From contig NZ_CP046072.1 in NCBI RefSeq assembly GCF_017357825.1, positions 1,922,001 through 1,986,000 on the forward strand: a stretch of 64,000 bases of DNA. The letters are read 5' to 3'. Shown here one piece after another: positions 1-64,000 of the stretch. The first letter of the stretch is position 1; every line of letters begins with the position of its first letter. The position numbers and the translations under genes are program-made. This stretch comes from Sulfurimonas aquatica (GTDB lineage Bacteria > Campylobacterota > Campylobacteria > Campylobacterales > Sulfurimonadaceae). The notes below the pieces were generated by a model. It saw nothing but the letters and a program-made list of their open reading frames with translations, did not search any database and was not told the origin of the DNA.

Positions 1-480
1 AATTTTAGCTAAATATTCGTTAACTTGCTCAGCAGTAGAGCTTTCTTCACTCTCATTGTGTGTATCAATTTCATTAAGATTATTAACAACTTCAGAAATT
101 GAATTTACACTATTTTTTTCTTTTTTTTGAATTTTTTTCTGAATATCGAGCAATCGTTTTGTATCTTCTTTTTTAATTACTTTTTTCTTAGGCGTGATTT
201 TTTTTGTCCAAACATCGCTAAATAGATTGTTTACATCTATGTTATCTCCTGTATCTTCAACAACACTAGATACGGGCGAACTTTTTTTAATTTTTTTTGG
301 CTTAGTAGTTGCAATTTTTGGAACATCTAATGAAATAGAAATATAATTATTTTTAGTAAGTGCATAGGATTTTATATCAACTGAACGGAACATCATTAAT
401 GAAAAAAATATAAATATTAGAAAAAAAAGTGAGAAAGAGATAAATCCACTTAAATAAAAAAATTTATTAGAGTTATCCAT
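1..480 (-). CDS. tolA: TolA/TonB-like protein, C-terminal part outside the window
   Basis: The reading frame opens with ATG at 480 and is still open at position 1, so at least 160 residues are visible and the C-terminal domain is missing. An N-terminal membrane anchor (about residues 7-31, very rich in Phe, Leu and Ile) is followed by a lysine-rich stretch with many KK pairs and charged low-complexity sequence, as expected for the periplasm-spanning arm of TolA or TonB. It starts inside the last codons of the upstream tolR-like gene (8-bp overlap) and follows tolQ-like and tolR-like genes. In Campylobacter the same order continues to tolB and pal. The role inferred from this is the Tol-Pal envelope complex. 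TonB is the alternative, because the deciding C-terminal domain is not in view. Confidence 0.75.
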   Translation of the reverse strand, partial: MDNSNKFFYLSGFISFSLFFLIFIFFSLMMFRSVDIKSYALTKNNYISISLDVPKIATTKPKKIKKSSPVSSVVEDTGDNIDVNNLFSDVWTKKITPKKKVIKKEDTKRLLDIQKKIQKKEKNSVNSISEVVNNLNEIDTHNESEESSTAEQVNEYLAKI

Positions 481-865
481 TTGTTGCGAGTGAAACTTCA
501 GTAAAACCAGCTTGCTTAACAGCTGCTAACACAGACATCACAACTCCATAATCTAAACTTTTATCTGCACTAATTAATACAGTTGCTTTTTTATCTAATT
601 TATTTGCATATAGAAAAAAATTATCCATAAAAGCATTTAGTAAATAGTTATCTTTGTTTATCTTTACATTTTTATTTTTATCAATCGAAATATGAACTGG
701 AGGGATTTTAGAAAGTTGCTTTGTTGTAGAACCTTGAGGTAGTTTTATCTCTTCTTCATATATAATATTAGGTGCAATCACCATTAAAATAGCTAATAAA
801 ACTAACATTACATCGACAAGCGGAGTAATATTTAGCTCAGGTTTATCATCCCAATCATATATCAT
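473..865 (-). CDS. tolR: TolR/ExbD-family biopolymer transport protein
   Basis: This 130-residue protein has the ExbD/TolR layout: a short cytoplasmic N-terminus, one membrane helix (about 14-34) starting with the family motif LNITPLVDVMLVLLAILMV, whose Asp is the proton-pathway residue in this family, and a periplasmic domain. With the TolQ homologue it would form the proton-driven motor that acts on TolA. It lies 3 bp after tolQ and overlaps tolA, so the three are almost certainly one transcript. ExbD for TonB transport cannot be excluded by sequence alone; the atpC-tolQ-tolR-tolA order favours Tol. Confidence 0.85.
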   Translation of the reverse strand: MIYDWDDKPELNITPLVDVMLVLLAILMVIAPNIIYEEEIKLPQGSTTKQLSKIPPVHISIDKNKNVKINKDNYLLNAFMDNFFLYANKLDKKATVLISADKSLDYGVVMSVLAAVKQAGFTEVSLATNG

Positions 866-868
866 ATA

Positions 869-1435
869 TTACTTCTTACGAGCTAAGATAGCGTCACTTT
901 GCATTTGAAGAAAACTAATAAGTTCAAATGACTTTCGTTTTAATATCTGATGGTATGTATAAGCGAAGATTGCAACAAAGATACCTGCAGCTGTAGCTAT
1001 TAGTGCATCTGACACACCGCTAGATATAATGTTCATACTCCCTGATGTTTTACCAATATGAGTAAATGTATCAAGGATTGAGACCACAGTACCAAAAAGA
1101 CCAATAAAAGGTGTAGTAGATGCAAAGATAGAGAGGATAGAGAGACCTTTAGTTGCCTCTTTAGTTGCAGCAAGCATACCGAGTGCTAAAACTTCTTTTG
1201 AAATAACATTACTTGTTCTAATAAAGTTATTTAAAAAAGAGTTTTCATTAACAGTAGAAGCACCCATGAGTAGTGCTTCTAAAGAAGTACTTTCACGAGA
1301 GACCCAACTATTAATAGAAAAATAGCGATAGAAAAAAACCCAATTTAATATAATAAAGTAGATTGATAATAGAGCCAAAACACCAATAGTCACAGGATGA
1401 CTTTTAAGATAAAAATCGACTAAATTATTAATCAT
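869..1435 (-). CDS. tolQ: TolQ/ExbB-family proton channel protein
   Basis: A 188-residue MotA/TolQ/ExbB family protein. Membrane segments are visible at about residues 15-35, 105-130 and 140-165. The second and third carry the family's typical small and hydroxyl residue pattern (TPFIGLFGTV, then a SGVSDALIATAAGIFVAI stretch). The product should assemble as the inner-membrane pentamer around a TolR dimer and use the proton gradient to drive TolA during envelope constriction. It follows atpC after only 3 bp, so Tol expression is probably coupled to the ATP synthase operon, an arrangement also known in Campylobacter. Confidence 0.87.
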   Translation of the reverse strand: MINNLVDFYLKSHPVTIGVLALLSIYFIILNWVFFYRYFSINSWVSRESTSLEALLMGASTVNENSFLNNFIRTSNVISKEVLALGMLAATKEATKGLSILSIFASTTPFIGLFGTVVSILDTFTHIGKTSGSMNIISSGVSDALIATAAGIFVAIFAYTYHQILKRKSFELISFLQMQSDAILARKK

Positions 1436-1438
1436 AAA

Positions 1439-1831
1439 TTATATTAATCTTTGAGCTGCTGATTCTATTCTAGCAGATACTGTAGCAATAGCAGCACTAG
1501 AGTCTGCAATATCACTAATTAGTTTCTTAGCTTCATCAAGAGCTTTTGCAATTTCAGTTTCATCAGCACCACGAATTGGCGCAGCACCTTCAACTAAAAC
1601 AACAACTTTTCCTTCATCAACATGAACGACACCCCAGTTAATAACTATAGCTTCAACTGATTTGTCTGTTTTTTCAACATCAATAACTCCACCAGTAAGA
1701 AGAGTAGTTAATGATGAGTGACCAGCAAGCACACCAAACTCTCCTTCTTCACCAGGAAGAACTACACTAACAGCTTCACCATTAAAGATTTCACCATTAG
1801 GTGTTAGGATTTCAAGGTTAAAATTATCCAT
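1439..1831 (-). CDS. atpC: ATP synthase F1 epsilon subunit
   Basis: At 130 residues this is the usual length for epsilon. The N-terminal beta-sandwich is clear (LEILTPNGEIFNGEAVSVVLP then GEFGVLAGHSSLTTLL), followed by a two-helix C-terminal hairpin from about residue 88. Epsilon sits in the central stalk with gamma, couples rotation to the c-ring and can inhibit ATP hydrolysis. It is the last atp gene in the operon and is followed 3 bp later by tolQ. Confidence 0.96.
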   Translation of the reverse strand: MDNFNLEILTPNGEIFNGEAVSVVLPGEEGEFGVLAGHSSLTTLLTGGVIDVEKTDKSVEAIVINWGVVHVDEGKVVVLVEGAAPIRGADETEIAKALDEAKKLISDIADSSAAIATVSARIESAAQRLI

Positions 1832-1856
1832 TATAGTCCTTTAATAGACATAGAGT

Positions 1857-4153
<2,297 letters not shown>

Positions 4154-4163
4154 TAAGTAATCC

Positions 4164-5684
4164 TTATGATTCTACAACAAAGCTAGCTTTAAACTCTTCA
4201 AGTGCTTTCATCAATAGTGCTTTAGTATCATCATCAACTTTAGAAGTACTTCTGATGTTTTCAAAAATCTGAGGATAAGAAGCTTCTAAGAATGGATACA
4301 TTTCAGCTTCAAAACGAACTACATTTGATGGATCGAAATCATCTAAGAAACCTTCATTACCAGCAAAAATAATTACAACTTGCTTTTCAGCAGAAAGTGG
4401 TGAGAATGGTCCTTGTTTAAGAACTTCTACCATTCTTTGCCCACGCTCAAGTTGATTACGAGAAACTTCATCAAGATCAGATGCAAATTGAGCAAATGCT
4501 TGAAGTTCACGGTATTGAGCAAGATCAAGTCTTAATGTACCAGCAACTTGCTTAGTAGCTTTAATCTGAGCAGCACCACCAACACGAGAAACTGAAAGAC
4601 CAACATTAATCGCTGGACGAACACCAGAATTAAATAGATCTGTTTCAAGGAAAATTTGTCCATCAGTAATTGAAATAACATTTGTTGGAATGTATGCAGC
4701 AACATCACCCGCTTGAGTTTCAATAATTGGAAGGGCTGTAAGTGAACCAGCTCCATTTTCATCTGACATTTTAGCAGCACGCTCAAGTAAACGAGAGTGT
4801 ACATAGAAAACATCACCTGGATATGCTTCACGACCCGGAGGACGACGAAGGATTAGTGACATTTCACGGTATGCAACTGCATGCTTAGATAAATCATCAT
4901 ATACAATAAGACCATGTCTAGCATTATCACGGAAGTACTCACCCATAGTAACACCAGTATATGGAGCTAAAAATTGAAGTGCAGCAGCTTCAGCAGCAGT
5001 AGCAGATACAATAATAGTATATTCAAGAGCACCATGTTCTTCTAAACGACGAACAATTTGTGCTATCGTTGATTCTTTTTGACCGATAGCAACATAAATA
5101 CAAACAACACCATTACCTTTTTGGTTAATGATAGCATCTAATGCAACCGTTGTTTTACCAGTCTGTCTGTCACCAATAATAAGCTCACGTTGACCACGGC
5201 CGATTGGAACTAGAGCATCAATTGCTTTAATACCAGTAGCTAAAGGCTCATGCACTGATTTACGGTCCATGATTCCAGGAGCTTTTTCTTCTACGAAACG
5301 AGTTTCAGTAGTCTCAATTGGACCTTTACCATCTATTGGTTCACCAAGTGCATTTACAACACGACCAAGTAGTGCATCGCCAACTGGAACACGTAAAAGT
5401 CTTCCAAGACGCTTAACACTCATACCTTCACGAAGTTCAGTACCAGCACCAAGTATAACAACACCTACTTTGCTCTCTTCAAGGTTCATTACAAGACCTT
5501 GAGTACCATCTTCGAACTCTACCATTTCACCAGCCATAACATTGCTAAGTCCGTAAACTTGTGCAACACCATCAGCATATGAAACAATTTTACCTGTTTC
5601 ATTTATATCAACACTTAGTTCAAAGTTGTCAATACGTTCTTTAATTATTGAACTGATTTCATCAGCTTGTATTTTTGCTACCAC
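4164..5684 (-). CDS. atpA: ATP synthase F1 alpha subunit
   Basis: The non-catalytic nucleotide-binding subunit of F1, 506 residues, full length. It shows the P-loop GDRQTGKT near residue 170 and the alpha-subunit hallmarks [10 protein letters not shown] and [14 protein letters not shown]. The N-terminal helix [14 protein letters not shown] contacts delta at the top of the stator. The chosen start is a GTG at 5684, following an AGAGGAGAAC ribosome-binding stretch. Confidence 0.97.
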
Positions 5685-5705
5685 TATTGTTCTCCTCTTA
5701 TGAAG

Positions 5706-6239
5706 TTAAATTGCTTTAATTATATGATCTATAATTTGACTATCTATTCTATCTTTAGAAAAATTAATTTCAATTCCAAGACCTTCTACTTCTACTTTTA
5801 TACCATTAAAGTCATTTTTCTTAAATGCTAAAGATATAGTAGAATCGAATTTCTTGCTTAAACCACTACTAAGTTCATCCAAAACTTTCGTTTCAATGTC
5901 ACTATCACTATAGATAATACCACTGTAAACTTTCGTTGAGTTAGCTATATCTTTTTGTAATTCTTTTGCTATTGCAGGAATTATATTAATACGCTTATTT
6001 TCTACAAGTAGTTTAATAAAATTATTCACTTTATCAGATTGTGCAGATTTAACCGCTTCTAATAATATTTCAGATTTATCTTTACGACTAACATGTGGGT
6101 TAACAATAACGCTAACAAACTTGTCATTAGAAAATGAATCTGATAAACAGGAAAATATATCTGATATGTTTTGCATTGATGCTAAGTCAGAATCATTTTT
6201 TAAAGCTTTTATATATCTTTTTGCTATTAATTCTTCCAT
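5706..6239 (-). CDS. atpH: ATP synthase F1 delta subunit
   Basis: A 177-residue OSCP/delta family protein linking the peripheral stalk (b and b') to the alpha3-beta3 crown. The N-terminal helical domain begins with the usual ELIAKRYIKAL and contains VNPHVSRKDKSEIL. The C-terminal half carries the family's IKVEVEGLGIEINFSKDRID-type strand pair. It lies between b (1-bp gap) and alpha. Delta is the least conserved F1 subunit, so position in the operon strengthens the call. Confidence 0.93.
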   Translation of the reverse strand: MEELIAKRYIKALKNDSDLASMQNISDIFSCLSDSFSNDKFVSVIVNPHVSRKDKSEILLEAVKSAQSDKVNNFIKLLVENKRINIIPAIAKELQKDIANSTKVYSGIIYSDSDIETKVLDELSSGLSKKFDSTISLAFKKNDFNGIKVEVEGLGIEINFSKDRIDSQIIDHIIKAI

Positions 6240-6240
6240 A

Positions 6241-6753
6241 CTATGCCACCTTCTTCAAAATAACATTTGCCATAGATTCTCTATCAAAACTCTCAGAACT
6301 CTGGTCTAATGTTTCTTGAAGAATACCTTCTACAACACTACGAACCATTTTTCTTTGTTCAAACTCTTTTGATGATGAACTCTGCTTAATCAATATTTCT
6401 AAATCAAGACTACATTGAGTCATTATTTTATCATTTATGATTTTATTCTCTTTTTTAGAAGTTACAGCTAACTCTTCAGCAAACTTTTCTGCATCAGAAA
6501 TTTTAGCTAGTGCTTCTTTTTTTAGAGCAACAGACTCATCAAGCTTATCTTGAACTTTTTTCAACTCATCAGCGATACTCTCACTTCTTGAAGAAAAATA
6601 GCTCTTGATTGGCTCTCCTACTAGATACCAAACAAGCCCAGCAAAAAGTAAAAAGTTCACAGTTCTTTGAACTATATCTGTTTCTCCATGCTCAGCTGTA
6701 GATGCTAATGCATAAGTTGATATCATTAGTATTAGTACTAAAATTCTACTCAC
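6241..6753 (-). CDS. atpF: ATP synthase F0 subunit b (peripheral stalk)
   Basis: A 170-residue peripheral-stalk protein. The first 19 residues are hydrophobic and signal-peptide-like, a second membrane helix lies at about 29-48 (VQRTVNFLLFAGLVWYLVGEPI), and a long charged coiled coil follows. The leading hydrophobic segment is longer than in the textbook b subunit, and such a leader occurs in related bacteria. The start is GTG at 6753 because the ATG just upstream is followed at once by a stop. F0 subunits a and c are not in this operon, as is usual in Campylobacterota. Confidence 0.92.
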   Translation of the reverse strand: MSRILVLILMISTYALASTAEHGETDIVQRTVNFLLFAGLVWYLVGEPIKSYFSSRSESIADELKKVQDKLDESVALKKEALAKISDAEKFAEELAVTSKKENKIINDKIMTQCSLDLEILIKQSSSSKEFEQRKMVRSVVEGILQETLDQSSESFDRESMANVILKKVA

Positions 6754-6762
6754 ATTACATCC

Positions 6763-7185
6763 TTAAATTTGATTAAATTTAGCTTTTACAGCTTCTTTAA
6801 ATACTGGAACTTGTGACATTAAGTCATTAGTCAACTCATTTTTAGCATCTGAAAGAGATTTTTCAAACTCTAAATATTCATGTGCAAGCTCAGCACGTTT
6901 TGCTTCTAACTTACTTTCTGCTAATTCCTTAGCATCCATGATAACTTTTTCTCTTAGGGCCGCAGCTTCTAGTTTAGCATTCATAACAATTGATTCAGCT
7001 TTTGCATTAAGCGTGTTGATTTCTTCATCATTCGAGCCCAGTTTTTCTAGGTCTCTTTTAATGTCACCATCACGTTTATTCATAAAGTTAAATAAAGGAT
7101 TATAAAGCCAACTATTTAGAACGGCTATAAGCGAAACAAATACAACAAATGTAGCCAAGAGTAGTATTGGATTTATATCTAACAT
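6763..7185 (-). CDS. atpF': ATP synthase F0 subunit b' (second peripheral stalk protein)
   Basis: A 140-residue b-type subunit with an N-terminal membrane helix (about 6-25) and a charged coiled coil. Two different b-type genes in a row indicate a b/b' heterodimer stalk, as in Campylobacter and Helicobacter. It opens the atp operon: an AGGAGG sequence lies five bases before the ATG and a TATAAT -10 box lies about 23 bases upstream. Confidence 0.93.
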   Translation of the reverse strand: MLDINPILLLATFVVFVSLIAVLNSWLYNPLFNFMNKRDGDIKRDLEKLGSNDEEINTLNAKAESIVMNAKLEAAALREKVIMDAKELAESKLEAKRAELAHEYLEFEKSLSDAKNELTNDLMSQVPVFKEAVKAKFNQI

Positions 7186-7207
7186 AGCACCTCCTAAAAG
7201 TTGCGAG

Positions 7208-7213
7208 ATTATA
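7208..7213 (-). promoter_or_regulatory. Candidate -10 box of the atp-tol operon
   Basis: Read on the minus strand this is a perfect TATAAT followed by CTCGC, placing a start of transcription near 7201, sixteen bases before atpF'. It lies in the 84-bp gap after parB, the only substantial gap between parB and tolA. No clear -35 box is visible, which is normal for the main promoters of this phylum. Confidence 0.6.
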
Positions 7214-7269
7214 CTATGATAAAATTGAAAGGATAGTTAAATGCGGAATAAAATTTAAAATTTATAAAT

Positions 7270-8112
7270 CTAATCTCTAATTCGTGAAATAAATTCCATT
7301 ATTTCGTCTTGAGAATTAAACTCTAGTGTGATGCTTTTCTTAGAAGTTTTAATATTTATACCTAAATCATCAAATTTTTTATTTAATGACGTAAAGTCAA
7401 AGAGTGGTTCTTGCGTTGATTTTTTGATTGGAGTAGATTCACTTTTAATTTTTTTGATCATCCCCTCAACTTCTCTAACACTGAGTTTTTGACCTACAAT
7501 AGAGTTAACCATTAATTGCTGTTCTTTTTCATCAAGTCCAACTAACACTTTAGCATGTCCTGCACTGATTTTTTTCTCTAAGAGAGCTTTTTGAGTTTTA
7601 ACTGAGAGTTGCAAGAGTCTTAATGTGTTTGTTATGTGCGTTCTACTTTTATGAATCATGTGAGCTAACTCATCATGTGTCATATCATGTAACTTAAGAA
7701 GCTCGCCATATGCTTCTGCTAACTCTACAGAATTCAACTCTTCTCGTTGAATATTTTCAATAAGTGCAAATTGACGCATCTTCTGTTCATCAGAGTTTAA
7801 TACTATTGCACGAATTACTTTTAATTTAGCAAGTTTTGAAGCACGAAATCTTCTCTCTCCAGCGATTAAAACATATCCATCTATATCTTCAGTTACTACT
7901 ATAGGTTGAATTAGTCCATCATTTTTAATAGATTCTGAGAGTTCATGTAAAGACTCTTCGTTAAAAGTTTTTCTTGGCTGAAATGGATTTGGTCTAATAT
8001 CTTTAATAGATATTTCTAAAATCTCATCACGAGAGGAGCCCTCATTTTCATAAGCTTCATCCATTTCACCTAAAAGAGCGTCTAACCCTCTACCTAACTT
8101 TTGACTTTTCAC
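7270..8112 (-). CDS. parB: Chromosome partitioning protein ParB
   Basis: A 280-residue ParB/Spo0J family protein. In order: a lysine-rich ParA-contact N-terminus (KSQKLGRGLDALLG), the ParB/Srx domain with the CTP-binding boxes around PNPFQPRK and GERRFRASKLA, a helix-turn-helix (KSRTHITNTLRLLQL) and a C-terminal dimerisation segment. It should load at parS sites and act with ParA in origin segregation. The start is GTG at 8112 with GGGAG upstream. It follows parA by 38 bp. I found no convincing parS site in the window. Confidence 0.96.
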   Translation of the reverse strand: MKSQKLGRGLDALLGEMDEAYENEGSSRDEILEISIKDIRPNPFQPRKTFNEESLHELSESIKNDGLIQPIVVTEDIDGYVLIAGERRFRASKLAKLKVIRAIVLNSDEQKMRQFALIENIQREELNSVELAEAYGELLKLHDMTHDELAHMIHKSRTHITNTLRLLQLSVKTQKALLEKKISAGHAKVLVGLDEKEQQLMVNSIVGQKLSVREVEGMIKKIKSESTPIKKSTQEPLFDFTSLNKKFDDLGINIKTSKKSITLEFNSQDEIMEFISRIRD

Positions 8113-8150
8113 AAATAACTCTCCCTTAGAACTATAAGAAATCTATAATT

Positions 8151-8933
8151 TTAATTAATAATAGCATGCGCTAAACTTTGATATGAAATGGCACCACTTG
8201 ATTTTACATCATAAAGAATTACAGGCTTACCAAATGATGGAGACTCTGCAAGTTTCACATTTCTAGGAACAACAATGTACTTTCCCTTTTCATCTTTAAA
8301 AAGTTTAGCGTGAAAATGTTGACGAAGATCAGCGAATACTTGTTTAGAAAGATTATTTTGTGAACTAAACATGGTTGGTAAAAAACCTTTAATAGCCAAC
8401 TTAGGATTAATAGACTTTCTCACAAGTTTTACTGTATTTAAAAGTTGTGCTAAACCTTCTAGTGCAAAAAATTCACACTGAATAGGAATAATAACAGAGT
8501 TTGAAGCTGAAAGAGCGTTAATAGTCATAGGACCTAATGCTGGTGGCGAGTCTATTATAATATAGTCATAATCTTTTTTAACATTAGCAATTGCTTTTTT
8601 AAGAACTAATTCTCTACCCTTCGCTTTGTCTGCGTCATAATACTCTTTCTCAATTCCTACGAGACCAATATTAGATGGAGCGAGGTGAAGAGTTGGTAAA
8701 TCTGACTTTAAAATTATATCTTTTAACTTTTTAGTTCCAATTAGTACATGGTAGATATTAAACTCATAGTCATTTCTATGGAAGCCAAGAGATGTTGTTG
8801 CGTTAGCCTGTGGATCAGAATCTATTAAGAGTACCTTTTTTTCTGCTACGGCTAAGGATGCAGCAAGATTTACAGCAGTAGTTGTCTTACCTACTCCACC
8901 CTTTTGATTTGCAATTACTATTACTTCACTCAT
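8151..8933 (-). CDS. parA: Chromosome partitioning ATPase ParA/Soj
   Basis: A 260-residue ParA-family ATPase with the deviant Walker A box KGGVGKTTTAVNLA near the N-terminus, DSDPQAN and a DSPPALG Walker B-like segment. It moves the ParB-parS complex by ATP-dependent nonspecific DNA binding. Its ATG overlaps the birA stop in an ATGA arrangement and parB follows, so it is the chromosomal pair. A second, more divergent ParA-like gene lies at 26528-27268 in the chemotaxis operon. Confidence 0.96.
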   Translation of the reverse strand: MSEVIVIANQKGGVGKTTTAVNLAASLAVAEKKVLLIDSDPQANATTSLGFHRNDYEFNIYHVLIGTKKLKDIILKSDLPTLHLAPSNIGLVGIEKEYYDADKAKGRELVLKKAIANVKKDYDYIIIDSPPALGPMTINALSASNSVIIPIQCEFFALEGLAQLLNTVKLVRKSINPKLAIKGFLPTMFSSQNNLSKQVFADLRQHFHAKLFKDEKGKYIVVPRNVKLAESPSFGKPVILYDVKSSGAISYQSLAHAIIN

Positions 8934-9565
8934 CTTAAACTATATACCTTTTCGCCATTTATGTTCAGACTTCCGTCGTCTTGTAAACTTGCTTCACTTA
9001 ATGATATTCTCAAACCATTTACATGTGTAAAATACTTTCTATTTCTGTAAAATTGTAGCTCATACTTACTAAAAACTTGCTTCCATAATTGTTTTTTTTC
9101 TAAATTCTGAAAATACTCTTCAAGCAATTTATTTTTATCAATTTCTATATCAAGTTTTGAGAAGCCATCTGGTTTATTTATTATATTTAAACCAACGCCA
9201 CAGATGATTATGTCATTTACTACATTAGTAATCATTCCGCCAATTTTCTTATCATCAATATAAAAATCATTAGGCCACTTTAACCAAACATTAGATCCAA
9301 ACTTTTCTAACGTCTCTTTTAAAATATAAGAAAAATATATAGAAGCCGATTCAAGTTTTAAATCTTTTGCTAGCTCATCTATGCTAATAGCAAAAGATAA
9401 AAACAGATTACCCTCTTGAGAAGACCAGCTATTATCTCTGCTTCCTATACCAGCTGTTTGCATCTCTGCGACTACAGCAATTGGCAATGAACTATTTCTC
9501 TCTTTGAGTAACTCTTTGAGATATGTTTGAGTTGAAGGAAGGGTCTTAAAGAAAAGTGTCTTCAA
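8930..9565 (-). CDS. birA: Biotin--[acetyl-CoA-carboxylase] ligase
   Basis: A 211-residue biotin protein ligase. It contains the adenylation loop (GIGSRDNSW, the equivalent of the GRGRxGR.W motif), the KWPNDFYIDDKKIGG signature and a GVGLNI segment. It activates biotin as biotinyl-AMP and attaches it to the carboxylase carrier protein. There is no N-terminal winged-helix domain, so it is a monofunctional ligase and not a repressor. The start appears to be TTG at 9565 inside the end of fmt (20-bp overlap); no suitable ATG exists before the conserved region. Confidence 0.92.
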   Translation of the reverse strand: MKTLFFKTLPSTQTYLKELLKERNSSLPIAVVAEMQTAGIGSRDNSWSSQEGNLFLSFAISIDELAKDLKLESASIYFSYILKETLEKFGSNVWLKWPNDFYIDDKKIGGMITNVVNDIIICGVGLNIINKPDGFSKLDIEIDKNKLLEEYFQNLEKKQLWKQVFSKYELQFYRNRKYFTHVNGLRISLSEASLQDDGSLNINGEKVYSLR

Positions 9566-10454
9566 GAGCTAGTCTTTTCCCATTGATATATGAATGAATA
9601 TCCATCTCTTTTTTTGACTGAGGTTGGACTGTATATATCTTTATACTTCCTTTCTCGCAGGCCACTACAATATTGTCCTTATTAATCTCTAATATTGTAC
9701 CAGCTTTATGAATTGCACACTTATCTTCGAGTTGTATTTTTTTTAACTTAAGTCCATTCTTTAAATATATACCGGGCCAAGGAGTAAATGCGCGGTATTT
9801 GTTATAAATTTCATGTGCGTCGCTAAACGTAACTTCACCATCTTGTTTAGTGATTTTTTTACAGTGCGTTGACTCATCATCATTCTGTTTTACTGGAGTG
9901 TACTTTGTAAAGTTTTCAAGTACGTCTATAGTTAAATTTACTGCTACTTCCGTTAATCTATCAAAAAGTGTCTCAACCATCATATCTTTTGGTACGTCTA
10001 CTCTATCTATTTTTAAGATATCACCTGTATCTAATCCCTCTTCCATAAGCATTGCAGTCACGCCAGTACTTTTATCATCGTTAAGTAGCGTCTGCTGTAT
10101 AGGACTGGCACCTCGGTATTGAGGAAGTATGGATGCATGAAGATTTATACAAGGGGCATGATCTAAAATTTCCCGAGGGAGTATTTGCCCATAAGCTGCT
10201 ACAACTATATAGTCACACTCTATTCTTAGAAGTTGCGCCACTGTATCTTCATCACGAAGTCTCGTTGGCTGATAAACTTTAATAGAGTTTTGTTCTGCTA
10301 AAACTTTAACGGTAGGTGGCGTCATAACTTTTTTACGACCTACTGGTTTATCAGGTTGAGTATAAACGCCAACTATATTTATATTTGACTCATCTATTAG
10401 TCTTTTTAAAATTTTTTCTGCATAATCAGGCGTACCCATAAAAATTACATTCAT
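9546..10454 (-). CDS. fmt: Methionyl-tRNA formyltransferase
   Basis: A 302-residue enzyme that formylates the initiator Met-tRNA using 10-formyl-tetrahydrofolate. The N-terminal domain begins MNVIFMGTPDYAEKIL and carries the catalytic region around NLHASILPQYRGASPIQ and the EGLDTGDIL motif. The C-terminal OB-like domain starts near residue 205. The frame is open 18 codons upstream, but the family's N-terminus begins at the ATG at 10454. That ATG has AAAGAA upstream and lies 4 bp after the proB stop. Confidence 0.96.
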   Translation of the reverse strand: MNVIFMGTPDYAEKILKRLIDESNINIVGVYTQPDKPVGRKKVMTPPTVKVLAEQNSIKVYQPTRLRDEDTVAQLLRIECDYIVVAAYGQILPREILDHAPCINLHASILPQYRGASPIQQTLLNDDKSTGVTAMLMEEGLDTGDILKIDRVDVPKDMMVETLFDRLTEVAVNLTIDVLENFTKYTPVKQNDDESTHCKKITKQDGEVTFSDAHEIYNKYRAFTPWPGIYLKNGLKLKKIQLEDKCAIHKAGTILEINKDNIVVACEKGSIKIYTVQPQSKKEMDIHSYINGKRLALEDTFL

Positions 10455-10458
10455 TTCT

Positions 10459-11217
10459 TTAAGCCTTTGTAAAAAGTGTTCCACCATTATGAGTGGCATT
10501 GAGCGCAAATGATCTTACGTCACCCAAATCAAAACCACTTGCTAAAAACATTTGTTTATCGTGTGCAAGAAGATAATTTGCTGCTTTTAGCTTTGTAACA
10601 ATTCCCCCTGTTGCAAAAACGTCATTTGGAGTGGCATCCTTACTTAACTCTTCATCTGAAATTTTATTAACAATCTTTAATGCTTTTGCTGATTCATTTG
10701 TACGCGGGTCATGATCATAATAAGCGTCAATATCTGAAAGAATAATCAGTAAGTCAGAATCTGTTTGCTGCGTTACAAATGCAGATAGCTGATCATTATC
10801 CCCAACTTCCAACTCTTCAGTTGAAGTTGCGTCATTCTCATTTACTATGGGAACAACGCCATTTACAAGTAAAGTATCAATTGTGTTTTTTATACGTGCG
10901 GTATCATCTGATTTATTTAAATTAGCGGCAGTTACTAAAACTTGAGAGCATAATATATTATACTTTGAAAACTTATGGGTATATTTACTCATCAGAACAG
11001 GTTGTCCTAATGAAGCTAAGGCTTGCTTATTCTGGAGGACTGACCTATCAAGGTTCAAGAGCGTATAACCAGCGGAAACTGCTCCCGAAGAGACAAGTAT
11101 TACATCATTCTCTTTTTTCAAGTCAGCCAAAAAGTCTACTAAAGCTTGCATTCGCTCAAGTGCAATAGCGCCATTTTGAGTTAAAACCGCACTTCCAACT
11201 TTAACTACTATTCTCAT
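10459..11217 (-). CDS. proB: Glutamate 5-kinase lacking the PUA domain
   Basis: A 252-residue amino acid kinase family enzyme, the first step of proline synthesis from glutamate. KVGSAVLT at the N-terminus binds phosphate, and VNENDA, DNDQLSAFV and LLIILSDIDAYYD are the expected glutamate kinase segments. Enterobacterial ProB is about 367 residues with a C-terminal PUA domain; this one stops after the kinase domain. The frame ends cleanly just before fmt, so this is the short form and not a truncation. Confidence 0.94.
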   Translation of the reverse strand: MRIVVKVGSAVLTQNGAIALERMQALVDFLADLKKENDVILVSSGAVSAGYTLLNLDRSVLQNKQALASLGQPVLMSKYTHKFSKYNILCSQVLVTAANLNKSDDTARIKNTIDTLLVNGVVPIVNENDATSTEELEVGDNDQLSAFVTQQTDSDLLIILSDIDAYYDHDPRTNESAKALKIVNKISDEELSKDATPNDVFATGGIVTKLKAANYLLAHDKQMFLASGFDLGDVRSFALNATHNGGTLFTKA

Positions 11218-11221
11218 TTTA

Positions 11222-12319
11222 TTATCTGTCTGTTTGAACTAGGTTAAAAAGTGCATGCTTAAGAGCGTCTATATTTTTATGAGTAGCAGAAGATATAGGA
11301 GCGATTAAATATGGTTTTGTTCTATCAAAACCTAATTCATCCGATGCGCTCTCTTGAATATAAAAAGGTATATTTGAATCAAAGTTAAATTCATTATCAT
11401 ATGTAACTTTCAAACCAAGCATTTCAATAAAATCATTTACAAGCGTGTTAAGTTCTTCAGGAGCAATAACGTCAGAGCGAGTAAGTGCTATGGCAAACTT
11501 AGACTCGCCAAGTATTTCAGAAAATGAAGCAATCTCATCTTTAAGAACTTCTATCTGCTCTTTAAGATCTCTATAGTTTCCTAAATCAACCATATAAAGA
11601 AGAATCTTTGTACGCTCAATATGACGTAAAAACTGAATTCCTAAACCTTTACCCTCATGTGCCCCACCAATAATACCAGGAATATCAGCCATAACAAATG
11701 ATTCATAATCACCTATATTAACTTGACCAAGCTTTGGTGTTAGAGTAGTAAATTCATAGTTAGCTATCTCAGGCCTTGCATTAGATACAGTAGAGATAAG
11801 CGTTGATTTTCCAACATTTGGAAATCCAACAAGTCCGATATCAGCAATTAGTTTTAGGTCAAGTTTTATAGCTCGAGTTTCACCTTTTTCACCAGGTTGT
11901 GCATAAGTAGGTCTTTGATTTGTTGGTGATTTGAAGTGAGTATTTCCAAGCCCACCTTTTCCACCTTCTAGGAATTTCTCTATTTGTCCATCTGTGGTCA
12001 TATCAAAAAGTATGTCACCTGTTTCTTGATCTATAATTTGTGTTCCAGGAGGAACAATTATAACTTTTTTTGAACCTGACTTTCCACTACAGTTAGAACC
12101 CTCGCCAGGTTTTCCACCATCTGCTTTAATATGCATTTTTCTTTGAAAATGAGAAAGTGTGTGAGTGTTGTTATCACATTTAAAATAGATATCACCACCT
12201 TTTCCCCCATCACCACCATTTGGTCCACCATTGAGAACAAACTTTTCACGACGGAATGCTACACAGCCTTGTCCACCTTTACCCGAGCTTACTGTTAATT
12301 CGACACTGTCTGTGAACAT
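11222..12319 (-). CDS. obgE: GTPase Obg/CgtA
   Basis: A 365-residue Obg-family GTPase linked to 50S ribosome maturation and stringent signalling. The glycine-rich Obg fold fills residues 1-155 ([15 protein letters not shown]-like loops). The G domain follows with [10 protein letters not shown] (G1), [16 protein letters not shown] (G3) and a SDV/SSAT-type base-recognition end. It follows rpmA, as in most bacteria, separated by 142 bp that contain a possible weak terminator. Confidence 0.96.
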
Positions 12320-12432
12320 TTTATTTCCTTGATGTTAAATACTTAAAAAGTAACTGTTATCTATAAAGAGTAAATTATTAAATATTTTTGTTAATTTGGA
12401 ATTTGACAATTCCGAGTGAAAGAATAAATAAA

Positions 12433-12448
12433 TGAGCACAAAGGCTCA
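12433..12448 (-). terminator. Possible weak terminator or attenuator after rpmA
   Basis: On the minus strand TGAGC and GCTCA pair around a six-base loop (CTTTGT). They are followed by a T-rich run (TTTATTTATTCTTT) ending about 30 bases after the rpmA stop. The five-pair stem is short, so it may only partly separate the ribosomal protein genes from obg. Confidence 0.4.
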
Positions 12449-12461
12449 AATATTTGTAGAA

Positions 12462-12719
12462 TTATGCAGCAGGTATTACTGAAACTTGTTGACGTTTTTT
12501 GTCTTTTCTTTCGAAAGTAACAACGCCTTCAATTAGAGCAAATAAAGTATGATCTTTTCCCATTCCTACATTATTACCTGGGTGAACTTTAGTTCCACGT
12601 TGACGGATGATGATATTACCAGGAATAACAACCTCTCCACCATATTTCTTTACACCAAGTCTTCTACCAGCTGAGTCACGATTATTCTGCGTACTACCTT
12701 GACCTTTCTTATGTGCCAT
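12462..12719 (-). CDS. rpmA: 50S ribosomal protein L27
   Basis: An 85-residue L27. The N-terminus begins directly with [16 protein letters not shown], without the cleaved leader found in Firmicutes. It reaches toward the peptidyl transferase centre. The core segments [10 protein letters not shown] and [14 protein letters not shown] are canonical. It lies 25 bp after rplU in the standard L21-L27-Obg order. Confidence 0.98.
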
Positions 12720-12744
12720 AATATTCTCCTTGAGTTAGTTTAGC

Positions 12745-13053
12745 TTATGCAGCTATTTTCGTGATTTTAACACGAGTGAAGTCTCTTCTGAAACCACGTT
12801 TAACTTTACTGTCTTTACGACGACGTTTCTTAAAAGTAATAACTTTTCTGTCACGCCCTTCTCTCATAACTTCAGCAGTTACAATAGCACCTTCAACAAA
12901 AGGAGCTCCAAACTTAAGTTCACCAGCGTTAACTGCTAAAACTTCTTTGATTTCTATAGTAGTACCAGCTTCAAGAGACATTTTATCAAGTGATAATTCA
13001 TCACCCTCTGTCACTTTATACTGCTTACCACCATTTTTAATTATTGCGTACAT
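12745..13053 (-). CDS. rplU: 50S ribosomal protein L21
   Basis: A 102-residue L21 starting [14 protein letters not shown], the invariant family N-terminus. The C-terminal basic stretch ([16 protein letters not shown]) binds 23S rRNA. It is the first gene of the L21-L27-Obg transcript, with a TATAAT box 44 bases before the ATG. Confidence 0.98.
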
Positions 13054-13096
13054 CTACGGTCCTTAAATATGTATGTATTTCTACAAAAAGTTCGGA

Positions 13097-13102
13097 ATTA
13101 TA
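13097..13102 (-). promoter_or_regulatory. Candidate -10 box of rplU-rpmA
   Basis: TATAAT on the minus strand within GGTATAATTCCG, predicting a transcript start near 13090 and a leader of about 37 bases before rplU. It lies in the 76-bp gap after the RidA-family gene. Confidence 0.55.
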
Positions 13103-13129
13103 CCTAAATAAGCTTTAAGTTTTATTTAA

Positions 13130-13510
13130 TTACTTCACTAAAGCGATAGCGTCTATTTCTACTAGCGCATTCTTTGGCAATGTTTTTACGGCAACTGTTG
13201 CACGAGCTGGTTTATGAGTACCAAATGCTTCTTCATAAATCCCATTAACAACACTAAAGTCATCCATGCTAGCTAAAAATATTGTAGTTTTCACTACACT
13301 ATCTAGTGAGCTACCTGCTTCAACAAGTACAGCCTCTAGGTTTTTCATAACAAGTGTTGTCTGTTCCACTACACCTTGAGAGAGTACTGCATCACTGCCT
13401 TCTGGCGTTAAAGCAATTTGACCTGACGTATATACCATTCCATTAGCCACTACTGCTTGTGAGTATGGTCCTATAGCCGACGGTGCCTTATCTGTTTGTA
13501 CAAATTTCAT
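13130..13510 (-). CDS. RidA/YjgF-family reactive intermediate deaminase
   Basis: A 126-residue RidA (YjgF/YER057c/UK114) family protein. The order IGPYSQAV, then YTSGQIAL, and the near-C-terminal PARATVAV with the Arg that binds the carboxylate of imine or enamine substrates, matches active family members that clear 2-aminoacrylate. Its start overlaps the end of the thioredoxin-like gene by 4 bp (ATGA), so the two are co-translated. Confidence 0.92.
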   Translation of the reverse strand: MKFVQTDKAPSAIGPYSQAVVANGMVYTSGQIALTPEGSDAVLSQGVVEQTTLVMKNLEAVLVEAGSSLDSVVKTTIFLASMDDFSVVNGIYEEAFGTHKPARATVAVKTLPKNALVEIDAIALVK

Positions 13511-13923
13511 TTTTTGTCTCCTTCTTTATTTAATTCATTCTTTTCTATAGCGTTATCCATAAAACCATCAAAACATGGTATTCCTCGGTGGCCTAAAGAG
13601 CTATAGAGTATCTCTCCATCAGAGTCAGTGAAATAGTGGCGAGGCACCGGTGCTGTCTCAAACTGTTTTGGAACTGGATCCCACTCACGAGAAATATGTA
13701 TTGAGATAAACTCTTTAGCAAGTCTCTCTTTTATATACTCATCTTGAAGTGTTGTATCTTCAAACTTTCTACACCATCCACAAGAGTCAGACGTTATAAA
13801 AATATAAACTAGTTTATTTTGTTTTTTAGCCTCTTTCAAAGCTACTTTATAGTCACTTGGCCAGTCTATATTTGCTCCAAAAAGTGATATACTCAAAACA
13901 GCTATTGCGATAAAATATTTCAT
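13507..13923 (-). CDS. Secreted thioredoxin-fold protein with CGWC motif
   Basis: A 138-residue protein with a signal peptide (about 1-17) and a thioredoxin-like fold whose active-site motif is C48-G-W-C51 in the sequence SDSCGWCRKFEDT. A thioredoxin-typical PVPRHYF cis-proline region follows. The product should be periplasmic and act in thiol-disulfide exchange or haem/metal-enzyme maturation; the substrate is unknown. It is translationally coupled to the RidA-family gene. The 216 bp upstream (13924-14139) contain no gene I can support. Confidence 0.8.
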   Translation of the reverse strand: MKYFIAIAVLSISLFGANIDWPSDYKVALKEAKKQNKLVYIFITSDSCGWCRKFEDTTLQDEYIKERLAKEFISIHISREWDPVPKQFETAPVPRHYFTDSDGEILYSSLGHRGIPCFDGFMDNAIEKNELNKEGDKK

Positions 13924-14139
13924 TTATTTCACTCACTTATTAATTTTTTTAAATGTATTTATAAAGCTGTACCTCAAAGCACATTCTACTTTTACTTTAA
14001 AGTAGCTTCTGTAATAAAGAAAAGCCTTTTACTTATTATTACGAGATTAATACTGTTAAACATATTTCAAATTTATATTAACTCATATAGATATATAAAA
14101 ATAGATTTTAAAATATTAATACCAATATATTCTAGCAAA

Positions 14140-15540
14140 TTATATATTAAAATCTTTATATGCTATAGCCAATATCGCTGCTGAGAAAGAGTACACATCA
14201 CTAGAATCCTCAAATCTTTCCTTTTGCTCAATCATAATATTATTAATCTTTTCAGCAGTTTTTATATCTCCCGGTAGTTTTGTTTCTGAAGCAAGTTTAT
14301 CAATTTCTTGATTTCTATATCCATAGTAATGACTAAAATAGTGCTCTCTACCATCCCCTGTTAGATTTGATGTATCATCAATAAAATATTTCAGATCTAT
14401 TTTACTAGGTTTATCTTCAAATCTTTTCATAAATGTGTATAGTTTTCTACCGTGTTTTCTATCAGAACTACCTTTAATTTTATCTGTTGTAGTTAATAAA
14501 TAATTTAAATTATCATTTTCTGGAAAATTAACTTTTAACCCATCATCAGGACTACGAACAAACATTACTCCATTACCAGATAATTTCTTCCATAAATTAT
14601 TCATTACTACATCACTAAGTTTAAGATGATGCATAACATACACTGAAAATATTAAATCATAATCCGTATCCAATAAACTTTCTGCTTCAATTATATTTAA
14701 TTCTTGAAATGTAAAATTTGTTTTATCTTTATTATTTTCAATAGCTCTTGAAATTTGTTTTGAGGATATATCTATTCCTAAGACATTGATATTTTCATAG
14801 CCTTCGAACCTTGATACAGTAACTGTACCATCAGCACATCCAACATCAAGTATCTTAATCGGTTGATCACCTTTTTTTTCTCTTAAATATTTCATAACAC
14901 TATCAAGATGTTCTTTATCAAACTTTAGTGTAGCTTGAGATTGTAATCGTAACCGTTCCTTATCTTTTGTTGGATCATAACTGGAGCTTTCTGTATATGT
15001 TTCTTGTATTTTTCTTTTAGAATATATTTCCTCTGCTGTCGCTCCTCCTTCAAGCATTGGTCTAAATTTTGTAAGTTCTTGTCTAATAATTTCAGATAAA
15101 TCTTGCTGTGAACTAAACTCACCTGTTAAAAACCCATTCCAAGCATTGTTTTCCTTCCATTTTTGTAATTCGATATATTCTTGAGTATCGTTAGAACTTT
15201 CATTACTAAATAAAATACACACAGGCTTTCCTGCTTTTTGGAATCTATCTATTTCCTCCAATGTTGCTGACATAAATCCACCAGTAGGTGTACCTAACCT
15301 ATTTTTAAATATAGCTATCATAAGGTCTGACTTATCAACTAACTCTTCGTTAATTATATCTTGTCCTCTGCCCACATTACGTTTTGCATGTGACTCCCAT
15401 AATATAGCTTCGTATCTGAAATCTGTTTCATAATGCTCAGCATTCCAATTATTAACTACTGATTTTACTAATTCTCTTTCATTTTTTGCATCAGATGGTG
15501 AGGCAATAAATACTCCAAATATTTTTACTTCTTTTGGCAT
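14140..15540 (-). CDS. DUF4062-like domain fused to a class I SAM methyltransferase
   Basis: A 466-residue two-domain protein. Residues 1-115 resemble DUF4062: VFIASPSDAKNERELV, a W-x-S segment, GQDIINEELVDKSDLMIAIFKNRLGTPTGG, and SATLEEIDRFQKAGKPVCILF. These domains usually sit at the N-terminus of STAND NTPases and other conflict proteins. Residues 205-335 form a class I methyltransferase: ILDVGCADGT at 230-239 (motif I), GIDIS (motif II), YDLIFSVYVMHHL. The C-terminal 130 residues are unassigned. There is no signal peptide or membrane helix. It lies 11 bp after dapE and ends the operon. The substrate (small molecule, nucleic acid or protein) cannot be told from sequence. Confidence 0.7.
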   Translation of the reverse strand: MPKEVKIFGVFIASPSDAKNERELVKSVVNNWNAEHYETDFRYEAILWESHAKRNVGRGQDIINEELVDKSDLMIAIFKNRLGTPTGGFMSATLEEIDRFQKAGKPVCILFSNESSNDTQEYIELQKWKENNAWNGFLTGEFSSQQDLSEIIRQELTKFRPMLEGGATAEEIYSKRKIQETYTESSSYDPTKDKERLRLQSQATLKFDKEHLDSVMKYLREKKGDQPIKILDVGCADGTVTVSRFEGYENINVLGIDISSKQISRAIENNKDKTNFTFQELNIIEAESLLDTDYDLIFSVYVMHHLKLSDVVMNNLWKKLSGNGVMFVRSPDDGLKVNFPENDNLNYLLTTTDKIKGSSDRKHGRKLYTFMKRFEDKPSKIDLKYFIDDTSNLTGDGREHYFSHYYGYRNQEIDKLASETKLPGDIKTAEKINNIMIEQKERFEDSSDVYSFSAAILAIAYKDFNI

Positions 15541-15551
15541 ATTAATCCTTA

Positions 15552-16652
15552 TTAAAAGTCTTCAATTAAGTTTGAAAAGACTTTAGTTAAATTTTCAACT
15601 TCATTTATAGATGTTCGTTCATTAATACTATGTATTTTGTCATTTATAACACCAAATTCAATTGTATCACTACCATATCGACTAAAAAACCTAGCATCAC
15701 TAGTCCCCCCTGCAGTACTATATTGTGGTCGAATATTAACAGTCTTATAGATTGAATCATTTATTTTTTTTACCATTTTCGAACTTGCACTTGTTATGAA
15801 TGGGTACGAACTTTGTGTCATCCTAAATGTGTAATCAATATTCTTAAATTCAGAGTCAATAAAGTCCTTAATAGATTCTTGGTTCGTCTTTGTAGAATTA
15901 CGTACATTAAACATCAAGTTTAATTTATCCGGAGTTAAATTTGTAACTTGCAAACCTGCTCTAATATCTGTAATAGTTAAAACTGACGGGGAAAAAGACT
16001 CATCACCATTATCAAAACGGTGAGATGCTATATTAGGTAAAATAGTAGATATCAAATGAATAGGGTTAACTGCTCTTTCAGGATATGCTGCATGTCCCTG
16101 TATACCCTGAAGCGTTAAATAACCATTTATACTACCTCTTCTGCCAATTTTAATTGAATCCCCAAAAACTTTTTCACAAGTCGGTTCTGCAATAACTGCA
16201 TAATCTGGTAAAAAATTTCTTTTCTTCAAATCTTCTAATGCTATTACAGTACCATGAATGCCATCACCTTCTTCATCAGATGTCAACAAGATAGATAAGG
16301 TTCCATCAAAATATTCAGTATGTTTGCATGCATATAAAAAAGCAGCTACTCCACTTTTCATATCCTGAGCACCTCTGGCAAAAATTTGCCCATCTTTTTC
16401 TAGAGGTTCAAAAGGATCAGTATCCCAATTACTGCCTGCCGGAACAACATCAATATGCCCTCCAAAACATAAATGTTGGTTCTTATTATTAAACTTTTTA
16501 TAATAAAACCTATTTTTCACATCTTCGTAATCTGATACTATACATTCCCACTCATTACCTAAGTACTCATCTATAAATTCAAATGTACCTGCATCATCTG
16601 GAGTAATTGATTTAAATTGTAATAATTTTTTAAAAAGTTCTATTATTGTCAT
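15552..16652 (-). CDS. dapE: Succinyl-diaminopimelate desuccinylase
   Basis: A 366-residue M20 family zinc hydrolase that releases succinate from N-succinyl-LL-2,6-diaminopimelate in lysine and peptidoglycan precursor synthesis. Metal and catalytic residues are visible: GGH66-I-D68-VVPAG, GAQD97-MKSG, the SDEEGDG pair near 127-128, AEPT, and the C-terminal IHSINE histidine. The dimerisation domain insert (GSINGYLTLQGIQGHAAYPERAVNP) is present. DapE specificity is inferred from the motif spacing and the STAGGTSDARF segment; other M20 amidohydrolases are possible. It follows a small lipoprotein gene by 22 bp. Confidence 0.87.
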   Translation of the reverse strand: MTIIELFKKLLQFKSITPDDAGTFEFIDEYLGNEWECIVSDYEDVKNRFYYKKFNNKNQHLCFGGHIDVVPAGSNWDTDPFEPLEKDGQIFARGAQDMKSGVAAFLYACKHTEYFDGTLSILLTSDEEGDGIHGTVIALEDLKKRNFLPDYAVIAEPTCEKVFGDSIKIGRRGSINGYLTLQGIQGHAAYPERAVNPIHLISTILPNIASHRFDNGDESFSPSVLTITDIRAGLQVTNLTPDKLNLMFNVRNSTKTNQESIKDFIDSEFKNIDYTFRMTQSSYPFITSASSKMVKKINDSIYKTVNIRPQYSTAGGTSDARFFSRYGSDTIEFGVINDKIHSINERTSINEVENLTKVFSNLIEDF

Positions 16653-16674
16653 TGCTTATCCTTTTTGTTAAAAG

Positions 16675-17019
16675 CTACTTTCCTGGGCTATCATAAAATA
16701 TATATGATGTTGAATAGTTACTTATTTCAAAGTATATTTTTTTCTCACCAGCGTCTACTTTATAGTTTTGATTTGCGTCTAAGTATCCGTATCCATATCT
16801 ATAGTTTCGCGCAGTCGCTCCGTCTGTTGAGAGTGCTGTTGAGAGTTTATCTATTTTGATATAACGCTGTACCAGCTTCTCTCCCATGTAAATATCTAAA
16901 ATACCATTAGTTCCCGTCCAGTTTTGTATAGAACGTCCTATCTTATTTTGCGTCTCTTGAGTACAAGCTGTAAAAAGTAAAGTAAACGCTACCGTAGCTA
17001 TTAATAGTAATTTTTTCAT
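16675..17019 (-). CDS. Small predicted lipoprotein of unknown function
   Basis: A 114-residue protein with a lipoprotein signal peptide ending LLFTAC (Cys at about residue 19) and a mature domain rich in Tyr and Gly (NYRYGYGYLDANQNYKVDAG, an EF-hand-like acidic loop). It has no family I recognise. Its ATG overlaps the trpC stop (TAATG), so the two are coupled. A role in the envelope is inferred only from the lipobox. Confidence 0.7.
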   Translation of the reverse strand: MKKLLLIATVAFTLLFTACTQETQNKIGRSIQNWTGTNGILDIYMGEKLVQRYIKIDKLSTALSTDGATARNYRYGYGYLDANQNYKVDAGEKKIYFEISNYSTSYIFYDSPGK

Positions 17020-17810
17020 TATAGAGCTCCATTTTTCAATATTCTTAATGCCTCTTCTTCGTTGTCTGTTCTCATAAGAGATTCACCAACTAAGAATGCG
17101 TCAACGCCAGCTTTACTTAAGTCTTCAAGCTGTCCATGCTCATATATACCACTCTCCGCAACAATAATTTTTCCATTTGGTATAAGAGGTATAAGTTCAT
17201 AACAGAGATTCATATTCATCTCAAACGTTTGTAAATTCCTATGGTTGATACCGATAATGTCACTACCCGCATAGATAGCTTTTACTAAGTCTTGCTTGTC
17301 ATGAACTTCAACGAGTGCTTCCATCCCTAAGTGTCTTGTGTATGCAAGTAGATCTTTTAACTCTTTTTTACTCAAAGCGGCTGCTATTAAAAGAATAAAG
17401 TCAGCCCCATGGACCATTGCTTCTAAAATTTGGTACTGAGACACTATAAAGTCTTTTCTTAAAAGTGGAATCCCTACATAACGACGGATACCACCTAAGT
17501 AATCAAGAGAACCTTGAAAAAAGTGAGGTTCCGTAAGTACAGATATAGCGCTTGCTCCTCCTCTCTCATATGCTTGAGCAATGGCTATGGGATCAAAGTC
17601 CTCACGAATCACTCCCTTGGATGGAGAGGCTTTTTTAACCTCAGAGATAATTCTATATGGGTCTTCCTCTGTTGCTTTTAAGTAAGGAATAACATCACGA
17701 GGAGCTCTAGCGTTAAATGCGAGTGAACGCCCTAACCAATCTAATGTGAACTCTTTTTCACGTTTAGCTAAATCTTCTTTTGTTTTTTTTATTATGTCAT
17801 CTAAAATCAT
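17019..17810 (-). CDS. trpC: Indole-3-glycerol phosphate synthase
   Basis: A 263-residue TIM-barrel enzyme of tryptophan synthesis, a stand-alone TrpC without the fused TrpF of enterobacteria. The catalytic and phosphate-binding segments appear in order: [59 protein letters not shown] and AFLVGESLM. It is embedded among envelope genes and not in a trp operon, a scattered arrangement that is common in this phylum. Confidence 0.96.
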
Positions 17811-17812
17811 TG

Positions 17813-19093
17813 TTACTTTTTACCCTTTTTATTTTTTAAACACTTATTTATACTTTTAATATGTGAAAGAACTTCAGGGTCGTCTCCACCCTCAAGTTTT
17901 ACCACTCTATCCATAATACTTTTAGCTTTAGAACACTCACCAAGCTTGTAATAGCCCCAAGCTTTTGAATCAAGATAAAATGATGAATTAGGCTGAATCA
18001 AAAGCACTTCGTCAATATACGTCATACCTTTTTTTATATCTATTTCATGATCAATGAGTATATATCCTAAATAGTTCATATAAAGAGGTCTCTTATCCTC
18101 TTTTGTTACTTTTTCAAGCTTTCTAACTACACTGTTTAGTAACTCTTTAGAGTTTTTATCTTCTGCTTGTTCATACTCATATATAGCATTTTGACCCAAA
18201 TAGTCTATCTCTGATGTTCTTTCATAAAGTTCATATGACAATGGACTTGCTTTTTTATAGTTTTTTGAAGATGCATAAAGCTGTAAAAGGACTTCATCAT
18301 CACTTTTAGATTTTTCTAAAAAACTCATCAGACTTAGATAATCCTGCTTATAAGAGTAAATCTGAATTATTTTTTTTGCAATCTCTTCATCTTTATCTAA
18401 TTCAAAAAGTCTCAAGTATGTAGAGAGTAGTCCCTCAAGGTTATTATCATTACTATAAAATGCAGCTAATCTCGCACATATCATTTTAGAACAAGAGTGC
18501 ATTCTCATATGTGTTTCTAAATGTGCTATTGCCTCTTTTTTTCTATTGAGGTTTACATAAAGTATAATAGACATCTTATCAAGTATCTTTTCATTATACT
18601 CTTTAGTATATGCACCCTCAAGATAACGCACGGCCAAATCAAACTCTTGGCGTTTAATCAACACATCACTTGTAAGTAGGTAATCTCTTGCCTCTTGAGT
18701 TCTTGCAGATAACTTTATAGCTAACTTACTTGCCTCATCTAGTCTATTTAACTCAAAGAGAGCTACAATTTTTATACGTATAAGGTTAATATCTTGGGGG
18801 ATTTCTAAAAGTAACTTATCCACTCTTGTCAATAACTTCTTTGGATGTTTTGAAAGTAAGTCATTCTCTAAAGATCTATAAAGATACTCACTGCGATTAG
18901 AATTTTTATAAAGATATTCAAAAAGTTCCGAAGCTGAAGGATAATCTTTAATCTGCTCAGCACGTAGGGCAAAAAGGATGTACGCATCTTCTTTCTCAAA
19001 AGTTTTTTGATTGCTCTTAATGACACTAGGTTGCGTTTGTGAACAAGAGATAAGCAGCAGTGACAGCGACACAAGTAACAAATATTTAAACAT
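17813..19093 (-). CDS. TPR-repeat lipoprotein
   Basis: A 426-residue protein with a lipoprotein signal (lipobox LLLISC, Cys near residue 17) and helical TPR-like repeats over almost the whole mature part. A well-formed repeat lies near the C-terminus ([19 protein letters not shown], then [20 protein letters not shown]). It is likely outer-membrane-anchored on the periplasmic side and acts as a scaffold, comparable to secretin pilotins or assembly lipoproteins, but no partner can be named. The start overlaps the YkgJ-family gene by 8 bp. Confidence 0.8.
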
Positions 19094-19466
19094 CTACTAT
19101 CCCTGGGCATTCTTCTTTTAACTCATCCACTCGTGTTTTATAATAATCCCAAAATGGAAACGTTATACACTGAGATGGACGTGATTCATATATCTTACAC
19201 CCGTTTGTGTTTCTATCATAAAAAACACATTCGTGTGAACCTTCATGTTGTACTTCTTTTATGGAGTACTTATAATCTTTTTTAAAGAGATATTTTACTC
19301 CAAAATCATTAACGCTAAGATTTAAAAGTTTGGCTATAGAAATAATTTCATTTTTACTTACATAGATATAGCCACTCTCTCCTGTACAGCATCTTCCAGC
19401 ACAAGTACTACAAGCTGAAGGTTTAAATCCATAAGGATAGCCCTCTTTTTTAGTTATATCTGACAT
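19086..19466 (-). CDS. YkgJ-family cysteine cluster protein
   Basis: A 126-residue protein of the YkgJ/UPF0153 cysteine-cluster family: ACSTCAGRCCTGESG (C19, C22, C26, C27) and later CVFYDRNTNGCKIYESRPSQC followed by FPFW. The family is thought to bind zinc or an iron-sulfur cluster and its biochemical role is not settled. It overlaps both neighbours (13 bp with the methyltransferase upstream, 8 bp with the TPR lipoprotein), so it is co-translated. Confidence 0.85.
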   Translation of the reverse strand: MSDITKKEGYPYGFKPSACSTCAGRCCTGESGYIYVSKNEIISIAKLLNLSVNDFGVKYLFKKDYKYSIKEVQHEGSHECVFYDRNTNGCKIYESRPSQCITFPFWDYYKTRVDELKEECPGIVDV

Positions 19467-20149
19467 TTTATACTCTGTGTTTTTGCTTTATCATAAATCT
19501 CTTGCGCCTCTTTTGAATACTCATTTTCATCCATATGAATGAGAGGAGGATGTACTTTCATCATTGATTTTGAGCCATTTCTTGCATGAACAAGTACTAA
19601 TGAAGCGGTCCTGTCAACTTTTGAATGGACAAACCGTACATCGCAAATACGCATCTTTACACTCTGTAACTCAGTGCAAACATCAAAAAATTGAGTTGCG
19701 TCATAACAAAATATAAAATGTGAGTTTGGCTTTAGTAAACGCGAGACCTTTTTAAAGAAGTCCGCCATAGGGAGATTATCATTGTACCTTGCGTTTAGTA
19801 ACATTTCATCTTCACTTTTTTTTGCTCCCATTGGATAAAAAGGAGGGTTAGAGATTATATAATCATACTTATACTCACTATTTAGCTCTAGGAACTCTTG
19901 TTCATGAAGAGTGTACTCTATCTTGTTAACTCTTGCATTTATCTTTGTATATTCCATGAAAGCTTTTTGCTTTTCTACTCCCTCTAGAGAGACTCTAGGA
20001 TTATCACGAGCGACCAAGAGACCCACTATTCCACAACCACTTCCAACATCAAGCATTTTCCCTTTAGGCTTAAACGTATTAATAAAGTTGTAAAGAAAAA
20101 TTGAGTCGCTGTTATAGCAATAACCTGACTCAGGCTGGTAAAGAAGCAT
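19454..20149 (-). CDS. tRNA1(Val) A37 N6-methyltransferase-like protein
   Basis: A 231-residue class I methyltransferase. Motif I is DVGSGCGIVGLLVAR; the catalytic ISNPPFYPMGAKKSEDE is an NPPF/NPPY amino-methyltransferase motif followed by the K-x3-D/E stretch of TrmN6 (YfiC). The predicted reaction is N6-methylation of A37 in tRNA1(Val). Members of this group also include release factor methylases, but the sequence after NPPF favours the tRNA enzyme. It heads the minus-strand operon ending at 14140. Confidence 0.8.
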   Translation of the reverse strand: MLLYQPESGYCYNSDSIFLYNFINTFKPKGKMLDVGSGCGIVGLLVARDNPRVSLEGVEKQKAFMEYTKINARVNKIEYTLHEQEFLELNSEYKYDYIISNPPFYPMGAKKSEDEMLLNARYNDNLPMADFFKKVSRLLKPNSHFIFCYDATQFFDVCTELQSVKMRICDVRFVHSKVDRTASLVLVHARNGSKSMMKVHPPLIHMDENEYSKEAQEIYDKAKTQSIKCQI

Positions 20150-20183
20150 ATGTGGCCTTAACTTATTTCATAATTTGTTTAGA

Positions 20184-20201
20184 TATAATTTTGTAATTAT
20201 A
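20184..20201. promoter_or_regulatory. Facing, overlapping -10 boxes of kdsB and the trmN6-like gene
   Basis: In the 67-bp divergent gap a TATAAT on plus (20184-20189) and a TATAAT on minus (20201-20196) face each other. Together they form an inverted repeat, GATATAAT and ATTATATC with six bases between. Predicted start points are near 20196 (plus) and 20189 (minus), so the two polymerase sites overlap and the transcripts cross. Confidence 0.55.
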
Positions 20202-20216
20202 TCAAAGAGGCATTAA

Positions 20217-20933
20217 ATGATTATTATCCCAGCTCGATTAGCGTCAACTAGATTTCCACAAAAGGTAATAGCCGATATTGGTGGCTTACCAATGGTCGTA
20301 AGAACGGCGCAAAGAGTCGCTCATATTGATAGAGTGGTAGTAGCAGCCGATGATGAAGCGATTATTAAGATTTGCAAAGAGTATGGAGTAGAAGCGATGC
20401 TCACTTCTACTACACATAAGAGTGGAACAGATAGAATCCATGAGTGTGCAACTCTTTTAAACGTAGATGAAGATGAAATCATCATCAATGTTCAAGCAGA
20501 TGAGCCATTTATCGAGCCTGACGTTGTTGAATCACTTATGAGTAAGCTCAAAACTCTTCAAGATGAAAAAGCGGATTTTATTATGGGAAGTTGTTATAAC
20601 GCTATAAACGCAGAAGCTGCACAAGATCCTAACCTTGTAAAAGTCGTATTAGACGAGAAAGAAAACGCCATATACTTTTCACGTTCTGCAATTCCTTACA
20701 ACCAAGGTGGCGGTGCTAAATATTTTGGGCATATTGGAATATATGGCTTTTCAAAAAAAAGTTTAAAAGAGTTTTGTTCTTTAAATGATGCACCTATAGA
20801 AGACATTGAAAAACTAGAGCAACTCCGTGCTATTTATCATCAAAAGAAAATCGCTATGGTAAAAGTGGCTTCTACAGGATTCGGGATAGATACGAAAGAG
20901 GATTTAGCTAGAGCCATTGAGATATTTCTCTAA
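20217..20933 (+). CDS. kdsB: 3-deoxy-manno-octulosonate cytidylyltransferase
   Basis: A 238-residue CMP-Kdo synthetase, which activates Kdo for lipopolysaccharide inner core and lipid A assembly. The N-terminal nucleotide-binding sequence IIPARLASTRFPQKV, the VQADEPFIEP metal/nucleotide site and the YFSRSAIPY segment are canonical. AGAGG precedes the ATG by 7 bases. The last 177 bp, including the stop, are repeated at 26108-26284 with four mismatches. Confidence 0.96.
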   Translation: MIIIPARLASTRFPQKVIADIGGLPMVVRTAQRVAHIDRVVVAADDEAIIKICKEYGVEAMLTSTTHKSGTDRIHECATLLNVDEDEIIINVQADEPFIEPDVVESLMSKLKTLQDEKADFIMGSCYNAINAEAAQDPNLVKVVLDEKENAIYFSRSAIPYNQGGGAKYFGHIGIYGFSKKSLKEFCSLNDAPIEDIEKLEQLRAIYHQKKIAMVKVASTGFGIDTKEDLARAIEIFL

Positions 20934-20937
20934 CCTT
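20761..20937 (+). repeat. 177-bp direct repeat, copy 1 (3' end of kdsB)
   Basis: This segment runs from within codon 182 of kdsB through its stop to four bases beyond. Aligned by eye with 26108-26284 it has equal length, no gaps and four substitutions (Arg codon CGT context C/T, AAG-AAA versus AAA-AGA, ACG versus ACA). Identity stops abruptly on both sides. Confidence 0.93.
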
Positions 20938-21105
20938 CAGCCCTACTCATAGAGTTATAAAGCTTGTTTGTTCACTTTTCAGACTTACAGCCAAAAGAGC
21001 AAAAGGTACAGTTCTAAATAAATTCTTTTCTTAAATTAGACTCTGAGTATATATGTAACACCTAGCAATAGATACCTCAGCATGCGACATGACTTATATT
21101 AAATT

Positions 21106-21137
21106 TTTGAGGGCTACCTCTAAAACCTACCCTCAAA
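21106..21137 (-). terminator. Candidate terminator overlapping the end of the barrel-like gene
   Basis: Perfect 8-bp arms (TTTGAGGG and CCCTCAAA) are separated by 16 bases. On the minus strand the stem is followed by AATTTAATAT. The upstream arm lies inside the last codons of the gene ending at 21120. The tail is only moderately T-rich. Confidence 0.45.
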
Positions 21138-22022
21138 CCCTATCAGCCATGCATTATTATCTAAACTTGTAGTTGTACTACTTCCTACATCTAAACTTGA
21201 CATGCTCTGTATACGGTAACCTATACTTGGGCTTAGTTCTGATGAGAAAGAGTCTATGTTAAATGATAACTTTATATCATTTGTAGTTGTAGTCTCTTGC
21301 ACTTCTATAGTATCAGTTGTAAAGTCATCTAGTGTACTGTTTAGTACCGCTAAGTCATACTTCATTGGAAGGTATGAGTAGTTACTGTTAAAGTGTAAAG
21401 TCATCAAAGATGATACTTTATACTTTAATGCAAGGTTTAGCTCGTATGAGAGGTCTTGAGATGTACTTGAGCTACTTGTACCATTTGTAGTTACAAGCGG
21501 TTGAAATACTGTAGTCTGTTTTACAGAAAGATTACTATATGGTGATACTAAAGCACCTAGTCTTACAAGTAAGTCTTTAGTTTGGTAAGAGATGTCAGCT
21601 TTGATATTTGGTTTTATAACGTCTATCTCTATAGAGTTATCAGCCGCTACTATGTCAGCTGCTTGCTCAAAGTAACCAAACTCTTGTTTGTTGATAGTGA
21701 TACTCTCCACTTCACCACCTAAGGCATAAGTCATCGAGTTAAACTTAAGCTCATAAGTTAAGAGATTTAGCTTCATAGTTCTTTGATCTACTGTAGTACC
21801 AATTCTACTATTCGCTATAGAAGATAGAGGTGCTACTTCGTAAAAGTTAGAGCTAGAGTAACCAAGTGCTGAGAACAGAGAATCACCCCAGTATATAGGA
21901 ATGAAAAGATCTGGATTAGTGTTTCCATTATCATCCGTGCTTAGGTTTATCTGTGTACGGTCTGTGCTATCAGCTAGTAGTAGTGTGCTAAGTAGTGCAG
22001 TTGTTAGTAGTAATTTTTTCAT
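21120..22022 (-). CDS. Predicted outer-membrane beta-barrel-like protein
   Basis: A 300-residue protein with a signal peptide (about 1-18, ending LLLADS), repeated alternating hydrophobic/polar strands, and a C-terminal Phe (WLIGFEGRF), the usual signature for recognition by the Bam complex. No enzymatic motif is seen. It starts 12 bp after the giant lipoprotein gene, so the two are one transcript and may be functional partners. It lies inside the segment bracketed by kdsB repeats. The family is not recognised; autotransporter or porin-like proteins are alternatives. Confidence 0.65.
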   Translation of the reverse strand: MKKLLLTTALLSTLLLADSTDRTQINLSTDDNGNTNPDLFIPIYWGDSLFSALGYSSSNFYEVAPLSSIANSRIGTTVDQRTMKLNLLTYELKFNSMTYALGGEVESITINKQEFGYFEQAADIVAADNSIEIDVIKPNIKADISYQTKDLLVRLGALVSPYSNLSVKQTTVFQPLVTTNGTSSSSTSQDLSYELNLALKYKVSSLMTLHFNSNYSYLPMKYDLAVLNSTLDDFTTDTIEVQETTTTNDIKLSFNIDSFSSELSPSIGYRIQSMSSLDVGSSTTTSLDNNAWLIGFEGRF

Positions 22023-22034
22023 TTTTATTTTCCT

Positions 22035-22892
22035 TTATTTGTACATTTGTATATTGATTATTTGTAAGCCAGAACCTTCATCTGCAACATAAGCAAAGTT
22101 ACCTGAGATGTCAACTTTACTTGCAGAGCCAGGTGTATCCACGGTGGCAGTGAGAGTTGGAGAACTAGGAATTGATATATCTATTATTTGTAATCCTGAA
22201 CTACCATCAGCAACATAAGCATAATTTCCTGAAATAGTTACTCCCTCTGCACTACCTGAAGTATCTACTGTTGCCGTCAGAGTTGGAGAGCTTGGATTTG
22301 ATATATCGATGATTTGTAATCCTGAAGTGTAATCAGCAACATAAGCATAATTTCCTGAAATAGTAATTCCATATGCATACCCTGAAGTATCTAGAGTAGC
22401 AGTTAGAGTTGGAGAACTTGGATCTGATATATCTATAATATGTAATCCAGAATCTCCGTCAGCTACATAAGCATAATTCCCTGAAATAGTTACTCCCAAT
22501 GCAGTACCTGATGTATCTAAAGTAGCAGTTAGAGTTGGAGAATTTGGATTTGATATATCGATGATTTGTAATCCAGAATTTCCATCTGCAACATAAGCAT
22601 AACCTCCTGAAATAGCTACTCCATATGCACTACCTGAAGTATCTAGAGTAGCAGTCAATGTTGGAGATTTTGGATTTGAAATATCTATTATCTTCAATCC
22701 TGCAGCGGTATCAGCAGCATAAGCATAACTTCCTGAAATAGCTATACTTCTTGCATGACCAATATCTATGTTAGCAGTTAGAGTTGGAGAACTTGGATCT
22801 GATATATTTATAATTTGTAAACCATAATATCCGTTATCAGCAGCATAAGCATAACTTCCTGAAATAGCTACACATTTTAGTGTAGCACTATA
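22035..22892 (-). repeat. Seven tandem LVIVD propeller repeats, about 126 bp each
   Basis: The 3' part of the lipoprotein gene encodes seven units of 41-42 residues with the pattern ISGxYAYVAD-x4-GLQIIDIS-x-PxSPTLTAT. The DNA copies are very similar to each other, so the array could change in number by slippage or recombination. The last unit is cut short after GLQIINI. Confidence 0.88.
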
Positions 22893-25607
22893 GTTACTAA
22901 TAACCTGTGCAGTATTTGGATAATCTAAAATATTAATATCCCAACTTACATCTGAATCAAGCTTATATCCCGTAGCACTTTCTACATCCTTACTAAGAGT
23001 AATAGTATGAGTTCCAGCACTAAGGTTTGCATCTGGATCAAATATAATTGTCTTAGTAGTTCCATCATAAGACACACTTCCAGATACTGAAGATGAACCA
23101 TTAGTTAAAGTAACAGTACTATTTGTAATGGTTGAGGCATTCATCTCTGTAGTCATAGGTATAGAGATATTAAAGTCTACATAAGCGTTAGCGACCATAT
23201 TGGCTACTGCTGGTTTATCAACTATCTTATAAAAATCTATATCCTTCTGGGCTAGATAAGCGACTGATTCACCTCCATATAGAGCTAACTTCGTTGCGTT
23301 ACCTTCATTATTGTCAGGTTCATTCGCTGTAACATTAGTAAACCCATTCATTTTAGTCGTATCCGGTACCACTCCACTAGATATCATATATACATCTTCA
23401 TCAGTGATATTTGGTGTAGAGATTACTACATCATACTCATCAGTTTGAACTAAAGGCACTCTTACAAAGTTGTTGTAGCTTGAATTACTAAATGAGACAT
23501 TGATAAGGTTTCTACCTGGTGTCACTAAAAAGCCATTAAGTGTTTTAGTATTTGAGTTAAAGTAGAGATTGTGATGAGGATACTTACTGACTTTTATTGA
23601 AGCATAGTCATTCCAAGTTAAAGCATTGAAGTTATCATTTATAGTGATATTTATCTTGAAGTCTTTATCCTCTGTAGGACGAGTAAATGAGAAACTTGCA
23701 TCGTATGATTTACACTCGCCTGATGCGAAGGGAACTGCCGAGTTGTCATAGTTAGTGCTAAATGTTCTATTGATGTCAGTGGAATTAGAGTCAAGTGCTA
23801 TGTTAAAAGAGACACCTGAGATATCAGCTGTACCAATATTACAGATTTTTAATGTTTTAATATAAGAGATACTTGTTTCACCATCGTTATAGCCGAAGTA
23901 TCTCCAGTCATTTCCACTTTCCATGTATGACTTAAAGTTGTATGCTTTATCGGTTACGGTTAGGATTCCCATATCTGTCTCTTCACCTATAACACTTACA
24001 TTAAATGTGGCATTGTTGTCATTTTGAATTAAGGTTACTTCCGTATCGCCCGTAGGCATGGTAAGGTTACTCTCTCTAGGAATGACTAATCTACCATTTG
24101 TATTAGTTGGATCTTTAACATAAAGCGTCTCATTTGTTGTAGTAGTAGCAGGTGTTATTGTACCGACAAGATTATCATCAGTCGTTGGAACCACACTTAC
24201 TTTTCTCTCTTCATTTTGTAAATGGTTCCTTAAAATCATCTCGAGACTCCCTATGCCAGTAAATGACGATGCTAAACGCGATGGAGCAGCACTTGTAGCT
24301 GTTGTAAGAGTAGCTATCTCACCATTTAGTTTTACATCTGGTACTCCTGCACGGATAAGGTGGCGAGTAACATCATTTGAATTTACTACTTTGATGTGAT
24401 TTGTATCAATAATCTCTATAGATTTAAAAAATGTTGCCTTATTTATAACTACTGTAGACGCATCGTCTACATACGCCCACAGTCCATGTAAATTAGGGTT
24501 ATTGGCAAAGTACCCACCTCTGATACATCTAGGAGCCAAGTTACCAAATAAATTAGTTGAATTTATATATATAGAGTTTGTCCAGTATTCTTGATAATAG
24601 AATAGTGAATCATCAGGTTTAGAACTAGTAATATCAGTATTTGGAAGGTACCAATCATTTTTTTCATCATATAGTAAATTTTCACAGTATTCATTTGCTT
24701 TGTCTATTGTTGGTGCTAGTTCTTTATCTACATTGTCATAGCTATCTTGCCATTCGATGCTATATATATCATCCACAACTACTCTATCTTTTTGAGTACC
24801 TCTTACACATAGATATGAATTATATTGAGTTTTTTCTCTATTCTCAACATAAAATGTAATCTCTGTTGGACTATTCCAATTTATAGTAAAAGTAGATTGG
24901 TGAGTATCATCATATTGAGTACTAGACCAGAATATCTTGTGATAGTCATCAAGTGTATCTTTAGGATATATATCGTAAAACTTTCTTTGTAAAGTATAAG
25001 CCTCACCGATAGATGGAAGTCTCCAATCATCTTGAGTATTTTTAACTAAACCGTTACATGTTTCTACTGCATCATCTAGTTGAACACTATTATCAAATGT
25101 TGGTAACATCATCCATTCAAGGCCTGATTCAGTGTCACTGAATGATTCAGCTGTTTTATTAGCTCCAGCATATGTTCCACGAACACAATAGGTAGACTGT
25201 TTTTCAGTTTTTAAAAAGCTTCCATCTTTTGCTGATTCACCTGTTCCACCCCAAAGAGCTCTTACTGAAGAACTACTGATTTCGAATGAAGACCAATAGA
25301 TACCAGATCTAAATGGATCAAAGTTCTCATAGTCTGCATAGAGGCTCTCTAGGGAAGGGAGTCTCCAGTCTGTTTTACCAGCCCATGATAAATCTTCACA
25401 GTAGTCAACTGACTCTTGCCAAGTTCCACTGTATGCAGAAGAAGCATGTTGCCACTCAAGTGTAGTTGTTGGTGATAGATAAGTCTTATCACTACCTCCA
25501 TCTGTAGTAGTAGAAGTACCACTATCACCCCCTCCACCACCACAGCCAGTAAAAGCTAGGGTGGTTGTTAGTATCAAAGTAAATACTTTTAATATTAAAT
25601 ATTTCAT
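22035..25607 (-). CDS. Large surface lipoprotein: DUF1566 domains, Ig-like domain and LVIVD propeller
   Basis: A 1190-residue predicted lipoprotein. The signal peptide ends AFTGC (Cys22) followed by a Gly-rich linker. Residues about 45-365 hold three DUF1566 (Lcl-type) units, recognisable by W-R-LPS-x-ES/GE segments (DWRLPSLESL, DWRLPSIGEA, DWYLPNTD) and CVRGT. Residues 430-790 are beta-rich and unassigned. Residues about 805-900 are SbsA-type Ig-like (VTLTNGSSSVSGSV, IIFDPDANLSAGTHTITL). Residues 906-1190 are seven LVIVD repeats, probably a seven-bladed propeller. All parts suggest extracellular binding or adhesion. It is followed by the barrel-like gene and lies in the segment between the kdsB repeats. 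Confidence 0.82.
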   Translation of the reverse strand: MKYLILKVFTLILTTTLAFTGCGGGGGDSGTSTTTDGGSDKTYLSPTTTLEWQHASSAYSGTWQESVDYCEDLSWAGKTDWRLPSLESLYADYENFDPFRSGIYWSSFEISSSSVRALWGGTGESAKDGSFLKTEKQSTYCVRGTYAGANKTAESFSDTESGLEWMMLPTFDNSVQLDDAVETCNGLVKNTQDDWRLPSIGEAYTLQRKFYDIYPKDTLDDYHKIFWSSTQYDDTHQSTFTINWNSPTEITFYVENREKTQYNSYLCVRGTQKDRVVVDDIYSIEWQDSYDNVDKELAPTIDKANEYCENLLYDEKNDWYLPNTDITSSKPDDSLFYYQEYWTNSIYINSTNLFGNLAPRCIRGGYFANNPNLHGLWAYVDDASTVVINKATFFKSIEIIDTNHIKVVNSNDVTRHLIRAGVPDVKLNGEIATLTTATSAAPSRLASSFTGIGSLEMILRNHLQNEERKVSVVPTTDDNLVGTITPATTTTNETLYVKDPTNTNGRLVIPRESNLTMPTGDTEVTLIQNDNNATFNVSVIGEETDMGILTVTDKAYNFKSYMESGNDWRYFGYNDGETSISYIKTLKICNIGTADISGVSFNIALDSNSTDINRTFSTNYDNSAVPFASGECKSYDASFSFTRPTEDKDFKINITINDNFNALTWNDYASIKVSKYPHHNLYFNSNTKTLNGFLVTPGRNLINVSFSNSSYNNFVRVPLVQTDEYDVVISTPNITDEDVYMISSGVVPDTTKMNGFTNVTANEPDNNEGNATKLALYGGESVAYLAQKDIDFYKIVDKPAVANMVANAYVDFNISIPMTTEMNASTITNSTVTLTNGSSSVSGSVSYDGTTKTIIFDPDANLSAGTHTITLSKDVESATGYKLDSDVSWDINILDYPNTAQVISNYSATLKCVAISGSYAYAADNGYYGLQIINISDPSSPTLTANIDIGHARSIAISGSYAYAADTAAGLKIIDISNPKSPTLTATLDTSGSAYGVAISGGYAYVADGNSGLQIIDISNPNSPTLTATLDTSGTALGVTISGNYAYVADGDSGLHIIDISDPSSPTLTATLDTSGYAYGITISGNYAYVADYTSGLQIIDISNPSSPTLTATVDTSGSAEGVTISGNYAYVADGSSGLQIIDISIPSSPTLTATVDTPGSASKVDISGNFAYVADEGSGLQIINIQMYK

Positions 25608-26107
25608 TGTTTATTCCTTGTTATAAATTTAACTAAATAAAACTATTTTATATAAAATTATATAATAATATTTATAAAGAAATTATTAATACTACTGATC
25701 TTCCAACCTTTTAACATCAGAATTTACATAGTTAAATTGCAAGTCCAGGCGATGTGCATAATGGCATTTGGTGCGAGTAGAGGTCAAAGAAGATAACAGT
25801 AGCCATTCTTCTCTCTGAAACCTGCATTCCTACCTATACTTAAAAAGTCAATTGTCTTCGTGCATCACTTTTGCTAGATTATCACTGTTTACTACTCTGT
25901 TTCATTGTGTATTACCTTTCAAAAAGCTACAGTATAGGCACAGCTGCAATAAAAAACAAGGTCTATCTTAGCAATTCTTAAGCAAAAAGCACTGACTGAA
26001 ATCTCTGTAATTTTATAAGTTTTTATAATGTAAATATTAGAAATGCATTCTGCTAATCACATGTATTTTAATTATAAAAGATGAAATTAAAAGTGCTTAT
26101 TACAGGG
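25608..26107. other. 500-bp stretch without a gene
   Basis: Apart from the AAGGAATAAACA ribosome-binding stretch and an AT-rich promoter region for the large lipoprotein gene near its left end, I see no coding frame, RNA gene or transposase remnant. Its right end abuts the second copy of the kdsB 3' end. Confidence 0.6.
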
Positions 26108-26280
26108 GTTTAAAAGAGTTTTGTTCTTTAAATGATGCACCTATAGAAGACATTGAAAAACTAGAGCAACTTCGTGCTATTTATCATCAAAAAAGAATCG
26201 CTATGGTAAAAGTGGCTTCTACAGGATTCGGGATAGATACAAAAGAGGATTTAGCTAGAGCCATTGAGATATTTCTCTAA
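26108..26280 (+). pseudogene. Orphan 3' fragment of kdsB (direct repeat copy 2 runs to 26284)
   Basis: In frame it encodes the last 57 residues of the kdsB product (from KEFCSLND through the terminal EIFL and stop), with one amino-acid change, Lys to Arg after YHQK. No start codon or 5' part is present. Read together with 20761-20937 it marks the right border of an inserted segment and is probably the original end of kdsB, still next to its old neighbour at 26298. Confidence 0.88.
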
Positions 26281-26297
26281 CCTTACTATTCTTACTC

Positions 26298-26504
26298 TTA
26301 TCTTCTTGGTTTAATATATATATTAAAATCTCCAAACTGTTCACTCATGGAGAAGTCGTGTTTTTGACAAAAATTCGACTTCATAGTTTGCATAAGTTTG
26401 TTAGCCTCTTCCTTAGCTTCTTCTTTAGTAGTGAATTCTTGAGACTCTACAAATCCATTTCTAATAAAGCAACTACATGGATTCGAAACATTTACTTTAT
26501 ACAT
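26298..26504 (-). CDS. Small conserved-looking protein of unknown function
   Basis: 68 residues, starting MYKVNVSNPCSCFIRNGF and ending in a basic YIKPRR. It has a CSC pair near the N-terminus, a third Cys in NFCQKHD, and an amphipathic charged helix (TTKEEAKEEANKLMQTM). It is the last gene of the chemosensory operon, 23 bp after the ParA-like gene, with AAAGGAG before the ATG. No family recognised. Confidence 0.6.
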   Translation of the reverse strand: MYKVNVSNPCSCFIRNGFVESQEFTTKEEAKEEANKLMQTMKSNFCQKHDFSMSEQFGDFNIYIKPRR

Positions 26505-26527
26505 TGCCTACTCCTTTTAAATAAGAA

Positions 26528-27268
26528 CTATAATCTCTCAATGAGCTCTTTAACGCACTGCTTATAATCTTTCATTCCTTTTGAGCGCTTAGGGTCTAAT
26601 ATAATTGGCGAACCAAGTTCAAACTGCTGGGCAAGTTTTATATCAACTCCAATTGGAGAGAGAAGTTTCTCTTTTCCAAATGACGTTTTGACCTTTTCTA
26701 GCGACTCTTTATGCTCATTTATATGAGGATTAAACATAACAGGTAGTATAGACACGTCCGCCATATCTCTTTCCAATGTTTTTGAGCTTTGATAAATTGC
26801 TCGCAACATCTGTCCAACAGCCACTACACCCAAGTGATGTGGTACAAAGGGTATAACGACGCTATCTGCAACTTCTAATGAATTTTTTAAAAGGGCGTCA
26901 AAAGTGGGTGGAGTATCTATAACGCAATAATCAAAAAACTCCGCTATCTTCTCGCGTTTAAAACGGCTTTTGAGGACTCCTCTTAAATCAGAGTACTCAT
27001 ACACGTCAAAAAATGCCAATGCGGGAGAGAGTGTCAAATTTTCATGAACCGTAGGAATAAACGTTTCACTCAGAGTGGAGCCACTAAAAATAGAGTGCAC
27101 TCCTATCTTTTCATCAGGCTCACACCCAACACCAATAGAGGCATGTCCCTGTGTATCGAGATCTAAAAGTAATACCGAGCCGTATTTTGCAAGACCACTT
27201 GCTATATTGACTGCAGTTGTTGTTTTAGCCGATCCACCTTTTCTGTTACTAATTACAATGGTTTTCAC
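26528..27268 (-). CDS. ParA/MinD-family ATPase of the chemosensory operon
   Basis: A 246-residue ATPase with the deviant Walker A KGGSAKTTTAVNIA, DLDTQGHASIG, and VIDTPPTFDALL. It is more divergent than the chromosomal ParA at 8151. Its place beside che genes matches ParC-type ATPases, which position cytoplasmic or polar chemoreceptor arrays; that role is inferred from context. Two starts are possible: TTG at 27277 sits too close to AAGGG, while GTG at 27268 lies ten bases after it and gives the family-like start KTIVISNRKGG, so the GTG is preferred. It overlaps the STAS gene by 20 bp. Confidence 0.83.
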   Translation of the reverse strand: MKTIVISNRKGGSAKTTTAVNIASGLAKYGSVLLLDLDTQGHASIGVGCEPDEKIGVHSIFSGSTLSETFIPTVHENLTLSPALAFFDVYEYSDLRGVLKSRFKREKIAEFFDYCVIDTPPTFDALLKNSLEVADSVVIPFVPHHLGVVAVGQMLRAIYQSSKTLERDMADVSILPVMFNPHINEHKESLEKVKTSFGKEKLLSPIGVDIKLAQQFELGSPIILDPKRSKGMKDYKQCVKELIERL

Positions 27269-27518
27269 TAGTGTCAAACCCTTTTAATACTATTTCAAAA
27301 ATTTTTTTTGTATCACTAAATTCATATATACAGCTATAGTTTTTTTTATAAGCCATAATTAACTGCAGTATTGCGAGATGAATATCATCACACTCTTTAA
27401 AGTCAAAAGTCAACTCTTGTGAAGCCTTTTCTTGTAAAAAGTCTCTAAGTTGAATTACTTCATCTTCATATATTACAGAGTTAAAAGTAGCACTATTATT
27501 TTCATATGTAATTGCCAT
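27249..27518 (-). CDS. STAS-like small domain protein
   Basis: 89 residues with a STAS-like pattern: a short strand (ATFNSVIYEDEVIQLRDFLQ), QELTFDFKECDDIHLAILQLIMAY where a STAS loop Ser/Thr would be expected but Asp-Asp-Ile is present, and a C-terminal strand-helix. STAS proteins often work in phospho-switches or as scaffolds. Lack of the usual Ser suggests binding without phosphorylation. It lies between the CheW-CZB and ParA-like genes. The domain call is moderate because the sequence is short and divergent. Confidence 0.6.
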   Translation of the reverse strand: MAITYENNSATFNSVIYEDEVIQLRDFLQEKASQELTFDFKECDDIHLAILQLIMAYKKNYSCIYEFSDTKKIFEIVLKGFDTSENHCN

Positions 27519-27529
27519 TTTTCTATCCT

Positions 27530-28291
27530 TTAGCTTGGTATTTTTACTGTTTTAATCACATTTATTAAAACACCTTTTAAATCTAAAACACTATCTAATT
27601 CTAAAAAGTCGTGTTTATCACTATCATTAGTATCTATAAACTCACTCTCCTCTACATGCGCAATATCTTCTATAGTATCTACTTTAATAGCAAATGTAGC
27701 TCCATTATTATCATAAATGATAAATTTTTGTAGAGAATCAGAAACTAAATCTAGCTCTTGCGTAAATGTATCAAGTGAGCCCATTGTTACTTTAAAAATA
27801 TTTAATACGTTTTTATTAAATATTTTTAATGCTTCTTCCTTATCTTTTTCATAAGTTTCAAGTGCAACTGAACCCATCAAATGTAGTTCCTTATGAGATT
27901 CAGTCAACTCATTTAAAATTTCAACTACTTGCTCATCATATGCAGTAAATGAATCTAACCACTTTCCAAGACCACAAGCATGAGGGTCTAATGCCTGAGT
28001 AAAAGCAATCCCACTTTGAAGGGACTCCCTTAATGATTCAACCCACTCCTTATGTCCTCTTTTAAGAGTAATAAAAAGCTCTTTTAAATCACTCTCATAA
28101 GTATCTAATGATATCAGCTTACGAAAATTCAAAACTTTTATAACGCTTTTTTCATAAGACATCATGCCATCAATATAAGGATGTGAATTTGGTATTGGTG
28201 TTAGCCTAGTTGCTTGAACTATGCGTTGAACATTTGCTATATTCATCGCATATCTATTGTTGCTTACATTAAATACTATCAAATCAACCAT
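27530..28291 (-). CDS. cheW: CheW adaptor with an inserted zinc-binding CZB domain
   Basis: 253 residues. The CheW fold begins (LIVFNVSNNRYAMNIANVQRIV, PIPNSHPYIDGMMSYEKSVIKVLNFRKLI) and resumes after about residue 175 (FIIYDNNGATFAIKVDTIEDIAHV, then LDLKGVLINVIKTVKI). Between them is a CZB four-helix domain with all zinc ligands visible: H80 in HKEW, C106 in HACGLGKW, H133 and H137 in SHKELH. CZB domains sense zinc or oxidants such as hypochlorous acid in other proteins. It follows cheA by 12 bp and should couple CheA to the soluble receptor. Confidence 0.85.
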   Translation of the reverse strand: MVDLIVFNVSNNRYAMNIANVQRIVQATRLTPIPNSHPYIDGMMSYEKSVIKVLNFRKLISLDTYESDLKELFITLKRGHKEWVESLRESLQSGIAFTQALDPHACGLGKWLDSFTAYDEQVVEILNELTESHKELHLMGSVALETYEKDKEEALKIFNKNVLNIFKVTMGSLDTFTQELDLVSDSLQKFIIYDNNGATFAIKVDTIEDIAHVEESEFIDTNDSDKHDFLELDSVLDLKGVLINVIKTVKIPS

Positions 28292-28303
28292 GATTATTTG
28301 CTC

Positions 28304-31096
28304 CTATGCAACTTGGATATCTTCTTTTAATTTTTGAGATATTCCTAAAAGCCCTAATGGATCTATAGCCATGATAATCTGTCCATTTCCAAGAAGAGCG
28401 GTACCACTAAAGAGAGGGTGCCCTTCCATAATGCCAACAAGTGGTTTTTGTACAACGTCAAGTTGACCTAAGAACTCATTTACTACAACTGCGAGTAAGT
28501 TATTTTTAATGTTTAAGACAACAATAGAGAGTGGCTTATCTTCCATTTCATCTTCATTTAACATAGATTTTATAAAAAGAAGAGGAATAACATCACCCCT
28601 AATATAAACAAATGGCTCATTATGCAAGTACTCTATCTCTGAACGCTCTAGCTTAACAGTTTCAGATACGCTGTCCATTGGAATGCCATAGTGAATGCTA
28701 TTCATCTCAATATGTAATAAAGAGGTAACAGCCAAAGACATAGGAATAGCAAGAGTTATTACTGTGCCTTCATTTGCTTTTGTTGTAATACCAATGCTAC
28801 CTCCAAATCCTTCTATAGATTTTTTAACTACATCCATACCAACACCACGACCACTAAACTCAGTGATAGAATCAGATGTTGAAAGTCCTGGTAAAAGGAC
28901 TAACTCTGACATCTCTTTTTCACTTAGTGCATCAATTTGTTCTGATGTCATTAAACCTTTTTCTAAGACTTTAAATGCTACTTTTTCTACATTTATACCT
29001 GCACCATCATCAATTATTTCAATAATAATTCTATCTGATTGAGCATAAGCGTTTAAGCTAACAGAGCCCACAGGGTCCTTACCTTTTTGCTCACGAACAT
29101 CTGGCATCTCAACCCCATGGTCTAAAGAGTTCCTCATAATGTGGATTAATGGATCAGCAAGCATCTCTATCATGTTTTTATCTAACTTTGTCTCACCACC
29201 ATTCATCTCTAACTTGACTTTTTTACCAAGTGTTTTTGCTATGTCGCGGACAAGTTTTGGATATCTATCAAACACATAAGAGATTGGGAGCATTCTCATA
29301 CCCATAATCAGGTCTTGAAGTTGTTCTGATAAGCGGTTAATAAAGATGTACTTATCCATAATCTCGCGTTTAATTACCTCGTGAGTCATTGCAGCGACAT
29401 TATCGGCTAAATATGGGAGTGAATTTTTGGCAACAAGTAATTCTCCAACTACATTCATAAGACTATCTATAGACTCTTGGTCAATCTTAACAGTTTTACC
29501 AACGACAGACTTCTGCTTTTCTACTAACTCATCTTCTATTTTGAGGCTTTTAGATTTAACAATCTCTGGAGTATTCACAACTTCTACTATTGGTTCTTTC
29601 TCTATGACTCCAGTCTCTTCTAAAGGGTCAATTTCTGGCTCAATCTCAACTTCATCTATTTCTTCTTTGAAGACTTCTTTTAGCTCTTGAACTTCTGGTG
29701 CTTCATCTGTTAAACCTAAAGAGAGTTGTAAAAATGAAACTATTTCATCTTGAGTTTCTAAATGCGGCATCTCTGGAATGAATTTTCTCAGTCTCTCTAA
29801 AGTAGTCGATACTCTCAATAGATCTTCTTGGGATTCAATATGCTCAACTGCTTTATATTGTTGTTCTAAAATAGTCTGCACCGTTGTACGGATTTCATCG
29901 TTCATGATTATAGAAGGGGATTCATCTACAGGCTCAGTAATAGTAACTTCACTTTCTGACTCTATCTCTTTTTCTTCTTCTATCTCCACTGTCGCATCAA
30001 ATGACACTTCATCTTCTGTAGAAATATCTTGGCTATATGCTTGACCCATATAGAGTGTTTGAAAAAATGTTTTTAGTTTTGGAGTATCTGATTCATCCAT
30101 TAAGCCAACAATATCTAAAAATCTTTCAAGCTTAGCGTACTGAATTGTATCTACTCCAACAAGCTCCATAGAGTTTTTTACTTCATTTGCAATTGTTAAG
30201 AGATCAGAATTCTCAGTAACACTTGATAACTCTTTAAGAGAATCAATCTGAAGTCCAGTATCACCTTCTTGCGTAGCTAGTAGTGTACTAATGTCTAATG
30301 GTAAAAACTCTAGTTCATCTATAAAGTTAAACAATGAGTCTTCAATATCTTCATAAGAAGCATATATAAATGCAATTATTGATGTCTTTAGAAGTAAGCC
30401 CTCTTCATCTTCTGTTCCACTTAGGACTGATTTTGCGTTTTCGTCGCTCATGCAAGAGAAAACTCCAAAAACTTTATCTCCAAGTAAACTCAGAGTATAG
30501 ATAGGATCATTTCCATAAACCATACATGAGTCATCTACATCAAATAGTACTGCATAAAAATTACTATTTGAGCAGAACTCTTCATTGAGCTCAGAATTTT
30601 TAAATGGAACTTTAATAGAGTTAACTCCACGAAGTGTTTTCATTGGAACATTAAGTATAGACTCTAAATTTGAGACTAACTTAAATGGTAACTCCCAATT
30701 AGTTGCTGATTTTATCTCTTTACCCATTTGTGCACTCAAAGAACTAACTATTCTTTGAATTATTTCTTCATTAGCATCTACTATTTCACTTGTCTCTTCA
30801 GCCGCTTCAACAAGGTTTACAACTTCATCAAAAGCATCATATAGTGCTTCTACCATAGACTCTTTAAACTCTATCTTACCTCCTCTAAGCATATCTAAAA
30901 GATCTTCAGCATGATGTGTAATGTTTTTTATAGACTCAAAACCAACTATCCCACTTCCACCTTTTAATGTATGTGCCGCACGAAACACGGAGTTAAGAAG
31001 TTCTGGATCATCACCACCAATCTCACCAATATTTTGATCTATAAAGGCTAAATTCTCTCTAGCTTCACTTAAAAACTGTTCTAATAATGGATCCAT
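28304..31096 (-). CDS. cheA: Chemotaxis histidine kinase CheA
   Basis: A 930-residue CheA. The N-terminal Hpt domain has the phosphorylation site H42 in AAHTLKGGSG. A long variable region (about 130-520, with an acidic linker rich in Glu and Val) follows, then the dimerisation helices (GKTVKIDQESIDSLMNVVGELLVAKN), the kinase domain (N box HIMRNSLDHGVE, DDGAGI, GRGVGMDVVK) and a C-terminal CheW-like domain. It is longer than E. coli CheA (654) because of the Hpt-to-dimer region, and has no fused receiver. It should phosphorylate the two separate CheY proteins and CheB in the same operon. Confidence 0.95.
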   Translation of the reverse strand: MDPLLEQFLSEARENLAFIDQNIGEIGGDDPELLNSVFRAAHTLKGGSGIVGFESIKNITHHAEDLLDMLRGGKIEFKESMVEALYDAFDEVVNLVEAAEETSEIVDANEEIIQRIVSSLSAQMGKEIKSATNWELPFKLVSNLESILNVPMKTLRGVNSIKVPFKNSELNEEFCSNSNFYAVLFDVDDSCMVYGNDPIYTLSLLGDKVFGVFSCMSDENAKSVLSGTEDEEGLLLKTSIIAFIYASYEDIEDSLFNFIDELEFLPLDISTLLATQEGDTGLQIDSLKELSSVTENSDLLTIANEVKNSMELVGVDTIQYAKLERFLDIVGLMDESDTPKLKTFFQTLYMGQAYSQDISTEDEVSFDATVEIEEEKEIESESEVTITEPVDESPSIIMNDEIRTTVQTILEQQYKAVEHIESQEDLLRVSTTLERLRKFIPEMPHLETQDEIVSFLQLSLGLTDEAPEVQELKEVFKEEIDEVEIEPEIDPLEETGVIEKEPIVEVVNTPEIVKSKSLKIEDELVEKQKSVVGKTVKIDQESIDSLMNVVGELLVAKNSLPYLADNVAAMTHEVIKREIMDKYIFINRLSEQLQDLIMGMRMLPISYVFDRYPKLVRDIAKTLGKKVKLEMNGGETKLDKNMIEMLADPLIHIMRNSLDHGVEMPDVREQKGKDPVGSVSLNAYAQSDRIIIEIIDDGAGINVEKVAFKVLEKGLMTSEQIDALSEKEMSELVLLPGLSTSDSITEFSGRGVGMDVVKKSIEGFGGSIGITTKANEGTVITLAIPMSLAVTSLLHIEMNSIHYGIPMDSVSETVKLERSEIEYLHNEPFVYIRGDVIPLLFIKSMLNEDEMEDKPLSIVVLNIKNNLLAVVVNEFLGQLDVVQKPLVGIMEGHPLFSGTALLGNGQIIMAIDPLGLLGISQKLKEDIQVA

Positions 31097-31105
31097 AATT
31101 TCTCC

Positions 31106-31471
31106 TTAACTCTTAATTAAAATATCAACATATGCTTGAAGCTGGTCTGGTTTAATAGGCTTAGTTTCAAAAAGGTTAGCACCAACTTTATAAGCATTAA
31201 TTTTATCTTCTTCTTTTGCTTGCGTTGTAACCATAATTATCGGTACAGTTTTGTTACTTTCTTGCTTTCTTAAATCTTTTATAAAAGAATACCCATCCAT
31301 AATTGGCATATTGACATCAACAAGGTATAGATCTATTTTAGTGCCTAAACTCTTCTCTAAAGCTTCCATACCATTTTCAGCTTCTACTATCTCTAGACCC
31401 ATGGCTTTTAATATTGAACCGTGGTAATTTCTTACCGTTTTTGAATCATCTACGACCATGACTGTTGCCAT
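31106..31471 (-). CDS. cheY: CheY-like response regulator (next to cheA)
   Basis: A 121-residue stand-alone receiver. Acidic pocket D8-D9, phospho-acceptor D52 (LVDVNMPIMDG), switch T83 (IIMVTTQ) and K104 (ETKPI) are all in place, so it should be phosphorylatable by CheA. It lies between cheA and the CheZ-like gene. Whether it acts on flagella, pili or another output is unknown. Confidence 0.92.
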   Translation of the reverse strand: MATVMVVDDSKTVRNYHGSILKAMGLEIVEAENGMEALEKSLGTKIDLYLVDVNMPIMDGYSFIKDLRKQESNKTVPIIMVTTQAKEEDKINAYKVGANLFETKPIKPDQLQAYVDILIKS

Positions 31472-31480
31472 TGTATTCTC

Positions 31481-31879
31481 CTAAAAAAATTCTATTTCAT
31501 CATCTGAACTGTCTTGTGAAAACTTTCCAGAGAATCTGTTATTTTTATCTTTTGCTTTTTCCAAGGTATCTGTTAATTTTTCCTGTAACTTTACCATGCT
31601 CTGCTCAGTTAAACTTTCATCACTCTCATAAGAAGTAGTAAACCTATTCATACTACTTTTCATACTATCAATAGCTTCTATTGTAGCACTAAGTTGTTGG
31701 GTAATAATATCTTGATATTGAAATGCACTAGATAGCTTATCATCAATCTCAAGACTATTTTCTTCCATAAATGTGCTCATATTCATTAAAGAATCATTGG
31801 ATAACTTTATAACATTCTCTTCTACACTTTTTATATGTGTTAAAAGTTCATCTACACACTTAAGAATTACCATCTCCAT
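31481..31879 (-). CDS. CheZ-like CheY phosphatase (remote homologue)
   Basis: A 132-residue, all-helical protein with no Pfam-level match I would assert. The sequence SAFQYQDIITQQLSATIEAID (residues 51-71) resembles the CheZ catalytic helix (FQDLTGQ type), giving Q56-D57 as candidate catalytic residues. The C-terminus ends in an acidic-aromatic tail (DDEIEFF), comparable in position to the CheY-binding peptide of CheZ. Remote CheZ proteins of this kind are known from Helicobacter. It sits between two cheY genes, which fits a phosphatase. The alternative is an unknown helical adaptor. Confidence 0.6.
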   Translation of the reverse strand: MEMVILKCVDELLTHIKSVEENVIKLSNDSLMNMSTFMEENSLEIDDKLSSAFQYQDIITQQLSATIEAIDSMKSSMNRFTTSYESDESLTEQSMVKLQEKLTDTLEKAKDKNNRFSGKFSQDSSDDEIEFF

Positions 31880-31883
31880 TCTC

Positions 31884-32258
31884 TTAAGCCGGTAATCTTA
31901 AAACTCTAGTTATTGCTTGTTTTAACTGTGCAGGATTAAATGGCTTAACGATCCAACCTGTAAGACCTAATGCTTTACCTTGCTGCTTAAGCTCAGGCTT
32001 TGTTTCAGTCGTGAGCATAAGAGTAGGCGTTCTTTTTGTTGAGGGTACGCCTCGCAGTCCTTCTAAAAATTCAAAACCATTCATACCCGGCATATTTAGA
32101 TCTGTAATAATTAAATCAGGTATCATTCCCGCTTTTATTTCCGCTAATGCAACCTCTGCCTGTGTGTACTGCTTCACTTCTATTGGCATAGAATTTGTAA
32201 CCATTCTAGTTGAAGCTAGAGCTGTTTCACTATCATCTACAAATATTACTAATGGCAT
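31884..32258 (-). CDS. cheY: CheY-like response regulator (second copy)
   Basis: A 124-residue receiver with D8-D9, phospho-acceptor D53 (IITDLNMPGMNG), T84 (MLTTET) and K105 (IVKPF). It differs clearly from the other CheY and has more basic and Gly-rich surfaces, so the two probably have different targets, for example one signalling output and one phosphate sink. It is separated from cheR by 10 bp and from the CheZ-like gene by 4 bp. Confidence 0.92.
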   Translation of the reverse strand: MPLVIFVDDSETALASTRMVTNSMPIEVKQYTQAEVALAEIKAGMIPDLIITDLNMPGMNGFEFLEGLRGVPSTKRTPTLMLTTETKPELKQQGKALGLTGWIVKPFNPAQLKQAITRVLRLPA

Positions 32259-32268
32259 TCTTATTCTC

Positions 32269-33099
32269 CTATTTTTGATAAATTAAAGTATTTTCTATTT
32301 TTTTTGCATTAAAAACTGATACTATGCGACTCATATATTCAGCATGTCCTAAAAGGACATAACCATCAGGGTTCAACATATCATAAAAGGTCATCGCGAC
32401 CTCTTTTCTTGAAGCATCATCAAAATATATCAACATATTTCTTGAAAAAATAACATCAAATTTTCCAAGTTTTCTCATCTGTACCTTATCAAATACATTT
32501 GCTACTTGAAAATCTACTGAATCTAAAAGATCATCCCTTAAACTATAGTCTAAACCTTTTTTAACAAACCACTTTCCTAATATATTCTTTGGTATAGCAT
32601 GGATAGCACGCTCGCTATATTTAGCATCTTTTGCTTTTTTGATAACAGTAGAATCAATATCTATACCTACTACCTCAATATCACGCTTTTGGACTATATT
32701 TCTCTCTTCTAAAATATGTAAAACTATAGAGTAAGGCTCTTCCCCAGTTGAACAGGGAGCTGATAAAATCCTTATGGGTCTATCTGATTTGATACTAGCA
32801 TGAAGTTCAGCCAAGATATTATTTGCAAGTACTTCAAACTGATCTTTCTCTCTAAAGAAATATGTTTCATTTACTGTAACTGCATTCATAAGCTCTTGAA
32901 ACTCTAAACCACTCTTATCATCAAAACGCAGCTTAAAAAAATATTTTCTAAATGTATCAAATTCAAGTTTACTTGAACGCTGCTCTACATATTTGGCAAG
33001 TTTTTCATAGTGCTTATCTTCTTCAAGATGAATTCCACTTTTTCTATATATAAACTCTCCAATTTTTACAAAATTTTCTGTTGATAATAGATAGCCCAT
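32269..33099 (-). CDS. cheR: Chemotaxis protein methyltransferase CheR
   Basis: A 276-residue SAM-dependent glutamate O-methyltransferase for receptor adaptation. It has the N-terminal helical domain with AVTVNETYFFREKDQF, the SAM site RILSAPCSTGEEPYSI, DIDSTVIKKAK and FSRNMLIYFD. No C-terminal pentapeptide-binding or TPR extension is present. Its partner CheB lies two genes upstream and the likely substrate is the tandem receptor at 36195. Confidence 0.94.
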   Translation of the reverse strand: MGYLLSTENFVKIGEFIYRKSGIHLEEDKHYEKLAKYVEQRSSKLEFDTFRKYFFKLRFDDKSGLEFQELMNAVTVNETYFFREKDQFEVLANNILAELHASIKSDRPIRILSAPCSTGEEPYSIVLHILEERNIVQKRDIEVVGIDIDSTVIKKAKDAKYSERAIHAIPKNILGKWFVKKGLDYSLRDDLLDSVDFQVANVFDKVQMRKLGKFDVIFSRNMLIYFDDASRKEVAMTFYDMLNPDGYVLLGHAEYMSRIVSVFNAKKIENTLIYQK

Positions 33100-33102
33100 A
33101 TC

Positions 33103-33726
33103 TTATCCCTTAATCATCTTCACAGCACCATCTACTGCAAATTGAACATAAAACTCACCAGCGAAACGCTCTTTTAAAGACTCTAAAAGAGGAATATCTT
33201 CTTCCTCTCCAATTTCAGCCATATAATCAACTGCTGTCATAGCTACGTTAATCTCTTGTTCGGTCTCTAAAAGTTCCACAAGCATATCACGAGATTCAGA
33301 AAAATTCACATCACCGAGAACATTAATGGCAAAAATTCTTAAGTCTTTATCATCACCAATAAGAAACTTAATAATATAGTACCTTATAGAGTCACCAAAA
33401 TCTCTTAACATTGAAATTCCAAGATTTCGTACATATGCATTCTCTAAACGCAAAAGATCCATAATTTTCTCTATTGGTGCCTCATTGGAGTCCATATTCG
33501 AAATTACTGATGCAACCTTTGTAGAGAGCTTTTTATCTGCATCTTCATTGTTTATATACTCGATTAAATATTCTCCTCCACCATGAAACTTTATAATTTC
33601 TTCTATAACATACACTTTTTCATCAAAGTCAGTGCTCGTTTCAAAAAAATATTTTGCATCTTCAATGTTTGTAAAAGTTGGTAACTCTTTTATCTCTTGT
33701 TCAACATGTTTTTTAATTAAAGCCAT
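33103..33726 (-). CDS. HEAT-repeat-like protein
   Basis: A 207-residue helical protein with HEAT/PBS-lyase-type repeats in the middle and end (AYVRNLGISMLRDFGDS, LRIFAINVLGDVNFSESRDMLVELLE, VAMTAVDYMAEIGEEEDIPLLESL). HEAT repeats usually act as protein-binding scaffolds. It sits between cheB (10 bp) and cheR (3 bp), so a role in receptor modification or array assembly is inferred. HEAT-containing members are known in some che clusters but have no assigned mechanism. Confidence 0.75.
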   Translation of the reverse strand: MALIKKHVEQEIKELPTFTNIEDAKYFFETSTDFDEKVYVIEEIIKFHGGGEYLIEYINNEDADKKLSTKVASVISNMDSNEAPIEKIMDLLRLENAYVRNLGISMLRDFGDSIRYYIIKFLIGDDKDLRIFAINVLGDVNFSESRDMLVELLETEQEINVAMTAVDYMAEIGEEEDIPLLESLKERFAGEFYVQFAVDGAVKMIKG

Positions 33727-33736
33727 TCTCTTTCCC

Positions 33737-34813
33737 CTACCTTAGAGTCACAATTTTTTTTAAAATAGCAAGAAAATCAAGTTGCTCAAGTACCCCGCCC
33801 CTCTCATATGCTTCTTTTGGCATACCATAGATAGTTGCACTATTTTCACTTTCACCTATTGTGTATGCTCCAGCTTTTTTAAGTTCTACCATCGCATCTG
33901 CACCATCATCACCAATACCTGTTAATATAACGCCAACGATCTTCTTTGCATCAAATATTTTTAACGAACTATGCATCATCGCATTTACACTAGGTTGAAA
34001 AAAGCTACTACCCTTGTTTTTATCTTCATAAATTACTATTTTTCCTGATACTTTTTTTCTAAAGGTTAAATGAACACCTCCACGAGCTACATAAATATTT
34101 CCAGGTACTACTTCCATACCATTTTGAGTCTCATAAACAGGCAGAGGGCTTGCTCTATCTAAACGCTCTGCAAATGCTTTTGAGAAGTGTTCTGGCATAT
34201 GTTGCACTATGCAGATTGGATATTTATAACTTGATGGAACATGTGTACATATCTGCTCAATCAGACCCGGTCCTCCAGTAGAAGAACCAATTAAAACGAT
34301 TTTTTCAATCTCTTTTGTTGAAGAAACTGGGGCTTCTTTTCTTAATTCTGATTCTTTTCTAGTAACAAGTCTTCTTCTTTCTCGAGTTGCTGGTCTAAGT
34401 AAGTTTCTTTTTAATCTTCTAATCGAAATTTTACTTAACAGCTGAACTTTTTCAAGTATCTCTTCACGATTTTCATTTTTTCCAACATTCATTGTACCTG
34501 GTTTAGCAATATAATCAATGGCACCAAGCTCTAATGCTTCCATGGTAGTTGGGGCATCCTCTTTTGTTAGAGAACTTACCATTAATATAGGAGTAGCTTG
34601 TTTCTGCATAATCTGACGAGTTGCTTCTAATCCATCCATTATGGGCATATTTATGTCCATGGTTATGATATCGTATTGAAAAGATGTTGCCTTCTCAACT
34701 GCTTCGTGGCCATTTTTAGCAAAATCAATATTAAAATCTAAAGTTGATATAATCTCTTTGAGTTGTTTTCTTACAAGTGCAGAGTCGTCAACTATTAATA
34801 TGTTTTTACTCAT
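33737..34813 (-). CDS. cheB: Chemotaxis methylesterase/deamidase CheB
   Basis: A 358-residue CheB: an N-terminal receiver (D9-D10, phospho-acceptor D53 in TMDINMPIMDG), a linker rich in Arg and Ser (about 130-170), and the esterase domain with the catalytic serine in IGSSTGGPG, the catalytic histidine in QHMPEHFSKAFAERL and the aspartate in TGIGDDGADAM. CheA phosphorylation would activate demethylation of the receptor. Its ATG overlaps the stop of the triple CheW gene. Confidence 0.95.
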   Translation of the reverse strand: MSKNILIVDDSALVRKQLKEIISTLDFNIDFAKNGHEAVEKATSFQYDIITMDINMPIMDGLEATRQIMQKQATPILMVSSLTKEDAPTTMEALELGAIDYIAKPGTMNVGKNENREEILEKVQLLSKISIRRLKRNLLRPATRERRRLVTRKESELRKEAPVSSTKEIEKIVLIGSSTGGPGLIEQICTHVPSSYKYPICIVQHMPEHFSKAFAERLDRASPLPVYETQNGMEVVPGNIYVARGGVHLTFRKKVSGKIVIYEDKNKGSSFFQPSVNAMMHSSLKIFDAKKIVGVILTGIGDDGADAMVELKKAGAYTIGESENSATIYGMPKEAYERGGVLEQLDFLAILKKIVTLR

Positions 34814-36177
34814 TAATACTTTCCTTGAAGAATTTTTTCTACATCCATAGAGAGGACTAATCTCTTTCCATTATCTAGGTGGAGTATATTGTCAAAATAG
34901 TTATCGGCTTCTTCTTTAATCTCATCCTCTTTTACACTCAAGATATCACTTACACTATCGACAACAAATCCTATTCTAGTATCATCTATATTACATATAA
35001 TAATTTTAGAGTCCTCAGTAACTGATCTCGTAATATGCAACTTATCAAAAAGAGAGACTATAGTAACTATTTGACCTCTGATATTTATTATTCCATCAAT
35101 AAATTTATCCGTAAAAGCTATCTTAGTTGAAGGAATCATATCGATAATTTCATCTACATATTCAATATTAAAAGCATACTCTTTAGAAGCAAGTCTAAAT
35201 ACGATAACCTCCATCGCATAGACTTGAGAATTCTCTTGAAGAGTACTCTTATCTTTAGATTCAATATATGCATCATTCTCTTTAAGTATCTGCTGTATAA
35301 CTTCATGATTAAAAAATGAAATCAATGACTCATTCTCATGAATAACACCTGCTATCTTGCGGATTTGCGACTTCTCATTATGAAAGTACTCTATATCCTT
35401 TTTATTATAATTTTTAATATCTATAATAGAATCAATATAGAGTGCAATTTTTTTATCGCCGCAAGAGACCACTAAAATTCTATTTGTGTCACTATGCTTT
35501 GCTTCAAATCCATAATAGACTCTCAAATCTATAACCATTAAGAGTTCGTCTCTTAATGTTATAAGACCAAGTACCTCACTAGACGTTCCAGCAATTTGAG
35601 TGTAGTCACACTCAGCAAGAATAATCTCTTGGAGATAATCAATATCTAGAGCATATTTCTCTCTTGACATAGAAAATATCAAAAATCTTTGAGAATCCTC
35701 TTCTTTAGCAATCTTATTTTTAATTTTTCCTGAGTGAATCTCTTTTGATCTTATATCAATCTTGTTTATCTTACTAAAAAGTCTACTTAAGGATAAAACT
35801 TGAACAAGAGTGTTTTTATATTTGTATATCCCAACTACAGGGTCATCTTTGTCATCTAAGTATTCAATCCTATCTTGTTGAACTTCTACAGTATTATATA
35901 CAGTACTCACCAGAAGAGCATTAGAAGAGTACTCTTCATTCAAGCTAATAATTCTGCTTGAATTTGCTTCAATATCGACTTCACTTAAACCTAATAGTAA
36001 ATTCATATCCACCATAGAAACAACGCTTCCACTCACTGAGCACAAACCTCTTACTCCAGATGGACGTAGGGGAAGAGGCATTAATGATGGGACTCTAGAA
36101 ATCTGGTTTACCTCATCAATGGGTATACCATAACTCTCATGAGCATTCTTTACTATTAAAATCTCTTCAATTAGCAT
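34813..36177 (-). CDS. CheW-family adaptor with three CheW domains in tandem
   Basis: 454 residues, three successive CheW-like modules: about 1-140 (EEILIVKNAHESYGIPIDEV, VRGLCSVSGSVVSMVDMNLLLG), 165-310 (FLIFSMSREKYALDIDYLQEII, VLGLITLRDELLMVIDLRVYYG) and 322-454 (VIVFRLASKEYAFNIEYVDEII, IDGIINIRGQIVTIVSLFDKL). There is no CheV-type receiver. The operon also encodes a CheW-CZB protein and CheA's own CheW domain, so this one could cross-link receptors or hexagonal rings. It lies directly after the soluble receptor gene. Confidence 0.85.
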   Translation of the reverse strand: MLIEEILIVKNAHESYGIPIDEVNQISRVPSLMPLPLRPSGVRGLCSVSGSVVSMVDMNLLLGLSEVDIEANSSRIISLNEEYSSNALLVSTVYNTVEVQQDRIEYLDDKDDPVVGIYKYKNTLVQVLSLSRLFSKINKIDIRSKEIHSGKIKNKIAKEEDSQRFLIFSMSREKYALDIDYLQEIILAECDYTQIAGTSSEVLGLITLRDELLMVIDLRVYYGFEAKHSDTNRILVVSCGDKKIALYIDSIIDIKNYNKKDIEYFHNEKSQIRKIAGVIHENESLISFFNHEVIQQILKENDAYIESKDKSTLQENSQVYAMEVIVFRLASKEYAFNIEYVDEIIDMIPSTKIAFTDKFIDGIINIRGQIVTIVSLFDKLHITRSVTEDSKIIICNIDDTRIGFVVDSVSDILSVKEDEIKEEADNYFDNILHLDNGKRLVLSMDVEKILQGKY

Positions 36178-36194
36178 AGTTTACACCTACTTTT

Positions 36195-38087
36195 TTAACC
36201 TTGCTGAAGTTCATCAGCCATAACGGCCAACTCTTCTACGCCTTCTCCAATATGAGTAACAGTATCTATAATTAATTCACTTGCCTTACGTGATTCCATA
36301 GCATTTCTAGCACTAAGCTCAACAGCTTTTTGAATCTCGTTAATTCCAATCATCACCTGATTCATACCTTCTAGATTTTGATCATTTGCAGCCTTAAGGC
36401 CCGTATATTTATCTAGTAAATCAACTAGCATATCAGTAATCGTAACAATGTCCTCAACCAAAGAGTTAATATTTGTCTCTTCTAAACCTTGCGAATGTAA
36501 AAGATCACTCCAGTCACCCTTAACAGTATCAATCTCAGAGTTCATAGATTCAACGATATCATTAATTTTTTCAGTATTTGATTCTGAGTCTTTAGCAAGA
36601 TTTCTAATGTCAGCACTTACAACAGCAAAACCTTTGCCAAAATCACCTGCACGAGCAGCTTCGATTGAACCACTAATGGCAAGCATATTAAGCTGAACAA
36701 TCGAGTTTGATATATTTCCAACTGTTTTATCAACACTTTTTGTCTCTTTAACAATCACATTTAACTCAGAAGCAGCACTATTTCCTTGTGCTATGGAGTC
36801 TGCAAATGAAGTTTTAATTCCAATAACTGATGATTTAAGTTCATTAAAAGATATTTTTAAAAGATCGAAATTTCTTCTTGCTATCTCTATAAGTTTATCT
36901 ATATCTTTAGCTGTAAGAAGCCCTGATTGAATTAACTCTTTATTATTTAACGCACTCTGGTTTGTACTTTGCGAAGCCTCTTCCATTTGATTTAATGAAG
37001 CAGTAACATCTTCAAGTGCATTTTGAATGTCATCCATAGAACCACTAATAGTATCAGCACTTAATGCTATATCTTCAGCGGACTTCATAGTGTCTGTAGA
37101 GTATTTTAACTCTTCAGCTAGATTAGACAACTCTTTGATGTCATCTTCTGTTTGAGAGAGTGCATCTGACTGTATCTCTATAGAGTTGAGTGTAGTTTCA
37201 ACTGAAAGGGCAATTTGAGATGATGCCACAGCAATCTCTTGCGAACCGGCATTAATCTTATCTATAGAGTTTCCAAGTTGACTTGTATATGAGCCTATAC
37301 TTCTAGATGCTTCAACAGAATAGACTGCTATTTTAGTCAACTCTTCCATCTTAAGACTTAACTCATTTCCTTTACTACCATTATCAGCGATAATATTTGT
37401 CGTAGAGCCTATGCTTCTGATGATACTATCTATGCTACTTTGAATTTTATTTACAAGTTCAGAAATAAACTCAGCATTTTTTTCACTCTCTCCAGCTAAC
37501 GAACGAGTCTCATCTGCAACAACGGCAAAACCTTTACCATGCTCTTTTGCACGCGATGCTTCAATAGCTGCGTTTAATGCTAGTAAGTTAGTTTGGTCTG
37601 CAATCTTTGCAATAAATCCAACTGCATTACCAATATTTTGAGAAGACTCTTTGAGCTCTTCACTCTTTGTTGAAGACTCTTTTGCCACATTTACAGCGGT
37701 CGCCATTCTATCAACGGAGGTATTGATTTTATTTACTGCGGCCATGATATTATCACCTGCAGCTAGAGTAGAGTTTGTTACACTCTCTATAGTTGAAGCC
37801 ATTCGTCCAATGTTAGTGTTTATGCCTTTGACGTTTGAGAGAGCTTGCTCACTCGCGCCACTATTCTCTTCAGCTGCTGTTGCAATTTGCTCCATTGAAG
37901 ATTTCAACTCTTCTATTGCACTTACACTCTCTTGAGCATTTTCTAAAATACTCATCGAAACACCAGCAATGCTCTCACTAATTTGTTGTTGTTTAGCTAA
38001 TGTTCTCTGTTTTCGTTTATCAGTTCCCGAACTAGGAGCTATTACTGCTGAAGATGTGCCCGAACCACTTTTTTTCATTAATGCCAT
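36195..38087 (-). CDS. Soluble chemoreceptor with two signalling domains in tandem
   Basis: A 630-residue methyl-accepting chemotaxis protein without a membrane helix, signal peptide or ligand domain; almost all is coiled coil. The first hairpin tip (about 160-200) is canonical ([22 protein letters not shown], then [18 protein letters not shown]). A second tip at about 460-500 is related but altered ([20 protein letters not shown], then [18 protein letters not shown], missing the canonical [10 protein letters not shown] start). It would therefore sit in the cytoplasm and take input from partners such as the PAS protein encoded 17 bp upstream. Confidence 0.88.
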
Positions 38088-38104
38088 TATAAAATCCTTT
38101 TATC

Positions 38105-38533
38105 TTAATCTAGTGTTGCGTAAAGTTCTTGGGCTTTTTGAACATCTTCACGTGATGGTTTAGTGCGTATTGATACATATTTTGTGTTTCCATTTTTATC
38201 TATAGAGCGTAGGATTGTTGCAAGTACCCAATAATATCCTCCACCTTTACGTGCATTTTTAACAAAACCTGTCCAGAAGCCTTTTGCTTGAATATCTCCC
38301 CAAAGAGACTTAAATGCAGCTCTTGGCATATCGGGGTGTCTAACGACATTATGTGGTTGGCCGATTAGTTCGTCTTCTCTCATATTCGCAATTTTTAAAA
38401 AGGAGTCACTTGCATATTTAACTATCCCCTTTTCATCTGTTTCTGAGAGTAGATAAAGATCATTATATAAAACTTCTCCATCTTCTAAAAATGTGAGACC
38501 TTCGGTACTAATATCATTATTATTTTTTGACAC
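38105..38533 (-). CDS. Aer-type PAS domain protein
   Basis: A 142-residue single PAS domain (SETDEKGIVKYASDSFLKIANMREDELIGQPHNVVRHPDMPRAAF...) of the Aer/MCP-associated type, in which FAD or haem can be bound. No other domain is present. It starts with GTG at 38533 after a strong GGAGG. It is the first gene of the chemosensory operon and lies 17 bp before the soluble receptor, so it may be the detached sensor of that receptor, for redox or energy state. Cofactor binding cannot be read from the sequence. Confidence 0.85.
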   Translation of the reverse strand: MSKNNNDISTEGLTFLEDGEVLYNDLYLLSETDEKGIVKYASDSFLKIANMREDELIGQPHNVVRHPDMPRAAFKSLWGDIQAKGFWTGFVKNARKGGGYYWVLATILRSIDKNGNTKYVSIRTKPSREDVQKAQELYATLD

Positions 38534-38684
38534 ACTAAACCTCCAATAAAATCAAATTATAATAATCATACTCTTTAAGAACTGAAAGTAAATTAAAAAA
38601 TTAATATTTATGAGTAAAGATTGTAATACTAGAAGGCAGTGTGATAAAATATACTATTTTAGGGGGTTTTAAAGAAAAAGAAAG

Positions 38685-38714
38685 AGCTTAAAACATAAAG
38701 AAAAGTTTTAAGCT
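38685..38714 (-). terminator. Rho-independent terminator of rpsO
   Basis: Perfect 10-bp arms, AGCTTAAAAC (38685-38694) and GTTTTAAGCT (38705-38714), flank a ten-base loop about 20 bases after the rpsO stop. On the minus strand the stem is followed by CTTTCTTTTTCTTT. The remaining gap before the PAS gene (38534-38684) should hold the chemosensory operon promoter, which I cannot pinpoint. Confidence 0.7.
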
Positions 38715-38733
38715 GTATAAGAAAAGTCTATAA

Positions 38734-39009
38734 CTAGATATTGTCACGAATCTGAAGAGATTCTACAAGGTTAAGGTATGCTTCTTTATTAACACGCTTG
38801 AAATATCTCATAAGACGACGACGTTTACCAACTAACTTAAGTAGTCCTAAGCGTGATGCATGATCTTTTTTAAATATTTTTAAGTGCTCTGTTAACTCTG
38901 CAATTCTAAGTGTTAAAAGTGCAATTTGAACTTCACTTGAACCAGTATCGCTCTCATTGCGACCATATTTTGTAACTATTTCTTGTTTTTTAGCCGAATC
39001 TAAAGCCAT
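38734..39009 (-). CDS. rpsO: 30S ribosomal protein S15
   Basis: A 91-residue S15, canonical throughout: [41 protein letters not shown]. It binds 16S rRNA early in 30S assembly. It has its own promoter and terminator, so it is a single-gene unit, divergent from the Rrf2 regulator. The S15 leader that many bacteria use for autoregulation is short here (about 55 bases) and I see no clear structure in it. Confidence 0.98.
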
Positions 39010-39073
39010 GATAGCCTCCTGATGGGTATATTAATCTAACTTAAATGCAAATTGCAGATAAAGCTGAACCGGG

Positions 39074-39079
39074 ATTATA
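39074..39079 (-). promoter_or_regulatory. Candidate -10 box of rpsO
   Basis: TATAAT on the minus strand in GCTATAATCCCGG, start of transcription predicted near 39067. The preceding minus-strand sequence is A/T-periodic, as in Campylobacterota promoters. Confidence 0.6.
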
Positions 39080-39131
39080 GCTAAAATTTTCTTTATCTTT
39101 ATTTATTTATAACTTTCATCTATATTTTAGC

Positions 39132-39137
39132 TATAAT
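39132..39137 (+). promoter_or_regulatory. Candidate -10 box of the rrf2-flhA operon
   Basis: TATAAT in GCTATAATAAGAG, 34 bases before the ATG at 39172. It is back-to-back with the rpsO -10 box (53 bases apart) and has the same GCTATAAT context. Confidence 0.55.
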
Positions 39138-39171
39138 AAGAGTTCTAAATAATTATGTAAAGTGCAGATAT

Positions 39172-39576
39172 ATGTTAATCACACGTGCTAGCGAATATGC
39201 CATACTATCTTTAATCCTTCTCTCATCTGCTAAAGAGCCAATGGATAGTGAAACCCTCTCAAGAGAACTCTCCATATCTAAAAGCTTTCTAGCTAAAATT
39301 TTGCAATCATTAGCAAAAGTAGGAATTTTACAATCATTCAAAGGTGTTAATGGTGGATTTGCATTAAGTAAAGAACCTAAAGATATCTCTATGCTTGAGG
39401 TAATGTCTAGTGTTGAGGGTAAAGCACCTGCGGTTTTTGAGTGTGCTCCATCTGAAGAAAATTGTCCATCTGATAGAGCTAACATATGCTCAATTTGGCC
39501 ATTTTTAAATAAACTACAGGGTAAAATAGACTCTTTTCTAGCAGACCTTACACTTGCTGACCTTATAGACGAGTAG
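39172..39576 (+). CDS. Rrf2-family transcriptional regulator with three cysteines
   Basis: A 134-residue winged-helix protein of the Rrf2 family (YAILSLILLS, then SISKSFLAKILQSLAKVGILQSFKGVNGGFAL, the DNA-binding part). C91, C98 and C106 match the position of iron-sulfur ligands in IscR, NsrR and RsrR, so cluster-based sensing of iron, NO or redox state is possible. Spacing is C-x6-C-x7-C, slightly wider than IscR. It is followed 3 bp later by flhA, an arrangement also seen in Campylobacter, where the regulator's link to flagella is unexplained. Confidence 0.9.
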   Translation: MLITRASEYAILSLILLSSAKEPMDSETLSRELSISKSFLAKILQSLAKVGILQSFKGVNGGFALSKEPKDISMLEVMSSVEGKAPAVFECAPSEENCPSDRANICSIWPFLNKLQGKIDSFLADLTLADLIDE

Positions 39577-39579
39577 TAA

Positions 39580-41757
39580 ATGGCAAGAAAACTCACTCTT
39601 AAACAACAAGTAGGTACAACTTTAAACTTCTTACTTGGTCAACGTGATTTAAGTGTTGTAGTTTTTGTAATGGCTATTTTAGCTATTATCATTGTCCCTT
39701 TACCCTCAGCTATTTTAGATCTACTCCTAACTGTTTCTATGTCTCTTGCTGTGCTAATCTTACTTATCTCTTTATATGTTCCTAAGCCTACTGACTTAAC
39801 AACATTTCCAACCCTTATACTCATACTAACTCTCTTTAGACTCTCTTTAAATATCGCTACTACAAGAATGATTTTAAGTCATGGGCATGAGGGTCAAGGT
39901 GGTGTCAGTGAGATAATAACTAGTTTTGGAGACTTTGTTGTAGGAGGAAACTTTGTTATAGGTATCATAGTTTTTTCTATCCTTGTTTTGATAAACTTCA
40001 TGGTTATTACAAAAGGTTCAACAAGAGTTGCTGAAGTTGCAGCTCGTTTCGTACTTGACTCTATGCCTGGTAAACAGATGGCGGTTGATGCGGACTTAAA
40101 CGCAGGGCTCATTGATGATGCGGAGGCCAAACAACGCCGTGCAGAGATTCTTCAAGATGCAAACTTCTATGGAGCAATGGATGGTTCGAGTAAGTTTGTA
40201 AAAGGTGACGCCGTTGCGGGAATAATCATTACTCTTATAAACATCATAGGTGGATTTTTAATTGGCGTGTTCCAGCATGATATGAGTGTAAGTGATAGTG
40301 CTTCAGTCTTTACTCTACTAACTATTGGTGATGGACTTGTTGGTCAGATTCCAGCACTCATTATCTCAACAGCTACTGGTATTATGATTACTCGCTCATC
40401 GAGCGATGGTGATAATTTTGCCGAGGGTACTATAAACCAGATGGCAGGAAATGCAAAAATCATGATGATAGTTGGTTTTATCATGATTCTGTTTGCTCTT
40501 GTTCCAGGTCTACCTACAGCTTCAATGGGGCTAGTTGGTATACTTTTTTCCGTACTTGGCTGGGCAATATATAAATTTGACAAGGGTGAACTTAGCATAC
40601 TTGACGTTGATAATTTACTCAGTAAAAAGTCTCAAGAGACTCTAGACAAAGAGAGACAAAAAGTCAAACCTCAAAAGAGTAATGAAGAGATAGCAAAAGA
40701 AGAAGAGAACGCTTTAGAAGATATACTCAAAGTCGAAATGCTTGAACTTACACTTGGATATCAGCTTATCAAATTAGCCGACAACTCTCAAGGTGGTGAT
40801 TTACTTGAACGGATTCGTTCTATGCGACGAAAAATTGCTAGTGATTTTGGTTTTTTAATGCCTCAAGTTCGTATAAGGGATAATCTTCACCTCCAACCAA
40901 CTCAATACCAGATACTCCTAAAGGGAATAAGTATTGGTGAGGGCGAGATCATGCCTGACAAATTTTTAGCAATGGATAGTGGAATGGCTACTGGAGACAT
41001 CAAAGGCGACCCTACAAAAGAGCCTGCTTTTGGTCTAGATGCACTTTGGATATTTCCAGATGATAAAGAGGACGCCATCATCAATGGATATACTGTAGTT
41101 GATCCTGCAACGGTTGTCTCAACTCATATGAGTGAGCTTATTAAACGCAATGCTGAAGAGTTACTTACTCGCCAAGAGGTACAAACACTTATAGACAAGA
41201 TTAAAGACTCTTTTCCTGTCATCATCGATGATGTACTTAAAGTTGCAAGCATTGGTCTTATTCAAAGAGTTTTAAAAGCTCTTTTACATGAAAAAATTCC
41301 ACTCAAAGATATGCTAACAATTCTTGAGACGATTGCAGATATTGCAGAGTTTACAAAAAATGTAGACCTCATAACAGAGCAAGTACGTGCAAAACTCTCA
41401 AGGATTATAACGCAGATGTATTCAAGTGAAGATGGCGTTATAAGACTCTTAACATTTGATACAAATGCAGAACAACTACTTTTACAAAAATCTCAAGAGC
41501 AAGATGGAACAAGAAACCTTTTGCTTAATGTTGGTGAGATAAATGCACTTATCCAGGCAACAAGTACAAAAGCAGCGGAACTCCTTCAAAAAGGAATTTC
41601 TCCTGTTATCATAATAGTAGATCCACAACTTCGTCGTGGAGTAGCGGAGATATTTGAGCGCTTCTCTCTTGATGTTGTAACGCTCTCTCATGCAGAGATA
41701 GATTCAAATGCTACTTTTGAAGTACTCGGCTCAATCGCATTAAATACAGAAACATAA
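39580..41757 (+). CDS. flhA: Flagellar type III export protein FlhA
   Basis: A 725-residue FlhA, the large export gate subunit of the flagellar secretion system. The N-terminal half has about eight membrane helices with the conserved FHIPEP-type loop (FPTLILILTLFRLSLNIATTRMIL, AEVAARFVLDSMPGKQMAVDADLNAG, DGSSKFVKGDAVAG). The C-terminal cytoplasmic domain (from about 350) binds chaperones and late substrates (VVDPATVVSTHMSELIKRNAEELLTRQEV). Its start lies 3 bp after the Rrf2 stop with no strong ribosome-binding site, suggesting translational coupling. Confidence 0.97.
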   Translation: MARKLTLKQQVGTTLNFLLGQRDLSVVVFVMAILAIIIVPLPSAILDLLLTVSMSLAVLILLISLYVPKPTDLTTFPTLILILTLFRLSLNIATTRMILSHGHEGQGGVSEIITSFGDFVVGGNFVIGIIVFSILVLINFMVITKGSTRVAEVAARFVLDSMPGKQMAVDADLNAGLIDDAEAKQRRAEILQDANFYGAMDGSSKFVKGDAVAGIIITLINIIGGFLIGVFQHDMSVSDSASVFTLLTIGDGLVGQIPALIISTATGIMITRSSSDGDNFAEGTINQMAGNAKIMMIVGFIMILFALVPGLPTASMGLVGILFSVLGWAIYKFDKGELSILDVDNLLSKKSQETLDKERQKVKPQKSNEEIAKEEENALEDILKVEMLELTLGYQLIKLADNSQGGDLLERIRSMRRKIASDFGFLMPQVRIRDNLHLQPTQYQILLKGISIGEGEIMPDKFLAMDSGMATGDIKGDPTKEPAFGLDALWIFPDDKEDAIINGYTVVDPATVVSTHMSELIKRNAEELLTRQEVQTLIDKIKDSFPVIIDDVLKVASIGLIQRVLKALLHEKIPLKDMLTILETIADIAEFTKNVDLITEQVRAKLSRIITQMYSSEDGVIRLLTFDTNAEQLLLQKSQEQDGTRNLLLNVGEINALIQATSTKAAELLQKGISPVIIIVDPQLRRGVAEIFERFSLDVVTLSHAEIDSNATFEVLGSIALNTET

Positions 41758-41783
41758 AACTATAAACTAAAAAAGGTCAAATC

Positions 41784-42863
41784 ATGAAAAATAGAACTAT
41801 CCACCATCTCTCCCACATAGACTTAGATGGCTATAGCTGTCAGCTTATTATGAAATCTACTCCATATCAAAAATATAACTATAACGCCAACTATGGTCCA
41901 GAAGTAAAAGCTAAATTAGACATCATTATAAAAAATATCATCGATAAAAAAGATAAGGCATTAATACTTATCACGGATTTAAATCTTACTGCTGATGAAT
42001 CAAGATGGCTAACTCATGAAGTTCAAAAACTAAACAAAAATAAGATTGATGTTAATCTAACTCTTTTAGATCACCACGGGAGTGGTCAAGAGAGTGCGAA
42101 GAAACATGACTGGTACTATCTAGATGAGTCCCGCTGCGCCACTAAAATCACGTATGATTATGCCAAAGAGCACTTTGAACTTGATGAGCCAGGGTGGATG
42201 TCAAAATATGTAGACGTAGTAAACGCTGTTGACTTATGGAAAAAAGAGGAGCATGATAACTTTGAGTATGGTAAAGTTTGTATGAGACTTGTTACAGAAA
42301 CAAGAGAGCTTAATCGTGTTATGTTTGCGGATGAAGACTCTGAGTACAAGTTGTCACTTCTCATGGAAGCAGTTAAATACATACATGAAGAGGATGCTCC
42401 TATAGTTTTAGATGAAAAAATTCATTTAATAAAAAAAGAGTTCTTTAAAGAGGGTAATAATGACACATTAGATAATCTAGCTACAAAATATATAGTAAAA
42501 CTTCTCGGGTCTCAAAGAGCAACTAACACCATATACTATAAAGGGTATAAAGGTTACCTCTCATACGCGGTTGGAAATACTTCTATAATTGGAAATGGTT
42601 TTCTAGTAGCTTATCCTGAGTATGACTTTATTGTTGATGTAAGCTTTAAGGGTGCGATGAGTCTTCGTGCAGATAATAATGTAAGTGTAGCTCAAATCTC
42701 TAAAGAGTGGGCAAATGGTGGTGGACATCCAAATGCAGCAGGCGGTAGAATAATGGGCTTTAAAGAGCAATATAGATACTCCAAAGTTAAACAACAGATT
42801 GAGCAACTTATCAATGATAAAGAGTCAGTAGCAGGACAACTAGATTACAAGAAAGAGGATTAA
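41784..42863 (+). CDS. DHH-family phosphoesterase (NrnB/oligoribonuclease-like)
   Basis: 359 residues. The N-terminal DHH domain has HLSHIDLDGYSCQ, ITDLNLT and LLDHHGSGQE (metal-binding motifs I-III). The C-terminal DHHA1 domain ends with ANGGGHPNAAGGRI, which binds the substrate nucleotide. Such enzymes degrade short RNA, pApA or 3'-phosphoadenosine phosphate; which applies here is not clear. It has AAAGGT eight bases before the start and follows flhA by 26 bp. Confidence 0.87.
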   Translation: MKNRTIHHLSHIDLDGYSCQLIMKSTPYQKYNYNANYGPEVKAKLDIIIKNIIDKKDKALILITDLNLTADESRWLTHEVQKLNKNKIDVNLTLLDHHGSGQESAKKHDWYYLDESRCATKITYDYAKEHFELDEPGWMSKYVDVVNAVDLWKKEEHDNFEYGKVCMRLVTETRELNRVMFADEDSEYKLSLLMEAVKYIHEEDAPIVLDEKIHLIKKEFFKEGNNDTLDNLATKYIVKLLGSQRATNTIYYKGYKGYLSYAVGNTSIIGNGFLVAYPEYDFIVDVSFKGAMSLRADNNVSVAQISKEWANGGGHPNAAGGRIMGFKEQYRYSKVKQQIEQLINDKESVAGQLDYKKED

Positions 42864-42872
42864 TTAATCCTC
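42855..42872. terminator. Palindrome at a convergent gene end, possible bidirectional terminator
   Basis: GAGGATTAATTAATCCTC is a perfect 18-bp palindrome spanning the phosphoesterase stop, with the amidase gene ending 12 bp further on the other strand. It could fold with a TTAA loop. The flanking T-tracts are weak (CTTTCTTG on minus), so termination is uncertain. Confidence 0.4.
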
Positions 42873-42883
42873 AGAACATAAAA

Positions 42884-44260
42884 TTAGTTATTTTTAAAGT
42901 ATCTCTCGATTCCATTTGCAAGACCCAGTGCCAATTTCTTTTGGTACTTATGTTTTACTAACCTTTTAGCCTCTGTTGGGTGAGATATAAATCCAACTTC
43001 GACTAAAACAGCAGGCATTTGTGCACCAACGAGAACCCAAAATGGTCCCTCTCTAACACCAGCATCTTTTACTTTTTTATAGCTTTTATTCAGTGAGGCT
43101 AATGCACCGCGTTGTAAATCTATTGCTAGCTTATTAGCTGCAACTATATTATGAGAGTTAATGGTATTTAAAAAACTCTCTTTGCCATAAAAGTCCATCT
43201 CACTCATATCTGCCATATTCTCTTTTTCAGCAACTTTTTTTGCTCTTGTAGAACGTGACTTAGATAAGAAATATGACTCTATTCCTTGTGCTTTATTTGC
43301 ATGCTTTTTACCTACAGCGTTAGCATGAATACTAATAAATATATCGGCATTTTTATTATTAGCAAATTTTGTTCTTTGGCTAAGTTTTACAAACTTATCT
43401 CTATCTCTTGTCATATAGACTTTAAATCCACGTGATTTTAAAATATCTTTTAATTCCTGAGCGATCTGAAGTACAACAACTTTTTCTCTATATTTTTTAT
43501 ATCCAACTGCACCAGGGTCTTTACCCCCATGTCCAGCATCTATTACAATTACCTTATTTCTATCAAGACGTACAGGAGTTTTAACTGTACTCTTCTTTAT
43601 TTTTTGAACACCTATGGTACTTATATTAATAGTTAATTGATTGTTTTGAGGATTAAAACGAACTTTTAATTTTTCTCTATTTTCTATAACTAAACGCAGG
43701 GTTGAAGGATTAAATTGTGCTAGCTTAATTTTATCAACACCATCTTTTCGTAAGTTTTGAGATCTCACAAGCATAGATGCATGAATATCAAAAACATACT
43801 TGTATCTCTTAGTTTTTGAATCAAAGAGGGTGAAATAATTTATCTGATTATTTCGCAGTTTTTTGTCAAACTCCATAACAAGCTTTCCACTTTTCCACCG
43901 TATTGATTTTAAACTATGTGAAGATTTTACTTTTATATTTTTTTTACTTTGAGTGTTTTTCTTAGAAGTTTTATAAGAAGATTTTGGTTTTGTAGTTTCA
44001 AGTTCATCTGAGTATTGAGATACATCTATATGAAGATTGCCACCACTCTTAACTATACCCTCTAAAGAGTTAAGTCGTAACTTATCATTTTGCCCCATTA
44101 AGGCTCTTAAATATAAGTTTTTAAAGTCGTTGTATGCGCGAAACTGATCACTTTTACTTTTTGATTTTAAAAAGCCATTTGCCCGCTTTAAAATCTTACT
44201 ATCGCTAAGGGCGTGAAGAGAAATTGCAAATAATAGTAGTGCAATTAGAAGGCGAAACAT
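42884..44260 (-). CDS. amiC: N-acetylmuramoyl-L-alanine amidase with AMIN domain
   Basis: 458 residues, exported (signal peptide 1-18). After a helical N-terminal part and a Ser/Lys linker, an AMIN-like domain (about 115-215) targets the septum or wall, and an Amidase_3 catalytic domain (about 228-458) carries the zinc motifs IDAGHGGKDPGAVG, a YREKVVVLQIA glutamate and FISIHANA, with VEVGFISHPTEA at the end. It should cleave the stem peptide from MurNAc during cell separation. It is last in the pyrH operon, as in Campylobacter. The symbol is by family. Confidence 0.92.
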   Translation of the reverse strand: MFRLLIALLLFAISLHALSDSKILKRANGFLKSKSKSDQFRAYNDFKNLYLRALMGQNDKLRLNSLEGIVKSGGNLHIDVSQYSDELETTKPKSSYKTSKKNTQSKKNIKVKSSHSLKSIRWKSGKLVMEFDKKLRNNQINYFTLFDSKTKRYKYVFDIHASMLVRSQNLRKDGVDKIKLAQFNPSTLRLVIENREKLKVRFNPQNNQLTINISTIGVQKIKKSTVKTPVRLDRNKVIVIDAGHGGKDPGAVGYKKYREKVVVLQIAQELKDILKSRGFKVYMTRDRDKFVKLSQRTKFANNKNADIFISIHANAVGKKHANKAQGIESYFLSKSRSTRAKKVAEKENMADMSEMDFYGKESFLNTINSHNIVAANKLAIDLQRGALASLNKSYKKVKDAGVREGPFWVLVGAQMPAVLVEVGFISHPTEAKRLVKHKYQKKLALGLANGIERYFKNN

Positions 44261-44267
44261 TTAAGTC

Positions 44268-45359
44268 TTATTCGCCCTCTGTAAGTTTTGTAATAAGTTC
44301 TTTTACTGAGATAATTTCAGTAAGTCTGTAGCCATTAGTTCCAGAGAAAAAGAGTCCAGTTTCTAGGTTACCTTCATAAGCATCACTCAATCTATCAGCA
44401 ATACAAAATCCAACTATTTTAGCCTCTTCCCCACGGTTACATGGTGCAACACAATTTGAGATACACTTAACAGCTGGTCCCTCGCGTTTTTCAACAAGTT
44501 TAGTCAAGTTAGTAACAACACCTTGTGCTGGGTATCCAACTGGTGAAGACATAAGTTGGATGTCCTCTTCTTTAGCAGCTAAAAGTACCTTCTTCATATT
44601 TTCATGTGCATCACACTCATGTGTACCTATGAAACGTGTTCCCATTTGAACACCTTTAGCACCAAGTTTCATCATCTCTTCAATATCATTTTTATCCCAA
44701 ACACCACCTGCAGCTATAACAGGAATATCACCCCATAGAGCTGCTTCTTCTACAACTGGTGCTACGATATTTTCTAATTGATGCTCTTCCATTTTACACT
44801 GCTCATAAGTAAACCCTTGATGTCCACCACTCTTAGGTCCCTCAACAACAACAGCATCAGGAATACGGTCATAACGTTTCTTCCAGCGTTTACATATAAT
44901 TTTAAGTGCTTTTGCAGATGAAACAATAGGCACAAGTGCTACATCAGGATACCCTTCAGTAAACTCAGGCATATTTGTTGGAAGTCCCGCTCCAGTAATA
45001 ATGATATTTATTCCAGATTCACATGCATCACGAACAACACGACCATAGTCATTTATCGCATATAAAATATTTGCAGCAAGTGGTTTGTCACCACATATTG
45101 TTCTAGCACTTTTAATGATGGCATCAAAACCATCTTTAGAGTAGAAGTTAGCTTCACTTAAAGGACGATCTGAAACTAATTTTTTAGAATATTCTTTGTT
45201 CTTGTAGTAACCAGTTCCAACTGCACTAATAACGCCAAGACCACCCTCTTTTGAAACATTTCCAGCTAGTTGATCCCAACTTATTCCAACACCCATTCCA
45301 CCTTGAATAATTGGTTTAGGAATAACATATTTTCCAATTTTTAAAGAGTTAAAGCTCAT
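44268..45359 (-). CDS. Nitronate monooxygenase-family flavoprotein
   Basis: A 363-residue FMN-dependent TIM-barrel protein of the 2-nitropropane dioxygenase/NMO family. It has the GGMGVGISWDQLAGNVSKEGGLGV N-terminus, the catalytic-type histidine in SGGHQGF, IPVIAAGGVWD and GAKGVQMGTRF. A cysteine-rich segment, CISNCVAPCNRGEEAKIVGFC (about 303-323), sits in the C-terminal part. Family members oxidise nitronates or act as enoyl reductases (FabK), so the substrate is open. It lies between tyrS (overlapping TAATG) and the amidase gene. Confidence 0.85.
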   Translation of the reverse strand: MSFNSLKIGKYVIPKPIIQGGMGVGISWDQLAGNVSKEGGLGVISAVGTGYYKNKEYSKKLVSDRPLSEANFYSKDGFDAIIKSARTICGDKPLAANILYAINDYGRVVRDACESGINIIITGAGLPTNMPEFTEGYPDVALVPIVSSAKALKIICKRWKKRYDRIPDAVVVEGPKSGGHQGFTYEQCKMEEHQLENIVAPVVEEAALWGDIPVIAAGGVWDKNDIEEMMKLGAKGVQMGTRFIGTHECDAHENMKKVLLAAKEEDIQLMSSPVGYPAQGVVTNLTKLVEKREGPAVKCISNCVAPCNRGEEAKIVGFCIADRLSDAYEGNLETGLFFSGTNGYRLTEIISVKELITKLTEGE

Positions 45360-46558
45360 TAATTTACCTTTAGTTTTGCGAATTTTCTTTTACCAACTTG
45401 TAGTAGGTACTCACCTGCTGATAGTTGTAACTGTTCATCCGATACTTTTTCTTGATTTATTTTAACGCCACCTTGCTTAATATCTCTTCTAGCTTGCGAA
45501 GTTGAGGGCTCAATGTTACAATCTACCAATGCTTTTGCTATCCAAACCTCTCCATCACAACTAAATTCAGCGATATCTGTTGGAATTTGACTTTTGGCAT
45601 GTACTTTATCAAACTCTGACTTTGCATTTTGAGCAGCTTCTAGGGAGTGAAAACGAGCAGTAATTTCCACTGCAAGTTCTTCTTTGACCTTCTTAGGATG
45701 AAGTGAGCCCTCTTCAACAGAACTCTTCATAGTTGCTATCTCTTCTAAAGATTTTGTACTTAAAAGTTCAAAGTAACGCCACATTAATTCATCTGATATG
45801 CTTAAAACTTTTCCAAACATATCATTTGCTTCATCTGAAACGCCGATATAGTTCCCAAGTGACTTACTCATCTTCTGCACACCATCAAGACCTTCAAGTA
45901 TTGGCATCATAAGTACAGCTTGTTGTTTTTTCACATTGTAAGACTTTTGAAGTTGGCGTCCCATTAGAAGGTTAAATTTCTGATCCGTTCCACCAATCTC
46001 AACATCCGATTTTAGATAAACGCTATCATAACCCTGCAGTAGTGGATACATAAATTCACTCGTTGCGATAGGAGTGTTTGACTTAAATCTTTTTGAGAAG
46101 TCATCTCGCTCCAACATACGGGCTACTGTAAGATTTGAAGCCAGAGATATCATATCTGCAGCACTCATCTTTCCTAACCAATCGTCATTATAGACAATAT
46201 CGGTTTTTTCAGCGTCAAGTATCTTAAAAGCTTGAGTAGTATAACTCTCTATATTTTTTATAATATCTTCTTTTGAGAGCACTTTTCTAGTTACATTTTT
46301 TCCAGTTGGATCGCCAATAGTTGCCGTAAAACTTCCAATAAGAAACTGAACTCTTGCACCATATTTTTGAAAAGTTGCTAATTTTTGTAATAGAACTGTA
46401 TGACCTAGATGAAGGTCTGGTGCAGTTGGATCAAACCCAGCTTTAACACTATAAGTCTTTCCTTCATCAAAGTACGCTCGAACTAATTTTTCTATGCGTT
46501 CGTTGTCAATAATCTCTGCACAACCTCTGTTTATTTCACGTAAAGCTTCTTCTATCAT
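45359..46558 (-). CDS. tyrS: Tyrosyl-tRNA synthetase
   Basis: A 399-residue class I synthetase of the TyrZ-like (longer) bacterial type. The ATP-binding signatures DLHLGHTVLL (HIGH box) and VQKMSKSLGNYIG (KMSKS box) are present, with a C-terminal S4 RNA-binding domain (STSQARRDIKQGGVKIN). It lies 19 bp after spoT and is coupled to the NMO-family gene. Confidence 0.96.
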   Translation of the reverse strand: MIEEALREINRGCAEIIDNERIEKLVRAYFDEGKTYSVKAGFDPTAPDLHLGHTVLLQKLATFQKYGARVQFLIGSFTATIGDPTGKNVTRKVLSKEDIIKNIESYTTQAFKILDAEKTDIVYNDDWLGKMSAADMISLASNLTVARMLERDDFSKRFKSNTPIATSEFMYPLLQGYDSVYLKSDVEIGGTDQKFNLLMGRQLQKSYNVKKQQAVLMMPILEGLDGVQKMSKSLGNYIGVSDEANDMFGKVLSISDELMWRYFELLSTKSLEEIATMKSSVEEGSLHPKKVKEELAVEITARFHSLEAAQNAKSEFDKVHAKSQIPTDIAEFSCDGEVWIAKALVDCNIEPSTSQARRDIKQGGVKINQEKVSDEQLQLSAGEYLLQVGKRKFAKLKVN

Positions 46559-46577
46559 TCATCTTCTCTTTTTCTAG

Positions 46578-48731
46578 TTAGTTTTTATATGCATCATCTG
46601 ATCTTACAAAATGTATTACTTTTATTTTTGTTTCTATTTTAGCACGTAGTGTGTTAATATCAGCTTCTTTAGACTCAAAACCAAGCTCACAGTACTTTGT
46701 ATAGTCTGGGCTCTCTTTACCTAATTCTATTGAATTTATATCAATATTTAGCTTTACTAAAAATGTTAAAAATTCCGCTAAAGCACCTTTTTCATTATGC
46801 AGAGATGCTATTAAACTATATCTATATATTTTTCTTTGAGCCCATTTTACAAAAACCATAGGATGATTTGAGCCAAACTCTTTAGCAGCTTGCTTACAAA
46901 GTTTATGATGAACGTTCACTTTAGACTTTTCTAAAAAGCCAACTATTTCATCGCCAGCTTTAGGATGACAACAATAATTAAATACAACATCACTGATTGT
47001 AGATGTAGAGTAAATTTCAAGGCCTGCTAATTTTGTATGTTTTAGCTTAAATCGATGACGTGATAAGAAGCCTTTAAATCTGTTATTTTTTGAAATTTCT
47101 AGTACATATTTAGATATTACATGCTTGAAGTGTTCGACATCATTTGGAATGCTTGAGATACTATCACAGTTATTTTTATCAAACCACTCTTCAACTCTAC
47201 TATAGTTTAAACTCATTGCAGCTGCCACTATACTTATAGCCACAGTATGATTAATCTCTCGTACTTTTGCATTACAGTTTAGTTTCATATTTGATTGGGC
47301 TTTTGACGTTTTTACAGCATCTATCCAACTACATCTCGTAATAAGTTTATCTTTAGTAACTATTTTAACAATATCGCCATTATTTAACTCAGTCAAAAGA
47401 GATGCTTTTGTTTTATTTACAAGTGCTGAGAAGGCTTTATTTCCCACTTCTGTATGAACACTATAGGCAAAGTCTAAAACAATTGCTCCACGCGGAAGAG
47501 TAAATGCGTCTCCCGTAGGAGAAAATACTGAAATATCTTCAGAGTAGAGATCATTCTTTATAAGTGCATAAAAATCTTCAACGGATTCATCTTGATACTG
47601 AAGATTATCTAACCAATCTAGCTTAATATTGCTAGCGCTACTTTTATATTTCCAGTGTGCTGCGACACCAAGCTCTGCTGTTTCATGCATCTCGTATGTT
47701 CGAATTTGAACTTCAAATATAGCAGTATTATAAAAAACACTTGTGTGAATAGTCTGGTATCCATTATCTTTAGCAATGGCAATATAGTCTTTAAAACGAG
47801 AAGCTAAGGGACGAAAATGTAGATGAATTAAACCTAAAACATTGTAACATTTTACAGGATCTTTAACTAAAATTCTCAAAGCTAAAAGGTCAAGCACTTC
47901 ATCTATTGAAGCACCTTTTCTCTGCATTTTAAGATAGATAGAGTATCTATGTTTTACACGTGAGAGTATCTCAAAATCATCATCACAAAATCCATTTTGA
48001 ATAAGTAGTCTTGAGAGAGCCTCTTTGAACTCATTTAACTTCATTTCTATTGAGTGGTAGTTTGTGTCTAGGTAGTTGTCAATATGATGTTTTTCTTCTT
48101 TAAAAAGATAAGAAAAGCTTAAATCTTCAAGAATGTTTTTTAGAAAACTAATTCCTAAGCGGTGTGCGATAGGTGCATAAACAACAAGAGTCTCTTCTGC
48201 GATTCTAAGCTGTTTATACTCTGCTAAAGCATCAAGTGTAAGCATATTATGCAGTCTATCACATAGTTTAATAACCAACACTCTTACATCTTGTATACTT
48301 GCCAAAAGCATTTTTCTAAATGAAAGAGCCGAAGCAACTAGCTTCTCATTTGAGTTTGATGGAACAAGTTCACTATCACGAATCACGTCAATCTTTGTAA
48401 GCCCTCCAACAAGATGGGCTACGTCTCGTCCAAACATCTCCTCAATTTCTAAAATCGTAGTATCTGTATCTTCAACTACATCATGTAAAAGTGCTGCAAT
48501 TGCCATAGATTCATCATTTGTAATTGATGAGACGATGGACGCTACCAATATTGGATGTACAATATAGGGCTCACCACTTTTTCTAAACTGTTCTTGATGT
48601 GCGTTTATTGAGTATTGGAGTGCTTTTTTTAGAACCTCAGTTGGCTCTATACGGGAGAATAAATATGTAGTCGCTGAGTCAACATCATGGAGATGTTTAA
48701 CTTTTTCTATCTCAGTTTGACTCAGAGGCAA
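46578..48731 (-). CDS. spoT: Bifunctional (p)ppGpp synthetase/hydrolase
   Basis: A 717-residue Rel/SpoT enzyme. The HD hydrolase domain has HPILVASI, ALLHDVVEDTD and LCDRLHNM. The synthetase domain has RVKHRYSIYLKM, LDLLALRILV, DNGYQTIHTSVF and EVQIRTYEMHETAELGVAAHWKYK. TGS (about 385-450) and C-terminal ACT domains follow. Both active sites look intact, so it is probably the only long RSH of this genome, as in Campylobacter. The start appears to be TTG at 48731, five bases after the rpoZ stop. The ribosome-binding site is weak. Confidence 0.95.
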   Translation of the reverse strand: MPLSQTEIEKVKHLHDVDSATTYLFSRIEPTEVLKKALQYSINAHQEQFRKSGEPYIVHPILVASIVSSITNDESMAIAALLHDVVEDTDTTILEIEEMFGRDVAHLVGGLTKIDVIRDSELVPSNSNEKLVASALSFRKMLLASIQDVRVLVIKLCDRLHNMLTLDALAEYKQLRIAEETLVVYAPIAHRLGISFLKNILEDLSFSYLFKEEKHHIDNYLDTNYHSIEMKLNEFKEALSRLLIQNGFCDDDFEILSRVKHRYSIYLKMQRKGASIDEVLDLLALRILVKDPVKCYNVLGLIHLHFRPLASRFKDYIAIAKDNGYQTIHTSVFYNTAIFEVQIRTYEMHETAELGVAAHWKYKSSASNIKLDWLDNLQYQDESVEDFYALIKNDLYSEDISVFSPTGDAFTLPRGAIVLDFAYSVHTEVGNKAFSALVNKTKASLLTELNNGDIVKIVTKDKLITRCSWIDAVKTSKAQSNMKLNCNAKVREINHTVAISIVAAAMSLNYSRVEEWFDKNNCDSISSIPNDVEHFKHVISKYVLEISKNNRFKGFLSRHRFKLKHTKLAGLEIYSTSTISDVVFNYCCHPKAGDEIVGFLEKSKVNVHHKLCKQAAKEFGSNHPMVFVKWAQRKIYRYSLIASLHNEKGALAEFLTFLVKLNIDINSIELGKESPDYTKYCELGFESKEADINTLRAKIETKIKVIHFVRSDDAYKN

Positions 48732-48736
48732 GAGGT

Positions 48737-48958
48737 TTACTTTTCTATATTAGTGAAGCCTTTAAATACTACAAGGCCCTCTGCAATTTCCATTAGGGCT
48801 AAATCTGCAGACTTAATGCTGTTAGAACTTACACTTAACTTACTCACTGCACCATTTTCTAATTCATCACATCTTTTTGCTACTGCAAGTGCTAATTGAT
48901 AGTTATCCATGCTTGGGTTAGCATCTAAAATCTTCGCTGTTAATTCTTCTGTTTTCAT
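48737..48958 (-). CDS. rpoZ: RNA polymerase omega subunit
   Basis: A 73-residue omega, short but typical: NYQLALAVAKRCDELENGAV and LALMEIAEGLV. It helps fold and hold beta-prime and contributes to a ppGpp-binding site in Proteobacteria. Its place between pyrH and spoT parallels the rpoZ-spoT linkage of enterobacteria and the order in Campylobacter. Confidence 0.93.
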   Translation of the reverse strand: MKTEELTAKILDANPSMDNYQLALAVAKRCDELENGAVSKLSVSSNSIKSADLALMEIAEGLVVFKGFTNIEK

Positions 48959-48979
48959 ATATAATTTCCTTTGGTTTAT

Positions 48980-49699
<720 letters not shown>

Positions 49700-49719
49700 T
49701 TATTTATAAAAATCCGTGA

Positions 49720-49725
49720 ATTATA
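49720..49725 (-). promoter_or_regulatory. Candidate -10 box of the pyrH operon
   Basis: TATAAT on the minus strand in AGTATAATTCACGG, predicting a start near 49713 and a leader of about 23 bases before pyrH. Confidence 0.6.
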
Positions 49726-49777
49726 CTAAAGAATCTCTTTATAAATGCTTTGGTCTAAAAAGTCAAATTAATTTATG

Positions 49778-49783
49778 TATAAT
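49778..49783 (+). promoter_or_regulatory. Candidate -10 box very close to the esterase start
   Basis: TATAAT in TGTATAATATGAG ends only five bases before the ATG at 49789. With usual spacing, transcription would begin at or next to the ATG, so the transcript could be leaderless. No ribosome-binding sequence is visible before this ATG. Confidence 0.45.
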
Positions 49784-49788
49784 ATGAG

Positions 49789-50415
49789 ATGAAAAATTTA
49801 GAATTAAACAATATATTTATCGAATCAAAAATACCCTCAAAGAAGCTAATGATTATTTTACATGGTCGAGGAGACTCTTCTGAGGGCTTTGTTGGGCTTC
49901 CACCTTTTTTAGGCTTAGATGATATGAACTATCTTCTACTTGACGCTCCATTTGAGTACTACACAGGCTACTCTTGGTATCCTCTTCCTCCAAATCAACT
50001 TCCAGGAATTGAGCACTCAAGCATAGTTCTTACAAAGGTACTTGATTCACTTTTTGAAGAAGAGTTTAACGCAGAGGAGAGTTTTTTACTTGGCTTTTCT
50101 CAAGGCTCGCTGTTAACCTTTGAATTTGGTGCGAGATATCATAAAGTCTTAGCGGGATATATCGCCATTAGTGGATACATTTATGATGCTAAAAAACTTT
50201 TAGAAGAGATGAACCCAGAAGTAAATAATTCTCATTGGTTATGTACACATGGAACGTATGATGGTGTTTTGCCATTTGACGAGTCAAAAAAACAAGTGGA
50301 GTTTCTTCAAAATGGTGGTTTTAACATAGCGTTCAAATCATACGATAAAGATCACAGCATAGCAAAAGATGAGCTAGATATGATATCTGAGTGGATAAGG
50401 AGTATTAAACCTTAG
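49789..50415 (+). CDS. Phospholipase/carboxylesterase-family alpha/beta hydrolase
   Basis: A 208-residue alpha/beta hydrolase. The oxyanion region LHGRGDSSEGF, the nucleophile GFSQGS (G-x-S-x-G), the acid in GTYDGVLPFDES and the histidine in DKDHSIAKDEL are in the expected order. It has no signal peptide, so it is cytoplasmic; the natural ester is unknown. Its end overlaps the convergent nitrate reductase gene by 11 bp. Confidence 0.87.
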   Translation: MKNLELNNIFIESKIPSKKLMIILHGRGDSSEGFVGLPPFLGLDDMNYLLLDAPFEYYTGYSWYPLPPNQLPGIEHSSIVLTKVLDSLFEEEFNAEESFLLGFSQGSLLTFEFGARYHKVLAGYIAISGYIYDAKKLLEEMNPEVNNSHWLCTHGTYDGVLPFDESKKQVEFLQNGGFNIAFKSYDKDHSIAKDELDMISEWIRSIKP

Positions 50416-52711
50416 CACTCTGCTGTAATACGTTTTCTTGAATTTTCACGCCTTCATAAGTGCTTTTTATATGTTCTATCTCGCCACTCACTTCTTGTTC
50501 TTTAAAAACGAGCCCATCAGGAACCTCAGCAGAGTGTAGTTGAATGGCAGTCTGTTTAAAGTTTGGCTCCCCAGATTTTGGACAGAAGCTATCATTTGTT
50601 AGAGTATTTACCAGCTCAGTATTAAAATGGAAGGGAATAAAAATATTTCCAGCTCTTACGCTCTGCGTTACACGCACAACTACGTCTTCAACTCTTCCTC
50701 GAGCACTTGATACTGCCATTCTATCGCCACTTTTTACTTTTAAGACATCTGCATCCTCAGGATTTATATCTACCCATGCTTCAGGCGCTAAATCATTGAG
50801 TATATCTATACTTCGCGTTTTAGTTCTTGTATGCCACTGCTCAACCGTTCTACCTGTATTTAAAAGTGCTGGAAATGCAGGAGATATTGGCTCCGCCATA
50901 GGAAACCAATCTGCACAAATAAGATTTGCTTTTGCATCTTTTGTTGTAAACGCGATATCAGCAGAGTAGAGTCTCTTTGTTCCAAGAGGTCGCTCCTCAT
51001 TACATGGCCACTGAATTCCGCCCTCTTGCTCTAAAAGCTCATAAGTTATACCTGAGTAATCACAGAGCTGACCTTTACTCACCTTTTTCCATTCATTAAA
51101 AGCGTCTATTGGTTTCTCCCACCCATTAAATAGCATCTCGTTGACACCATCAAACTGTTTTGAAAACTCTAAGATTATGTCAAAGTCGCTCTTAGAATCA
51201 CCTAATGGTTCAACTGCTTTATTTGCTCTGTTACATCTGCGTTCAGAGTTTGTATAGACACCCTCTTTTTCTCCCCATGTAGCAGCTGAGAACACAATAT
51301 CAGCAATCTCAGCAGTGTCGCTCATAAAAGCGTCTTGCACTACGAGCAGGTCAAGCTTAGCCAAAGTCGAGCGAAGTTTTTCTTGGTTTACAAAACTTAC
51401 AAGTGGATTTGTAGCGACTATCCAAAGCGCTTTTATCTCTCCTCTATCTATGGCATCTATAATCTCTGCGTATTTATAACCGCGTTCTCTTGGAATAATC
51501 TCCTCTGGTACATTTACAAGAGCCGCATACTCTTGTAAAGCAGCCTCGTCTCCAAAATTTCTATACCCTGGCAGTGATGAAGTAAATCCAGTCTCACGTG
51601 TGCCCATGGCGTTACACTGACCAGTGATAGAAAAAGGACCTGCTCCCTCACGGCCAATTTGACCCGTTAAAAGGTGTAGATTAATGATGGCACTAACCGT
51701 GTCCGTTCCCATAAAAGATTGGTTCACTCCCATAGTCCAAGCTGAGAGAACCGCGTCTTGAGCGCTAAACTCACGTGCGAGTTCATAAAGCGTTTTGACA
51801 TCTATGCCTGTGATGTTTGAGACCTCTTGAGGTGGATAATTTTGAAGATGCTTTTTAAGTTCTTTGTAGCCATTCGTATTTGCTTTTACATAACCCTCAT
51901 CTTCCCAACCCTGCTCCATAATAATATAAGCAAGTCCATTATAAAGTGCCAAGTCTGTACGAGGTTTTATGGGCACAAAGAGGTCTGCCATTTGTGAAGT
52001 TTTAGAAGCTCTAGGATCTATGACTATCACTTTTTTATTTGGTTTTTTGTTTTTGTTTAGATGAAGAGTAAGTATTGGGTGGTTATCCGCTATATTTGCG
52101 CCTATTAAGAATATGGTGTCGGCATGAGTAAAGTCTTCATAAGAGCCAACGGGGCCATCACTTCCTAGGGATTGTTTATATCCCATAACAGCCGAAGCCA
52201 TACATAGAGTTGTGTTTCCATCATAGTTATTAGTCCCAAGTCCTAACTGAACAAACTTTCCAAGCGTATAAAACTCTTCAGTTAAAAGCTGTCCCGTACC
52301 TATAACGCCAATAGCCTTAGCTCCATGCTCTTTACTTATGCGTTTAAATTCATCCGCTACTTTGGTATAAGTCTCATCCCATGAAGAAGCACTCAAAACA
52401 CCCTCTTTTTTTATAAGTGGTGAAGTTATTCTATCAGGCGAGTTTAACATATCATGCTCACTCAAACCTTTCGGACAGAGTGTTCCCATGTTTACGTTAT
52501 GTTTTGGATTTCCTTTTGTATGTATCGCTTTTCCATCTTTAACTCCGATGTAAAGCCCACATCCAACGCCACAGTACCCACAAGTTGAAAAGACCCACTT
52601 GTCTGGCTTTTTTTCATCACTTATCATTCCAAATTGTGGATCGTGCGAGAGTTTATACTTCTGTGCTTTTATATCAAAACCTAAAAAATCTTTTATCTTT
52701 TCTATCATCAT
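50405..52711 (-). CDS. nasA: Assimilatory-type nitrate reductase catalytic subunit
   Basis: A 768-residue molybdopterin (bis-MGD) oxidoreductase. An N-terminal [4Fe-4S] site uses C44, C47, C51 and C79 (CGYCGVGC...LCPKG). C170 in NTTLCMAS is the expected Mo ligand, as in NapA/NasA/NarB. The C-terminal molydop-binding domain includes FIPFHFNTELVNTLT. No twin-arginine signal is present, so it works in the cytoplasm, unlike periplasmic NapA. With transporter, siroheme and nitrite reductase genes nearby, nitrate assimilation is the likely role. Two in-frame ATGs (52711, 52708) start it, overlapping the preceding gene's stop. Confidence 0.88.
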   Translation of the reverse strand: MMIEKIKDFLGFDIKAQKYKLSHDPQFGMISDEKKPDKWVFSTCGYCGVGCGLYIGVKDGKAIHTKGNPKHNVNMGTLCPKGLSEHDMLNSPDRITSPLIKKEGVLSASSWDETYTKVADEFKRISKEHGAKAIGVIGTGQLLTEEFYTLGKFVQLGLGTNNYDGNTTLCMASAVMGYKQSLGSDGPVGSYEDFTHADTIFLIGANIADNHPILTLHLNKNKKPNKKVIVIDPRASKTSQMADLFVPIKPRTDLALYNGLAYIIMEQGWEDEGYVKANTNGYKELKKHLQNYPPQEVSNITGIDVKTLYELAREFSAQDAVLSAWTMGVNQSFMGTDTVSAIINLHLLTGQIGREGAGPFSITGQCNAMGTRETGFTSSLPGYRNFGDEAALQEYAALVNVPEEIIPRERGYKYAEIIDAIDRGEIKALWIVATNPLVSFVNQEKLRSTLAKLDLLVVQDAFMSDTAEIADIVFSAATWGEKEGVYTNSERRCNRANKAVEPLGDSKSDFDIILEFSKQFDGVNEMLFNGWEKPIDAFNEWKKVSKGQLCDYSGITYELLEQEGGIQWPCNEERPLGTKRLYSADIAFTTKDAKANLICADWFPMAEPISPAFPALLNTGRTVEQWHTRTKTRSIDILNDLAPEAWVDINPEDADVLKVKSGDRMAVSSARGRVEDVVVRVTQSVRAGNIFIPFHFNTELVNTLTNDSFCPKSGEPNFKQTAIQLHSAEVPDGLVFKEQEVSGEIEHIKSTYEGVKIQENVLQQSAKV

Positions 52712-54291
52712 TAACCCCTCTGCTTACCAACAAAAAATCCACCTGCCATTCCTAGTGGAACAACTGTGGAGTAGAACAAAAATCTATCGCTTATTTCACT
52801 CATAAACGCGACCAATAGAGCTATTCCTAAAACCCAAGTAGTAGCATTCACATATGCACCGCTTAAAAGCACAAGTGCAAGAAGTGGAAAAATAAGGCCA
52901 CCTGCAAGTAGCGTCACTAGTCGCGTTACTTTTATGTTTTTAAAGTTCTCATTTAAGAGTCTTTTTGTTCTTTGGAGTTGGTACTCATTTTCCTTAGCAT
53001 CTAAAGTTTTTATATCTTCATAATTAAAGAAAAACTGTGAAATCGCTCCTATAATACTGAGTGTGACTAAAGGTCCTACAACTTCATGCAATGAAGTGAG
53101 ACTGCTTATAAACGCTAGTAACGTTATACCCAAATAAGCTACTCCAAAAAACTTCATATTTGTTGTTACTCTATCCCATGATGGACGGGCTTTTATACGG
53201 TAAATCATTGACTGAGCATAGATACCATATATTCCAGTCGCTAAGATAATGGCTTCTACAACTAAACGCAAGCTTTGCGAAAACTCAAAAAAGTAGAGAA
53301 CTACATTGACACTCATAAGTCCTGTAAATACTCCAAGTGCTAAGGCTTCCCTAGAGAGCCATGATGTTTTGATATTTTTCATCGCAGTCAGCGCTAAAAA
53401 TGGACGACCTAAATGAAGTGCTGAAAGTGGTAATCCTATAGCGGATGGTAGCATTACTAAAAGTGCCATTATCCAAGTAGTACTTGAAAATCCAAAAAGG
53501 CTCATCACATCACCTAAAAAGAGTGCGAAGAACCCACCCAGAGAGATTTGAGTGAGTACCGTCATAAAAACTAATGGTACTTCAGGGTGTGCAGGGTTTA
53601 ATATATGCTCATCCATCTCTTTCATTATCTCTGGCATATTATCAGGGAGAGTATATCTTGTAGTAGAGTTTGTGATTCTAGCGTCTGGTAAAAACGGCAT
53701 ATTTCCTTGCTCGTCTATGTCGCGTTCAAGCCACTCTTTTATATTTACCGCTTCTATCTCAATAGCACCTGATGGGCACGACTGAACACAAGCAGGAGAC
53801 TCACCAATGTCTAAACGCTCATGACACATATGACACTTTGTGACAATATTTCTCTCTTCATGATAAGTAGGAACGCCATAAGGGCAGTTCCAAGTACAGT
53901 ACTGACACCCTATACAAGTGTCATCATCATGTATAACTATTCCAGTTTCAGCGATTTTAATGTAAGACTCAGTGGGACAACCGATAAGACACTCAGGGTC
54001 CTCGCAGTGGTTACAACTCATAGAGTTTAAAAGTTGAGTAAACGCAGGAAATACACCACCCTCTATCTCACCAACTCGTCTCCATTTGATATCTGCTGGA
54101 TTATTATTTTGCTCATTACACGCTACTTCACAACATCTACAACCTACACAGGCCACAGCGTCAAAATGAAATCTATACTGTTCACCCTCTTCTAGTTTAG
54201 GTATATCTATAGAGTAGTTTCCACACTGCATTCCCGTATCGGCTTTGTATTTTATAAAGTTCTCTAAAGGTGTAGCTGAATCTTCTTGCAT
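52711..54291 (-). CDS. DmsB-DmsC-like fusion: four-cluster ferredoxin plus membrane anchor
   Basis: 526 residues. Residues about 40-175 have four [4Fe-4S] cysteine groups in DmsB order (CVGCRCCEVAC; CNHCEDPECLIGC; CIGCQYCTWNC; CHMCHERLD...CVQSC). Residues about 230-525 are a DmsC-like integral membrane domain with about eight helices (VLTQISLGGFFALFL, GLPLSALHLGRPFLALTAM). No twin-arginine signal is seen. It lies immediately before the nitrate reductase gene and probably passes electrons from the quinol pool to it on the cytoplasmic side. ATG at 54291 is preferred over the adjacent TTG. Confidence 0.87.
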   Translation of the reverse strand: MQEDSATPLENFIKYKADTGMQCGNYSIDIPKLEEGEQYRFHFDAVACVGCRCCEVACNEQNNNPADIKWRRVGEIEGGVFPAFTQLLNSMSCNHCEDPECLIGCPTESYIKIAETGIVIHDDDTCIGCQYCTWNCPYGVPTYHEERNIVTKCHMCHERLDIGESPACVQSCPSGAIEIEAVNIKEWLERDIDEQGNMPFLPDARITNSTTRYTLPDNMPEIMKEMDEHILNPAHPEVPLVFMTVLTQISLGGFFALFLGDVMSLFGFSSTTWIMALLVMLPSAIGLPLSALHLGRPFLALTAMKNIKTSWLSREALALGVFTGLMSVNVVLYFFEFSQSLRLVVEAIILATGIYGIYAQSMIYRIKARPSWDRVTTNMKFFGVAYLGITLLAFISSLTSLHEVVGPLVTLSIIGAISQFFFNYEDIKTLDAKENEYQLQRTKRLLNENFKNIKVTRLVTLLAGGLIFPLLALVLLSGAYVNATTWVLGIALLVAFMSEISDRFLFYSTVVPLGMAGGFFVGKQRG

Positions 54292-54321
54292 CAAGTATAG
54301 TCCATATTTAAAAATTGGGTA

Positions 54322-54327
54322 ATTATA
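54322..54327 (-). promoter_or_regulatory. Candidate -10 box of the nitrate reductase operon
   Basis: TATAAT on the minus strand inside GGGTATAGTTATAATTACCC, whose ends (GGGTA/TACCC, 54317-54336) are also complementary. Predicted start near 54315. Confidence 0.5.
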
Positions 54328-54357
54328 ACTATACCCGTATGTGAAATATCATTTTAT

Positions 54358-54376
54358 CTGTATAAAAAACAGTCAC
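54358..54376 (-). promoter_or_regulatory. Putative activator site of the nitrate reductase promoter
   Basis: On minus this reads GTGACTGTTTTTTATACAG. Its promoter-proximal half TATACAG is identical to that of the site at 55921-55939, and the first 12 bases on plus (CTGTATAAAAAA) are the same in both. It ends 31 bases from the -10 box, exactly as the other site does. Confidence 0.5.
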
Positions 54377-54444
54377 TATCAATTTTATTATTTTTTATAC
54401 ACAAGTAAATAGAATATTAAACTCTAGAAGAGTAAAATAAATCC

Positions 54445-55893
54445 ATGATAAAAAATATCAATATTGAAATTAAAATTATTATTAGTATCATACTATTTAC
54501 AACAGTTATATTAGGCTTTGAGCGTTACTATATGTCAGATGTAGTAATAAAGCAGTTTAAAGAATCAAAAAAAATTAAAAACAATATACTTATTAATACA
54601 ATTCTTCCCCTAGTAAGCCTCAACCTTTCGTTTGGCCTGCATGATTCAACAAATGAGTACCTCGACTTGATTGCTAAACAAAATAGTGATGTTGAATATC
54701 TTGAACTAAGAGATAATAATGCCAACTTGTTATATATGCATAATAAAGAGGATGAAAGTAGTTTAAGTTTTGTGCATTCTGAATCAGATATAGTATCTAG
54801 AAATATAGTAGACACAGTTACAAAAAAGCAACTCGGCACAATTGAAATACACTTCTATGATGATGACTACAGACATATTATTAAAAGTAACAACAAGGTA
54901 ACACTCACCATTCTTTTTGTAACGCTTGTGCTTCTTAGTATCTTTATACTTTACATCAAACAAGAGTTTAAACTTTTAAAGGAGCTAAGCGATAAAGTTT
55001 TAGCATATAACCCAAATAAAAATAACTTAACTATTGAGAAACTAGATAGAGAAGATGAAGTAGGAATTATTAATAATGCTATATTTACTATGGTTGAAAA
55101 GATAAAAGATTATGCATATAAACTCGACAAAGCTAATATCTCCTTAGAAAAAAAAGTGATTAGAAAAAGTGATCAAATTGCTGAACAAGAGGAGATGATT
55201 CTAGCTCAATCCAAACTTGCTACAATGGGTGAGATGATGAGTATGATTGCCCACCAATGGAGACAACCACTCTCAACAACAACCCTTTTAATTACTAACG
55301 AAAAACTCAAAAACATGCTAGCCGGTAAAGAGGAGAGTGAATATGACAAGATCTTAGATAAAATTTCTAGTACCCTTATGTACCTCTCTGAGACTATTGA
55401 TGATTTTCAAACCTACTTTAAACCAGGAAAAGCTAAAGAAGAGATATCCGTCAACTCGATAATAGAGCGTGTAAAGGGTTTTATTGGGGCAAGACTTACT
55501 ATGTCCAAAGTAGAACTAAATGTAGATATTGAAGATGATATACTTGTAAAAACTTATGCAAATGAACTCGTACAAGTAATCATGAATATCCTTAACAACG
55601 CTACTGACGCACTCATAGAAGCAAGAGAGCAAGAGAGAAAAATTTGGATTAAAATGCAAGTTGATAAAAATATTAATATATCTATTGAAGATAATGCTGG
55701 TGGAATAGATAGCAGTATCTTGCATAAAGTTTTTGAGCCATACTTTAGTACAAAGTCTAAAAATGGTACTGGACTTGGTCTTTATATGGCAAAAATGATT
55801 ATAGAGAATCATATGTCAGGAGAGCTAAGCGTGAGTAATTCTCAAAATGGTGCACTCTTTAAAATAACCCTTCCCCTAAATAGTAAATCATAA
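54445..55893 (+). CDS. Membrane sensor histidine kinase, no adjacent response regulator
   Basis: A 482-residue kinase: TM1 at about 9-27, a periplasmic sensor region of about 120 residues with no family I can name, TM2 at about 150-170, a HAMP-like linker and coiled coil, then a HisKA domain with the H box IAHQWRQPLS and a HATPase domain (NILNNATDALI, EDNAGGID, GTGLGLYMAKMI). HxWRQPL kinases are common in this phylum. It is divergent from the nitrate reductase genes and 132 bp before the transporter, so it may control this locus, but its partner regulator is not in the window. Confidence 0.88.
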   Translation: MIKNINIEIKIIISIILFTTVILGFERYYMSDVVIKQFKESKKIKNNILINTILPLVSLNLSFGLHDSTNEYLDLIAKQNSDVEYLELRDNNANLLYMHNKEDESSLSFVHSESDIVSRNIVDTVTKKQLGTIEIHFYDDDYRHIIKSNNKVTLTILFVTLVLLSIFILYIKQEFKLLKELSDKVLAYNPNKNNLTIEKLDREDEVGIINNAIFTMVEKIKDYAYKLDKANISLEKKVIRKSDQIAEQEEMILAQSKLATMGEMMSMIAHQWRQPLSTTTLLITNEKLKNMLAGKEESEYDKILDKISSTLMYLSETIDDFQTYFKPGKAKEEISVNSIIERVKGFIGARLTMSKVELNVDIEDDILVKTYANELVQVIMNILNNATDALIEAREQERKIWIKMQVDKNINISIEDNAGGIDSSILHKVFEPYFSTKSKNGTGLGLYMAKMIIENHMSGELSVSNSQNGALFKITLPLNSKS

Positions 55894-55920
55894 AAATCCT
55901 CATGTAAATTTAAGATTAGA

Positions 55921-55939
55921 CTGTATAAAAAATATACAG
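55921..55939 (+). promoter_or_regulatory. Perfect inverted repeat upstream of the nitrate transporter
   Basis: CTGTATAAAAAATATACAG: 7-bp arms with a five-A spacer, ending 31 bases before the first base of a TATACT -10 box (55970-55975). Its centre would be about 52 bases upstream of the predicted start (near 55982). The position suits a transcription activator. A related site lies at 54358-54376. Confidence 0.6.
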
Positions 55940-55969
55940 ATAATGAGTTATTAAATAAATAACTACTGT

Positions 55970-55975
55970 TATACT
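55970..55975 (+). promoter_or_regulatory. Candidate -10 box of the nitrate transporter
   Basis: TATACT in TGTTATACTTCCCC, predicted start near 55982 and a 44-base leader that contains AGAAGGA before the ATG at 56026. Confidence 0.45.
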
Positions 55976-56025
55976 TCCCCCATAAAATATTTCACAATGA
56001 AATTTTAAGTAAAGAAGGAAAAGTA

Positions 56026-57306
56026 ATGGCAGGATTTAGTGCACTTAAGGGACAAGGGGACGCGAAAACGCTTTTTGCAGCGTTTTTATATTTTGATTTT
56101 AGTTTTATGGTTTGGACAATGCTCGGGCCATTATCAACAGAGATAGCTGAAGCATTAGCAGTCGGTGGGTTTATCATGAGTGCGGGTCAAAAAGCAACAC
56201 TGCTTTCTATCCCTATTTTAGCGGGAGCGCTTCTTAGAATTTTACTAGGATTTGGCGTTGATAAGTTTGGCGCTAAAAAGACGGCTCTTATGAGTCAAGC
56301 AGTTGTTATCTCAGTTTTATTTTACGCATTTTTCAGAGGTGCTAGTATATCTTACGATGAGCTTTTATTTGTAGCGTTTGGTCTTGGTTTTGCTGGAGCG
56401 TCATTCGCCGTTGCTCTTCCACAAGCGGGTCAGTGGTATCCACCAAAACTTCAAGGTATCGTTCTGGGTATTGCAGGAGCTGGAAATATCGGTGTTGTTA
56501 TCGACTTCTTGTTTGCTCCAAAAATCGCTGAGATTTGGGGTTGGGAGTCTGTATTTTTAGTTGGAGCAGTACTTTCATCTATCATCTTTGTTGCATACAT
56601 CTTTTTAGCTAAAGACGCGCCTGCTGAAGTATATACGCCTCGTCCTAAGAAATTAAAAGACTATGCAAAACTACTTAAAGATAAAGACACATGGTGGTTT
56701 AACCTTTTTTACGCTGTAAGTTTTGGTGGATTTGTTGGGTTTGCTGGATATATGAAAGTATACCTTATGAATACATACCAAGCAGATATGTCAGCATTTG
56801 GTATAGATGTATTTGACGAAAGCAATGTAAAAGTTGTTGCTGGTTACTTTGGAGCTTTATGTATCTTTGCAGGTGCAGTTTTACGACCAGTTGGTGGAGC
56901 GGTTGCAGATAAGTTAGGTGGTATCAAGTCACTTTATATCTTCTTTGGTTTAGTAGCTCTTTTAGCTGTACTAAACGCGACTATGACTCTTCCTTTTTGG
57001 ATAGCAATACTAGTACTGTTTTTAATCATGGCTAACCTAGGTATGGCAAACGGTGCAGTGTTTCAACTCGTACCTCAGCGTTTTGGTAAAGACATAGGAA
57101 TCATGACAGGTATCATCGGTGCTGCTGGTGGACTTGGTGGAACGGCACTTATTAAAACACTTGGTTGGTCTAAGGGTGCGTTTGATGGTTACTCGGCTGG
57201 ATTTATGATCTTTGCTGGTGTAGTTCTAATCGCTCTTATGGGAATCTCTTTAGTTAAAACTAGATGGAGAACAACTTGGGGTGTTCAAGCTGGTGGAAGA
57301 ATTTAA
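56026..57306 (+). CDS. narK: NarK/NasA-type nitrate/nitrite transporter (MFS)
   Basis: A 426-residue major facilitator protein with about twelve hydrophobic segments and the glycine-rich nitrate signatures of the family, one in each half: AGAGNIGVVIDFLFAPKIAE and GIIGAAGGLGGTALIKTLGW. The N-terminal FDFSFMVWTMLGPLS segment is typical of the NarK2/NasA branch. Location with nitrate and nitrite reductase genes supports nitrate import for assimilation. Nitrite exchange is possible. It begins the transporter-siroheme-nitrite reductase run. Confidence 0.92.
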   Translation: MAGFSALKGQGDAKTLFAAFLYFDFSFMVWTMLGPLSTEIAEALAVGGFIMSAGQKATLLSIPILAGALLRILLGFGVDKFGAKKTALMSQAVVISVLFYAFFRGASISYDELLFVAFGLGFAGASFAVALPQAGQWYPPKLQGIVLGIAGAGNIGVVIDFLFAPKIAEIWGWESVFLVGAVLSSIIFVAYIFLAKDAPAEVYTPRPKKLKDYAKLLKDKDTWWFNLFYAVSFGGFVGFAGYMKVYLMNTYQADMSAFGIDVFDESNVKVVAGYFGALCIFAGAVLRPVGGAVADKLGGIKSLYIFFGLVALLAVLNATMTLPFWIAILVLFLIMANLGMANGAVFQLVPQRFGKDIGIMTGIIGAAGGLGGTALIKTLGWSKGAFDGYSAGFMIFAGVVLIALMGISLVKTRWRTTWGVQAGGRI

Positions 57307-57331
57307 GCTAGCAGAGCTTATTAAGGAAATC

Positions 57332-58624
57332 ATGATGAAATACAAAACACTACCAATAATACTTAAAGATATGAAAATCCTCCTTATTGGAGGGGGTAAA
57401 GTTGCTCTACAAAAAGCTGAAGTTATGCAGAGAAACCGTGTAGACTTTGAGTGTATCTCAGCTGAATATATAGATGAATTTAAAACTATAACTTCTAAAC
57501 AGACTTTAAAAAGCTTTGAGATAACAGACCTCAACTCGTATGGCGTTATCATAGACGCGACAGGTTCAACAGACGTAATGGATGAGCTACTTGAGCATAA
57601 ACGCGAACGTAACTTTTTATACAACTGCGTTGACGTTCCAGAAGTTTGCGACTTTTTCTTTGCAGCCCTTATAGAGTACGGAACTCTTAAGATTGCCGTA
57701 TCTTCTTCAGGTGCTAGCCCTACACTCGCTCAAGCTGTTAGAAACAAGATAAAAAGAGTATTACCTCACACTTTAGAGACTCTCAATCATGAACTTCAGA
57801 TTAAACGCAGCACTGGAATCATAGATATAAAACAAGCAAGAGAAGAAGCAAGCAAGATGCTAGGGAGAGTCACTCTTGTAGGTTGCGGAACTGGCGATGT
57901 AGACCTACTTACCATCAAAGCGTATAAAACGATACAGAGCGCTGACGTTGTTTTCATAGACCACCTTATAAGCGATGAAATCATAGAAATCATTCCAAAA
58001 GGCACAATGCAAATATCTGTTGGAAAACAAAAAGGTGCTCATAGCGTTAAACAAGAGAAGATTAATGAGATGCTTATAGAGTATGCTAGTAAAGGTTTGG
58101 AGGTAGCTCGTCTTAAAGCTGGAGATCCGTATATATTCGGTCGTGGAGCAGAAGAGGCACAAGCACTTATGCAAGAAAACATTAGAGTCGACGTGATTCC
58201 TGGCATATCATCGGCAATAGCGGGACCACTAAGCGCAGGTATAGCGCCAACGGCTCGTGGATATGCTACTAACCTCTCTATAGTCTCAGCTCACTTAGCG
58301 GGAAACTCTATAAACACACAGTGGATAGACCTACTTAAGATGAAAAACCATACAACCATAGTACTCATGGGGCTCTCTCGCGCCGATGAGATAGTTAAAG
58401 CCGCGCTTGAAGCTGGAGCTGATGCAAATATGCCTACAGCCATCATATCAAATGCGTCACGTCCAAATCAGACGAGCGTTATCACAACACTAAAAGAGTT
58501 ACCACTAGCTGCAAAAGATGCGCCAAGACCTGGAATCATAGTTTTTGGTGACGTTGTAAACCTGCATGAAGTACTTCCACAATACGAAACTCAAGAGGAG
58601 ATATCAGATGAAAAAATTGCATGA
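57332..58624 (+). CDS. cysG: Bifunctional siroheme synthase (Met8-like domain plus SUMT)
   Basis: 430 residues. Residues 1-190 resemble the dehydrogenase/ferrochelatase half (MKILLIGGGKVALQKAEVM, then VDVPEVCDFFFAAL, SSSGASPTLAQAVRNKI). Residues about 200-420 are the uroporphyrinogen III methyltransferase (VTLVGCGTGDVDLLTIKA, ARLKAGDPYIFGRGAEEA, VIPGISSAIAGPLSAGIAPTARG). It makes siroheme for the nitrite reductase encoded next. The frame is open from 57281 inside narK, but AAGGA just before 57332/57335 marks the real start. Confidence 0.93.
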   Translation: MMKYKTLPIILKDMKILLIGGGKVALQKAEVMQRNRVDFECISAEYIDEFKTITSKQTLKSFEITDLNSYGVIIDATGSTDVMDELLEHKRERNFLYNCVDVPEVCDFFFAALIEYGTLKIAVSSSGASPTLAQAVRNKIKRVLPHTLETLNHELQIKRSTGIIDIKQAREEASKMLGRVTLVGCGTGDVDLLTIKAYKTIQSADVVFIDHLISDEIIEIIPKGTMQISVGKQKGAHSVKQEKINEMLIEYASKGLEVARLKAGDPYIFGRGAEEAQALMQENIRVDVIPGISSAIAGPLSAGIAPTARGYATNLSIVSAHLAGNSINTQWIDLLKMKNHTTIVLMGLSRADEIVKAALEAGADANMPTAIISNASRPNQTSVITTLKELPLAAKDAPRPGIIVFGDVVNLHEVLPQYETQEEISDEKIA

Positions 58625-60512
58625 TGCCAGTGTCGCTAGAAGTAAAAAAGTAAATAAGATAGAGGGTATTAAAGAGTTAAAAGACCCAATAGAAGCTTTT
58701 AATATGATAGAGACATATGCAAAAGAAGGCTATCAATCCATTCCCGATGAAGATAAAAAGTACTTTTTAAAATGTTTTGGCATCTTTGATAAGCACACTC
58801 TCACTCCCGAACAGTTTATGATGCGTGTAAGAGTTCCCGGTGGGCATCTAAGCGCAGATCAAGCAAACGCCATTGGTCAAATAGCCAAGCTATATGGTCA
58901 AGACTATATAGATATCACTACACGTGCTCAAGTTGAACTGAGATACTTAAGTATAGAGGATATGCCAAATATCATACAAGCACTAAAAAAAGTTGGATTA
59001 GACTCTTATCAAACAGGAGTGGATAACTTTAGAAACATTGTCACCGATCCATTAGACGAGTTGGGTTTTGACACTATTCTTCCATCGTATAAAGTGCTTG
59101 AAAAGATTCAGAGTCAGTTTTTACACAACCCTGAGTGGATATCTACGCTTCCAAGAAAATTTAACACTGGTATCACAGGTTCACTCTCAAACAGATGTAA
59201 CATCTTTGGACAAGATTGCTGTTTTGCTCTTACACAAAAAGATGGTGTTTATGGTTACAACATGTATCTAGGTGGTCGCGTTGGCATCATCGCTAAAAAT
59301 GCAAATATTTTCTTAAAAAATGAAGAAGAGGTTTTAAAAGCTTTTGACTCTATCACAAATATTTTTAAAGAGTTTGGTTTTAGAGACAATAGAAATAAAA
59401 ATAGACTACACTTCCTTATAGAAGCGGTTGGAATGGAGGAGATATCAAACGCCATTCGCCAAACTGCAGGAGTTGACTTTGCTAGTGCTGGAATCACTAT
59501 GACGAGCATGAACTCAAACGACTCTGAGTCGGGTCGCGTTCAGCTTCGTGATGGTAGCTTTGGTATCCAAGTCGTTGTTCCATCGGGTATATTTAACGGA
59601 ACGGATCTCATCAAAGTTGCTAGCCTGAGCGTGGAACATGGTAACTCTCAAGTAAGATTTAACGTTGAGCAAAACATTCTTATTCTTGGAGTAAATGACG
59701 TTGATACGCTTCTAGCAGATGAGTTTTTTACAAAGTTTAAAAACGTAAACACTCCTTACTTTAACAACCTCATTGCCTGTGCGGGAACGCAACACTGTAC
59801 TTTTGGCGTTATAGAAAACAAACAAGACGCAGTTGACTTGTCACAATATCTTAGTGAAAAAGTTCCAATGGAGTCAGGTCGCATACGTATGTACTGGTCA
59901 GCCTGTGTTAAAGGTTGTGGAACTCATGAAATCGCCGACATTGGCTTTGAAGGGTGTAAGGCAAAAGTAAATGGCGTTACAGAAGATGGCGTTCACATAA
60001 CCCTCGGTGGAAAAGTAGTTAGCGATGGTAAAAATGGCTATACCGTTATGAAAGCAGCTCCACTTAGACTTGCAAAGTACTATATAGAAACATTAGCCCT
60101 AGAGTATAAGAAGTTAAGACTCCAAAATGAGTCTTTTGAGAGTTTTAACGATAGAGTTTTAGTGAACTATACACCCGCTTACATAGGTTTTATGATGAAA
60201 CTCCAAGCCTATTTAAGAGCGAAAGATATAGAGATTGATTTAAATATCAACAGTGTTTTAAAAACTGGTAAAAATGAGGAGTTTGAAGTTTTTGAACTTG
60301 GTCGTAAAATCCACTACTTACTCTCTAAAGAGGAGGCTTACTCTTCGTATGCAAGGTTTACAAATGTAAACAAAAGAGAGAAGCTAACAGCTCTTAAAAA
60401 ACTTGTACCAAATATCGATGAGGCACTCTCAGAGGTGGTCTTTAAAATGCTCGATGAAGAAGAAAAAAGAGCTGTTGTTTTTTCAGAACTCACTCCACTT
60501 ATTGAACTTTAA
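58608..60512 (+). CDS. nirA: Siroheme nitrite reductase (ferredoxin-type)
   Basis: A 634-residue NirA/sulfite reductase family enzyme that reduces nitrite to ammonium by six electrons. Two ferrodoxin-like half domains and two NIR_SIR 4Fe-4S regions are visible. The siroheme/[4Fe-4S] ligands are CAGTQHC and CVKGC (C-x5-C and C-x3-C). It has no NADH- or FAD-binding part, so it needs ferredoxin or a similar donor. Sulfite reductase is the alternative, but the nitrate context decides. The frame is open 14 codons upstream, yet GAGGAG precedes the ATG at 58608. It overlaps cysG by 17 bp. Confidence 0.9.
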   Translation: MKKLHDASVARSKKVNKIEGIKELKDPIEAFNMIETYAKEGYQSIPDEDKKYFLKCFGIFDKHTLTPEQFMMRVRVPGGHLSADQANAIGQIAKLYGQDYIDITTRAQVELRYLSIEDMPNIIQALKKVGLDSYQTGVDNFRNIVTDPLDELGFDTILPSYKVLEKIQSQFLHNPEWISTLPRKFNTGITGSLSNRCNIFGQDCCFALTQKDGVYGYNMYLGGRVGIIAKNANIFLKNEEEVLKAFDSITNIFKEFGFRDNRNKNRLHFLIEAVGMEEISNAIRQTAGVDFASAGITMTSMNSNDSESGRVQLRDGSFGIQVVVPSGIFNGTDLIKVASLSVEHGNSQVRFNVEQNILILGVNDVDTLLADEFFTKFKNVNTPYFNNLIACAGTQHCTFGVIENKQDAVDLSQYLSEKVPMESGRIRMYWSACVKGCGTHEIADIGFEGCKAKVNGVTEDGVHITLGGKVVSDGKNGYTVMKAAPLRLAKYYIETLALEYKKLRLQNESFESFNDRVLVNYTPAYIGFMMKLQAYLRAKDIEIDLNINSVLKTGKNEEFEVFELGRKIHYLLSKEEAYSSYARFTNVNKREKLTALKKLVPNIDEALSEVVFKMLDEEEKRAVVFSELTPLIEL

Positions 60513-60523
60513 GTTCAATAAGT
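60497..60523 (+). terminator. Terminator hairpin containing the nirA stop codon
   Basis: Perfect 13-bp arms around one central base (ACTTATTGAACTT, then AAGTTCAATAAGT), realistically an 11-bp stem with a five-base loop. The nirA stop TAA is in the loop/stem centre and the stem is followed by TTCTCTTA. This ends the nitrate assimilation transcript. Confidence 0.75.
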
Positions 60524-60602
60524 TTCTCTTAGTCCCTTATTTACACATACATACTTATAAAGCCCCTACTCCTTCTTAAAGACAATTCTGTTTAAATTTA
60601 TT

Positions 60603-60608
60603 TATAAT
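60603..60608 (+). promoter_or_regulatory. Candidate -10 box of the TonB receptor operon
   Basis: TATAAT in TTTATAATAAAA, predicted start near 60615, giving a 35-base leader before the ATG at 60650. Confidence 0.45.
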
Positions 60609-60649
60609 AAAAAATGATATACTCGTCTTATATCATTTATGGATTTAAT

Positions 60650-62605
60650 ATGAAAAAAGCCCTTTTATTATCTTCTTTACTCTATTCACTCTATGCAGAG
60701 AATACAGATAGTCTCATCGAATCACTCCAGGGTGATTTAACAAAATACATGCAAATAGCTACACAGACAAAAGAGAATGTAGACTATATGCCTTATGTCA
60801 TTTCAGTACTTAAAAATGCGGATTTAGAAAAGCTTGGGATTTTAACGCTAAGAGAAGCGATTACACTCTTACCTGGTGTTGATATATCTATAGGAATGGC
60901 TGGCGTTCAAAATCCAATCTTTCGTGGTTCAAACCCACTTGCGATGGGACAGTCAAAACTCATAATAGATGGTGTAGTAGTAAATGATAATATGTTTGGT
61001 GCATACTATCAATACCTTGATATGCCTATAGATATCATTGAGCGCATAGAGGTTGTTCGTGGTCCAGGTTCACTACAGAGCAATGTAAATGCATATGCAG
61101 GCTCTATTCATGTCATCACAAAAGCAAATAAAAATGACGGTGAGGAGAATGAGAACTCTATCTTTGCTGCCATAGGTTCAAATGATTATAAAATGGGTGG
61201 CTTTGTTGGTGCATATAAAGAAGAGTCGTTTAAACTAAGTGGGGATCTTTTTTATCAGGAGCATGATAAAACTTTACCTATTGGTCCAGATAGGATGCCT
61301 GATCCGGCGACCTCTCCTGATCCAACTAGCTTGCCATTATGGCTCAAAAACTATTCACTAGGACTAAATTTCGAATATAAAGATTTTTATATCAAAGGGC
61401 GTTTGGCAAAAAATGAGAGTGGTGTTAGTTCTGGACAAGCCTTTAGCCTCACAAGAAATGATACTGACTTTCTAAATGTTGATAATAATTTTTTAGAAGC
61501 TGGATATAGTACAAATATAACAAATGACATCAAAGTAAAATTATCACTGAATTACTTCGATGAGACACGTTCACTTCAAAATAATGTAATGCCAAATGGG
61601 ACACACTTTTTGGTTGACTATTCAGAAAAAACACTCAAACAAAACCTTGAGTTCACTATATCTTCATTTGAAAATCAAACCATCACTAGTGGAATTGTTT
61701 TATCTCAAGCAAGTATATTAAATAATAATGCGGAACTATCACCAGACATATTGTTAGATAACTCAACTCCACTTCTCTCAAACTCTAAAAGAGATTCACA
61801 ATCTTTCTACATTGATGATCTTATAAATTTCAATGAAAAGACATCGCTACAGTTAAGTTTGAAGTACGATATGTATAGTGATGTTGACGATCAAATAAGC
61901 CCACGTGTGGCAATTGTTCATCGACATAATGATGAGAATATATTTAAGCTTATGTATACGCATTCTTACAGGGAACCTTCATGGAGAGAACAATATCTAG
62001 CTGTTAATGGCTATTTTGGAGCTACTTTAGATATGAAACCAGAAGTTGTTGATGCTTATGAAGCAGCCTATATTAGAAAATTTTCTGAGAGTTCAAACTT
62101 CAAGTTAAACCTATTTTATCTAAGTAATTTAGATCAAATTAATGCACAAAACACAATGCGAACATTTATGAATAGTGGAGATAATGAGCTTTACGGTCTA
62201 GAAACAGAGTTTAGAGCAAGTATACTAGAAGATGACTCCATATATCTAAACTACTCTTATGTAGATGGACATAATACACATGATAGCCTAGCTAACAGTG
62301 CACATCATATGGCAAAAGCTTACTACATATATACTATTTCAGATAATCTCTCTGCTTCAACTATAGTAAAATATATCGGTGAAAAAGATAGAATTACTGT
62401 AGATAATCGAGACAAACTTGATGAGTATTTCATAGCTGACTTAAGTGCTACATATAAGTACAAACCAAGTGATATACTCTTCTCTGTAAGTGTTAAAAAT
62501 CTTTTTAATGAAAAGTACTATTTACCAGCACCGGAGAATACTTACCAAGGTGATTTTCAACAAGCAGGCAGAAGCTTTTTAGTTCGTGCTAGTAAAAGGT
62601 TTTAA
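60650..62605 (+). CDS. TonB-dependent outer-membrane receptor
   Basis: 651 residues. The signal peptide is MKKALLLSSLLYSLYA. The plug domain (about 60-150) contains LREAITLLPGVDISIGMAGVQ, NPIFRGSNPL and IERIEVVRGPGSLQSNVNAYAGSIHVITK. A 22-strand-type barrel follows with a C-terminal Phe and NLFNEKYYLPAPENTYQGDFQQAGRSF. The substrate (siderophore, metal or other) is not evident. The open frame begins at 60614, but that lies at the predicted transcript start and the signal peptide begins at 60650. It is followed 1 bp later by the YfiR-like gene. Confidence 0.9.
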   Translation: MKKALLLSSLLYSLYAENTDSLIESLQGDLTKYMQIATQTKENVDYMPYVISVLKNADLEKLGILTLREAITLLPGVDISIGMAGVQNPIFRGSNPLAMGQSKLIIDGVVVNDNMFGAYYQYLDMPIDIIERIEVVRGPGSLQSNVNAYAGSIHVITKANKNDGEENENSIFAAIGSNDYKMGGFVGAYKEESFKLSGDLFYQEHDKTLPIGPDRMPDPATSPDPTSLPLWLKNYSLGLNFEYKDFYIKGRLAKNESGVSSGQAFSLTRNDTDFLNVDNNFLEAGYSTNITNDIKVKLSLNYFDETRSLQNNVMPNGTHFLVDYSEKTLKQNLEFTISSFENQTITSGIVLSQASILNNNAELSPDILLDNSTPLLSNSKRDSQSFYIDDLINFNEKTSLQLSLKYDMYSDVDDQISPRVAIVHRHNDENIFKLMYTHSYREPSWREQYLAVNGYFGATLDMKPEVVDAYEAAYIRKFSESSNFKLNLFYLSNLDQINAQNTMRTFMNSGDNELYGLETEFRASILEDDSIYLNYSYVDGHNTHDSLANSAHHMAKAYYIYTISDNLSASTIVKYIGEKDRITVDNRDKLDEYFIADLSATYKYKPSDILFSVSVKNLFNEKYYLPAPENTYQGDFQQAGRSFLVRASKRF

Positions 62606-62606
62606 T

Positions 62607-63137
62607 ATGAAAACTTTACTTTTACTTCTCACACTAAGCTTACAAGTTTTTGCACTAGAGTACAACTCTCTAACTCTAAGAGCGCAGGCGGATATTTTTC
62701 CTAAAATAATCCTCTTAGACAAAGCAATACAAGAAAAGGCCTCAAACGACAATATATTAACCCTAGCTATCATTCATTCAACAGATGAAAAAGATGATGC
62801 ACTTAACTTTAAAAATATGATAGAAAAAAAGTTTAACGCTAAACTAGGTTCATATATTTTTCAGATAGTCTTACATAACTCTGATGAGTCACAACTAAGA
62901 GATGCCTCTTCATACTACTTTTTAAGTCTAAAAGGTAGTAATAAACAAGAGATACTAAAAAAGGCAATGAGTACAAATAAGATATGCTTTAGTTATGATT
63001 CAAAAGATTTTACTAATCAGTCGCTTATTAGCTTGATTCTTAAAGAAAAAACATATATCTATCTAAATAAGTCGGCATTAACCCATTATGGTATAAAATT
63101 TGTTCCTATATTTTATAAGATAGTTAAGGCAAAATAG
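62607..63137 (+). CDS. YfiR-like (DUF4154) periplasmic protein
   Basis: 176 residues with signal peptide MKTLLLLLTLSLQVFA and a mature region of the size and layout of DUF4154/YfiR proteins (LTLRAQADIFPKIILLDKAI, then TNKICFSYDSKDF and GIKFVPIFYKI). YfiR represses a membrane diguanylate cyclase in Pseudomonas; the membrane sensor encoded directly after it is a plausible partner. Assignment rests on length, layout and context, so it is moderate. ATG at 62607 is used; the earlier ATG at 62586 lies inside the receptor gene. Confidence 0.65.
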   Translation: MKTLLLLLTLSLQVFALEYNSLTLRAQADIFPKIILLDKAIQEKASNDNILTLAIIHSTDEKDDALNFKNMIEKKFNAKLGSYIFQIVLHNSDESQLRDASSYYFLSLKGSNKQEILKKAMSTNKICFSYDSKDFTNQSLISLILKEKTYIYLNKSALTHYGIKFVPIFYKIVKAK

Positions 63138-64000
63138 TGCAAAAAATCTCTCTAACTCTGAAGATAACGCTATCATTTATTACCGTGATAGTCCCTTCAA
63201 TTTTCTTCTTGTATTTTGTTTTCTACAATCTATTTTATGAAAAAATGCTAGATTCTGAAAAACAAAAAGCAACTCTAATAGCGCAAACAATAGAGCCAAT
63301 GATAGGAATGAATTACTACCTCGGGCTTAATGATGAGATTATAAACCTTAGAGAGCAGACAACAAAGCACCCCTTAGTCCATGACATATGTATAACATTA
63401 GAGTCCGATAAAATATGTGAAGAACCAAAGCTCTCAGACAATATATTAAATGTTTCTTACCCTGTAAAGCACCCTGTAACTAGCAAAAAGATAGGCTATA
63501 TCAATATAGAGTATAAACTTGATGAATTTAATCAAGCGTTCAGAGATATTCAATCAACTATTATCAACTCTCTAGCACTTCTTGGTATAGTCTTTTTAAT
63601 TTTTGGTCTACTCATACAAAAACTACTTGCACCCCTTGGCGAAATTGCTAAAAGAGTAAAGGGCTATAAACCAGGTGAAAATATAGACTTCTCCCATGTT
63701 AGAACAGAACCAGAAACAAAAGAAATAATTACAGCCTTTGGAAGAATGCTCAACAACATTAAAGAGCATAATATGCTCCTAGAGCGATATAAATATGCTG
63801 TTGATGAGAGTGCGCTTGTTAGTAAAACCGATTTAGATGGAAATATTACTTATGTAAATGATGAGTTTGTAAAAAGCTCTGGCTTTACAAGGTCAGAACT
63901 ACTCGGAAAGAATCACAATATCACTCGTCATCCTGACATGAAAGATGAGACATTCAAACAGATGTGGTCTCTACTTAAAAATAAAAAAGCTTGGAAAGGC
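63137..64000 (+). CDS. Membrane PAS sensor protein, cut off by the window end
   Basis: GTG at 63137 overlaps the preceding TAG stop (TAGTG). The 288 visible residues comprise TM1 (about 9-30), a periplasmic sensor region of about 110 residues with paired cysteines (ICITLESDKICEEP), TM2 (about 148-168), a HAMP-like linker (LAPLGEIAKRVKGY) and an Aer-type PAS domain (TDLDGNITYVNDEFVKSSGF, ITRHPDMKDETF). The output domain is out of view: diguanylate cyclase, histidine kinase or MCP are all possible. A diguanylate cyclase would best fit the YfiR-like neighbour. Confidence 0.8.
   Translation, partial: MQKISLTLKITLSFITVIVPSIFFLYFVFYNLFYEKMLDSEKQKATLIAQTIEPMIGMNYYLGLNDEIINLREQTTKHPLVHDICITLESDKICEEPKLSDNILNVSYPVKHPVTSKKIGYINIEYKLDEFNQAFRDIQSTIINSLALLGIVFLIFGLLIQKLLAPLGEIAKRVKGYKPGENIDFSHVRTEPETKEIITAFGRMLNNIKEHNMLLERYKYAVDESALVSKTDLDGNITYVNDEFVKSSGFTRSELLGKNHNITRHPDMKDETFKQMWSLLKNKKAWKG

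Follow-up and report, generated by a model that had tools for sequence, protein, structure and literature searches.

A DosM-type chemoreceptor with two signalling tips and a full F9 chemosensory gene set in Sulfurimonas aquatica

DosM (VC1403) belongs to chemosensory cluster I (class F9) of Vibrio cholerae. It has two MCP domains in a soluble chain, a triple CheW as its neighbour and a place in a che operon (PMC7534058; PMC9321776). A review describes the protein as spanning two CheA/CheW layers (PMC7534058). The signature of the F9 class is the joint presence of DosM and CheW3 (PMC9321776). F9 arrays have been seen in cells, although the survey gives their task as unknown (PMC9321776). Components of F9 or cluster I appear under stress or low oxygen (PMC6479200, PMC11940527). 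In the Campylobacterota, the survey lists partial F9 sets in three species, and its F9 section names no full set (PMC9321776).

The window, a stretch of 64,000 nucleotides from Sulfurimonas aquatica, encodes a DosM, the double-signalling-domain receptor of the F9 class and a member of an already known family. The protein has tandem MCP signalling domains in a single chain, seen as two MCPsignal stretches (Pfam, E 1.8e-50). A tip profile made from 50 tip sequences, taken from DosM relatives and from receptors of the window genome, also matched twice, at residues 144-217 and 444-517. No sensor domain was found with Pfam at E 0.001, no HAMP domain was found, and a simple hydropathy threshold gave no membrane segment. 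The gene adjoins that of CheW3, which has three concatenated CheW domains, and the cluster has its own cheA, cheY, cheB and cheR. Since DosM and CheW3 together are the published F9 signature, the protein is assigned to DosM and the operon is taken as a full F9 set (Table 1). The reading frame, strand and tip ranges given by the first-pass annotation were correct, and its description of a soluble receptor without a sensor agrees with these searches.

Table 1. Features of the F9 locus, in window coordinates and in order of transcription.
Feature	Position	Strand	Remarks
Stand-alone PAS protein, Aer-like	38105..38533	-	best solved-structure match is an aerotaxis receptor PAS (8dik, E 1.3e-28)
DosM-type double-tip chemoreceptor	36195..38087	-	630 aa ORF; two MCP domains; paired hinge glutamates
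Tip 1, canonical MCP tip	37437..37658	-	residues 144-217, hinge E176
Midpoint junction	37044..37136	-	residues 318-348; LAE(E/D)LKxSTD region, model break at 328-332, one-residue heptad slip
Tip 2, family-specific variant tip	36537..36758	-	residues 444-517, hinge E476
CheW3, three CheW domains in one chain, F9 signature	34813..36177	-	
CheB methylesterase	33737..34813	-	
HEAT-repeat protein, between cheB and cheR	33103..33726	-	
CheR methyltransferase	32269..33099	-	
CheY-like receiver 1	31884..32258	-	
Small protein, possibly CheZ-like	31481..31879	-	conserved QYQDII-QQL, C-terminal IEFF
CheY-like receiver 2	31106..31471	-	
CheA kinase, 930 aa	28304..31096	-	
CheW with inserted CZB zinc-binding domain	27530..28291	-	
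ParA-family ATPase, candidate array-positioning protein	26528..27277	-	

The operon is transcribed in the order PAS, DosM, CheW3, CheB, HEAT, CheR, CheY, small protein, CheY, CheA, CheW-CZB and ParA. Its conservation was followed in 17 slices around same-phylum relatives, eight of which are of the same family and seven of these of the same genus. All eight same-family slices gave matches to the PAS protein, DosM, CheW3, CheA and both CheYs. CheW-CZB was matched in all eight as well, four of them with only the first part (residues 1-66, 1-72, 1-72 and 1-148, the last at a slice end). CheB, the HEAT-repeat protein and CheR were matched in 7/8, the contig of the eighth being short, ParA in 7/8 and the small protein in 6/8. 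Two slices (L037 and L038) have a rearranged order, with the PAS-DosM-CheW3 genes placed after the parA gene. Among 295 genomes from the order to which an Aeromonas record belongs, the only two that matched carry dosM, cheW3, cheB, HEAT, cheR, cheY, cheA, parA and cheY, an order which nearly equals that of the window. The HEAT-repeat gene was matched in those two genomes and also in L052 and L057. A parA match lay within the dosM locus in 2/10 of the slices L051-L060, namely L055 (Clostridium) and L057 (Denitrovibrio). The C-terminal half of dosM was matched in 16/397 genomes of the phylum, in 2/295, 9/300, 8/341 and 4/337 genomes of four other groups and in 20 plasmid records, and CheW3 was matched in 52/135 genomes of the window's genus; the genome searches scored few candidates per genome (5 to 12), so absences in these counts are weak.

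Several genes of the locus have features of their own. The window PAS protein carries GQPHNVVRHPDMP, aligned to an aerotaxis receptor. The small protein (132 aa) matched neither Pfam nor NCBIfam at E 0.001. In 7 sequences QYQDII-QQL-ATIEAI is invariant and the C-terminus is IEFF; its D-x-x-x-Q spacing and end peptide recall CheZ. CheA has about 440 residues without a Pfam match between Hpt and the dimerisation domain. The 3 His/1 Cys pattern of CheW-CZB is apparently intact by eye, and His residues are lost in the L037 and L038 copies. Downstream of the operon, at 22035-25607, a 1190-aa protein has LVIVD repeats and Lcl C-terminal domains. In two other slices (L042 9029-9811 and L043 9838-10632) a CheW-CZB gene directly follows dosM, in the place that cheW3 has elsewhere. 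No separate CheW3 was found in these two slices, and the CZB match of L042 is under the Pfam cut-off. F9-like systems without the signature CheW3 may therefore exist. In L151 (G1125) a dosM-like gene is read as two frames with one tip each, which could be a split gene, a frameshift or a sequencing error.

The window genome has 13 other MCP matches, four without a predicted membrane segment. These four have 213, 203, 136 and 104 residues after the hinge, compared with 154 in DosM, and the first two values include CZB-like tails. None of the soluble ones seen among the 13 clearly matches DosM in arm length. DosM of V. cholerae reportedly occurs in the same trimers as other receptors; either such a partner was missed here or the array of the window differs. 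L010 (G000:C1:470070-470540) is a soluble 295-aa MCP with one tip, whose length leaves little room for a sensor, and lies about 5 kb from the soluble MCP L009. L012 (G000:C1:668202-668507) is an MCP match in an open frame with one stop inside.

The geometry of DosM was compared in 46 distinct complete two-tip proteins, which are the window protein and sets of 26, 2 and 17, the last after removal of the duplicates L139, L148 and L163. L151 (split reading frame), L054 (no complete two-tip frame) and L156-L162 (first halves, either of L151 or of proteins that are in the sample) are left out. A contig scan gave at least 80 loci, nine with a complete two-tip frame, and 71 were dropped. The distance between the two hinges is 300 residues in 36 of the 46, 299 in six, 298, 294 and 293 once each, and 402 once. 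The window protein has 300, in contrast to L044-L050, seven proteins from five genomes without a nearby cheA match, all of which depart from this value (293-299); they are mutually related, so they count for little more than one observation. The single value of 402 (300 + 102) belongs to the DosM L057 8333-10570 (Denitrovibrio), in which an inserted CZB domain (Pfam E 4.2e-14) separates the tips.

The arm after the second hinge is 151-156 residues long in 46/46 proteins and 154 in the window. In the N-terminal arm of the window protein, 148 residues separate the first hinge from the conserved RTLAKQQ at residue 28. With these lengths both arms reach roughly the middle of the molecule. The window's 154 residues are 22 x 7, and the heptad phase is steady within each hairpin, as may fit the 44H signalling domains of DosM (22 heptads per arm). 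In the mean of 12 representatives the phase stays within about 40 degrees across hairpin 1 and likewise across hairpin 2, and it jumps by about 105 degrees, or one residue, at the midpoint junction. This one-residue slip in register results from the spacing, since 300 leaves 6 on division by 7. A layer distance of about 36 nm is estimated from the 300 residues, as 44.4 nm less the inset of an E. coli receptor fragment, for which a helix of 39.4 nm presumably gives 31 nm if the assumed fragment limits and rise per residue are right. The estimate is close to the layer spacing of about 35 nm observed in V. cholerae arrays, and the E. coli fragment sheets are 31 nm apart (PMC3964821, eLife 2014).

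The two tips of DosM differ at specific positions, which are given here in what is presumably the residue numbering of Tsr. Position 382 is Ala in 46/46 first tips and Gly in 46/46 second tips. Position 402 is Glu in 44/46 first tips (Thr in the other two) and Asp in 46/46 second tips. Position 403 is Ile in all 46 second tips, and in first tips it is Val (26), Thr (11) or Ile (9). The 39 proteins of the main group, all but the cheA-less L044-L050, have Asp at position 373 in 39/39 first tips and 0/39 second tips, and Leu at position 377 in 38 first tips compared with Met in 37 second tips. The second tips of this main group keep Q374 in 36, T375 in 29 and N376 in 32. Nine have Leu at 375 instead, the window protein and its eight same-family relatives; therefore, T375L is a change of the window's own lineage. 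N381 of tip 2 is lost in the window protein and kept in 28/46. Positions 373, 381, 385, 388 and 398 of Tsr (F, N, E, R and V) are presumably trimer contacts, by an offset of our own, and read V, S, E, R and V in tip 2 of the window protein and D, N, E, R and V in tip 1. They are aligned to five trimer-contact residues named for another MCP (PMC8466855).

Mean identity in the window's nine-member clade is 0.970 for tip 1, 0.943 for tip 2 and 0.73-0.80 for four stalk regions. The other parts have 0.943 (C-end), 0.928 (N-terminal part) and 0.866 (middle). When tips were compared between 18 representatives, each was closest to the tip in the same position of another protein (36/36). Because of the conservation in the clade and the consistent position-specific residues, tip 2 is judged, at the level of sequence, to be a type of its own under strong constraint, maintained and not decayed. 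In L044-L050 the first tip is also non-canonical. Four residues of tip 1 are absent in the alignment of L044, L045 and L046, and tip 2 has Glu at 398 in all seven. The passages on DosM that were consulted, from searches directed at other subjects than tip asymmetry and outside the primary DosM paper, hold no description of the conserved tip difference or of the fixed 300-residue spacing.

Residues 331-630 of DosM were modelled alone, from an alignment including eight relatives, with a mean pLDDT of 89.3 and a pTM of 0.48. The model aligns ungapped over 300/300 residues with the T. maritima receptor 2ch7_B (3.4 A, Z 17.6, VIA-align). Among the 50 structural matches listed, the top five are MCPs, including two integrative models, and after the MCPs come SMC coiled-coil hairpins, which are unrelated (Z 14.0 and 13.8). 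Modelled on its own, the second half matches receptor hairpins from end to end, which identifies it as a genuine receptor tip. The first-pass annotation had named a structure prediction as the way to disprove its second tip, and the tip survived that prediction. DSSP gives an unbroken helix through the turn of tip 2 in both the half model and the full-length model, so the structural alignment is relied on instead of the DSSP string. Residues 31-330 of the full-length model superpose on an MCP model (300 residues, 1.4 A, Z 12.9), a match ranked under 19 others, mostly unrelated helical proteins. Since the first-half match is outranked in this way, the hairpin claim is based on the second half modelled alone and on sequence. 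A profile of the C-terminal half matches the N-terminal half too, from position 4 to 299, in five relatives; it also matched an ordinary one-tip MCP (9.1e-39; L138), so this match is not specific.

DosM is likely to consist of two MCP hairpins of about 300 residues joined base to base, in a rod that holds a two-layered membrane-free F9 array. An alternative is a chain that turns at 328-332 and lays its hairpins side by side, so that a monomer mimics a receptor dimer and both tips enter the same baseplate. The full-length AlphaFold2 monomer (pLDDT 89.9, pTM 0.64) breaks its helix at 328-332, next to residue 326, the midpoint of E176 and E476. It gives no rod; the structures that align best with it are unrelated helical proteins, in alignments that run across both halves, which suggests hairpins packed side by side in the model. 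However, a monomer predicted without its dimer partner would probably favour such packing in any case, and the model is for that reason not decisive between the two shapes. The slip in heptad phase was also considered as an arbiter and fits both topologies, and the equal arms of about 150 residues fit a folded-back chain and a rod alike. According to the review, cryo-tomography shows V. cholerae DosM as an extended rod that has tips at both ends (PMC7534058), which makes the folded-back chain improbable. By analogy, the DosM dimer of the window is most likely a long rod. A double-layer cytoplasmic array had been guessed from the window sequence, and the guess was right in kind, as the V. cholerae protein spans two such layers.

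The division of work between the tips of such a rod can also be questioned. Tip 1 might couple to CheA, with tip 2 serving purely as a structural cap whose partners are CheW domains alone or other receptors alone. The G382 and D402 of tip 2 would fit a cap, given that the 13/13 other MCP tips of the genome have A382 and E402, and so would the absence of T375 and N381 from tip 2 in the window lineage. On the other hand, E385, R388, V398 and the glycine turn (G393-G395-F396) are retained in tip 2 of the window protein, and this tip varies little within the clade. The second tips of the main group mostly keep Q374, T375 and N376, N381 is kept in most of the 46, and tip 1 is likewise non-canonical in L044-L050, where no cheA match lies nearby. 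A pure cap is thus rather unlikely. The first-pass annotation had suggested that one tip signals while the other only packs, which finds no support in the near-equal conservation of the two tips or in the departing first tips of L044-L050. Its statement that tip 2 loses a ten-residue stretch contacting CheA and CheW was overstated, since Q, N, L and A are kept (4/10). A recent duplication or fusion with a decaying second half would agree with the low identity of the two halves in the window protein (19.5%, ungapped), but the same two-tip layout is found in records from several phyla, each tip has its nearest relative at the same position, and tip 2 is too well conserved in the clade. Decay is therefore highly improbable.

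A further reading, put forward tentatively, is that the two kinds of tip are kept apart across the sampled lineages and make the F9 array polar. The two faces of the sandwich could then be chemically unequal, with a CheW fold for each tip, and the spacing and slip might set the distance and rotation between the layers. Tip A would resemble that of ordinary receptors, and tip B would be marked by Gly382, Asp402, Ile403 and a residue other than Asp at 373. If this is true, each tip would read a different CheW fold (a CheW3 domain, CheW-CZB or CheA P5), and one layer could be regulated separately from the other. The operon offers testable handles: its receptor lacks a sensor, the Aer-like PAS protein and CheW-CZB are candidates for sensory adaptors, and the two tips are conserved and unequal.

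The function and the rod shape of the window protein are proposed by analogy with a homologue, for which a rod between two baseplates has been shown. Tip 1 would plug into one CheA/CheW3 sheet, and the chain would continue through the middle to tip 2, seated in the opposing CheA/CheW3 sheet. Both the N-terminal arm, counted from about residue 28, and the C-terminus at residue 630 would end at the midplane. DosM would thus hold together a two-layered membrane-free F9 array here as well. Input probably comes through two adaptors, the Aer-like PAS protein and CheW-CZB, because DosM lacks a sensor and no second soluble receptor was seen whose arm clearly matches in length. The presence of a CZB domain within CheW has been described as a minor class (PMC8262984). 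The ParA-like ATPase may position the array, as ParA homologues in che operons have been linked to the positioning of cytoplasmic clusters (PMC2829493, PMC3964821). Output would pass through the two CheY proteins. These were aligned to what is taken to be the E. coli CheY sequence. Among the motor-binding residues listed in the survey (PMC9321776), both lack W58 and K119 and keep K91. Since W58 and K119 are missing, direct motor control by both CheYs is doubtful from their sequences.

Among known systems, the partial F9 sets of Nitratiruptor and Nautilia, of the same phylum as the window, consist of dosM and cheW3 (PMC9321776), whereas the window also has cheA, two cheY, cheB and cheR. The full set in the window extends the survey, whose F9 section lists only partial sets for the Campylobacterota (PMC9321776). 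The 16S gene agrees with a place in this phylum. Among 507 matching records of a plasmid collection, the two listed highest, each matched over the full length, are Sulfurovum mangrovi (89.9%) and Aliarcobacter cibarius (86.5%), which are Campylobacterota, and the next has 79.0%; 189 records fall between 80 and 90%, mostly unlisted and placed lower by coverage times identity. A 16S search of eight genomes gave no match in the one from the Campylobacterales, and FlhA did not discriminate as a marker, with 45-46% identity to three lineages. The loci of L044-L050, with no cheA match in their slices, seem to resemble the Nitratiruptor and Nautilia sets. Aer and the CetA-CetB redox receptors have a PAS protein beside an MCP, as in the window. 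The MCP partner in a CetA/CetB-type bipartite receptor has a membrane segment and a HAMP domain, whereas neither was found in the window MCP, which has two tips. Receptors of the TlpT/PpfA type of cluster have one signalling domain each, in contrast to the two of the window DosM. The Rhodobacter sphaeroides cytoplasmic cluster (TlpT, TlpC, PpfA) is a membrane-free array with two baseplates and has a ParA-type ATPase gene nearby, as do the che genes of the window, and TlpT is described as a classical MCP coiled coil (PMC3964821). Compared by description and not by sequence, the window locus shares with DosM (VC1403) of V. cholerae the paired MCP domains, the triple-CheW neighbour and the che operon, and it differs in having an Aer-like PAS protein and a CheW-CZB in its operon.
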